Shown here: in pieces, positions 1 through 38,339 of the stretch
How the letters are laid out: every line of letters begins with the position of its first letter
Position numbering within the stretch: position 1 is the first letter of the stretch
Origin: Actinomycetota bacterium
GTDB taxonomy: Bacteria > Actinomycetota > JAICYB01
DNA: 38,339 nt
Direction of reading: 5' to 3'
NCBI GenBank assembly: GCA_035536535.1
Contig: DATLNZ010000113.1
Span: 1 to 38,339, forward strand
Notes under the pieces: model-generated
What the model was told of the DNA's origin: nothing
The model's database searches: none
The model's input: only the letters and a program-made list of their open reading frames with translations
Made by a program: the position numbers and the translations under genes

Positions 1-1
1 G

Positions 2-88
2 TGGGTGTGGTCCGGCGTGGTTCTGATTGCTGGCGGCTTGGCCGTGTGGACCCGGCGGATGCGGCGGCCCCGCGAGTCCGGGGCATGA
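2..88 (+). CDS. C-terminus of an upstream membrane protein (partial)
   Basis: The second forward frame is open from the window edge to a TGA at 86-88. It encodes 28 residues: one hydrophobic helix beginning WVWSGVVLIAGGL, then a basic RRMRRPRE tail and the stop. This looks like the last membrane helix of an integral membrane protein with a cytoplasmic end. The TGA overlaps the ATG of the next gene as ATGA (85-88), so the two are probably translationally coupled. The fragment is too short to assign a family. Confidence 0.6.
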   Translation, partial: WVWSGVVLIAGGLAVWTRRMRRPRESGA

Positions 89-2961
89 CGGGGGCCCATG
101 TGGATGTCTCTCGTTCGCGCGACGCGAATGACGCCGGGGACCGCGCCGGCCGCCCGCGCCTGCGCTGGTTTCCCACCCTCTTGTTCGCACTTACGGTCGG
201 CGTCTGGCTCGCCCCGAGCCTGTCCGGCCAGAGGACGCTGGCAGCCGTGGACATGCTTGAGCTCGGCGCGCCATACCGAGATGCCATCGGACGTCCGCCT
301 CACGTGGCTTCACCCATCAACACCGACCAGGCGGAGATGCTCGCCGCACCCGCGGCGTACTTCCGGGAGCTCCGGCAGCCGGACTGGCAGCTGTGGGACA
401 ACAACGTAGCCGGGGGGACGCCGACCGGGATCTTTGCGTTCAACGGGCTGTTCTCACCATTCAGCGTTCCTTATCTGGTCTTTCCGCCGTGGTACGCGAT
501 CGGCGTCAAAGCAGCTCTTTCTTTTCTGTTCTGCCAGTGGTTCATGTACCTGTTCCTGCGCCGGCTCGGAGCGGGCGTGGTCCCCGCGACCATCGGGTCC
601 GTGGCGTATACCTTCACGGGGGCGAACCTGGTGCTCCTCCACCGGATGAGCGCGCCGCTGGTGCTGCCGGCCGCACTGTGGGCGGTCGATCGTCTAGTGG
701 ACCGGCCGAGCCTGCGCCGAGTCCTGCCGGTGACCGTTTTCCTCGCCTGGTGCTGGTACGAGGGCTTTCCGTCCGGCTTCGTGTACAGCGCCTACTTGAC
801 GGCCGCCTGGGGGGCCTGGCTCTTGCTGCGAAGGGGGTGGCGGGACCGGCACGACGGTTCGGCGGCGATTCGCGGTGCGGTGAAGCCGGGTCTGTTCCTC
901 GGATTGGCCGGCGCCTGGGCATGCGCTCTTGCCGCCATGACCGTGATCCCGCTGGCTTCCGAGCTGGTGTGGCGAGGGATCCTCGAGGGGCGGGAGGCGG
1001 GAATCGACACGCATCTGTCCCACATCCAGTTCTTCGGGATCTTCGATACATGGGCGGTCGGCCGGTATCCGTCCGGCGGCCCCTGGTGGACAGGATCCAA
1101 TCCCGTGGAGTCGGTCACACACGTCGGAATGATCGCGTCCCTCGGGGTTTTCCTGGCCATCGTCGGGGTGATCGTCCGTCGCCTGCCGTTGAACGAGCGT
1201 GCCTCCGACGCCTTCGCGTTCTTCTGCTTCGTGGCGACCTCCGGGATCTTCCTGACGTTCGTAGGAACCCGGCTTCTCGGGCTGGTGTACCGCCTGCCCG
1301 GTTTTACCGACAACCCGATCTCACGGTCCCGTTTCGTGATCGGACTGAGTGCCGCGGTGATATCCACCTTGGCGCTGGACGCCTGGTGGAAGGGACGGAC
1401 GTTCGCCCGTGAAGGCAGCTCGCGTTACGGCCCGGCCGTGGTGGGATCATTCCTGCTGTTCGCGCTGGTGGCCTACCTCGGGCTCAGCCGGGCCGGTGAG
1501 TACGTCATGGAGGCACGAGCCGTGGGTCAGTTTCGGTTCGTGGCGCGAGGGATCCTGCTGGGGCTGTTGCTGGCGGTGGTCTGCGTGGGCCTGGCAGCGG
1601 TGGCCCGGAGCAGGGTCCGCTTCAGGTTCGCCGCCGGGGCGGCGATCATCGGGTTGCTCTACGTGCAGTTGTGGTACCCGCTGCGCCACTTCACGCCCCA
1701 GGCTCCCGTAGACGACTACTACTCGATCCAGCCGGGTCACAGGGCCCTGCAACGTCTGCTCGACGGACGATTCAGGTTTGCGGCCTCCGGGCTTTTCAAC
1801 TTCTACCCGAACTCCGCGCAGGTCTTCGGTGAGCAGGACCTCCGCGGGCAGGCTCTGCACTCACTGGAGTTCAAGCACCTGGTGAGCGCCGCGGAGCCGA
1901 CGGCGTTCTCGCGCGACCCGCTGAAGATCATCATGCCCAAGGACGAGTGGAACGTCGTTTCCCCGATACTGGACGACCTTTCGGTCCGGTACTTCGCTCT
2001 CGGAACCGACGATGTGCCCTACGGCATCGAGTACGGCGATCCTCCCCCGATCGACAGCTGGTCATCGCGCCCATTGCCCGCGGAGGCACGGACGGTGAGG
2101 GCCCCAGGCCCGGTGTCCGGACTGCTCGTGCCTTTGAAAGCTGGGCAGTGCAAGGGCCGTGTGACGGTCTCGGTGACCGCGCACGGGCGGACGCGCTCGG
2201 CCTCCAGGCCGGCGTTCGACGCGCGCGGTGACTGGATGAGCTTTGCCATGGTGGCCGAGGATCTGAGGGCGGGGGACCCGGCGGTGGTGGACGTGGCGGC
2301 CAGTGACCCGTCGTGCGCCCTGGAGACCGGCGCCAGTCGGTCGAAGCTGGCACTGAGGCTTCTGGGGCCCGATCCGGCGCTGCCTCTGAAGGTCGTGTCC
2401 ACTGAGCAGGCATGGATCTATGAACGGGTGAACGCGCTGCCGCTGGTGCGCTCACACGCGGTCTGGAAGACTTTCCCGGATCAGAAGACGCTTCTGCCTC
2501 ACGCTCTGCTTAGGCCGCCCTCGGAGCTCAACGAGGCGCTGTTGGTCGAACCGGCCCCCGATCCCAAACCCGGAGCCCGACCCGCGCGCATAGGGCCCGT
2601 GGACTGGGACGGCGACCGTATCGAGTTCAGCACCGACGGTCCGGACGAGACGCTGGTCGTGGTCGCCCAGAACGGCGACAGGGGATGGACCGCAACGGTC
2701 GATGGTGCGCCGCGTAGGGTGCTGCTGGCTCACGGTGTGTTGATGGGGATCATGGTCCCCGGTGGTTCTCACCGCGTCGAGCTCCGATACCGACCCGCGT
2801 CGCACCGCGCTGGAACCGCCATCTCGGCGGTGGCGCTGGCTGCGCTCGTGGCCTCGGCCGTCGTAACGGGTCTTCGCAGCCGTAGGAACGGCCGTCGCAG
2901 CACCGCTACAAAGGCGTTCCCGGAGGGTGCAGGGCCGCCTCAGCCGCCGTTGCAGCCTTGA
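85..2961 (+). CDS. YfhO-family multi-spanning membrane protein
   Basis: The product is a 958-residue integral membrane protein of the YfhO type. YfhO proteins are thought to act in glycosylation of lipid carriers or wall polymers; the exact substrate here is unknown. An Arg-rich cytoplasmic start is followed by a first helix, a luminal loop holding the family-typical DNNVAGGTPTGIF stretch, many further helices, and a long extracytoplasmic C-terminal domain. That domain contains the family-typical GWTATVDGAPRRV and PGGSHRVELRY motifs before a last helix and an Arg-rich end. I chose ATG 85 because it overlaps the upstream stop as ATGA; GTG 1 is only the window edge. Its last 56 bp overlap the end of the convergent SpoIID gene. 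Glycosyltransferases nearby fit an envelope-glycan role. Confidence 0.8.
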   Translation: MTGAHVDVSRSRDANDAGDRAGRPRLRWFPTLLFALTVGVWLAPSLSGQRTLAAVDMLELGAPYRDAIGRPPHVASPINTDQAEMLAAPAAYFRELRQPDWQLWDNNVAGGTPTGIFAFNGLFSPFSVPYLVFPPWYAIGVKAALSFLFCQWFMYLFLRRLGAGVVPATIGSVAYTFTGANLVLLHRMSAPLVLPAALWAVDRLVDRPSLRRVLPVTVFLAWCWYEGFPSGFVYSAYLTAAWGAWLLLRRGWRDRHDGSAAIRGAVKPGLFLGLAGAWACALAAMTVIPLASELVWRGILEGREAGIDTHLSHIQFFGIFDTWAVGRYPSGGPWWTGSNPVESVTHVGMIASLGVFLAIVGVIVRRLPLNERASDAFAFFCFVATSGIFLTFVGTRLLGLVYRLPGFTDNPISRSRFVIGLSAAVISTLALDAWWKGRTFAREGSSRYGPAVVGSFLLFALVAYLGLSRAGEYVMEARAVGQFRFVARGILLGLLLAVVCVGLAAVARSRVRFRFAAGAAIIGLLYVQLWYPLRHFTPQAPVDDYYSIQPGHRALQRLLDGRFRFAASGLFNFYPNSAQVFGEQDLRGQALHSLEFKHLVSAAEPTAFSRDPLKIIMPKDEWNVVSPILDDLSVRYFALGTDDVPYGIEYGDPPPIDSWSSRPLPAEARTVRAPGPVSGLLVPLKAGQCKGRVTVSVTAHGRTRSASRPAFDARGDWMSFAMVAEDLRAGDPAVVDVAASDPSCALETGASRSKLALRLLGPDPALPLKVVSTEQAWIYERVNALPLVRSHAVWKTFPDQKTLLPHALLRPPSELNEALLVEPAPDPKPGARPARIGPVDWDGDRIEFSTDGPDETLVVVAQNGDRGWTATVDGAPRRVLLAHGVLMGIMVPGGSHRVELRYRPASHRAGTAISAVALAALVASAVVTGLRSRRNGRRSTATKAFPEGAGPPQPPLQP

Positions 2962-5593
2962 CGTTGCTTGAGGAGTAGCCCAGCTCGGAGAAGACGGTCG
3001 GGCCAGGGATCCACCGACGGTGACCATCCGAGACGGCCCAGACCCTGCCATCAGAGGTTCCGATCAGGGTCCCGTCCCGAAACCCGAGTGGAGACCCTTC
3101 CGGATACGAGTTGATCCGGCTGTCCGACGTCGTGATGATGCGTTCGGGACGGAAGCGGGAGAGGAGGATCTCCCAGCTGGGTATAGCGCGTCTTCGTCCC
3201 TGCTCGACGTACCACACCATCGCCGCCGACCCCTTCAGCAGGGAGCCGTCCGGATGCTGCATGCCGTCGGTGAGCGCCTCGCCGACAGGATGCAGCGCCA
3301 GCTCCGATGCCGACGCGTTCACCAGCGGCTTGCCGGAATAGCCGAGGGCAGAGAACGCTGCCGACGAAAGCGGGAGCCTCTGCCCGTTGGAGACGACCCA
3401 GACGCGTCCGTCGGACCACCGCAGCAGTGTCCCCTCGGAGAAGAGCTTTCTGCCCTCGGCGTAACGGGCTACGGCTGAGTCGCTTATGTGGGCTATCTCG
3501 CTCCACCGGTAGTTCGACTCGTATACAGAGCCACTGGGAATCGGGATCCTGGACCCGTCCTGCATGACCCACACCATCGAGCCCGTCCCCTTGATCAGCG
3601 AGCCGTCGGGGTGTCCGGTCGCGGTAACCGGTGTTCCCACGGGGTGCAGCGCGGCCTCCGCGTCCGACGCGGACCTGACGTTGGAGCTTTGGTAACCGAG
3701 GGCACTGAAGACACCGGGGCCGGGAATCCAGCGCCTGTGCCCGTCGGAGACGGCCCAGACCTTGCCGTCCGGGGTTCCCATGAGCGTGCCTTCGCGGAAG
3801 AGCATGGGCGCACCCTCGGTGAACGCCGAGACCCTGGAATCGGACGTGTGGACGATTCGGCTGGAGTCGAAGTGGCTGGAGAAGATGCTGAACGTGGGGA
3901 ACGGCCTCCTGTACCCCTGCTCGATGACCCACACCATTGCCCCAGTCCCCTTCAGGACCGTTCCGTCAGGGTGGTCCTCGCTGCTGGAGACGGGGCTTCC
4001 GACCGGGTGCAGGGCGGCCTCTGATGCCGAAGCTGCGACGACGGGAGCCGACGAATATCCGAGGCTCGTCGCGACCGCCGAAGACAGCTCCCGCCGCGCG
4101 CCGTTGGAGACGATCCACAGCCGCCCGTCGGAGGTCCTCAGCAGGCTCCCGTCTCTGAACAGCCGCTTGCCCTCCGCGTACCGCGCGACCGAGCCGTCCG
4201 AGATGTGTGATATCTCGTCCCAGCGGAAGCTGGACTCGTAAACGGCGCCCGACGGTATCGGGACTCTCGAGCCGTCCCGCAGAACCCAGACCATCGAGCC
4301 CGAGCCCTTGAGCAACGCGCCGTCGGGGTGCACCGCAGCCGCGGACGGGGCCGGGGGCGGAGGGGTGGTAGCGCCTTCGATCCTGAACAGTGTCGACCGG
4401 AGCCCGAGCACGGACCTCACAGTGTCGCCGCTCACCCTCTTGACTCCGGAGCTGCCGGTGATCCGCACCCCCCCACGCGAGGAATCGATGACTCGTCCGA
4501 TGCGGCCGGACACCCCTTTCGGGTCCAGCAGCTCGATGGACGAAAGGGATCCGACCGCCGTGGAGGCCGAGGAGTTCAGCTTTGTCTCCAGCTCGGACTT
4601 CGTATAGGTCACCCTCCAGTCGATGTACGGGCTCACCGCCCGGTCCCAGGGGTCGGAGACTCCGCGCAGGTAGGGGAGGGCCGATCCGCCCCAGACGTTT
4701 TCGTTGTGCTCCGTGTGGCCGCCCGACGAAGACGAGTAATAGGCCTGTATCGGCCTGCCGTCGTACGTCACGACTTTTCCGGCCGTGGAGTCGACTGCGG
4801 ATCGCCACCGGCTGCCGCCGGAGGCGGTCTCCTTGTCGTAGCCGATGTACGCCTGGTCGCGGGTGTCGTCATACAGGTGGCAGTTGCAGGAGGAGCGGAC
4901 GCCGACACGGAGCATCTTCTCGAGCGCATACGTCCGCGCCGCCGTTGCCTGTGCCTTCAGGGCTTCCACCGGCCAGCTCGAGGGCACCTCTCCCAGGCCG
5001 TACAGATACGCCTCAAAGGGAGGATGCAGGATCGAGATCAGCCGGTACCCGCTGCTCGTCGACTGCACGTTGAGCTCCAACCAGCCGTGCTTGTACCGCC
5101 CGCCGGAGGTCGTTAGGACGGTCCCGTAAGGCTGGAACCGGACCGCCACCCACTTCGATGCATTGCCCACCCGCGTCGTCTGCCCCGACGGGGACCTGAC
5201 GGCGAAGCTGCCGTCGGAGCCGGGTGTGACGCTCCACGTCTGGCCGGCCGAGCCGGTGGCGAAGGCCCGGCCGTCCATCACGAAGTCGAAACGACCGGAC
5301 CCGCCTATGGAAATCGACGACGCCCCCTGCACGAGCCCGATGCGGATCTCAGCCGGCATCGCTTTGGACTGGACCGCGGTCCCGGAGTAGTAGCGGCCCA
5401 GGATCGACGAGTAGGAGGCTCCCGCGTCTGCCCCCCCCTTGGCCCCCCATTGGCTCATGCCGAGGCCGTGGCCCCAGCCTGACCCGACGAAGGTGTAATC
5501 GGCGGCCTGTGCCGGTGACGAGGCGGCGGGTGCGAGGGTGGCCGCGATGGCCAAGATCGCGCTCGAAATCGCGCGGATGATCCCACGTCTCAT
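2906..5593 (-). CDS. Secreted SpoIID/LytB-domain protein with eight C-terminal repeats
   Basis: This 895-residue protein has a signal peptide (about residues 1-30, ending AQA) and a SpoIID/LytB domain (about 31-405). The family degrades or remodels peptidoglycan; SpoIID is a lytic transglycosylase. The GHGLGMSQWGA motif lies at 41-51, before the GEVPSSWPVEALKAQ block (about 201-215), although in classical SpoIID it follows that block. Glu202 is the likely catalytic Glu by analogy. A Pro/Ala linker leads to eight ~57-residue units (421-893), each containing a VWV..G.R-like core. Units 1-4 and 5-8 look like copies of one ~230-residue block. The ATG at 5593 has GGGAGG about 6 nt upstream. The same unit occurs in the neighbouring amidase, suggesting a shared wall-binding or scaffold role (inference). 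Confidence 0.87.
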   Translation of the reverse strand: MRRGIIRAISSAILAIAATLAPAASSPAQAADYTFVGSGWGHGLGMSQWGAKGGADAGASYSSILGRYYSGTAVQSKAMPAEIRIGLVQGASSISIGGSGRFDFVMDGRAFATGSAGQTWSVTPGSDGSFAVRSPSGQTTRVGNASKWVAVRFQPYGTVLTTSGGRYKHGWLELNVQSTSSGYRLISILHPPFEAYLYGLGEVPSSWPVEALKAQATAARTYALEKMLRVGVRSSCNCHLYDDTRDQAYIGYDKETASGGSRWRSAVDSTAGKVVTYDGRPIQAYYSSSSGGHTEHNENVWGGSALPYLRGVSDPWDRAVSPYIDWRVTYTKSELETKLNSSASTAVGSLSSIELLDPKGVSGRIGRVIDSSRGGVRITGSSGVKRVSGDTVRSVLGLRSTLFRIEGATTPPPPAPSAAAVHPDGALLKGSGSMVWVLRDGSRVPIPSGAVYESSFRWDEISHISDGSVARYAEGKRLFRDGSLLRTSDGRLWIVSNGARRELSSAVATSLGYSSAPVVAASASEAALHPVGSPVSSSEDHPDGTVLKGTGAMVWVIEQGYRRPFPTFSIFSSHFDSSRIVHTSDSRVSAFTEGAPMLFREGTLMGTPDGKVWAVSDGHRRWIPGPGVFSALGYQSSNVRSASDAEAALHPVGTPVTATGHPDGSLIKGTGSMVWVMQDGSRIPIPSGSVYESNYRWSEIAHISDSAVARYAEGRKLFSEGTLLRWSDGRVWVVSNGQRLPLSSAAFSALGYSGKPLVNASASELALHPVGEALTDGMQHPDGSLLKGSAAMVWYVEQGRRRAIPSWEILLSRFRPERIITTSDSRINSYPEGSPLGFRDGTLIGTSDGRVWAVSDGHRRWIPGPTVFSELGYSSSNVKAATAAEAALHPPGTPL

Positions 5594-5623
5594 TGGGGCC
5601 TCCCGGGAGGGCTCTCAGAAATG

Positions 5624-5666
5624 AACTGTAGTTAACAGTTCTATAGCCAACGGGGTGCCCTGTCCA
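5624..5666 (-). promoter_or_regulatory. Candidate promoter with inverted-repeat operator for the SpoIID gene
   Basis: Read leftward, TGGACA (5666-5661) is followed after 15 nt by TATAGA (5645-5640), a passable -35/-10 pair with a short spacer. Immediately downstream is a perfect 6-bp inverted repeat, AACTGT / ACAGTT, with a 5-nt spacer (5624-5640). It sits about where transcription would start, as an operator would. The stretch is AT-rich within GC-rich DNA. No regulator can be named. Confidence 0.35.
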
Positions 5667-5698
5667 CGTCTTTGGCGCCGCCGAGGTTCCAGGTCTGC

Positions 5699-7768
5699 CT
5701 AGAGATCTCCGCCGCGGGGGGTGTGGGCGGCTTCTGCGTCTGTGGCAGGCCGGACTGCCCGCCAGTCGTAGCCGAAGGCCTGAAACGACGTCGGTCCGCT
5801 GATGTACCGCCGCTGCCCCTCGCTGATGACCCAGACACGTCCGTCGGGAGTGCCGATCAGGCTCCCGTCCCGGAAGCCGAGTGCCGGTCCTTCCGCGTAC
5901 AGCAGGAGCTGCGAGTCCTGGACGTTGACGATTTCGCCCCACCCGAAGGCCCAGGACAGGTAGATGCCCTCTGAGGGAATGGGCCGTCGGAGCCCGTTCT
6001 GGATGAGCCACACCATGGTGCTGCTGCCCTTGATCAGGGTCCCGTCGACATGTGGAGCCGCGGGGTCGAAAGCGGGGCCTTCCGGGATCATCGTGCCGGT
6101 CGAGTCGGGGACCCACCTGACCGACTCCCATCTGAAGCCGCCGCGGACGAAGTCCTGTTCCGTCGCGAAAGCGCGGCGGACTCCCCCGGTGACGATGTAG
6201 ACGTACCCCCGTGAGGACGGATAAATGATCAGTGTTCCGTCCCGCATCGGCAGCGGGGCTCCGCCCGGGTACGAGTCGAAGCTCCCGCCCGGGCTTACAG
6301 CCACGTCCTGCCAGGACGCATGCGAAAGGTAGATCTCAGGTGAGATCACGGGGCGAAGCGTCCCGCCCACCACCCGCGATACGAGGGGGTTGCGGGGTTC
6401 CTTGATGAACGTGCCGTTCGGCCAGGAAGCCAGCAGGACCACCTTCTCGGCGAGCCTGGCCTCCGCGCCGCCGACGTTGAGGTGCCAGCGCAACAGGTAG
6501 TAGCCGTGCCGGACCGGCTGCGCGAGGTCGTCCCGCCCGTCCCAGGCCACGGTTACCGTTCCGCCGCCCGAACCTGCGACCTGCCTCACCCTTCGACCGC
6601 CGGCGTCGTAGACCGTCAGCGACCAGTTGCCGGGGGAGGAGGCCGTGATCGAGGTCGTGACGGAGTCCCTGACTCCGTCCGCTCCGGGAGTGAAGGGCGA
6701 TGGTCCGAAAGACGGGTCAAACAGCTTGGGCAGGCCCACCCGGAAGATCTCGTCGCGCATGTAGGGGATCTCGGCGTACAAAGCACCCCCCGGACAGTCC
6801 GTGTGGCCCACGTCCCTATGGCCGGCAAGAACCGGAAGGTCCACGCGCTGGCCCTCCGCGAACTTGTTGCTGCCGCCGGACGTGACCGTGGTCCTGCCCC
6901 GAGGGTCCACGTGGTGAAGGTCCAGCTTCCACGCGAGCAGATCCTCCGCCGCGTTCAATGCGACCGCAGGGGGGGAGACATTGCTGAATGTGCCTATAAA
7001 GGACACTCCGACGGAGGCCGAGTTAAAGCCTTGGGCGTGCGCGCCCACCACCGGATGCTGGACTCCCCCCGCCCTTCCCTCGAACACCTGTCCGAATCGG
7101 TCGACCAGGAAGTTGTAGCCGATGTCGTCCCAGCCGTTGGACTGGACGTGGTAGGCGTAAATCGACCGCACGACCTTTGCGGAATCGCCACGTCCGTAGT
7201 CGTTACCGGTCACGGTGTGATGGACGAAGGCGGTCCTTAGCTCAGACGAGTACCTGGGGCTGCCGCGACGCATGGACTCGTTCGCCCCCCAAGCCGCACG
7301 CGAGACGATCCCCGGGGCGGCCGTTTCGGCGTGAGCATTTGACAGCATCGAGGGACCGGGGTCCGGGCCGGGATCAACCAGCTGCAGCGTCGCGCCGGGC
7401 GGGACCTTCCCGGAGTACCGGACGTCCACCAGCCTCGCTCCCCCGACCCACAGGGGTGCCGTGGCCTCCAGCGGTCCCAGCTCCGTGCCCTGGTCCGGTC
7501 CCTCCCCATCCAGGATCTCCAGAGTGGTCCAAGGGGTCCATGCGACTCCGTCGCGACTGGTCCTGACCTGCACGGACGCCGGCTCCCGCTCGGTCCGGGG
7601 CCAGGCCACTCCCAGCAAGCTGAATGCCCGACCGGCCTTCACCACGCCCCCGGAGGCCGGCAGGGACCACACGTCGATGTCCGGTTTCCCCGGCGTTTCG
7701 GCCACGGGGGCTCCGAGTGCCAGCAGTAGGAGGCTCAGCGAGACGGCCGTGCGGCGCTTGCGATTCAT
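5699..7768 (-). CDS. Secreted PGRP-type N-acetylmuramoyl-L-alanine amidase with repeats
   Basis: This 689-residue exported protein has a signal peptide (about 1-24) and a peptidoglycan-recognition/amidase_2 domain (about 153-345). The zinc ligands expected for the family are visible: His183 in FVHHT, His316 in AGHRD and Cys325 in DCPGG. The domain should cleave the bond between MurNAc and the stem-peptide L-Ala. A FlgD-like Ig fold follows (about 370-445, with VYDAGGRRVRQ and WDGRD). Four copies of the ~57-residue repeat also found in the adjacent SpoIID protein occupy 449-689. The start is the only ATG before the signal peptide; no strong Shine-Dalgarno is visible. It lies 45 bp downstream of the leftward glycosyltransferase and may share its transcript. 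Confidence 0.9.
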   Translation of the reverse strand: MNRKRRTAVSLSLLLLALGAPVAETPGKPDIDVWSLPASGGVVKAGRAFSLLGVAWPRTEREPASVQVRTSRDGVAWTPWTTLEILDGEGPDQGTELGPLEATAPLWVGGARLVDVRYSGKVPPGATLQLVDPGPDPGPSMLSNAHAETAAPGIVSRAAWGANESMRRGSPRYSSELRTAFVHHTVTGNDYGRGDSAKVVRSIYAYHVQSNGWDDIGYNFLVDRFGQVFEGRAGGVQHPVVGAHAQGFNSASVGVSFIGTFSNVSPPAVALNAAEDLLAWKLDLHHVDPRGRTTVTSGGSNKFAEGQRVDLPVLAGHRDVGHTDCPGGALYAEIPYMRDEIFRVGLPKLFDPSFGPSPFTPGADGVRDSVTTSITASSPGNWSLTVYDAGGRRVRQVAGSGGGTVTVAWDGRDDLAQPVRHGYYLLRWHLNVGGAEARLAEKVVLLASWPNGTFIKEPRNPLVSRVVGGTLRPVISPEIYLSHASWQDVAVSPGGSFDSYPGGAPLPMRDGTLIIYPSSRGYVYIVTGGVRRAFATEQDFVRGGFRWESVRWVPDSTGTMIPEGPAFDPAAPHVDGTLIKGSSTMVWLIQNGLRRPIPSEGIYLSWAFGWGEIVNVQDSQLLLYAEGPALGFRDGSLIGTPDGRVWVISEGQRRYISGPTSFQAFGYDWRAVRPATDAEAAHTPRGGDL

Positions 7769-7813
7769 CGACGTCGGCAGGTCAAGAGCCGGCCGGGGCC
7801 CACGAAAAAGACA

Positions 7814-8608
7814 CTAGTCACCGGCCCTGGCCTTTCTGGCCAGCCGCATCGCGTGGTAGACGCCGACTATCCCGCGGCTGACCAAACGGTTCGTCGCCAC
7901 GACCACCGGCCGCCCCTGTCCGTGGTCGGCGCCGAGCTGCGCGTGCTCACGGAACTGCTTGGGAAAGTTGTCCATGCTCAACGTGCCCTCGATCATGCGG
8001 AACGCCGCCAGGTACTGACGGACCACCACCGGCGGACTGAGCCGCCCGAGCTTGAGCCACATGTCGTAGTCCATCGCGTACCGGAGGCTCTCGACGCACC
8101 CTCCGATCCTTTCAAAGGCGCTCCTGGTGACGAAACTGGCCGGTGCCGAGATGAAGTTGTTGGTCAGGAGCAGAGGGTAGCTGTACCGGTCCAGCATGAA
8201 GTTCTTGTAGGCCGTCACGGCCTTCCGGCGCTCACGGTTGTCGCCGTCGATGATCATGCAGCGCCCGGTGATCCAGTCGGCAGAGGGGTTCCGCTGGTAG
8301 GTGGCCGCGACGGCTTCCAGGGCCCCTGGCAGGTACGGGTCATCGGCGTTGAGCCACCCAACGACATCTCCGCGGGCCATCGCGAACCCCTTGTTCACGG
8401 CGTCCGAAAGCCCCCGGTCCGGTTCCGAGATGAATCGGATCCCGGGCCGCCCCTCCAGAACCTCGACACATCCGTCCGTGGACCCCCCGTCGATGATGAC
8501 GTGGTCGATCTTCGGGTAGTCCTGCGAGGCAACGCTGTCCAGGGTCTGCTCGATGGTCGCCCGCGCGTTGAGGCAGGGCGTGACGACGCTGATGGTGGGG
8601 AGCCCCAT
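7814..8608 (-). CDS. Family 2 glycosyltransferase (GT-A fold)
   Basis: This 264-residue cytosolic enzyme has the standard GT2 layout. The first strand ISVVTPCLNA is followed by DHVIIDGGSTD, by a metal-binding NADD motif (WLNADDP), and by an acceptor-side region containing YAMDYDMWLKLG. It should transfer a sugar from a nucleotide-sugar donor to a surface glycan; the sugar is unknown. The ATG at 8608 lacks a Shine-Dalgarno. It has TAGTAT nine nt upstream on its strand, so the mRNA may be almost leaderless. It is divergent from a second GT2 gene and precedes the amidase gene on the same strand. Confidence 0.88.
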   Translation of the reverse strand: MGLPTISVVTPCLNARATIEQTLDSVASQDYPKIDHVIIDGGSTDGCVEVLEGRPGIRFISEPDRGLSDAVNKGFAMARGDVVGWLNADDPYLPGALEAVAATYQRNPSADWITGRCMIIDGDNRERRKAVTAYKNFMLDRYSYPLLLTNNFISAPASFVTRSAFERIGGCVESLRYAMDYDMWLKLGRLSPPVVVRQYLAAFRMIEGTLSMDNFPKQFREHAQLGADHGQGRPVVVATNRLVSRGIVGVYHAMRLARKARAGD

Positions 8609-8618
8609 CCGGCGAGAA

Positions 8619-8624
8619 TACTAT
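8619..8624. promoter_or_regulatory. Near-symmetric -10 hexamer between divergent glycosyltransferases
   Basis: TACTAT on the plus strand reads TAGTAT on the minus strand, so one hexamer fits the -10 consensus both ways. Leftward it is 9 nt from the ATG at 8608. Rightward it could feed the GT2 gene ending at 9400, although that gene also has its own extended -10 at 8666. Confidence 0.4.
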
Positions 8625-8642
8625 TGTGGTTCCGGGTGCGCA

Positions 8643-8671
8643 TTGGGGCTGCCGGTTCCCTTTGCTACGCT
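8643..8671 (+). promoter_or_regulatory. Candidate extended -10 promoter for the rightward glycosyltransferase
   Basis: TTGGGG (8643-8648), a 17-nt spacer and TACGCT (8666-8671) preceded by TGC form an extended -10 promoter. Transcription would start near 8678, giving a leader with a strong Shine-Dalgarno, AGGAGAGGG, at 8692-8700. Confidence 0.4.
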
Positions 8672-8728
8672 GCCGCCACCGGCTCCGGCACAGGAGAGGG
8701 CAGAACGTCGATCGCCGCCAGCTCGTCC

Positions 8729-9400
8729 GTGTTCATCGTCATACCCGCCTACAACGAGCAGGCGACCCTCGGCCCTGTCCTGGACGAAGTCCTCGCCGCG
8801 TGTCCAGGCGCTCAGGTCGTGGTCGTGGACGACGGTTCGGCCGACCAGACCTATGAGGTCGCCTTCTCCAGGCCCGTGCACCTGCTGCGTCACGTGGTCA
8901 ACCTCGGTCAGGGTGCTGCGTTGAAGACGGGTGTGGACTATGCCCTGAGCAGAGGGGCCAGGGTGGTCGTCACCTTCGACGCGGACGGTCAGATGTCGGC
9001 GACGGACATCCCGCTATTGGCTGATCCGGTGCTGGCCGGCCAGTGTGAGGTCGCGCTGGGGACCCGGTTCGCGGGAGTCCGCGCAGAAGGCATGGGCACG
9101 ATTCGCAGGCTGGTCCTGTGGGCAGCCGTCCGATTCACGAGAATGACGTCCCGGATTCCGGTGACGGATGCACACAACGGCTTTCGCGTCCTGAGCAGGA
9201 AGGCCGCCGAACAGATCGAGATCACGCAGAACAGGATGGCCCATGCCTCTGAGATCCTCAATGAGATTGCGAGGCTGAAGCTGCCCTGGATCGAGGTCCC
9301 GGTCTTTATTCGGTACACAGAGCACAGCAAGCGAAAGGGACAGTCCTCTCTCGCGGCCGTCGACATCCTGTTCGACCTGTTTTCGAGGCCACGGAGATGA
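8729..9400 (+). CDS. Family 2 glycosyltransferase, polyprenol-phosphate type
   Basis: This GT2 enzyme of about 223 residues resembles dolichol/polyprenol-phosphate mannosyl- and glucosyltransferases. It has IVIPAYNEQ at the start, VVVDDGSADQT, VVTFDADGQM (the metal-binding DAD) and DAHNGFRVLSRKA. It should load a sugar onto a lipid carrier at the inner membrane face. The start is uncertain. GTG 8729 gives a minimal intact first strand but has no Shine-Dalgarno, whereas AGGAGAGGG (8692-8700) points to the in-frame ACG 8705 or ATC 8711. A GTG at 8636 is in frame but upstream of the likely transcription start. The stop overlaps the DUF2304 gene as ATGA. Confidence 0.85.
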   Translation: MFIVIPAYNEQATLGPVLDEVLAACPGAQVVVVDDGSADQTYEVAFSRPVHLLRHVVNLGQGAALKTGVDYALSRGARVVVTFDADGQMSATDIPLLADPVLAGQCEVALGTRFAGVRAEGMGTIRRLVLWAAVRFTRMTSRIPVTDAHNGFRVLSRKAAEQIEITQNRMAHASEILNEIARLKLPWIEVPVFIRYTEHSKRKGQSSLAAVDILFDLFSRPRR

Positions 9401-9750
9401 CGTGGCTGTGGCTGTTCAAGCTGTTCGCCATAGCCGTTCTCGCCGTGGTGGCCCGATTGTTCCTCTCACAGGCGCGATCGGTGCTCCGGGACCGGCTGAT
9501 CGTGCTGGCCCTGCTAACCGGGCTCGTGGCGGCGGTCCTGTTCCCGGAGTCGACGTCCTGGGTGGCCACCAAGCTCGGAATCGGCCGGGGGGTCGATCTC
9601 GCTTTTTACGTGGCTTTTCTTCTGCTCTTCTTCGTGGTCGCCGCCCTGAACGCCCGGCGAAGGGACCTCGAGCGGTCGGTGACCGTCCTGACAAGGGAGG
9701 TCTCCATGCTCAAGGCACGGCCCTCTGAGAGCGGGAACGAGCAACTGTAG
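9397..9750 (+). CDS. DUF2304-family small membrane protein
   Basis: This 117-residue protein has three predicted membrane helices (about 4-20, 33-50 and 66-86) and a charged, probably coiled cytoplasmic tail (RRRDLERSVTVLTREVSMLKA). This layout matches the DUF2304 family, whose genes commonly sit beside polyprenol-phosphate GT2 genes as here. The ATGA overlap at 9397-9400 indicates translational coupling, so the two products probably act together. A role as membrane partner or flippase-like helper is an inference. Confidence 0.8.
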   Translation: MTWLWLFKLFAIAVLAVVARLFLSQARSVLRDRLIVLALLTGLVAAVLFPESTSWVATKLGIGRGVDLAFYVAFLLLFFVVAALNARRRDLERSVTVLTREVSMLKARPSESGNEQL

Positions 9751-9759
9751 CCGTCGGGC

Positions 9760-9790
9760 AAAAAAAAGGGGAGCCCGCAGGCTCCCCTTT
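9760..9790 (-). terminator. Rho-independent terminator of the sigma-factor gene
   Basis: A perfect 11-bp stem (9765-9775 with 9780-9790) closes a 4-nt loop. On the minus strand it runs into a tract of eight T, ideal for intrinsic termination of the leftward gene. On the plus strand only three T follow, so it would serve the DUF2304 gene weakly. Confidence 0.88.
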
Positions 9791-9809
9791 GAACTCTCCC
9801 TGATCGCCG

Positions 9810-11000
9810 CTACAGCCCCTGTGCCTCATGTCGGATGTCGCCGGTGTCGGCCACCACGTGGCCATCGGCGTCCTGGACGAAGACCCTCGTGTTCGCAGCC
9901 GCCTTGTCGGCGCCGCCCTCGAGGTCGAGCTCGACGTTGAGTCCGGTCTCGCCGTCAGATCCGGTCGGGTCGGGAACGTTCACCCGCTGTTCGGCCGAAA
10001 CCGTCGCCTTGCGCTCGTTGGGGTTGACGTTGACTCGCACCGGGCCCCCGGACGGGTCGTCGTTGCCGGGCCGAGCGCCAGAGCCGTCGCCGTCCACGGC
10101 CAGGAGTCCGCCGTGTCCGGTTCCGGCTGCTGAGACCACGGCCGCCGGCGCATCCGAAGAACTCGACCTGGCAGGCGTCGCGGCCGTTGCAAGCTGCGTC
10201 GCCAGAGCGGCTCCGACGACCACGACCAGCGCTTTGGCCGCGTCGACCGAGGGCAGAAGGTTCCCGCCGATCGAGTCCCAGCCGCGTGCGACGGAGGTCT
10301 GCAGGTTCATCGAGCGCTGGCTGAGGCCGGAGCGAACGCGGCGGAAGCCGCGCAGCAGCGCCGGCAGGAAGCCGATTCCACCGAGGCCGAACAGGTCGGC
10401 GGGGATGGCCTTGGCGGTGATCTCCTTGCGCAGGCGCCGGCGGGCACGGGCCAGCAGCGACTCCGCCGCGACCTCTGAGATCCCTAGCTGCTCTCCGACG
10501 GCCGAGCAGGACATTCCCTTGACCTCGTGAAGGACGAGAGCCTCGCGCTGCCGAGGGTCGAGCTTCTCGAGTGCCAGTCGCACGAGCCGTCCGGTGTCCT
10601 CACGCTGGACGTTGCGGATCGGGTCGAATTCGTATGCCGGGCCCTGCTCCATCTGGTCGATGGACACGGACGGCTTCTTGCGGCGGAGGTGGTCGGTGCA
10701 CAGGTTGGCGGCGATGGTGCCGACCCACCCGCCGAAGTGGCGGGGGCCTCCGAACTCTGAGATGCGCTCAAAGGCCCGAGCAAAAGCCTCCTGCGCGATG
10801 TCCTCGGCGAGGTGCGGGTTGCCCAGCTTGCGGATGCAGAACCCGCGGACCTTCGGGAAGTAGTGGGTGTACAGCTCCTCGAAGGCCTGGGAGCTGCCGG
10901 AGATGCTCTCGTCGGCCAGAGTGGCCTCGTCGAACTCGACTGTGTTGACGTCGGGTGCGACGGCGGTCGCATCCATCTTCAGTTCGATCTGCGTGTCCAT
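9810..11000 (-). CDS. ECF-type sigma factor with C-terminal membrane anchor and outer domain
   Basis: The 396-residue product has a sigma-2 region (about 37-108, with AEDIAQEAFARAF and FGGWVGTIAANLCTDHLRR) and a sigma-4 region (about 138-192, with LDPRQREALVLHEVKGMS and ISEVAAESLLARARRRL). It continues ~200 residues past sigma-4. A basic amphipathic segment leads to a hydrophobic helix (about 255-274), then an acidic, Ser/Gly-rich region of ~120 residues predicted to be outside the membrane. The sigma factor therefore appears membrane-tethered. I chose ATG 11000, preceded by GGGGGG. The in-frame ATG 11174, with GGGGGA upstream and a possible TATAGG at 11211-11206, would add 58 low-complexity residues. 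The divergent TasA-like genes are plausible targets (inference). Confidence 0.82.
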   Translation of the reverse strand: MDTQIELKMDATAVAPDVNTVEFDEATLADESISGSSQAFEELYTHYFPKVRGFCIRKLGNPHLAEDIAQEAFARAFERISEFGGPRHFGGWVGTIAANLCTDHLRRKKPSVSIDQMEQGPAYEFDPIRNVQREDTGRLVRLALEKLDPRQREALVLHEVKGMSCSAVGEQLGISEVAAESLLARARRRLRKEITAKAIPADLFGLGGIGFLPALLRGFRRVRSGLSQRSMNLQTSVARGWDSIGGNLLPSVDAAKALVVVVGAALATQLATAATPARSSSSDAPAAVVSAAGTGHGGLLAVDGDGSGARPGNDDPSGGPVRVNVNPNERKATVSAEQRVNVPDPTGSDGETGLNVELDLEGGADKAAANTRVFVQDADGHVVADTGDIRHEAQGL

Positions 11001-11205
11001 GAACCCCCCGGTTGCCCCAAGTCCGTCGTGGAGGGGAAGGGTCTGCGCCTGGAAAGCCCCGGATGCGTCTTTGGCATCCATCACCAGGTTTGAAGTCCCT
11101 GCCACCCGGGTACGACCCTGCGGTCGGGAGGAACGCGCGCTGTGGGAGCCAGTGCCCTCAGCCCTCATGCCCATCGCGTCCCCCGGTCTTTTAAGTCGCA
11201 CCCAA

Positions 11206-11211
11206 CCTATA
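11206..11211 (-). promoter_or_regulatory. Candidate -10 element for the sigma-factor gene
   Basis: TATAGG on the minus strand would start transcription near 11199. That leaves a ~25-nt leader containing GGGGGA just before the in-frame ATG at 11174. No good -35 is seen. If real, it favours the longer start of the sigma factor. Confidence 0.25.
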
Positions 11212-11607
11212 CAACGGGGTGGGTTCGAATTCCTGTCGCACATTTTCAAACATTTTTTTTCTGCCCGCCTCCCCTTCGGCCGGAGCCGGGGGCACGGACA
11301 CCTGGAGTCCAAGGACGTTTGCCCAGGTCGCCAGCGCCTTCTCAGGATAGCACCTACCCCCCCGACAGCCAATGGCCCTCTCCTGCGTTGTGAAGATCGA
11401 ACCCGGGGATCCGGGTGGCGGTGAAGGTGAACTCGAGACGAAAACGCAGGTCACAGGGCTATTCCGTCTCCGGAAGACTGGATGTCTCACCGGGCGGGTG
11501 GATCAGAAGGTCACCGGAGGCGGGTCTTGACAAAGGCGGGCGAAAAAGGAGGGGCACGGGAGTAAGGGTCAATGCAGTGGCAGTCGGCAATGTGCAGTAC
11601 CCACGGA

Positions 11608-11623
11608 GCGAACGGGGGTTCGC
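11608..11623 (+). repeat. Short inverted repeat in the TasA-like leader
   Basis: GCGAAC (11608-11613) and GTTCGC (11618-11623) are perfect 6-bp inverted arms around a GGGG loop, about 100 nt before the TasA-like ATG. It could be an operator or an RNA hairpin in the leader. Confidence 0.3.
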
Positions 11624-11723
11624 ATCCGGCGGGAGCTCCGATCGCTGATGCAGGGGAGCGCGCTCATCGGTAGTTGGGCGTCGCACAGGCGGACTGTGCG
11701 GCAGCGAGAAGGAGGAAAGCATC

Positions 11724-12554
11724 ATGGAGTACGCGCTCCCCAGTGCGTGGGGCCAGGGCTCTCGCGGCTTCTGGACCAAGCGTAAGAAGTCGGCCACGAG
11801 CCTTCTGGCCGTCATGGCAATGATCGCCGGGATCGCAATCGCGTTCAAGCTGTTCGAGCGCGCCATCCCGAACAACGTGGTTCGCGACGCGTCGGCTTTC
11901 AACTACGAGATCCACGTGAAGCGCACCGCCGCCAACTGCAGTGACACCGTCCCGAACGACTCGGGCTGGTGTGTGGCAAGCGGCGTGGACCCGATCTACC
12001 GCGCCGGCGTCGACAGCTTCCCTGGCGACGAGCGCCTGGAAGAGGTCAGGATCCGCAACACGAACAAGGCTCCGGCCAAGGACGCCAGCTTCGAGATGTG
12101 GGTCAACCAGGCGACGATCGTGATCAACGGCTGTGAGCCGGTGGCGGCGGACGGCACCTGCGGCACCACCCCCGTCATCGCCTCCACGGACCCCCGCTAC
12201 AACAAGTTCCTCGGTTTCTGGCGGCTGTCGGTGGACAAGGAGACGATCGTTGGTGCACTAAGCGACCCGACGGAGTACAACACTCCGCTGTTCGCCGCCG
12301 CGTGCGAGGGCGGATTGAAGGAGCTCACGAGGCAGTCGCCTTGCAAGCTCGGGATGATCCGCTCTTCTGGAACCACCAGCACCACGCCTCCGGGCCACCG
12401 CCTGGACCAGCGCCTGTACGACTTCACGATGACTGAAGAGGACACGGGCCTGGACCAGTCGGAGTACAAGGGCTGGACCGTGACATTCGAGCTCGACTTC
12501 GCGGCCCGCGTGCCGGCCGAGGCCGAGAGCGGCGGACCGGTCTACCAGCGGTAA
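11724..12554 (+). CDS. TasA/camelysin-like secreted protein A
   Basis: This 276-residue exported protein begins with a basic stretch (WTKRKKS) and a hydrophobic segment (about 24-42) ending in AIAFKLFERA, with no lipobox. The mature part contains SFPGDERLEEVRIRN, like the F.PGD.....v.v.N pattern of TasA/CalY fibre proteins and M73 camelysins. It ends with DQSEYKGWTVTFELDF and PVYQR, which recur in the paralogue at 12915. Six Cys are spread through the mature part and could form disulfides. The ATG has a perfect AAGGAGG upstream, implying strong expression. It lies divergent from the membrane-tethered sigma factor. TasA-family proteins form extracellular fibres; that role here is inferred from weak similarity. 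Confidence 0.65.
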   Translation: MEYALPSAWGQGSRGFWTKRKKSATSLLAVMAMIAGIAIAFKLFERAIPNNVVRDASAFNYEIHVKRTAANCSDTVPNDSGWCVASGVDPIYRAGVDSFPGDERLEEVRIRNTNKAPAKDASFEMWVNQATIVINGCEPVAADGTCGTTPVIASTDPRYNKFLGFWRLSVDKETIVGALSDPTEYNTPLFAAACEGGLKELTRQSPCKLGMIRSSGTTSTTPPGHRLDQRLYDFTMTEEDTGLDQSEYKGWTVTFELDFAARVPAEAESGGPVYQR

Positions 12555-12561
12555 GCACCAC

Positions 12562-12583
12562 GGGAGGGAGGAGGTTCCCTCCC
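12562..12583 (+). other. GC-rich hairpin directly after the TasA-like A stop
   Basis: GGGAGGGA (12562-12569) pairs perfectly with TCCCTCCC (12576-12583) around a 6-nt loop, 7 nt past the stop codon. No T tract follows, so it is more likely an mRNA-stabilising hairpin than an intrinsic terminator. Confidence 0.4.
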
Positions 12584-12693
12584 TCCCCAAAGGGCCCGGC
12601 TGGACCGTGCGCTTTGGAAAGGGAGGGAACCAGCTGTCCGCCCGGTGCCGTAGGGACCGGAGAGAAAACTGGAACCAGCGGTTGTCCGTGCGC

Positions 12694-12731
12694 AGGAGAA
12701 GGGGCCCCCACCGGGCCCCTTCTCCTTTTCT
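12694..12731 (+). terminator. Strong rho-independent terminator
   Basis: A perfect 14-bp stem (12694-12707 with 12713-12726) closes a CCACC loop and is followed by TTTCT. It ends the TasA-like A transcript or a small RNA from 12555-12693. Confidence 0.85.
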
Positions 12732-12914
12732 GCTGCGGTCCAGGGTCCTGACTCTCGATGCGTCTGCCCAGGTCAAGTGCGCCGGAGCCGGGCGTCCGAA
12801 AAAACTTTGGGGGCCGGGAAGGAATCTGGGGCAGATGACCGAATACATTGATCGAACACACCACCCGCCCGGTGAAGTGCTCATACTGGTTGCGCTCACA
12901 GAAGGGTGGTTCGG

Positions 12915-13685
12915 GTGCGCTCACACGCCGAATACCGCCGGCCACGGCGGCTAAGCAGCAAGCTTCGGCTCGTCGGATCGATCCTGCAGGTCACCGCCAT
13001 TGCCGCGGCGACCTTCATCCTGCTCCCCCTGGTTGTCCAGGCCGTTCCCGGGAGCAACCCGATCTTCGTCGAGCCGGGTGGGACCAGGAAGTTCCAGTGC
13101 GAGTTCACCGGCCAGGAAGCCTTCCCGGGCGACACCGTCTTCTGCAAGCTGCGGGTCGGCAACGGCGGCGACATCGATGCCTCCTACTACATGTACGCCG
13201 ACGAGACCTCGATTCGCGTTCTTGATGCCAAGGACCTCGAAGTCACCAATACGGACCTGAAGCAGAGGTTCATCAGCCTGTGGTTCTTCCACATGTTCAC
13301 CCGCCCGGTGATCACCCGCTCCACCCCCGAGGAGCGGGACGTGACGTATGACGCGCAGTACGCGGAGATCTGCCCGCAGAAGCTGCTGCAGTCGTACGAC
13401 GGGGGGCCCAACCCCTCGAACATGAGCTGGGACCGGATGTGCCCAATGGGCACCATCCGGGGGATCAGCTCGCCGCGCCGGTACACCGAGCTCAGCGAGC
13501 CGGCGTACGAGCGCCAGTACCTGCTTGCGATGACCGAGCGCGACGACGGAACCGACCAGTCCGTGTTCAAGGGCTGGGGCCTGGAGTTCGATCTGATCGT
13601 CCGCACCAAGGTCCCTGGGGACGACACTTGTCCGACCACCAGGGTCAACGGAATTTGCGGGCTGCCGGTCTACCAGCGCCCGTAG
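12915..13685 (+). CDS. TasA/camelysin-like secreted protein B
   Basis: This ~256-residue exported paralogue of the protein at 11724 has an Arg-rich start and a hydrophobic segment ending LPLVVQA, which looks signal-peptidase cleavable. The mature part has AFPGDTVFCKLRVGNGG, matching the SFPGD...RIRN motif of protein A. Its C-terminus has MTERDDGTDQS, FKGW and PVYQRP, also shared with A. GTG 12915 is chosen because AAGGG (12902-12906) lies 8 nt upstream; the in-frame GTG 12906 would overlap that site. Strong terminators on both sides make it a separate transcription unit. Two diverged paralogues suggest major and minor subunits of one structure (inference). Confidence 0.62.
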   Translation: MRSHAEYRRPRRLSSKLRLVGSILQVTAIAAATFILLPLVVQAVPGSNPIFVEPGGTRKFQCEFTGQEAFPGDTVFCKLRVGNGGDIDASYYMYADETSIRVLDAKDLEVTNTDLKQRFISLWFFHMFTRPVITRSTPEERDVTYDAQYAEICPQKLLQSYDGGPNPSNMSWDRMCPMGTIRGISSPRRYTELSEPAYERQYLLAMTERDDGTDQSVFKGWGLEFDLIVRTKVPGDDTCPTTRVNGICGLPVYQRP

Positions 13686-13704
13686 CCGAGATGTCCGCTC
13701 GACG

Positions 13705-13738
13705 GCCCCGGCCCCCGCAAGGGGGCCGGGGCTTTTTT
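13705..13738 (+). terminator. Strong rho-independent terminator after TasA-like B
   Basis: A perfect 12-bp GC-rich stem (13705-13716 with 13721-13732) closes a GCAA tetraloop and is followed by six T. It lies 20 nt past the stop codon. Confidence 0.92.
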
Positions 13739-13814
13739 CCGGTCCCACCGCCTCGGACGGCTGGGCCGGGTCGCAGATTCGATTCCGGAGTCGACGCCCC
13801 CGCCGCGTTCGGCT

Positions 13815-13820
13815 TATCCT
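13815..13820 (+). promoter_or_regulatory. Leaderless-type -10 element (TATCCT)
   Basis: TATCCT lies exactly 7 nt before the ATG at 13828 and there is no Shine-Dalgarno, so transcription should start at or next to the ATG. TCGACG at 13791-13796 is a possible -35 with an 18-nt spacer. Confidence 0.5.
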
Positions 13821-13827
13821 CACCCAC

Positions 13828-14142
13828 ATGATTCAGGGCTTTGGGAGTGTCGTATTGACCTGGACCAGCCTGTGGTATGGCGTGGTCTGGGTGGTGATCG
13901 GGATGCTGTGCACCCTGTTCGCGGTCCGCAGAGGCCTCTACCTGGCGATCATCCTTCCGATCATCGTGGGGGCCTTCCTCCACGGGTTCTTGCTGCTCGT
14001 GCAGGCTCAGGAGCCGAACTTCCAGTTCTTCCGCTTCGGTAAGGAGCTGTCGGACTGGCTGAACTTTCTGCTCATCCCGCTGTTCGCCTCTATCGTCGGC
14101 GGTCTGCTCGGGGAGCTGATCAGTCCGAGCGAAGAGGAGTAG
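13828..14142 (+). CDS. Small four-helix membrane protein of unknown function
   Basis: This 104-residue protein is almost entirely membrane helices: about 8-30, 37-60 and 78-95, possibly with a fourth. It has a short acidic C-terminus (SPSEEE). I do not recognise a family. TATCCT seven nt upstream and no Shine-Dalgarno suggest a leaderless transcript starting the operon 13828-20133. Its TAG stop is in the same frame as the next coding region, which lacks a canonical start nearby, so readthrough into it cannot be excluded. Confidence 0.7.
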   Translation: MIQGFGSVVLTWTSLWYGVVWVVIGMLCTLFAVRRGLYLAIILPIIVGAFLHGFLLLVQAQEPNFQFFRFGKELSDWLNFLLIPLFASIVGGLLGELISPSEEE

Positions 14143-14151
14143 CCAGACACG

Positions 14152-14976
14152 CTGGCTGCGCGGCGGGCCGACGACCTCCTGCGTTCCACCCGGTCCTGGA
14201 CGCGGAACCGCGTCGGGGCCTTCATCGGGACAACCCTCGTTCTGCTCGCGGTCGGTTCGGTCCTGCTGGCCTCTCGCGACCTGTTGGCCCTGCAGGCGCG
14301 CCAGGCCGGGACGCTGCTGCGCCTGGCCGATGTAGGCCACGACGTCATCACCCGCGATTCGCAGCTGGCTCGGATCCAGGTTGGAAAGGACACCAGGTCG
14401 GGCAGGCAGCGGCGGGCATCGTCTCCGCTCCTGCGCGTGAAGGTCCCCCGGCCGGCCAGGGTCCCCGGGGAGACGGCCGCGGCGCTGGGGGTGTTCACCC
14501 TTGCAGCCGCCGCAGCGATGGCGCGCTCCAGACAGCTGCCGGCGCCCCTGAAGGGGACGGTCCTGGCGGTTCTGGGAATTGCATTCGTCTCCGCCGCCTA
14601 CTCTGCCTGGTGGTCTCCGCTCCCGCCCCTGGACGTCGCCCACGTGATGGTCGACTGGAGGACGTCCGCGCTCGTGCCGATGGTCGCGCTGTCCCTGCTG
14701 TACGCGTACGACCTTTACCCGCTGCCGGGCAACTTCGCGCTGAAGACGGCATGGCTCGCCCTGGCACTGGGGGTGACCGCCGTGTTCTCAACGGTCAGGC
14801 TGGCGTTGTTGGCGGCCGGATACGCCAGGTACGGGGCGGTGTCCCTTCTGGCGCTGCACCAGGTGGCGGGTACCTTCTGGGACCTGCTGCCCGGGCTGGC
14901 ACTGCTGTCGGCCGCGCACGCAAGCGTCGCGTGGTCGGGAAGGTTCAGCATCTTGGGCCGCGGCAGGGCGACGTGA
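14152..14976 (+). CDS. Exosortase-like membrane protein without visible catalytic Cys; non-AUG start
   Basis: The frame is open from just after the TAG at 14140-14142 and looks coding from there: a soluble start (LAARRADDLLRSTRSW) and a first helix (about 24-43) lie before the first canonical start, TTG 14284. GAGGAG at 14134-14139 points to the in-frame ACG 14149 or CTG 14152. From CTG the product is 274 residues with about seven helices. The C-terminal half, from LLYAYDLYPLPG to STVRLALL and LALHQVAGTFWDLLPG, recalls the exosortase/archaeosortase core, with an Arg at about 216 and a His at about 236. The expected Cys is absent; that region reads DWRTSALVP. If related, it is probably not an active transpeptidase. 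The family call is tentative; membrane topology is clear. Confidence 0.55.
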   Translation: MAARRADDLLRSTRSWTRNRVGAFIGTTLVLLAVGSVLLASRDLLALQARQAGTLLRLADVGHDVITRDSQLARIQVGKDTRSGRQRRASSPLLRVKVPRPARVPGETAAALGVFTLAAAAAMARSRQLPAPLKGTVLAVLGIAFVSAAYSAWWSPLPPLDVAHVMVDWRTSALVPMVALSLLYAYDLYPLPGNFALKTAWLALALGVTAVFSTVRLALLAAGYARYGAVSLLALHQVAGTFWDLLPGLALLSAAHASVAWSGRFSILGRGRAT

Positions 14977-15016
14977 GCGCCGTCCGGCCCGCATCTGGCG
15001 CCTCAGGGAGTCCCCG

Positions 15017-18000
15017 GTGAGGGGGTGGCTGATCTGGGGGCTTCGGGCCGTCCTGATCCTGGATGTCGCATGGCTTGCCGCCGTGTACGGCAGGTACCTC
15101 CGCCTCAACCGTGCTGCGCAGTTCCGTCCCCGCCCCTCCACGGCGCAGGGCCTTGCCGGCACCTTCACCCCCTCGGTGTCGCTGCTCGTTGCGGCGCCCA
15201 GGGGAGTGGTGGGGCCGTGGCCGGGCCGACTGGAGTACCCGCAACTCGAGATAGTCGTTTCGGCGCCCGAGGGCGTGGAGGTCCGGGGGGCGCCGCCGGG
15301 GGCGGCCGTGGTCAGAGCCCGGTCCGCCAGCCGATCCTCGCTGCTGGTCGCGGCGTCCCAGGTGGCTACGGGCGAGATCCTTGTCGTCCTTCCGCCTTCG
15401 TTCGCGTGCGCCCGGGGATTCGTGAAGCGGCTGGTGGCGCCGTTTGTCGATCCCTGGGTGGGAGCTACCGTGGCGAGGACGGCGGCGGGGCGCCGGGGAG
15501 GAGGGCTTCTGTCGGCCGCCGATGACGTCGACCGGCTGGCGCTGGCTGCGGCACAGGTTGGAGGCCACGTCATCGGCGGTCCCGTCGTAGCCGACTTCGA
15601 GCCGTTCGCGGTCAGATCGCGTCTGATACCCGAGGTCGGGGGATGGGATCTGGCGCAGGACGTCCCAGGACTGGACCTCGTTCTGCGCGTGTACGCGCGG
15701 GGGTTCCTGGTCGCGTATGTCGAGCAGGCCGTGGCCCTGGCCTCCCCGGCCACCTGGCACGCCCTTTCAACTCGGACCCGGGCGCGGGTTGCCGGGCGGC
15801 GGCGGGCGTGGCGTGTGCTGCGCAAGCCTCTGCGCAAGGGCAAGGTCCTCGAGGGTCCGGAGAAGACGGACATCCGCTGGCTCACCCGCGGAGCGACGGC
15901 GCCCTTTTGGTTGCTGGCGGGGTGGATCGGGACGGGGGTGCTGAGGCTGGCCGACACCTCGTGGGCTCCCGAGGCGCTGTCCGGGCTGCTCTTGCTGATG
16001 ACGCTGGCGACGCCGGTCCTGCTCGTGCCATTCGTGGCGTACACGACCGGCTCCCTGCAGTGGGGGCGCTGGCGCATGCTCGCTTTGACCCCGTGGCTGC
16101 CCTTCCTCGCGCTGGGTGCGATGTGGACCGGCTCCGGGGCGTCGCTGTCGCTGTTGCTGCCGGCAGGCGGCAGGAGACGCGCGTCCAGGGCGCGGCCGGA
16201 GGCCGTCGTGCGCGTGGATCGTCCCGCGCAGGCCGCTGCGGTCAAGCAGCCGGCTCCCGTGGCCGCTGCCACTGCTGCCACTGCTGCCGGCGCTGCCGCC
16301 GTCGCCGAGCCGCCCGCGCCCCCGCGGGTCCGTCCCAGGCCGCCGGTGGCGCCCACAGCCGAGCCGGAAGAGCCGGAGACCGACATCGAGACGCAAGTGC
16401 CCGGGCCCTCGAAGCGACTCAGCCCCGAGCCGGAGGAGCTGGAGCCCGAGGAGGTCGAGGAACTGGAGGATCTCGGTCCCGCCGAAGAGCCGGACATCGA
16501 AGAGCCGGACATCGAGGAGGTCGAGGAACTGGAGGATCTCGGTCCCGAGATAGAAGAGCCGGACACAGAAGAGATCGAAGAGATCGAGGAGCCCAAGCGC
16601 CTGGAGCCGATTGCGATCAAAGCCCCGGACATCGAAGAGCCGGAGGAGCTCGAGCCGGTTCCGGCCGAGGACCTGGATGTCGACGGGGGCGAGGTGATTT
16701 CCGAGCCCGCTGAGGAGATGGTCGCTGCCGGTTCCGGGGTACCCGAGGTCACGGAACCAGCGACGTGGGCGCCCGTCACCGAAGAGGAAGACCAGGACGA
16801 GGAGTTCGATCCTGCCGATGTCACTGCGGGTTCCCCCCGCTGGGCCGCGCGCGACGATCCGGACGACCTGGAGTCGCTCGGGGAAGTGGAAGCTGCCGCA
16901 CCTGGAGCTGTTGGCCCGGCCGGTGGATTGCCTCCTGTGGCGGAAGACGCGCAGGCGACGGACGAGCAGGACACGGACGAGGAGGGAGGCCAGCCGGAGT
17001 GGCTCGCTGATCTACAGGACGTGGAGTGGGTCCAGGAGTGGCCCGACGAAGACAGAGGCGAGGAGGACGCTGCAGATGTGCAGGTAACGGAGGCCGCGGC
17101 CGGTCCCGCAGCGGAAGCGGCGTCCGCCCTTCCAGACGACTCGCCCTCCGAGGTGTGGTGGACCGCGCCGGAGCAAGCCCAGGCTGACGACGTGGTGACG
17201 CAGCCCCCGGCCGTGGTCGAGGACCTTGCCGGGGAGGACCCGGAGCCGGGGGCCGAGGATGCGAGCGACTGGTGGACCCGGCCGCTGCCCGCTTGGGACT
17301 CCGAGCCTGCCGACGATCTCGAGGAGCCCCGGGAGACCGGCGACGAGCAGCGGGAACGGCAGGACACCGACCAGGACGAGTCGGCAGTGCACGAGCGGGA
17401 GGATCCAGACCCCTTCTGGGCATCCGACGAGTCGGAGGGGACACGGCCCGCGGGAGAAGGGCCCGGACATGGGCCCGAGAAAGAGGTCCCTGTTGCTGCG
17501 TCCGCGCCGGCGGGGACGGAGACCGGGGAGGGGGAAGCTGAGGTCGAAGTCGAAGACGCGGTCGCCAGCGAAGACGAGGTCGACGGCGAAGACGAGGTTC
17601 CGGATGAAGTTTCAGAGGCTGAGGCTCAGCCCCCGGTCTCCAAAAAGCGCAGGTTCGGGTGGTTCGGCCGCGGGCGCCGGCGAGACCGACAGCAGCCGGC
17701 CGCGACCGAAGTCCCGTCCGCCCCGGAAGACATCGCGGTGGTTGTGGATGAAGACGTCCCGATGGCCCCCGATGAAGACGCGGCGCGGCCGGCGGCCTCC
17801 GCGGAGGAGCCCTTTGAGGATGGGCCCCCACTGCTGGACGACTCCGAGTGGGAATTCCTGTCCGAAGAAGACGACGTTTTCGCCGAGGACCCAGGCCTCC
17901 CTGCTGAGGCTGAGGACGACGAGCCGCAGGACGACGAGCCGCAGGAGGATGAGGAGCTGGAGAGCGCGGAACCTTCCGAGCCGGACGGCGGGGAGCGCGA

Positions 18001-18145
18001 GAAAGCGGAGCGGTCCCGGGAGCGGCAGGAACCTTCGGGTCGGTCCGACGAGCGCAGTCCCGCGGAGCCGACCGGGCGGAAAAAAGAGCGTCGGGGTAGG
18101 CGCGGCGCGGCCCTGGACTTCGACCGGATATGGGAGCGCCGGTGA
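15017..18145 (+). CDS. Degenerate membrane glycosyltransferase-like protein with giant acidic tail
   Basis: This 1042-residue protein has an N-terminal helix (about 4-24), a GT2-like domain (about 50-275) and three to four further helices (about 295-390). The domain keeps the outline of processive GT2 enzymes (YPQLEIVVSA, VGGHVIGG, EVGGWDLAQD). However, the metal-binding DxD position reads LPPS and QxxRW is replaced by TRTRARVAG, so catalysis is doubtful. The remaining ~660 residues are low-complexity, first Ala/Pro then very rich in Glu and Asp, broken by Trp-containing acidic motifs such as WWTRPLPAWD, and predicted cytoplasmic. GTG 15017 has AGGGAG upstream. The stop overlaps the next gene as GTGA. 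The next protein carries a basic tail, suggesting charge-based pairing (inference). Confidence 0.75.
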   Translation: MRGWLIWGLRAVLILDVAWLAAVYGRYLRLNRAAQFRPRPSTAQGLAGTFTPSVSLLVAAPRGVVGPWPGRLEYPQLEIVVSAPEGVEVRGAPPGAAVVRARSASRSSLLVAASQVATGEILVVLPPSFACARGFVKRLVAPFVDPWVGATVARTAAGRRGGGLLSAADDVDRLALAAAQVGGHVIGGPVVADFEPFAVRSRLIPEVGGWDLAQDVPGLDLVLRVYARGFLVAYVEQAVALASPATWHALSTRTRARVAGRRRAWRVLRKPLRKGKVLEGPEKTDIRWLTRGATAPFWLLAGWIGTGVLRLADTSWAPEALSGLLLLMTLATPVLLVPFVAYTTGSLQWGRWRMLALTPWLPFLALGAMWTGSGASLSLLLPAGGRRRASRARPEAVVRVDRPAQAAAVKQPAPVAAATAATAAGAAAVAEPPAPPRVRPRPPVAPTAEPEEPETDIETQVPGPSKRLSPEPEELEPEEVEELEDLGPAEEPDIEEPDIEEVEELEDLGPEIEEPDTEEIEEIEEPKRLEPIAIKAPDIEEPEELEPVPAEDLDVDGGEVISEPAEEMVAAGSGVPEVTEPATWAPVTEEEDQDEEFDPADVTAGSPRWAARDDPDDLESLGEVEAAAPGAVGPAGGLPPVAEDAQATDEQDTDEEGGQPEWLADLQDVEWVQEWPDEDRGEEDAADVQVTEAAAGPAAEAASALPDDSPSEVWWTAPEQAQADDVVTQPPAVVEDLAGEDPEPGAEDASDWWTRPLPAWDSEPADDLEEPRETGDEQRERQDTDQDESAVHEREDPDPFWASDESEGTRPAGEGPGHGPEKEVPVAASAPAGTETGEGEAEVEVEDAVASEDEVDGEDEVPDEVSEAEAQPPVSKKRRFGWFGRGRRRDRQQPAATEVPSAPEDIAVVVDEDVPMAPDEDAARPAASAEEPFEDGPPLLDDSEWEFLSEEDDVFAEDPGLPAEAEDDEPQDDEPQEDEELESAEPSEPDGGEREKAERSRERQEPSGRSDERSPAEPTGRKKERRGRRGAALDFDRIWERR
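16448..16547 (+). repeat. 66-bp-period direct repeat in the acidic tail
   Basis: A 34-bp sequence encoding an EEVEELEDLGP-like stretch occurs identically at 16448-16481 and 16514-16547. The near-perfect DNA identity shows a recent in-frame duplication expanding the acidic tail. Confidence 0.75.
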
Positions 18146-20133
18146 ACGGGTTCTGGGTCATCGCCGCCATCTACGCCGGCCTCTGGATGTTGCTGCTGGC
18201 GCCCGGGGCCTTTCTCATCTTTTCGCGCGAGCGCGCCGTCCCGTTGCCGGAGTCCGATCCGTTGGACGAACGGTGGGTGCGGACGTTGCGCCGGCAGCTG
18301 CTGTCGGCCGCCCCCGAAAGCGCGATACCCGCAGCCGACCTCCGGCTGCGCGAGCGGCCGAGAAAGCCACGGGGCGCTGGAGAGGAGTCCGTCAAGAAGG
18401 CTCTGCGCCTCAAGGGCCGGTGCACCGTCCAGGCGCGGTCGGCGGTGGGCGAGGCATTGGTGGTCGAGGGGCCGCTTCGATGCGAGGCGGGATCCGTGCT
18501 GCTCGCGCCGGTGTGGGTGAGGGGCGACGCGGTCCTGGATGAGGAAGTGGTCGCATCCTCCATGATCGTGGACGGCTCGCTCAGCCTCGGCAAGGGAACC
18601 CGCATCGAAGGGCGCGTAGCCGCGGGTGGTGCCGTCCGGCTGGCGGAGGGAGCCCAAGTGACGGGTCCGGTCTTCTCGAAGCTGGAGGTGGAGCTGAGCG
18701 AGGGATCCCGAGTTGCGGCGGCGCTGGCGCCCGTCGTGTCCGGTGCCCCGGCCCCCGACGCCCCGGAGGTCCTCCCGCCTTCGGAGGCTTCTCCCCTGGA
18801 GCGCCCGCACTGGACGCCTGAACTGGACCGCGCCCTCGAGGAGTCGTGGTCGGCCGACCAGCGGCTGGCACAGATCATCGACTCGGTCCGCGAGGCGACG
18901 GGTGTGCTGCTGCGTGGTGTCCACGTTCTGGAGAGGGCTCGCGAGCTCGGCCTGTTTGCCCGGGGCATCCCGCGCCGCCCCGCCGTGCTGGCGCGCCGCC
19001 CCGCCTGGGTCCTGGAGCCCGAGACGATCCGGGTTGGCGCCGACCTGCGCGTTCCTCCGGGGGTCGTGGTGAGCTACACGCTGGCGCTGGAGGGTTCCCT
19101 GGAGGTCTTCCAGGATGCGGTGCTCGAAGCTCCGGTGAGGTCCGGACGAGGCATCCTGCTGCATGCCCGCAGCGCCGTTTACGGCCAGGCCGTCTCGGAT
19201 GGGCTGATCGTGCTCGAGGAAGGCACAGCGGTCCTCGGCCCCCTGGACTCCAGTACCCACATCCTGTTGTTCTGCGGAGCCCGTGCGGGCGTTCCGGGGT
19301 TCGGCGGGGCCAATGCCCGGGGTGCCATCGGGCTGGAGCCGGGGGCCCGGATCATGGGCGGTGCGGTGGGGGGCCTGGGGGTCCGTGGCGAACCGGCCCG
19401 GCCCGAGGCGGAGCGGCGCAAGACGGTGGATGCGTTGCCGGGGACCGAGGAATTGGCGGCAATGGCCAGGGGCAAGCGCAGGCGGCGGATGAGGGGCGCG
19501 CTGAGACGGAGGAAGAAGCCGTCCAGGCCCCCGATGGTCCCCGCGCAGCAAGCTCCCGCTCCTGAGGATCGGGAGAAGCCGGCTTCGCCCCGGGCCGGTG
19601 AGCCCTCGGCCGTGCGGCTCCGGGGGGTAGCTCGGGAGGCCGGCGCCTCCCCAGAGCCCGATCGGAAGGCCGGTGCCTTCGACAAAGGGCGCAGGCGAGA
19701 AGGGGATGCTCCCGGAAAGCCCCGGCGGCCGGTCGACGCACCCACGAAGACGAAGACGAAGTCGGACGGCGACTTGCGCGTGAAGCCCAAGCCCGAGGCC
19801 GGCGCGCGCGTGAAGTCGAAGTCCGGGGCCAGCGCACGCGTGAAGCCCAAGCCCGAGGCCGGCGCGCGTGTGAAGGCGAAGTCCGAGGAGAGCGCACGCG
19901 TGAAGCCCAAGCCCGAGGCCGGCGCGCGTGTGAAGGCGAAGTCCGGGGCCGGGGGGCGCGTGACGAAGTCCGGGGCAGCCGAGCGGTCCAGCCGGCAGAA
20001 GTCGGGAGCCAAGGAGCAGCCCCCGCCCCGCGGGGCCTCGGCGGCCGGGAAGAAGGCCACGGTCGGGCAGGACCGCGAGTCGCCCCCCTCCACGAGCGGG
20101 GGCGTACGCAAGCGAAGCACGCGCAAGCCCTGA
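18142..20133 (+). CDS. Membrane-anchored bactofilin-like protein with basic tail
   Basis: This 663-residue protein has one N-terminal helix (about 5-26), then two beta-rich regions (about 85-190 and 290-420) of short repeating strands such as LVVEGPLRCEAGSVLLAP and MIVDGSLSLGKGTRIEG. They resemble the beta-helix of bactofilins, polymer-forming cytoskeletal proteins. The last ~240 residues are Lys/Arg-rich low complexity with RVKPKPEAGA-type repeats. GTG 18142 is preferred over ATG 18130: it overlaps the upstream stop as GTGA and has GGGAG about 6 nt upstream. The coupling predicts matched amounts of this basic-tailed protein and its acidic-tailed neighbour. I infer a membrane scaffold organising envelope synthesis. 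The bactofilin call rests on pattern, not alignment. Confidence 0.65.
   Translation: MNGFWVIAAIYAGLWMLLLAPGAFLIFSRERAVPLPESDPLDERWVRTLRRQLLSAAPESAIPAADLRLRERPRKPRGAGEESVKKALRLKGRCTVQARSAVGEALVVEGPLRCEAGSVLLAPVWVRGDAVLDEEVVASSMIVDGSLSLGKGTRIEGRVAAGGAVRLAEGAQVTGPVFSKLEVELSEGSRVAAALAPVVSGAPAPDAPEVLPPSEASPLERPHWTPELDRALEESWSADQRLAQIIDSVREATGVLLRGVHVLERARELGLFARGIPRRPAVLARRPAWVLEPETIRVGADLRVPPGVVVSYTLALEGSLEVFQDAVLEAPVRSGRGILLHARSAVYGQAVSDGLIVLEEGTAVLGPLDSSTHILLFCGARAGVPGFGGANARGAIGLEPGARIMGGAVGGLGVRGEPARPEAERRKTVDALPGTEELAAMARGKRRRRMRGALRRRKKPSRPPMVPAQQAPAPEDREKPASPRAGEPSAVRLRGVAREAGASPEPDRKAGAFDKGRRREGDAPGKPRRPVDAPTKTKTKSDGDLRVKPKPEAGARVKSKSGASARVKPKPEAGARVKAKSEESARVKPKPEAGARVKAKSGAGGRVTKSGAAERSSRQKSGAKEQPPPRGASAAGKKATVGQDRESPPSTSGGVRKRSTRKP
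19777..19965 (+). repeat. 60-bp tandem repeat encoding the basic tail
   Basis: About three copies of a 60-bp unit encode a 20-residue repeat, RVKPKPEAGA followed by RVKSKSGASA or RVKAKSEESA. Copies differ at only a few bases, implying recent expansion in frame. Confidence 0.85.
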
Positions 20134-20273
20134 CGCGGCCTGTCGGACGCCTCCGCCGCGGGCCCGAGGCGAAGAGCGGTTCGGAATTTTGGCCGACAGG
20201 TCGTGGGGCCTCCCCCGTTTATTCCAGTGAAGGGGTGCACTGATGCACCTGAGGGGACACTGGGGAGCTGAGG
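20134..20273 (+). other. Leader with long-range inverted repeat before secreted protein gene
   Basis: CCTGTCGG (20139-20146) and CCGACAGG (20193-20200) form a perfect 8-bp inverted repeat. They enclose a nested GCCTC/GAGGC pair, so the RNA could fold into a branched structure. No T tract follows, so it is not a clear terminator. GGGGAG (20262-20267) is the Shine-Dalgarno for ATG 20274. Confidence 0.4.
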
Positions 20274-21743
20274 ATGTCAGGGCGCAGAAGCGGCAGGCTC
20301 GAGGTCAGACTGGGTCAGTCGGGTACGCCGACCGTGGCTCCCGTGCCGAAGTCGCGCATCAAGATGATGGCGACCGTTCTCGGCGTGACACTGGCGATCG
20401 CCCCGGGTCCCTGGGCTTTCAAGCGCTTTGAGGCTCCCCGCGCGAACAACGAGACCAAGCCGGCCGGAACCCACGAGCAGATTTCGATTCTTCCAGGACT
20501 CGCCCTGGCCTCACGCAACGGGCAGCCACAGCCTGCGGCATACGTGAACGGCGACAAGGTGGAGCTGGACCTCGGAGAGCTTCGTGGCGGCTCCTCTTCC
20601 ACCTACTCCGACCTTCTGCGCGTGCGCAACGACGGTCAATCTCCGGTCCTGCTGTACGTCGACCCGTCCTCGATCTCCCAGGCACCGATGCACGCTTCGG
20701 TTTCGGGTGAAGAAGCACCGGGAGCCTTTTGGGTGAAGCCTCAGGAATCCAAGCCAGTGGACCTGTCTCTCGTCGCGGATCTGGCGGCGCAGCCGGGCGA
20801 TCTCGCCGGAGACCTCGCAATCCGGTCCGCGTCCGGAATGACCGCGGAGAAGGTTCCGGCGCGCATGTCCGTTGCCGCTCCCACTCGCGAGTCGGTTCTG
20901 TCGGCCCTGCTGGGCGCGGAGAAAAACCCGGAGTCGGGGCTGGGCAAGCTGGGCGAGGTCGCAGCCGGACTGGAAGCTCCCGACTTCGTGGTCGAGGGCG
21001 TCTGGGACGGGGGGGCCTACCCCAGCGACATCACCTTCACGTGGCGCCCGCTCGGCCCCCTGACCAACGTGCGCGGAACTCTCGACGATGGGCCGGTCGG
21101 ACAGACCGCGATGGTGACCGACGAGGGCCAGCACGTCCTTCGGCTTCAGGGCCTGATCCTGGGGGCGGTGCCGTTCACCCGCGAGATTTCCTTCAGCCTC
21201 GACAAGAACGCTCCGGTGGCGTTGCAGCTGTCTCCGCCGGTCATGCTCGGCAAGCCCGCCACGTTCACGGCGAGCGTCAACGACCTCAGCACCGTCGCCG
21301 GCGTGGAGTTCGTGGTGCTCGAGAAGGTCAAGCCGGCCAGAAAGAAGCAGCCGTCGAAGGTCTCACCCGTCCGACAGGCGGTCTCGGAAGAGGCTGCGAA
21401 GGCACCGGAGGCCGAGACTCCCGAAGGCGCTCCGAAGGTGCGTGCCAGGCAGTCTCTCAGTGAGGCGAGGGCCGAACTGGCCGGGGCGGCTCCCGTGGAG
21501 GCGCCCAGGCGACAGTCCTCGAAGCCGCAGTCTGCGCCGGAGCCGGTCCGGCTGGCCGCCACACAGGACTCCAACTCCGGGTTGTGGGTGGCCACGACGG
21601 AGCTCAAGCCCGGCAAGTACCTGGTCCACGTCGAGGCGATCGATTCCCTGGGCCACAAGGTCGTCGGCGAGCCTCAGCTGATCCAGGTCGTCGGGACTCC
21701 GGAGGAGATCCCCGACGACATGCCGGAGGTTCCGCAGGCGTAG
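20274..21743 (+). CDS. Secreted surface protein with Ig-like regions
   Basis: This 489-residue exported protein has a basic N-terminus (KSRIK) and a hydrophobic segment (about 32-48) ending WAFKRFEAPRANN. That closely resembles IAFKLFERAIPNN in the TasA-like protein at 11724. A beta-sandwich-like region follows (about 75-205, with ELDLGELRGG and DLLRVRNDGQSPVLLYVD), then Ig-like segments and a Lys/Ala/Glu-rich disordered insertion (about 350-430) before a final beta region. No lipobox or LPXTG is seen. GGGGAG precedes the ATG. I infer a surface or fibre-associated protein exported like the TasA-like protein; the family is not recognised. Confidence 0.65.
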   Translation: MSGRRSGRLEVRLGQSGTPTVAPVPKSRIKMMATVLGVTLAIAPGPWAFKRFEAPRANNETKPAGTHEQISILPGLALASRNGQPQPAAYVNGDKVELDLGELRGGSSSTYSDLLRVRNDGQSPVLLYVDPSSISQAPMHASVSGEEAPGAFWVKPQESKPVDLSLVADLAAQPGDLAGDLAIRSASGMTAEKVPARMSVAAPTRESVLSALLGAEKNPESGLGKLGEVAAGLEAPDFVVEGVWDGGAYPSDITFTWRPLGPLTNVRGTLDDGPVGQTAMVTDEGQHVLRLQGLILGAVPFTREISFSLDKNAPVALQLSPPVMLGKPATFTASVNDLSTVAGVEFVVLEKVKPARKKQPSKVSPVRQAVSEEAAKAPEAETPEGAPKVRARQSLSEARAELAGAAPVEAPRRQSSKPQSAPEPVRLAATQDSNSGLWVATTELKPGKYLVHVEAIDSLGHKVVGEPQLIQVVGTPEEIPDDMPEVPQA

Positions 21744-21746
21744 CAT
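21741..21746 (+). promoter_or_regulatory. Leaderless-type -10 element (TAGCAT) overlapping a stop codon
   Basis: TAGCAT shares its first three bases with the TAG stop of the preceding gene and lies exactly 7 nt before GTG 21754. No Shine-Dalgarno is present. Confidence 0.45.
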
Positions 21747-21753
21747 CTTCCGC

Positions 21754-22314
21754 GTGGACCGCGAATCCGCGCTCGCGCTCGTCAGGCAGAAGACGGAGAA
21801 GGGCATCACGTTCCGCCACCTCGTCTCCGTCGAGGGGATCATGCGCCGGCTCGGCCGCCACTTCGGTGAGGACGAGCACCTGTGGGCGCTGGCCGGCCTG
21901 TTCCACGACCTCGACCAGGACCAGACGCACCACGACCTGCAGCGCCACGGGCACCTCACGGCTGAGTGGCTGCTCGACACCGGTGTGGACGAGGCCGTGA
22001 GCCGTGCTGCTCTGGCCCACGCCCACCCCGAGTACCGGACCGACCTGCTCACCCGGGCGATCGTGCACGCCGACGCGCTGTCCGGACTTCTCGTGGCGTG
22101 CGCGCTGGTCCGGCCGGAGAAGGCCCGGGGGATGAAGGTCTCCTCGGTCAAGAAGAAGCTGAAGGATCGTGCTTTCGCTCCCGGAGTCGCGCGCGACGAC
22201 ATCACCGCGTCGGAGGAGTCGATCGGTCTCAGCGTCGACGAACTGATCCGATTGGGCATCGAGGGGCTGCAGGAGGTGGCGGCGGAGACGGGGCTGCAGG
22301 GCCCGCCGCCGTAG
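21754..22314 (+). CDS. HD-domain metal-dependent phosphohydrolase
   Basis: This 186-residue soluble protein of the HD superfamily has an N-terminal His (FRHLVSVEG), the metal-binding pair in LFHDLDQD, a second region with HGHLTAEWLL, and a distal Asp in IVHADALSG. These match the H...HD...H...D arrangement of short HDIG-like hydrolases. The substrate is unknown; such proteins usually hydrolyse nucleotides or phosphate esters. GTG 21754 is chosen because TAGCAT lies 7 nt upstream, implying a leaderless mRNA. Its stop is 4 bp from the end of the convergent dedA gene, with no terminator between them. Confidence 0.8.
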   Translation: MDRESALALVRQKTEKGITFRHLVSVEGIMRRLGRHFGEDEHLWALAGLFHDLDQDQTHHDLQRHGHLTAEWLLDTGVDEAVSRAALAHAHPEYRTDLLTRAIVHADALSGLLVACALVRPEKARGMKVSSVKKKLKDRAFAPGVARDDITASEESIGLSVDELIRLGIEGLQEVAAETGLQGPPP

Positions 22315-22318
22315 AGGC

Positions 22319-22918
22319 TCAGCGCTTGCGGCGGCTCCGCATTACCTCCAGGACCGCAGGCACCAGCGACGCGGCGACGATGACCGCGATCACCGGCAGC
22401 AGGTACTTGTCCACATCGGGCACGATCTCGCCCAGGACGTAGCCGGCTGTCGTCACGCCGACGGCCCAGATGAAGCCCCCGATGACGTTGAACCGGATGA
22501 ACTTGGAGTACTCCATGCGGCCGACCCCGGCCAGGATCGGGGCGAAGGTCCGGACGATGGGCACGAATCGCGCCAGGATGATCGTCTTCGGCCCGTGTCG
22601 GTCGTAGAAGTCCTGCGTTCGGCGGACGTGGCTCTGTTTGAACAGGCGCGCATCCGGTTTCGAGAACAGCCGCGGACCGACGCGCCGTCCGAACGCGTAG
22701 CCGAAGGAGTCGCCGGCCACCGCGCACACGAACAGAAGCGGGAGCAGCACCGGGAGGGACAACGTGCCCTGGGACGCCAGCAGTCCCGCAGTGAAAAGCA
22801 GGCTGTCTCCGGGCAAAAAGAACCCCAGGAACACTCCGGACTCGGCGAACACGATCAGGCCCAGGCCCACGTAGCCGAAGGTCTCGACCATCTTCGGGAT
22901 GTCGATGAAATCGAGCAC
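22319..22918 (-). CDS. DedA-family inner-membrane protein
   Basis: This 199-residue DedA (SNARE-associated, VTT-domain) protein has the family's E-containing re-entrant segment (VFAESGVFLGFFLPGDSLL) and the downstream FGRRVG, ARFVPIVRTFAPILAG and FNVIGGFIW motifs, with about five helices. DedA proteins are thought to move polyprenyl phosphate or phospholipids between leaflets. GTG 22918 begins one base after the topA stop codon (22920-22922), so translation is probably coupled to topA. Confidence 0.92.
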   Translation of the reverse strand: MLDFIDIPKMVETFGYVGLGLIVFAESGVFLGFFLPGDSLLFTAGLLASQGTLSLPVLLPLLFVCAVAGDSFGYAFGRRVGPRLFSKPDARLFKQSHVRRTQDFYDRHGPKTIILARFVPIVRTFAPILAGVGRMEYSKFIRFNVIGGFIWAVGVTTAGYVLGEIVPDVDKYLLPVIAVIVAASLVPAVLEVMRSRRKR

Positions 22919-22919
22919 C

Positions 22920-25541
22920 CTACTTGTCGCCCGGCTTCTTTTTCTTTTTGGGCGCCGCGCGTTTCGTCGCAGGTCTCTTGCGCGTGACGGGGCCCCGCTC
23001 GCGCCTCGCCTGAAGCAGCTCGGCGGCCCGCTCGATCGTCACCGTCTCCACGTTGTCGTCGCGCTGAAGTGAGGCGTTGGTCTCTCCGTCGGTCACGTAC
23101 GGGCCGAACCTGCCCTCCTTGACGACTACAGGCTTGCCCGAAAGCGGGTCCGGCCCGAGCTCCTTCAGCGGAGGACGGGGCTGCCCCCGTCCGCGTCGCT
23201 CCTTCGGCTGTGCGAACAGAGCCAGCGCCTCGTCCAGGGTCACGGACAGCAGCCGTTCTTCGTCGTCGAGGCTGCGGCTGTCGGTGCCCTTTTTCAGGTA
23301 GGGGCCGTGGCGTCCGTTCAGCGCGACGATCTGCTCGCCGTCGGAGGGGTCGGAGCCGAGCACTCTGGGGATCTGCAGGAGGCGAAGCGCCTGCTCCAAC
23401 GAGAACGACTCAGGGTCCATCGTCTTGAACAGCGATGAGGTCCGTGGCTTCTCCGCCCCTTCAGCCTCCCCCAGCTGCACGTACGGGCCGAACCGTCCGG
23501 TCCGCAGGTACACGGGCAGGGTGGTGTCCGGGTCGGTCCCGAGCAGGGTGTCGCCCTTCGGCGCCTCCATGAGCTCGATGGCCTTGGACACGCCCAGTTC
23601 GTCCGGCGCAAGGTCGTCCGGCAGCCGCGCCGTGTCGTCGCCCCGCTGGACGTAGGGGCCCCACCGTCCGACGCGCACGACGACCGGCGTCCCGGCTTCG
23701 TCTTCGCCGAGGCGAATCGAGTTCACCTCGCGGGCGTCGATATCGCCGAGCCGTTCTGTGACCAAAGTCTTGAGCCCCGGCTGCCCGTTTCCGAAGTAGA
23801 ACCTGTTGAGCCACGGCGTCGCCTGCTCCGTTCCGGACGCGATCTCGTCCAGCGCGTCTTCCATCCTCGCCGTGAACGCGTAGTCCACGAGGTCGCCGAA
23901 GTGGCGTTCCAGAAGGGTGATGACGGCGAAGGCGGTCCAGGATGGGACCAGCGCCTGGCCCTTCTTCCAGACGTACCCGCGGTCCTGGATGGTCCCGATC
24001 ATGGAGGCGTAAGTGGAAGGCCGCCCCACGCCGAGTTCCTCAACCGCCCGGACCAGCGCCGGCTCGGTGTACCGCGGCGGAGGCTGCGTGGTGTGGCCCG
24101 AGGCCGAGACGCCGGAGCAGTCAAGCGCCATCCCCTGCTCGAGGGGCGGCAGCCGCACCTGACGGTCCTCCAGTTCCGCCTGCGGGTCGTCGGACCCCTG
24201 CACGTACGCCCTCAGGAACCCAGGAAACGTGATGGTGCGGCCGGATGCCGCGAACTCGGCCTCCTCGCCGGCCTCCGGCACCGCCGCGATCCGGACGTGC
24301 ACGCTCGAGCCGACGGCGTCGGACATCTGCGAGGCGAGGGTCCGCTTCCAGATCAGCTCGTAAAGCCGGGCCTCGTCCGGTGCGACCAGTGACGCGACCT
24401 GTTCCGGGGTCCTGAACTCGTCGCCTCCCGGCCGGATGGCCTCGTGTGCCTCCTGTGCGTTTTTGGTCTTGCGCGCGTATGTCCGGGGCTTGTCCGGCAC
24501 GTATTCCGGGCCGTACATCTGCGCCGCCTGCGCGCGCGCGGCCTGGACGGCCGTCTCCGACAACTCGGTGCTGTCGGTACGCATGTAGGTGATGTAGCCG
24601 TTTTCGTACAGACGTTGGGCGACCTGCATCGTCTGGCGGGAGCCGAACCGCAGCTTCCGGCCCGCCTCCTGCTGCAGGGTCGACGTCATGAAGGGCGCGT
24701 GCGGCGACTGCCTGTACGGCTTCTGGTCGACGCGCCGGACCTCGAACGACGCCGCCGACAGGCGCTCAGCCAGGGCCCTCGCCTGCTCCTCGTCGAGCCG
24801 GACGACGTCGTCCCGGAGGAGCTCGCCGGTCTCGCTGAAGTCCTTGCCGCCGGCAAGCCGCACGCCGCCGACCGCCGCCAGGCGCCCGGAAAACGAGCCC
24901 CCGGGAGCTTCGAACTCTGCTTCGAGGTCCCACCAGGAGGCCGGACGAAACCGCATCCGAGCCCATTCACGCTCCACGACGATCCTCGTGAACACGCTCT
25001 GGACCCTCCCCGCGGACAGGCCCGGCATGATCTTCTTCCACAGGACCGGGGACACCTCGTATCCGTAGAGCCGGTCGAGGATGCGGCGCGTCTCCTGTGC
25101 GTCGACCAGCCTGCGATCGAGCTCGCGCGACTCGCGGACCGCCTTGTTGATGGCGCTGCGGCTGATCTCGTGGAAGACCATGCGGCGGACCGGGACCTTC
25201 GGCTTCAGCACCTCCATCAGGTGCCAGGCGATCGACTCGCCTTCGCGGTCCTCGTCGGTGGCGAGGTAGACCTCGCTCGCACTCTTGAGCGCCTGCTTCA
25301 GCTTCGTGACCTGCTGCTTCTTCTCGCTGGGCACAACGTAGATCGGCTTGAACCCGTGCTCGACGTCCACGCCGAGCGAGGCCCACGCCAGACCCTTGTA
25401 TTGCGCGGGGATCTCGGCCGCGTTGCGCGGCAGGTCGCGGATGTTGCCTATGGAAGCCTCGACCACAAAGTCCTTGCCGAGGAAGCCGGCGATGGTGCGG
25501 GCCTTCGCCGGCGACTCCACTATCACCAGGGGCTTCGCCAC
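22920..25541 (-). CDS. topA: DNA topoisomerase I
   Basis: This 873-residue type IA topoisomerase relaxes negative supercoils through a 5'-phosphotyrosyl intermediate. The Toprim domain shows VIVESPAKA (6-14) and TDEDREGE (95-102). The catalytic Tyr319 lies in YITYMRTDS. After the core come four C-terminal modules, each with a GRxGPY motif (GRWGPY, GRFGPY, GRHGPY, GRFGPY), and a Lys-rich tail ending KKKKKPGDK, as in actinobacterial TopA. The start is GTG 25541 with no Shine-Dalgarno; CATCCT 6-7 nt upstream would fit a leaderless start. The gene is divergent from an MFS gene and followed by dedA after one base. Confidence 0.97.
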   Translation of the reverse strand: MAKPLVIVESPAKARTIAGFLGKDFVVEASIGNIRDLPRNAAEIPAQYKGLAWASLGVDVEHGFKPIYVVPSEKKQQVTKLKQALKSASEVYLATDEDREGESIAWHLMEVLKPKVPVRRMVFHEISRSAINKAVRESRELDRRLVDAQETRRILDRLYGYEVSPVLWKKIMPGLSAGRVQSVFTRIVVEREWARMRFRPASWWDLEAEFEAPGGSFSGRLAAVGGVRLAGGKDFSETGELLRDDVVRLDEEQARALAERLSAASFEVRRVDQKPYRQSPHAPFMTSTLQQEAGRKLRFGSRQTMQVAQRLYENGYITYMRTDSTELSETAVQAARAQAAQMYGPEYVPDKPRTYARKTKNAQEAHEAIRPGGDEFRTPEQVASLVAPDEARLYELIWKRTLASQMSDAVGSSVHVRIAAVPEAGEEAEFAASGRTITFPGFLRAYVQGSDDPQAELEDRQVRLPPLEQGMALDCSGVSASGHTTQPPPRYTEPALVRAVEELGVGRPSTYASMIGTIQDRGYVWKKGQALVPSWTAFAVITLLERHFGDLVDYAFTARMEDALDEIASGTEQATPWLNRFYFGNGQPGLKTLVTERLGDIDAREVNSIRLGEDEAGTPVVVRVGRWGPYVQRGDDTARLPDDLAPDELGVSKAIELMEAPKGDTLLGTDPDTTLPVYLRTGRFGPYVQLGEAEGAEKPRTSSLFKTMDPESFSLEQALRLLQIPRVLGSDPSDGEQIVALNGRHGPYLKKGTDSRSLDDEERLLSVTLDEALALFAQPKERRGRGQPRPPLKELGPDPLSGKPVVVKEGRFGPYVTDGETNASLQRDDNVETVTIERAAELLQARRERGPVTRKRPATKRAAPKKKKKPGDK

Positions 25542-25606
25542 GGGGGAAGGATGGGGCTGGTCTCAGGTGGTGTCAAGCGAAGGGGTCCGGGGGAGTGCCT
25601 CGTCTG

Positions 25607-25612
25607 TACGCT
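25607..25612 (+). promoter_or_regulatory. Leaderless-type -10 element (TACGCT)
   Basis: TACGCT lies exactly 7 nt before an ATG at 25620. That ATG opens a 13-codon ORF, not the MFS gene. A transcript starting here has only 38 nt before the MFS ATG at 25658. Confidence 0.45.
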
Positions 25613-25619
25613 GTCCCGG

Positions 25620-25661
25620 ATGATCCGCCCTGCCGCTCAGCAGCCGCCGGTGACGCGATGA
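25620..25661 (+). CDS. Possible leaderless 13-codon upstream ORF
   Basis: ATG 25620 opens a 13-codon ORF encoding MIRPAAQQPPVTR. Its TGA (25659-25661) overlaps the MFS ATG as ATGA. TACGCT 7 nt upstream matches the leaderless spacing seen elsewhere in the window. The MFS ATG lacks a Shine-Dalgarno, so ribosomes reaching it through this ORF would explain its translation. Gln-Gln-Pro-Pro could slow ribosomes. This is inference from spacing and overlap only. Confidence 0.35.
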   Translation: MIRPAAQQPPVTR

Positions 25662-27028
25662 AGCCGCAGGAGCCGGCGCCCCCGCGGGGACCCGCCTCGC
25701 CTCAGGAACCGCCCGCGGCGAGCCCGCCCGGGCGCACCCCCCGGGGAGCACGGAGTCCCTACCGCTCGGTTTTGAAGCTGCAGAACTTCCGGCGGCTGTG
25801 GCTGGGGATGACCATCTCGAGCCTCGGCGACTGGATCGGATTCTTCGCGCTTCTGGCGATCACGAACCGACTGGCCCCCCGCAACAGCCTGGCCGTAGCC
25901 GGGCTGATGATGGCGCGCATGCTGCCGGCGTTCGTGATCGGCCCCATCGCCGGAGTTGCTCTGGACCGGCTGGACAAGCGCAAGGCGATGATCGTCGCCG
26001 ACCTGCTGCGAGCGGCCCTGATCGCATCCGTCCCGTTCCTGGACACCCTCCCGGGTCTGTATGCCGTCGCATTCCTCCTGGAGACTTGTGCACTGGTGTG
26101 GATGCCGGCCAAGGACGCCCTCGTGCCGAGCCTCGTGCCGGCTCGATGGCTGGTCGCGGCCAACTCGCTCGCGCTGTTCTCCACCTACGGCGTGTTTCCC
26201 CTCGGCGCCCTCGTCTTTACCGGCCTCGTCGGGACCGGACAGTTCCTCGGTGCCCACTTCGAGTCGCTGAGGGGCCTGGGGCTCAACCAGGAGAACCTCG
26301 CCCTGTGGATCGACACGGCCACGTTCCTGGTGTCGGTGCTCCTCGTCTCGCGGATCCAGTTCCCGGGCTTGGCGAAATCCAAGAGGCCCATCCGGCTTTC
26401 GGTCATCTGGGACGAGCTGACCGAGGGACTGCGCTACTTCAGGCAGCGCGGCGAGATCACGCGCATCGTCCGGGGCATCGGCTTTGCTCTGGTCGGCGGC
26501 GGCGTCATCTTCTCTCTGGGCGTTCCGTACACCACGGAGGTCCTGCACGGCGGCGCCAAGGGCTTCGGAGCGATGGTGGCCTTCCTCGGCACGGGCATGG
26601 GAGTGGGCGTGCTCCTTTTGGGACTCGTAGGCCACAGGTTGTCCAAGGCGTGGGTGTTCGCCTCGGGCATCATCTCGGGCGGTCTCGCGCTGTCCCTGTT
26701 GTCGGTCGTCGACCGGCTCGAGCTCGCCATCCCGGTGGCCTGCGCCCTCGGAGCCTGCGCGGGCGTGGCTTACGCCACCGGATTCGCGCTTCTTCAGGAA
26801 AAGGTCGCGGAGGAGGTCCGGGGCAGGACTTTCGCGTCGGTTCAGATCGTCATCAGGGTCTCTTTGTTCCTGTCGCTGACGTCGTTTCCGGCTCTGGCCG
26901 AGCTGTTCTCCACGCAGATGTCCAGCGAGGACGGGATCAGGCTGTCCATGGCCGTCGGCGGCCTGCTGTCGGTGGCGGCGGGGACCCTCATTGCCAGGGA
27001 CGTGTTCAAGCGGCGCATCGAATCTTGA
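25658..27028 (+). CDS. Major facilitator superfamily transporter (MFS_3-like)
   Basis: This 456-residue protein has a Pro-rich cytoplasmic start (~45 residues) and about 12 helices. Family features include NFRRLWLGMTISSLGDWIGFFAL at the first helix and the loop motif DRLDKRKAMIVADLLRA after helix 2, as in the EntS/MFS_3 exporters. The substrate is unknown. In streptomycetes the gene between topA and holB is a thymidylate kinase with an MFS-like N-terminal domain; here only the MFS part is present. ATG 25658 overlaps the stop of a 13-codon ORF, and the TGA overlaps the holB TTG start (27025-27028). Confidence 0.85.
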   Translation: MKPQEPAPPRGPASPQEPPAASPPGRTPRGARSPYRSVLKLQNFRRLWLGMTISSLGDWIGFFALLAITNRLAPRNSLAVAGLMMARMLPAFVIGPIAGVALDRLDKRKAMIVADLLRAALIASVPFLDTLPGLYAVAFLLETCALVWMPAKDALVPSLVPARWLVAANSLALFSTYGVFPLGALVFTGLVGTGQFLGAHFESLRGLGLNQENLALWIDTATFLVSVLLVSRIQFPGLAKSKRPIRLSVIWDELTEGLRYFRQRGEITRIVRGIGFALVGGGVIFSLGVPYTTEVLHGGAKGFGAMVAFLGTGMGVGVLLLGLVGHRLSKAWVFASGIISGGLALSLLSVVDRLELAIPVACALGACAGVAYATGFALLQEKVAEEVRGRTFASVQIVIRVSLFLSLTSFPALAELFSTQMSSEDGIRLSMAVGGLLSVAAGTLIARDVFKRRIES

Positions 27029-28125
27029 GCGTCTGGGACGCCTTCACAGGCCAGGACCACGCGCTTCGCCTGCTGCAACAGGACATTGCGTCGCAGCGGG
27101 TGGCTCACGCCTACCTGTTGACAGGCGCTGCCGGACGGGTTCCCGCGGCGGCCGCCGGCGCATTCGCGGCGGCCCTGGTCTGTCCGTCGGCGGGCTGTGG
27201 AGCCTGCGACGCGTGCCGCCGGGTGCAGGCGATGGCGCATCCCGACGTGGAGCTGGTGGAGCCGGCGGGGACACAGCTGCTGGTGGACCAGATCCGTGAA
27301 GCCGTCCGCGCCGCGTGGCGCCTGCCGGTCGCAGGACCGCGGCGCGTCATCGTGGTGGACGAGGCGGACAGGATGAACCCGAACGCCCAGAATGCCTTTC
27401 TCAAGGCGCTCGAGGAGCCGCCGCCGTCCACGTCCATCGTCCTTGTCGCGCCGAGCGCCGACGCTCTTCTGGACACGGTGCGCTCCAGGTGCAGGGAGGT
27501 CGTGTTCCGCAGTCCGTCGCCGGACGAGATCGCGCGGCAGCTTCAGAGAGAGGGGGTCGGCGAAGCCGACTCTTGTCGCTGGTCCAGGGTTGCCGGCCGG
27601 CTCGACCGCGCGCGGGAGCTGGCGTCGGATCCGGCGGCCCGGGCCCGGCGCCAGTCCCTGGTGCGCAGGGCCCTGCAGGCGGTGCGCGACCCCGGCGACT
27701 CCCTTGCCTCGGCAGAAGAGTTGGCCGCCGACATGAAGGCGCTGCGTGAAACCGTCGCCGAACGTCATACCGAAGTTGCGGCGGAACAGGCCCAGTGGCT
27801 GAGGGAGTCCAAGAAGGTCGTGGAGGACCGGCTCAAGCGTGAGCAGAGGCGAGCCGAGCAGGACGCGCTCGAGGCGGCTCTGGACGACCTGCAGTCGGTG
27901 GGCCGGGACCTGCTGGCCCTGGGGGCCGATCCCGACTCGCCCGTGCTGAACGACGACGTCCGTGACGTGCTGCTGGTCCGTGCGGAACAGGTCCGGGCCC
28001 ATCCGGCGAGGGTGGTCGAGTGCCTCGGGGCCTTGGAGCGGGCCAGACGCAGGCTGCGTTCCAACGCCAACGTCCAGCTCACCCTGGAGCACGTGTTCCT
28101 GGCCGTCCACCGGGGGCTCACCTAA
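27025..28125 (+). CDS. holB: DNA polymerase III subunit delta'
   Basis: This 366-residue clamp-loader subunit loads the beta clamp with the DnaX and delta subunits. It has the N-terminal motif HAYLLTGAAG, a zinc-binding module with four Cys (CPSAGCGACDAC), the sensor region VVDEADRMNPNAQNAFLKALEEP and the SRC motif in TVRSRCREV. The P-loop is degenerate (GAAGRVPA, without GKT), as is often true of delta', which does not hydrolyse ATP. The C-terminal half is helical and rich in Glu, Gln and Arg. TTG 27025 overlaps the MFS stop as TTGA, and codons before it belong to another frame. tRNA-Thr follows 27 bp downstream. Confidence 0.92.
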   Translation: MSVWDAFTGQDHALRLLQQDIASQRVAHAYLLTGAAGRVPAAAAGAFAAALVCPSAGCGACDACRRVQAMAHPDVELVEPAGTQLLVDQIREAVRAAWRLPVAGPRRVIVVDEADRMNPNAQNAFLKALEEPPPSTSIVLVAPSADALLDTVRSRCREVVFRSPSPDEIARQLQREGVGEADSCRWSRVAGRLDRARELASDPAARARRQSLVRRALQAVRDPGDSLASAEELAADMKALRETVAERHTEVAAEQAQWLRESKKVVEDRLKREQRRAEQDALEAALDDLQSVGRDLLALGADPDSPVLNDDVRDVLLVRAEQVRAHPARVVECLGALERARRRLRSNANVQLTLEHVFLAVHRGLT

Positions 28126-28136
28126 AGGCCAGTGGG

Positions 28137-28142
28137 TAGAAT
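28137..28142 (+). promoter_or_regulatory. Candidate -10 (TAGAAT) for the tRNA gene
   Basis: TAGAAT lies 10 nt before the 5' end of the tRNA, a spacing suited to a promoter giving a short leader. No good -35 is visible. Confidence 0.35.
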
Positions 28143-28152
28143 CGCACCCCAC

Positions 28153-28224
28153 GCCGGAGTAGCTCAGGGGAAGAGCAGTCGATTCGTAATCGACAGGCCG
28201 CGGGTTCAAATCCCGCCTCCGGCT
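28153..28224 (+). tRNA. tRNA-Thr (anticodon CGT)
   Basis: A full cloverleaf can be drawn. The acceptor stem GCCGGAG/CTCCGGC has 7 perfect pairs. The D stem is GCTC/GAGC, the anticodon stem GTCGA/TCGAC with loop TTCGTAA, and the T stem GCGGG/CCCGC with loop TTCAAAT. The anticodon CGT (28185-28187) reads ACG threonine codons. The discriminator base is T and no CCA is encoded. It is a 72-nt tRNA with a short variable loop. Confidence 0.97.
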
Positions 28225-28250
28225 CACTTCACGAAGGCCGCTTCGTCAGG

Positions 28251-28256
28251 TATGGT
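28251..28256 (+). promoter_or_regulatory. Leaderless-type -10 element (TATGGT)
   Basis: TATGGT lies 6 nt before ATG 28263. TTCACG at 28228-28233, 17 nt upstream, matches the -35 consensus at four of six positions. There is no Shine-Dalgarno. Confidence 0.5.
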
Positions 28257-28262
28257 CACTCC

Positions 28263-29429
28263 ATGACCCCCCGCTTTAAACCGCTCGTACTGGTGTGCGT
28301 CCTGGCCCTGCTGGCCACCGGGTGCACGACCAGACGGCCCCAGACCGAGCCCCGAGAGAGCCCGGGCCGGTCCAGGATCACTCCGCCCCCGCGCGGCAAG
28401 AGAGCCGAGTCCGTAAAGCCGCCGACGACGCCCGCCCGCGACCTGCTGGGGCGTCCGGGCCTGGTCCTCGGCACCAACTCCGACACTTGGAGCTCGCTGG
28501 TGAAGTCGGCGCGCACCAAGGGCGTCGTGGTCCTTTTCTCGACCCCCAACGGACCCGGCAGCAAGGCGAAGCTGGAGCGCGGGGACGTCATCACGAGCAT
28601 CGCCGACAAGCCTTCGACCAACTCCGAATTGGCTGTCGTGCAGCTGCGCGGGAAGATCGGGGAGTCAAAGAAGGTCCAGGTCACGAAGCCGGACAACCGC
28701 AAGCAGACGATCACGATCAAGCTCGAGAAGGCGCCCGACAAGTCGAACCTGACCGAGACCTACTACAACAAGCTGGTTCAGGAGTCGCCGAACGACGCCG
28801 TGCTGCTGTACCTGCGGGCACAGGACACGTCCAACAAGGCCAATTTCGACCAGCGCCTAGCCGACCTCGACAAGGCCATCAACGCGACACCGGCAGGTTT
28901 CGTGGAGGCGCTGAGCCTGCGCGCCGACGTCCTGTGGGCGCAGTCGCTCAAGAGGGACGTCAATGCAGACGAAAGGACGAAGCTCCGGCAGCGCGCCGGG
29001 GACGACTGGAACGTGGCGCTGCGGGAGGACCCGGACAACCTGCGTACCCTGACCTCCAGGTCGATGGCGCTGGCGAGGCTCAGGCGAAACGAGGAGGCCA
29101 AGCGCGACGCCGACCGGGCGATGAAGGTTGACCCGACGTCTCCGTACGCACACTACGTGTCTTCCGTGGCCGAGACCGCGGTGGGCCGGCCCGCGGAAGC
29201 AGCGGGTCTGGCCCGCAAGGCGATCGACCTGGCGCCGTACACGATCGCGTACTACGTGCTCCTGGCCCGCTTGTATGGGACCCGGCTCGCCCGCTGTCCG
29301 GACGCCCAGAAGACAGTCGATGCCATCCTGCCGCTCACGCCGAAGGGTCCGGACCAGGATCTGCTGAACAGAGCAGTCGCGTCCTGCAAGCCCGGCGGAG
29401 GACGCTCTCCCACACCGCGTCCCGAATAG
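28263..29429 (+). CDS. Lipoprotein with PDZ-like and TPR regions
   Basis: This 388-residue protein has a type II signal peptide with lipobox LATGC, lipidated at Cys21, and a Pro/Arg-rich linker. A PDZ-like domain follows (about 65-160, with GSKAKLERGDVITSIADKP). C-terminal TPR-like helices are seen at about 165-375, for example NDAVLLYLRAQD and AKRDADRAMKVDPTSPYAHY. PDZ and TPR modules bind peptide ends and partner proteins, so an envelope scaffold or protease adaptor is plausible. It lies 54 bp before an FtsH-like protease gene on the same strand, which suggests the two may work together (inference). TATGGT 6 nt before the ATG suggests a leaderless mRNA. Confidence 0.82.
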   Translation: MTPRFKPLVLVCVLALLATGCTTRRPQTEPRESPGRSRITPPPRGKRAESVKPPTTPARDLLGRPGLVLGTNSDTWSSLVKSARTKGVVVLFSTPNGPGSKAKLERGDVITSIADKPSTNSELAVVQLRGKIGESKKVQVTKPDNRKQTITIKLEKAPDKSNLTETYYNKLVQESPNDAVLLYLRAQDTSNKANFDQRLADLDKAINATPAGFVEALSLRADVLWAQSLKRDVNADERTKLRQRAGDDWNVALREDPDNLRTLTSRSMALARLRRNEEAKRDADRAMKVDPTSPYAHYVSSVAETAVGRPAEAAGLARKAIDLAPYTIAYYVLLARLYGTRLARCPDAQKTVDAILPLTPKGPDQDLLNRAVASCKPGGGRSPTPRPE

Positions 29430-29483
29430 CACCGTCCGTCGTCCCACAGGACGGCCGGCACGACATAGCCAGACCGGACAGCC

Positions 29484-31877
29484 ATGAGCGACAACGATCA
29501 GCGAAAGCCCGGACTGTCGTGGCCCGATCACGACACCGGACCGACTCCTCCCCCTGAGTTCGGCGACCCGAGACGGCTGGGCACCCGCCGGCCGCTTCAG
29601 ATGTGGGATCGGATCAAGCTGCTCGTGCTGTTCGGCGTGTCGTGGGTGGTGCTTGTCTGGGCCACGGTGGCGACGGACTCAGCCTCGCAGCCGCACCTGG
29701 TCGTGCCCCATGCGGTCCGCAGATACTCGTGGATCGTGCTGCTGGCGGCGCTTGAGGTAGTGCGCCAGATCCACTACCTGCTGAGCGAGCAGTCCGCTTC
29801 CTACCACCGGTTCTGGACGGAAACGGTGTTCGGTTCGCTCAACGAGCGCACGGCGCGCCTGAACCCTTGGGCCAGGTACAGGCTGGCCAGGGCTCTGAAG
29901 GTGCTGTTCGTGCTGATCGTGGCCGACCTGCTATTGGCCAGGATCGCGAACCGGACTCCCGCGGAGATGGTCTTCCGGGCGCCGGGGGACGCTTTCGCGG
30001 CCCTGCCTCAGCTGTTCCAGATCCTGTCCTACATCGTTCTGGTGGTGCTCCAGTTCGGAGCCCTGTTCTGGTTTTTGTCGCGCGGCGGTGTCGACACCTA
30101 CTTCCCGGAGGACATCAAGACCCGCTTCAGCGATGTCTGGGGTCAGGACATGGTCCTGGAGAAGGTTCAGGAGAACATCGTCCACCTCGAGGACCCGGAG
30201 GCGATCGAGGAAAAGGGCGGGTACGTCCCGGGGGGAGTCCTGCTCTGGGGGCCGCCAGGGACCGGCAAGACGCTGATGGCCGAAGCCGTCGCCGGTGAGA
30301 CAGGCCGGCCCTTCGTCTTCGTGGACCCAGGCGCGTTCGTGAACATGTTCATGGGAGTCGGGATCCTGAAGGTGAAGTCGTTGTTCCGCAAGCTGAGAAA
30401 GCTGGCTCTGAGGTACGGCGGGGTGATCGTCTTCTTCGACGAAGCCGACTCCCTCGGCAATCGCGGGGCCATGGCGGCCGGCCAGTGGGGCGGCAAGATG
30501 CAACCGGCTTCGCCGGCGTGCAACGGCATGTCCTACCTGTCCCCCGACACGTGTGCGCTCGTCACGCGGGCCGCCTGGCAGCCGGCTCCTGCAGACGAAA
30601 CCGGGCGCCGCGGATTCCTGGATCGGGTTGTGGTGGCAGGCATGGGTGGCGGGGGTGGCATGGGGACGCTGCAGGCGCTGCTGTCCGAGATATCCGGGCT
30701 CAAAAAGCCACGGGGTTTCTTCAATCGAGTCGTGCGGCGTGCGCTCGGGATGCGCCCGAAGCCACCGCCGAAGTACCGGATTCTGGTGATCATGGCCACG
30801 AACATGCCTCAGTCCCTGGACGAGGCTCTCCTGCGGCCGGGACGAATTGACCGCATCTACAAGGTCGGTTACCCGTCGCGGGAAGGGCGCATCCGCACCT
30901 ACGAGGGGTACCTCTCGCGCGTGCGGCACAACCTCAGCCGCTCGGAGGTCGAGAAGCTGGCTACGATCACTCCCTACGCGACCGGCGCTTCGATCCGCGA
31001 CCTGGTCAACGAGGCGCTCATCAGCTCCGTTCGCGAGGGGCGCGAGTGGATCACATGGCAGGACGTCATCCGGGCGCGACTGTTCAAGACACTGGGCCCT
31101 TCAGAGGACGTCGAATACATCGAACGCGACAGGCACGCCGTGGCCATCCATGAGGCTTGCCATGCGGTCGCGGCGTACCGGATCAGGCGGCATCTCGCCA
31201 TCGACATTGCGACCATTGAGAAGGCCAGTGACTACCTCGGGATGGTGAGTTCGATCCCGCTGGAAGAGCAGTTCATCCACTGGAGAAGCGAATACGAATC
31301 GGACATCGGCGTGTCGCTTGCCGCCCTTGCCGGCGAGCGGATCTTCTACGACGGCGACAATTCGTCCGGTGTAACTTCGGACCTAAAGAATGCCACGACG
31401 GTCGGAATGTTCATGGAGGGCTACTGGGCCATGGGCGAGACCCTCGGCTCCCACCTGGCGGTCAAGACCCAGGGCGGGAACGCCCAGCAGGTCGTCGACG
31501 GTGCGTCCCGGAATCTGCTGGAGACGGACCTGGGGCGGCGAATAGAGCAGCGCCTGGAAGACGTCATGAAAAGCACCAGCGACCTGATCAGCAAGAACAG
31601 GCGGGAGGTGCTGGCAGTGGCGCACGCACTAGAAACCCACAAGACTCTCACTGGCGACGACGTGGAAGCGGTTATCGAGGGCCGAGTCGGGCCGCTGATC
31701 GACGGCAGGCCTTACGGCCGCGATGACTTTATGGCGGTTGCCGAGGCTTATCACGACCGCATCCTGACGGCGCAAAGACACGGGACCAAGGTGGACGTCA
31801 CGCTCCCCGTGTTCGACGCCGACTCCCGATGGACCCTTCAACGTCCCGTGGCGACCGTCGCGGGCCACTCCGCCTGA
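29484..31877 (+). CDS. Divergent FtsH-like AAA+ zinc metalloprotease
   Basis: This 797-residue membrane ATPase-protease has three or four predicted helices in its first ~205 residues, where FtsH has two. The AAA+ domain shows Walker A GPPGTGKT (256-263), Walker B VIVFFDEAD (about 315-323) and the SRH (MATNMPQSLDEALLRPGRIDR region). An insertion of ~60 residues with two Cys and a Gly-rich run (GMGGGGGMG) lies between Walker B and the TLQALLSEISG motif, and a second insertion of ~20 follows it. The M41 domain has HEACH (556-560) and a third-ligand Asp633 (SDLKNAT), so it should be active. Canonical ftsH starts at 37350, making this a specialised paralogue. No clear Shine-Dalgarno is seen at ATG 29484. 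Confidence 0.88.
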   Translation: MSDNDQRKPGLSWPDHDTGPTPPPEFGDPRRLGTRRPLQMWDRIKLLVLFGVSWVVLVWATVATDSASQPHLVVPHAVRRYSWIVLLAALEVVRQIHYLLSEQSASYHRFWTETVFGSLNERTARLNPWARYRLARALKVLFVLIVADLLLARIANRTPAEMVFRAPGDAFAALPQLFQILSYIVLVVLQFGALFWFLSRGGVDTYFPEDIKTRFSDVWGQDMVLEKVQENIVHLEDPEAIEEKGGYVPGGVLLWGPPGTGKTLMAEAVAGETGRPFVFVDPGAFVNMFMGVGILKVKSLFRKLRKLALRYGGVIVFFDEADSLGNRGAMAAGQWGGKMQPASPACNGMSYLSPDTCALVTRAAWQPAPADETGRRGFLDRVVVAGMGGGGGMGTLQALLSEISGLKKPRGFFNRVVRRALGMRPKPPPKYRILVIMATNMPQSLDEALLRPGRIDRIYKVGYPSREGRIRTYEGYLSRVRHNLSRSEVEKLATITPYATGASIRDLVNEALISSVREGREWITWQDVIRARLFKTLGPSEDVEYIERDRHAVAIHEACHAVAAYRIRRHLAIDIATIEKASDYLGMVSSIPLEEQFIHWRSEYESDIGVSLAALAGERIFYDGDNSSGVTSDLKNATTVGMFMEGYWAMGETLGSHLAVKTQGGNAQQVVDGASRNLLETDLGRRIEQRLEDVMKSTSDLISKNRREVLAVAHALETHKTLTGDDVEAVIEGRVGPLIDGRPYGRDDFMAVAEAYHDRILTAQRHGTKVDVTLPVFDADSRWTLQRPVATVAGHSA

Positions 31878-31927
31878 TTTTCGCGCGCTCATCAGCGGTG
31901 TTGACGCAACGGAGATCTATTCCGGCA

Positions 31928-31933
31928 TACACT
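31928..31933 (+). promoter_or_regulatory. Candidate -10 (TACACT) for the AT-hook protein gene
   Basis: TACACT would start transcription near 31940 and leave a ~30-nt leader with a perfect AGGAGG (31960-31965). TTGACG at 31901-31906 is too far (21 nt) to be a standard -35. Confidence 0.35.
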
Positions 31934-31969
31934 GTGGCGTCCGTTGTTCACCGATGTCAGGAGGAGCGC

Positions 31970-32194
31970 GTGGGGCGCCAAGTTACCGTCACTTTGGTGT
32001 GCGATGTCTGCAAGAAACAGGTGGACGAAAAAGGGTCGGTCTCCGGAGAGCTCGCGGCGTCCCGGCGCAGGTTTTCTCTCCATCTCCACCGCAATTGCCT
32101 GGACTCCCTGGTGGCCTCGGCTGATGCCGTGCCCCGCAAGCGCCGTCGCAGGGGACGTCCCAAGGGGTCTACGAACAAGAAGAAGACCTCCTAG
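31970..32194 (+). CDS. Small Cys/His protein with C-terminal AT-hook-like motif
   Basis: This 74-residue basic protein starts at GTG 31970, chosen because a perfect AGGAGG lies 5 nt upstream; earlier in-frame starts lack one. The N-terminal half has CDVC (about 11-14) and later HLHRNC, four potential zinc ligands that could form a small zinc ribbon. The tail reads RKRRRRGRPKGSTNKKK and contains the RGRPKG core of an AT-hook, which binds the minor groove of AT-rich DNA. A compact nucleoid-associated or regulatory role is likely (inference), reminiscent of actinobacterial AT-hook-type proteins such as Lsr2, but I see no Lsr2 homology. Confidence 0.72.
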   Translation: MGRQVTVTLVCDVCKKQVDEKGSVSGELAASRRRFSLHLHRNCLDSLVASADAVPRKRRRRGRPKGSTNKKKTS

Positions 32195-32273
32195 CTACGC
32201 CCGCGGCTTTCCGCGGCGGCCCCCGATCTGGCAGCATCTCAGGCATCGTCGGCATCGCACGAGCGGAGGTCGG

Positions 32274-33290
32274 ATGAGGGCCAGGATCGGCGCTGTCTGC
32301 GCCATCGCGTGTCTTGGGTGGGCAGCGGCTTCCCGTACGGCGCTGGCGCAGCAGGTGAAGCCGGAGGACCTCGAGCCTCGGATCAACTGGGTTTTCATCA
32401 TGTCGCTGCTGATCCTGGCCGGATTCCTCGCGTTCCTGTTCTTCGCCTTTGTCTACTACCTGCTCGGCGTTCTTGTCAGAAACAGACGGTTCGCCACGCC
32501 CGCCGTCGTGGCCTCGCCGCTCCGAGCCTCGGCGGCGGCCCCGACGGTGCCCACCGCGCCGTCGCTGCAGCAGCAGGCACCGGCACAACCCGCGGCCCCG
32601 GCGTCGGTCCAGGCCGCGCCTTCTCCTGCGGGCCCAGCTCCGCCCGTGGCGGCACCGACCGCCGCGGCGCCCACACCGGCTCCCCCGCGACCGGCGTCGG
32701 CCCCGGCCGGAGGCGTGCCGAAGATCGATCCAAACCGGCTTCCCGATGGGATAGACGCCGTTGCCCGCGGCAGGCTGAAGAAGCTGGCCGTCCTGCAGGA
32801 GCGGGGCCAGGCCCCGCCCGCGGCGCTGATCGACGAGCTCAAGCCGATCCTCGAGCAGATGACCGGCAGCTCCATCGACACCACCGCTGCCACCGCGGCT
32901 CCCGCTCCCGCGGCCCCTGATCCCGCACCCGCGGCCCCCGCCCCGGCCCCCGCTGCGCCGGCGGCCGGACAGCCGGCTCCCGAGCAGCCGGCCCCCGTCC
33001 CGGTGTCCGAGCCTCCACCGGCTGAAGCGGTGGCGCCGGACGTCACCGCCGACGCCGGTTCACCGCAACAGCAGGTGGCTGCACCGGCCCAGGATGCGCA
33101 ACCGGCCCCGCCGGCCGCCGACACCGGCGATCTCCCGCGGGTGGACCCGAACAACCTGCCATCCGGCATCGACGCCGTGATGAAGGGGCGCCTGAAGAAG
33201 CTCGCGATCCTCCAGGAGCGGGGAAAGGCACCCCCCGCCGACCTGGTCGAGCAGCTCCGTCCGATCCTCGACCAGATGAAAGGTTCCTGA
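32274..33290 (+). CDS. Membrane protein with duplicated ~50-residue module and Ala/Pro linkers
   Basis: This 338-residue protein has a signal-like start ending TALA and a strong helix (about 38-62, IMSLLILAGFLAFLFFAF). Two copies of one module are separated by Ala/Pro-rich linkers. The first (about 145-200) contains DPNRLPDGIDAV and GRLKKLAVLQERG. The second (about 286-338) contains DPNNLPSGIDAV and GRLKKLAILQERG. The module is helical and charged, with a shared APPA..(I/V) and L.PIL.QM end. I do not recognise it. GGAGG lies 4 nt before ATG 32274. Its TGA is in the same frame as the next coding region, which starts within a few bases. Confidence 0.75.
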   Translation: MRARIGAVCAIACLGWAAASRTALAQQVKPEDLEPRINWVFIMSLLILAGFLAFLFFAFVYYLLGVLVRNRRFATPAVVASPLRASAAAPTVPTAPSLQQQAPAQPAAPASVQAAPSPAGPAPPVAAPTAAAPTPAPPRPASAPAGGVPKIDPNRLPDGIDAVARGRLKKLAVLQERGQAPPAALIDELKPILEQMTGSSIDTTAATAAPAPAAPDPAPAAPAPAPAAPAAGQPAPEQPAPVPVSEPPPAEAVAPDVTADAGSPQQQVAAPAQDAQPAPPAADTGDLPRVDPNNLPSGIDAVMKGRLKKLAILQERGKAPPADLVEQLRPILDQMKGS

Positions 33291-33293
33291 CAA

Positions 33294-34280
33294 CTGGACT
33301 GGAGGGCGCTGGAGGAGTCCGCCTCCGTCTTTGCCGGATCGGGTCCGCTGCTCGACGGCGCCGCTCTGGCGCGGATGAGGGCCGTTCTTGTCGGTCACCT
33401 GGAAGAGGCCGTGTCCGAGGTCGCCGCGGAAGCGCAGCTCCCAACCGCTCCGGGGGCCGAGCTGCTCGTGGTCGACCGCCGCGGCTGGATATCGGGCAAC
33501 GTGCGGACGCTGTCACGGGTGTTCTCGGACCTTCCGCTGCCCGTGGAGGGGGCCCAGGCGCGGGTGGTGGCGTGGGAGGGCGGCGCCTTCCTCGGCCTGC
33601 TGGCCAGGGCCGTGCTGGCCCAGTACGACCCGTTCCGGGACCAGCTCATCGTGGTCTACCCGAACCTGGGAGAGGTGGCCGATGGAGACGGTCTGCGGTG
33701 GCTGCTCTTCCACGAGGTCACGCACCTCGCGCAGTTCAGAGGAGCGCCCTGGATGAGCGAATACGTTGTGGAAACCGGAAACAAGGTTCTGGGGTCGCAG
33801 GACCAGGAGTGGCTCAAGCAGGTTCCCCGGGAGCTCGCGGCGAGGCTTCCGGATCTGGCCAGATGGGTGCGGGACGCGATGCAGGGAACGCTTCCCGAGG
33901 ACGCCGGCACCCCGCTGCTCGACCTCCTTCCTCCGGAGCAGAAGCGGCACATCGCGAAGCTCAATGCCCTCCTGACGGTGCTGGAGGGCCACGCCACCCA
34001 TGTAACGGACATGATTTCGTCGCGACTGATCCCCGACTACGAGCAGATGCAGGCTCGCATCAAGCAGCGGCGACAGAGGCCGCCGCTCCTAAAGCTGCTC
34101 GAGGCGCTGGCGGGTCTGGAGATGAAGCGCAGGCAGTACACACTCGGACGCTCCTTCTGCGCGGACGTGTGGGAGGCAGGGGGCCCGCAGGCGCTGGCTC
34201 CCGTGTGGGCGTCGCCTGATGCGATTCCCACGCCGGAGGAGCTCAGGGAGCCGGCGAAGTGGCTGACCCGGGTCTCTTAG
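33294..34280 (+). CDS. Zincin_2/DUF2342-type metalloprotease-like protein; probable CTG start
   Basis: This ~328-residue zinc metalloprotease-like protein of the actinobacterial zincin_2 (DUF2342, 'coenzyme F420 biosynthesis-associated') family has HEVTH in LLFHEVTHLAQF and the downstream EGHATHV motif. Activity and substrate are unknown. The first canonical start is ATG 33375. However, the frame is open from the preceding TGA (33288-33290), and the intervening codons encode LDWRALEESASVFAGSGPLL, typical of the family N-terminus. The likely start is CTG 33294, with AAAGG (33279-33283) 10 nt upstream. The gene lies before tilS, hpt and ftsH, as in mycobacteria, with a diguanylate cyclase gene in between. 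Confidence 0.85.
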   Translation: MDWRALEESASVFAGSGPLLDGAALARMRAVLVGHLEEAVSEVAAEAQLPTAPGAELLVVDRRGWISGNVRTLSRVFSDLPLPVEGAQARVVAWEGGAFLGLLARAVLAQYDPFRDQLIVVYPNLGEVADGDGLRWLLFHEVTHLAQFRGAPWMSEYVVETGNKVLGSQDQEWLKQVPRELAARLPDLARWVRDAMQGTLPEDAGTPLLDLLPPEQKRHIAKLNALLTVLEGHATHVTDMISSRLIPDYEQMQARIKQRRQRPPLLKLLEALAGLEMKRRQYTLGRSFCADVWEAGGPQALAPVWASPDAIPTPEELREPAKWLTRVS

Positions 34281-34290
34281 GGTCTCGTCA

Positions 34291-35304
34291 TCAGGGGCCG
34301 GTGGGGATCCGGGACTGCAGCGTCGCCTTCTGCTCATACAGCCTGTCGTCCGCCCTGCGAACCAGAGTGTCGGCGTCGCGCCCGTCTTCCGGAAAGCAGC
34401 TGACTCCCGCGGAGAACCCCAGTGACAGTCCCTGCTGGTCGTACCGGTCGAGGAACCCGCTCAACTCCTCGAAGATCCGCTTTAACAGCACCTCGGCCTG
34501 GCGCGAGGTTGTCTGTGGGAGCAGGAGCAGGAACTCGTCGCCGCCCCAGCGGCAGGCCAGGTCGGCGCCGCGGATCGCGTCGCCCAGCACCTTCGCCAGC
34601 TCCTGGAGGAACTCGTCGCCGGCCTGATGTCCGTAGGTGTCGTTGAACCACTTGAAGTGGTTGAGGTCCAGCATCACCAGGCAGAAGCCCATCGCGGGGT
34701 AGCGATTGCCCTCTGCGATCGTGCGACCCAGGCTGCGGTTAAACGAGCGTCTGTTGAAAAGGCCGGTGAGGGGGTCGACCGACGCCTCCTGACGGGCGAC
34801 GTCCAGCTCGACGACCAGGTCCAGGAGCGAAAGCGCCCGTCCGACGCTCGCGGAGGTGTCCTGCGGGCTTTCATCGTCCCGATCCGGCTCCATCAGCAAG
34901 GCTCCCGAGCAGTGTGGGAGCCGGAAACGGTGGACGTTGGGCGGGGGGTCGTCCCCGATCTCCCTCAACCATCTGCGCAGGTGGTGCAACTCCTGCGGTG
35001 AGAGCGGCGCCGGAGCCAGGTGGTGCAGGCGTCCCGGGAGGGGGTCGTTGTCCAGGGACAGGGCGACCAGCCTCAGTCCCAGCGCCGCCTGCAGGTGCCG
35101 GAGCACAGCGGCGGCCGCCGGCGCCGGTTTGCGCTGCCCGGCCACCTGCTCAACCAGCCATGCGAGCTGGCTCGGATCTTCAGGCGGTTCTGCGCGGGCG
35201 GCGAAACGGGAGGAGCCTCCGGAGGCGCTCGTGAGGCTCTCAAGCGCCGGGCGTTGGACGTGGTGCCCCGCTTCTGCGTCGAATGGGCAGGAAGGGCTGC
35301 GCAC
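34291..35304 (-). CDS. Diguanylate cyclase (GGDEF domain)
   Basis: This 337-residue soluble protein has an uncharacterised N-terminal region (about 1-165), possibly a degenerate GAF-like sensor. A GGDEF domain follows (about 175-335, with DPLTGLFNRRSF and HFKWFNDTYGH). The active site is intact GGDEF (254-258). An inhibitory I-site RxxD is present five residues upstream (RGAD, 245-248), so it should make c-di-GMP with product feedback. GTG 35304 lies 5 nt after TAAGAT on its strand, consistent with a leaderless start. It is divergent from tilS and its stop is 10 bp from the end of the zincin gene. Confidence 0.92.
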   Translation of the reverse strand: MRSPSCPFDAEAGHHVQRPALESLTSASGGSSRFAARAEPPEDPSQLAWLVEQVAGQRKPAPAAAAVLRHLQAALGLRLVALSLDNDPLPGRLHHLAPAPLSPQELHHLRRWLREIGDDPPPNVHRFRLPHCSGALLMEPDRDDESPQDTSASVGRALSLLDLVVELDVARQEASVDPLTGLFNRRSFNRSLGRTIAEGNRYPAMGFCLVMLDLNHFKWFNDTYGHQAGDEFLQELAKVLGDAIRGADLACRWGGDEFLLLLPQTTSRQAEVLLKRIFEELSGFLDRYDQQGLSLGFSAGVSCFPEDGRDADTLVRRADDRLYEQKATLQSRIPTGP

Positions 35305-35309
35305 GCGTC

Positions 35310-35315
35310 ATCTTA
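35310..35315 (-). promoter_or_regulatory. Leaderless-type -10 element (TAAGAT)
   Basis: TAAGAT on the minus strand lies 5 nt before GTG 35304. An ATG overlapping it at 35311 is in another frame. Confidence 0.4.
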
Positions 35316-35361
35316 GCCGCGCCGAAGGGGTGGTTTGGCCCGGCATGCGGCGTCGCCGATT

Positions 35362-35367
35362 CATACT
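35362..35367 (+). promoter_or_regulatory. Leaderless-type -10 element (CATACT)
   Basis: CATACT lies 6 nt before ATG 35374 of tilS. No Shine-Dalgarno is seen, and a -35 match is weak. Confidence 0.4.
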
Positions 35368-35373
35368 TGGCTG

Positions 35374-36714
35374 ATGCAGCTGACCGCGCGGGTGGCCGGA
35401 CAGATGTCGCGTGCCGGGTTGGAGGCTGAAGATGTCGTCGGGGTCGCCGTCTCAGGCGGCAGCGACTCGACCGCGCTGCTGATGCTGCTCGGACAGGCGC
35501 TCCCGCGCATGAGCCTCCATGTCCTGCACGTGGACCACCGACTTCGTGAGGACTCTTCACACGACGCGCAACGCGTACGAGAGCTTTGCGAGCATCTGGC
35601 ACTGCCGTGTCACGTGCTGCAGGGGCGGCTGTCCGAGTCCAAGAGGATGTCGCCGCAGGAGAGGGCGAGGGAGCTGAGATACAGGCTGCTGGACCGGGCG
35701 GCGGCCCAGCTGGGTTGCTCGGCGGTGGCAACCGGTCACACCGCCGACGACCAGGCGGAGACGGTCCTGGCGAGGCTCCTGCGCGGGTGCGGCACAAAGG
35801 GCGCCGCCGGCATCCCCCGCCGCAGGGGGCTGTACGTCCGGCCCCTGCTCGACTGCACGCGCCACGAACTGCGCGAGTGGCTGTCGGGGCGAGGCGTGGG
35901 ATGGGTCGACGACCCCACGAACGACGTCCTGCGCTACGAACGCACCTGGATCAGGCGCGAAGTCCTGCCGGCGATGGAGGCGCGGAGGCCGGGGGCGGCG
36001 AGGGCGCTTGCGCGCCACGCCGGTCTGGCGGCGCTGGACGAGGACTACATCCAGTCGGCGGCGGCAGCTGTCTACGCCGGTACGGCACGGTCGCCCGGCG
36101 GCCTGCTGCTGAGCAACGATCAGCTGGCCGGTCACCCTGCGGTGGCGTCCCGGGTGGTCCGGATGGCGCTGACCGCTTCAGGCGCGGACGCCGGCGGTGC
36201 GCGCGTGGACGAGGTCCTGTCGCTGCGGGACCGGCGAACGGGCGTCGTGCGCGCCGGCGCAGCCGATGTCTGGAGGGTGGGGTCGGGGCTGGCTTTCGTC
36301 CAGGCCGGCGCGGTCAGCCCGGTCCCGGCCGCCCTTCCCGACAACGGGCAGTCGGACGTCCCGGGCTGGGGGCTTCGCGTCCGGGTGGGCCGGGGCCCGC
36401 TCCCGGTGGAGGGGTGGGCGTGGACATGTAACCTCGACGATGTGCGCGGAGGGCTGACCCTGCGATCGAGGCGTCCGGGCGAGCGAGTGCCGACCCGGGC
36501 CGGAACCAGGAAGGTGCAGGATGTGCTCGTGGATGCGCGGATTCCCCGTGGCCTCCGCGATTCGGCGGCGGTACTGGCGGTAGGCGACAGTGCGGTGGCG
36601 GTCGTGGGATTGACCGCTCCCCCTCAGTCCGGGGACGTGGTGGTCCAGGCGAACCTGCTCGGCTCCCCGCTCGACGCCCCCGCGTGGCTGGCCAGTCCGG
36701 CGCCGGGGCCATGA
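35374..36714 (+). CDS. tilS: tRNA(Ile)-lysidine synthase
   Basis: This 446-residue PP-loop ATPase attaches lysine to C34 of tRNA-Ile(CAU), changing it to read AUA. It has the PP-loop SGGSDS (27-32), HVDHRLREDSSHDA, and the catalytic core motifs ATGHTADDQAETVLARLLRG and WVDDPTND. The C-terminal TilS domain has LRSRRPGERV and KVQDVLVDARIPR. ATG 35374 has CATACT 6 nt upstream, so the mRNA may be leaderless. The gene overlaps hpt as ATGA. Confidence 0.95.
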   Translation: MQLTARVAGQMSRAGLEAEDVVGVAVSGGSDSTALLMLLGQALPRMSLHVLHVDHRLREDSSHDAQRVRELCEHLALPCHVLQGRLSESKRMSPQERARELRYRLLDRAAAQLGCSAVATGHTADDQAETVLARLLRGCGTKGAAGIPRRRGLYVRPLLDCTRHELREWLSGRGVGWVDDPTNDVLRYERTWIRREVLPAMEARRPGAARALARHAGLAALDEDYIQSAAAAVYAGTARSPGGLLLSNDQLAGHPAVASRVVRMALTASGADAGGARVDEVLSLRDRRTGVVRAGAADVWRVGSGLAFVQAGAVSPVPAALPDNGQSDVPGWGLRVRVGRGPLPVEGWAWTCNLDDVRGGLTLRSRRPGERVPTRAGTRKVQDVLVDARIPRGLRDSAAVLAVGDSAVAVVGLTAPPQSGDVVVQANLLGSPLDAPAWLASPAPGP

Positions 36715-37313
36715 CGGCTCCCCGAAGCGGCCCGCCATCGTCCACTCACACCGGGCCGTCCGTGGCGTCCACCGTCGGCGAGGTTGTGCTGGACGCGGAG
36801 ACCATCAGCTCCAAGGTCCGGGAGCTGGGACAGGCGATTACGCGTGACTATCGCGGCCGTGAGATCACGCTCATCGGCGTGTTGAAGGGCGCTTTCATGC
36901 TCATGGCAGACCTGTCGCGATGCATCGAGCTGCCGCTTCGCATCGACTTCATGGCGGTGTCCAGTTACGGGTCCGCCACCAAGACTTCGGGGGTGGTCCG
37001 GATCCTCAAGGACCTCGACCAGGAGATCGAGGGCTGTCACGTGATCGTCGTCGAGGACATCATCGACTCCGGGCTCACGCTCAACTACCTGCTGCGGTAC
37101 CTGAGGGCCCGCCGGCCGGCCACGCTCGAGGTTTGCGCGTTGTTCTCCAAGCGCGGCCGCCAGCGCGTCGAGATCCCGGTCCGCTACGAAGGCTTTTCGA
37201 TTCGGCCGGAGTTCGTTGTCGGCTATGGGCTTGACTACCGGGAGAACTACCGGAACCTGTCGTACGTCGCTTTGCTCGACCCGGATCCCGAACCCCCCGC
37301 ACGTCCACGCTGA
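36711..37313 (+). CDS. hpt: Hypoxanthine phosphoribosyltransferase
   Basis: This 200-residue purine salvage enzyme makes IMP and GMP from hypoxanthine or guanine and PRPP. It has the PRPP-binding motif VIVVEDIIDSGLTL, the LKGAFMLMADL region, and the C-terminal GYGLDYRENYRNL loop. ATG 36711 is chosen over GTG 36684 because it overlaps the tilS stop as ATGA. The order tilS-hpt-ftsH is conserved in actinobacteria. Confidence 0.96.
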   Translation: MTAPRSGPPSSTHTGPSVASTVGEVVLDAETISSKVRELGQAITRDYRGREITLIGVLKGAFMLMADLSRCIELPLRIDFMAVSSYGSATKTSGVVRILKDLDQEIEGCHVIVVEDIIDSGLTLNYLLRYLRARRPATLEVCALFSKRGRQRVEIPVRYEGFSIRPEFVVGYGLDYRENYRNLSYVALLDPDPEPPARPR

Positions 37314-37349
37314 ACGCCCGGTTCAGCGGGGGTATCGTTGTTGAACCCC

Positions 37350-38339
37350 ATGCGCAGACGACCCGGCAAGAACGCCATCCTGTACGTCCTCGTGCTTCTC
37401 GGCGGGCTGTGGCTCGCGGCGTCATTTCTGCAACGGCCCGCAACGGGCCGCGACATCACCCTCGGCGAGTTCCGAAAGGCCGTCGCTGAGGAGAAGGTCT
37501 CCAGGGCCACCATCTTCGAGCGCGATCAGCGCGTCGAAGGGCGCTTCAAGGACGGAGATCGCTTCCGCACGGTGGTGCTTGCCGAGCAGACCGATGAGAT
37601 CGGTGAGCAGTTGGCTGAGGCCGGCATCCGCCACGACGTGGTGACGCAGCGGCCGTCCCCGCTGCTTTCGATCCTCGGCGGGATCCTGCCCATCCTGCTG
37701 ATCTTCGGGATCATGTTCTTCTGGCTGAACCACTCGCAGAGCGGCGGGTCGCGGGTGATGTCGTTCGGCAAGGCCAAGGCGCGGCTGGTCACCAAGGAGA
37801 TGCCGCGCATCGGCTTCAGTGAGGTAGCCGGACTCGACGAGGCGGTCGAGGAGATCCGCGAGATAAAGGAGTACCTCGCCGATCCGTCCCGGTTCCAGGC
37901 GATGGGGGCCAAGATCCCGAAGGGCGTCCTGCTGTTCGGGCCCCCCGGAACGGGCAAGACTCTGCTCGCCAGGGCCGTCGCCGGGGAGGCGGGCGTCCCG
38001 TTCTTTTCCATATCGGGATCTGACTTCGTAGAGATGTTCGTGGGCGTCGGAGCGTCGAGGGTCCGGGACCTGTTCGAGCAGGCGAAGGCGGCGGCGCCGG
38101 CCATTGTGTTCGTCGACGAGATCGATGCCGTCGGCCGTCACCGCGGCGCCGGACTCGGAGGGGGCCACGACGAGAGAGAGCAGACGCTCAACCAGCTGCT
38201 GGTCGAGATGGACGGCTTCGACTCGAGGACGGGGGTCGTGCTGATCGCCGCCACCAACCGCCCGGACATCCTGGACCCCGCATTGCTTCGTCCGGGCCGT
38301 TTCGACCGTCAGATCGTGGTTGACCGTCCGGACCTCACC
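37350..38339 (+). CDS. ftsH: ATP-dependent zinc metalloprotease FtsH (N-terminal part)
   Basis: The frame runs off the window. The visible 330 residues hold a first helix (about 10-26), the periplasmic FtsH_ext region ([10 protein letters not shown]), a second helix (about 100-121, [19 protein letters not shown]) and the AAA+ domain. The latter has Walker A GPPGTGKT, the pore motif [10 protein letters not shown], Walker B IVFVDEID and an SRH beginning [19 protein letters not shown]. The M41 zinc site lies beyond the window. It degrades membrane and regulatory proteins. ATG 37350 is preferred; in-frame TTG 37341 and 37338 are alternatives. No Shine-Dalgarno is seen, but TATCGT (37333-37338) is nearby. 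Confidence 0.96.

Follow-up and report, generated by a model that had tools for sequence, protein, structure and literature searches.

A putative pseudo-glycosyltransferase with an acidic tail encoded beside a membrane-anchored bactofilin-like protein with a basic tail in an Actinomycetota genome

The two adjacent genes described here, coding for proteins A and B, lie on a 38,339-nucleotide contig (DATLNZ010000113.1, assembly GCA_035536535.1; this whole stretch is referred to as the window) of a metagenome-assembled genome (MAG) of an uncultured Actinomycetota bacterium. The most interesting feature of the pair is that the conserved GT2 protein of a GT2–bactofilin-like operon has very probably been turned into a tailed pseudoenzyme. 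In the explanation that we prefer, and to which we give a probability of roughly 0.6, the pair descends from an envelope operon, A is a pseudoenzyme docked on a scaffold of B, and the oppositely charged tails of the two proteins are recent disordered additions that probably tune their contact.

Results

The gene pair

The features of the pair and of the gene preceding it are collected in Table 1. The open reading frame list gave B an ATG start, from which the protein has 667 residues and the genes overlap by 16 nt. The GTG start, giving 663 residues and a GTGA overlap, is preferred because it aligns with the start of the homologue in G001, the closest relative with B, and the GTGA overlap read in the first-pass annotation was thus borne out. 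That annotation had also described both proteins as membrane-anchored, A ending in about 660 Glu/Asp-rich and B in about 240 Lys/Arg-rich residues, and our analysis agrees with it on each of these points. Frame-specific G+C content is kept through both tails (GC3 0.78–0.87 vs GC2 0.50–0.65), and both reading frames, tails included, are genuine coding sequence.

Table 1 Features of the A/B gene pair and of the preceding gene (positions in the window)
Feature	Positions	Strand	Description
Exosortase/archaeosortase-like membrane protein	14284–14976	+	230 aa, start uncertain; no cysteine; first gene of the proposed ancestral unit
Protein A	15017–18145	+	Degenerate GT2 core and acidic tail; 1042 aa; GTG start
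A core	15017–16174	+	aa 1–386; TM1, GT-A-like domain, TM2, TM3, interface helix; NodC/PgaC-type GT2 by descent
Donor-binding Asp position (IxDxxSTD)	15266–15268	+	Pro84 (SAPEG) in A; alignment
DAD metal-binding motif position	15389–15400	+	LPPS in A, aa 125–128; alignment
Catalytic ED position (LAEDTD)	15665–15670	+	Pro217-Gly218 (DVPGLD) in A; alignment
QxxRW position (QLRRW)	15773–15787	+	RTRAR in A, aa 253–257; alignment
A acidic tail	16175–18142	+	aa 387–1042; 656 aa, net −152, 14 Trp, 83 Pro
Imperfect direct repeats in A, 66-bp spacing	~16334–16691	+	Only stretch of A with 66-bp spacing
Protein B	18142–20133	+	TM, double bactofilin-like beta-helix and basic tail; GTG start inferred at 18142
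Protein B, alternative start	18130–20133	+	ATG 18130, also open; 667 aa
B beta-helix 1	18400–18744	+	aa 91–205, numbering from 18130; AF2 pLDDT ~95; site of the sub-cutoff Pfam Bactofilin match and of the BacA match
B helical linker between beta-helices	18778–18963	+	aa 217–278; AF2 model
B beta-helix 2	19003–19389	+	aa 292–420; AF2 model
B basic tail	19417–20130	+	From aa 430; 238 aa, net +41
30/60-bp tandem repeats in B tail	19722–19963	+	Unit RVKPKPEAGARVKAKSxxxA

Ancestry and active site of A

A alone did not match any Pfam or NCBIfam model. When its core was compared with an HMM built from seven intact GT2s lying directly upstream of distant B homologues, an E value of 2.3e-17 was obtained, while none of 1000 shuffled sequences was significant, and hhalign against the operon GT2s gave 98 %. 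The best Foldseek matches were to BcsA (E 1.7e-5), on an AF2 model of low confidence (pLDDT 56) that served only as support. These comparisons show a homologous GT-A plus transmembrane fold, i.e. for a NodC/PgaC-type GT2 by descent.

All four GT2 catalytic motifs (D, DxD, ED and QxxRW) are replaced in A, whereas the GT2 of every operon relative retains them. Work on NodC has shown its DD and QxxRW motifs to be essential and mutants in them to be inactive (PMC4132801). With the loss of the donor Asp and of the DxD, ED and QxxRW motifs, A is very probably a pseudo-glycosyltransferase, a state read from one MAG sequence, A occurring in one genome only. The earlier label "GT2-like" was right as to descent, although it lacked a Pfam match and the loss of the active site had been overlooked. 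If A were instead a working glycosyltransferase whose active site has diverged and whose tails regulate or localise synthesis, the conservation of fold, membrane layout and operon position would be accounted for, but the replacing residues are non-equivalent and the corresponding NodC mutants are inactive, which makes this explanation highly improbable.

Membrane topology

The hydrophobic segments of A (aa 4–22, ~286–304, 324–342 and 352–370) fit the plan of NodC, for which three transmembrane segments, a cytoplasmic interface helix and an inside C-terminus have been mapped (PMC4132801). The three C-terminal hydrophobic segments had at first hinted at a tail outside the cell; the NodC map, in which the third corresponds to the interface helix, favours the inside. 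Because of this match the tail of A is probably cytoplasmic. B has a single N-terminal transmembrane segment followed by positive residues and then by the bactofilin-like fold. By homology to the NodC C-terminus and by this layout of B, both tails are probably cytoplasmic, in line with what had been proposed earlier.

Predicted bactofilin-like fold of B

The AF2 model of B, which is a confident one (pLDDT 85), consists of an N-terminal transmembrane helix, a beta-solenoid, a helical linker and a second beta-solenoid. The score against the Pfam Bactofilin family PF04519 was 16.2 bits, below the gathering cutoff of 27.9, and a weak match to the same family was also seen in the G001 homologue. 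Superposed on BacA (2n3d), the model reached a TMt of 0.73, normalised to the length of BacA, on 106 columns with an rmsd of 2.8, the Foldseek E value of 3.1 being not significant. We describe B as bactofilin-like and do not call it a bactofilin. This aspect had been missed in the first-pass annotation.

A conserved operon

A search of the genome contigs with the window's B as a single protein gave no match, whereas a B profile found three Actinomycetota MAG loci. One-domain partial matches to B (f7 and similar) were left out. The full-length distant homologues all lie directly behind an intact GT2 gene (6/6), and an exosortase-like gene precedes the GT2 in each of the five loci where the contig reaches that far. 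These operons come from G126 (two copies), G148, G333, G276 and G315, all from a single further class of Actinomycetota. Five loci (L022, L023, L024, L053, L054) show the order exosortase-like–GT2–B–PTPS, and L055 shows GT2–B–PTPS. Pfam confirmed the PTPS_related domain for L022 and L023, and the gene was assigned in the other loci by position and sequence. In the window the exosortase-like gene is followed by A and then B, and the PTPS gene is absent.

The window's exosortase-like protein matched an HMM of the relatives' operon proteins with an E value of 2e-22 (best of 1000 shuffles, 0.19). Against TIGR04178 it scored 17.0 bits, the cutoff being 23; among the relatives, L022 (25.8) and L024 (23.1) pass and L023 and L054 fail. 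The copies in the window, L023 and L024 have no Cys at all and the others have none in common, so that the catalytic Cys of the exosortase Cys-Arg-His triad appears to be absent as a conserved residue from these proteins.

Judged from gene order and homology, the exosortase-like gene, GT2 and B form an ancient operon, in which A/B is a genuine conserved unit. No published description of a GT2–bactofilin-like operon was found in the literature searched. Its existence hints at joint action, as one unit, of membrane polysaccharide synthases with scaffolds of the bactofilin type in deep Actinomycetota.

Two of the operon GT2s (L053:991-2700 and L054:7398-9041) contain an acidic linker and, at the C-terminus, a TPR-like domain, with weak Pfam TPR matches in G148. 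Another possible GT2–bactofilin-like pair is present in G030 (L032:227-2391), where the gene for an intact GT2 precedes one for a short, single-domain form of B (296 aa).

Charge and repeats of the tails

Both tails are strongly charged and fall on the disordered side of the charge-hydropathy plot. As a background, charge was computed for 127 called genes (~245 kb) in a 20-contig sample of the same genome, the window included. The lowest charge of a 150-aa stretch in this sample was −31, while A, which was not among the genes passing the gene filter and was computed separately, reaches −57. The +29 of B is the most basic 150-aa stretch in the sample. The two tail charges do not nearly cancel (−152 and +41), and the tail of A also contains basic patches, at aa ~876–892 and in its last ~40 residues.

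Expansion of both tails by in-frame DNA repeats had been proposed. Repeats with 66-bp spacing in A and units of 30/60 bp in B are indeed present, but they extend over only part of each tail, ~120 residues of A and ~80 residues of B, and repeat growth thus accounts for the tails only in part. The tails could also be, for the most part, low-complexity sequence gained without adaptive value in a genome of high G+C content, arising by slippage at GAG/GAC- and AAG-rich codons and tolerated as disordered, with the opposite charges a coincidence. The repeats of 15-, 30-, 60- and 66-bp periods and the absence or shortness of the tails in relatives are consistent with such growth. We nevertheless regard it as rather unlikely, as most of the A tail (~540 aa) lacks repeats but stays acidic throughout and has Trp motifs that recur, the charge of A is unmatched in the 127-gene sample, and coding-type composition is kept in the tails.

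Comparison of the tails across relatives

The basic tail is absent in all six distant full-length copies of B. The GT2 tails of the distant copies are 29–168 aa long and acidic, mixed or basic, two of them having the TPR-like domain, and in G333 an acidic insert lies inside B itself. The within-class comparison comprised three genomes, the source genome, G001 and G002. B of G001 is 54 % identical to that of the window, and its tail has 73 aa with a net charge of +5. A genome-wide search of the G001 assembly (97 % complete) revealed neither A nor the exosortase-like protein. The absence of A in G001 rests on this search, since the contig starts ~180 nt upstream of B. The G001 homologue suggests that B can work alone, as it is kept there with no detectable A. 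In G002 none of the exosortase-like gene, A and B was found.

Two candidates in G001 were rejected. L081, the best other GT2-like match, has an intact GT2 whose neighbouring genes are unrelated and was not accepted as an orthologue of A, and a short minus-strand ORF upstream of B, read as the start of a GNAT gene, gained no Pfam confirmation.

The search for the pair in related genomes thus showed that the pair is old and conserved, whereas the charged tails occur in one genome only. With the B tail absent and the GT2 tails short or ordinary in the distant relatives, and the B tail short in G001, the opposed tails are an elaboration, confined to a single genome, of a pair that is old. No homologue keeping one tail while losing the other, an observation named beforehand as contrary to the pairing, was found among the relatives examined, nor was co-variation of the tails seen, a single genome carrying both.

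The earlier description of A and B as a coevolving polyelectrolyte pair was not supported by the six distant pairs without a B tail, their ordinary GT2 tails and the acidic insert in B of G333. As a rival explanation it would make the main function of the pair a binding or condensation of co-evolved tails beneath the membrane, comparable to that of prothymosin-alpha with histone H1. Extreme opposite charge in translationally coupled neighbours and the probable cytoplasmic location of both tails are in its favour, and the short, near-neutral B tail in G001, which has no acidic partner, would fit linked gain or loss as a single comparison. However, all distant homologous pairs are conserved without such tails, and the imbalance of charge, the basic patches of A and the G333 insert likewise speak against it; we consider it unlikely.

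Neighbouring genes

Upstream of the operon the window encodes two paralogous secreted proteins (11724-12554 and 12906-13685; E 2e-13) with FPGD…N and DQS-x-F-KGW motifs, both ending in PVYQR. This family has seven matches in the source genome and five in G001, had no match in Pfam or NCBIfam, and by eye looks TasA/camelysin-like. Directly after B (20274-21743) lies a gene for a 489-aa exported-looking protein, which is conserved together with B in G001 (46 %) and was found neither in G002 nor beside the distant operons.

Discussion

In the explanation favoured here, the ancestor would have been an envelope operon coding for an exosortase-like membrane protein, a processive-type GT2, a double bactofilin-like beta-helix anchored in the membrane and, in most cases, a PTPS-related membrane protein. 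Homology, motif loss and synteny show that all catalytic motifs of the GT2 disappeared in this lineage, and the resulting pseudoenzyme would have kept its place in the complex. From bactofilin biology and the conserved adjacency of the genes, it is most likely that B builds a submembrane scaffold, to which A would dock as a membrane platform. The acidic and basic tails would be recent disordered additions, grown partly by DNA slippage, whose probable role is to reinforce or adjust the contact of A with B, or to attract further charged partners. A charge-mediated contact between the tails is plausible, and the basic patches of A could also fold back on its own acidic parts. The complex may serve the surface assembly or export of the multi-copy secreted proteins encoded just upstream, their proximity hinting that they may be its cargo.

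It is a doubtful further step to assume that in A the processive-type GT2 became a non-catalytic membrane scaffold, with its 650-residue acidic tail bound to the basic tail of the neighbouring membrane bactofilin-like polymer, and that the resulting membrane-tethered polyelectrolyte assembly organises how the envelope or surface proteins are put together. The pseudoenzyme offshoot with its opposed tails would provide a natural test of bacterial polyelectrolyte pairing at the membrane.

Comparison with known systems

Among GT2 synthases, A resembles NodC and PgaC-IcaA (TIGR04242, TIGR03937) in its N-terminal transmembrane segment, GT-A domain, two further transmembrane segments, interface helix and, by homology, cytoplasmic C-terminus; it differs from them in having no catalytic motif and in its long acidic tail. 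The intact operon GT2s of the relatives score far below the equivalog cutoffs.

The XrtG system (exosortase G, TIGR03110, with a GT2, TIGR03111) is associated with a PTPS-related membrane protein. The operon is like it in having an exosortase-like membrane gene beside a GT2 and, in the relatives, a PTPS-related (PF10131) gene downstream. Unlike in XrtG, neither model cutoff is approached (10.8 of 102.75; 33–75 of 364), the exosortase-like protein has no conserved Cys, a bactofilin-like gene is inserted, and the window has no PTPS gene.

Prothymosin-alpha and linker histone H1 form a disordered complex of an acidic and a basic chain (PMC7661507). A and B likewise have disordered chains of opposite charge, but both are membrane-anchored and their charges are unbalanced.

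From bactofilins (PF04519), B differs in its two beta-helices with a helical linker, its sub-cutoff Pfam score and its N-terminal transmembrane anchor, which is present in about 3 % of bactofilins (PMC12448750). In BacP of Myxococcus xanthus a long C-terminal tail with a KKKVVVKK motif binds the client PadC (PMC12448750), which sets a precedent for clients held by bactofilin tails, and B shares with bactofilins, including BacP, a right-handed beta-helix as predicted from its model, membrane association and a disordered C-terminal tail with basic stretches.
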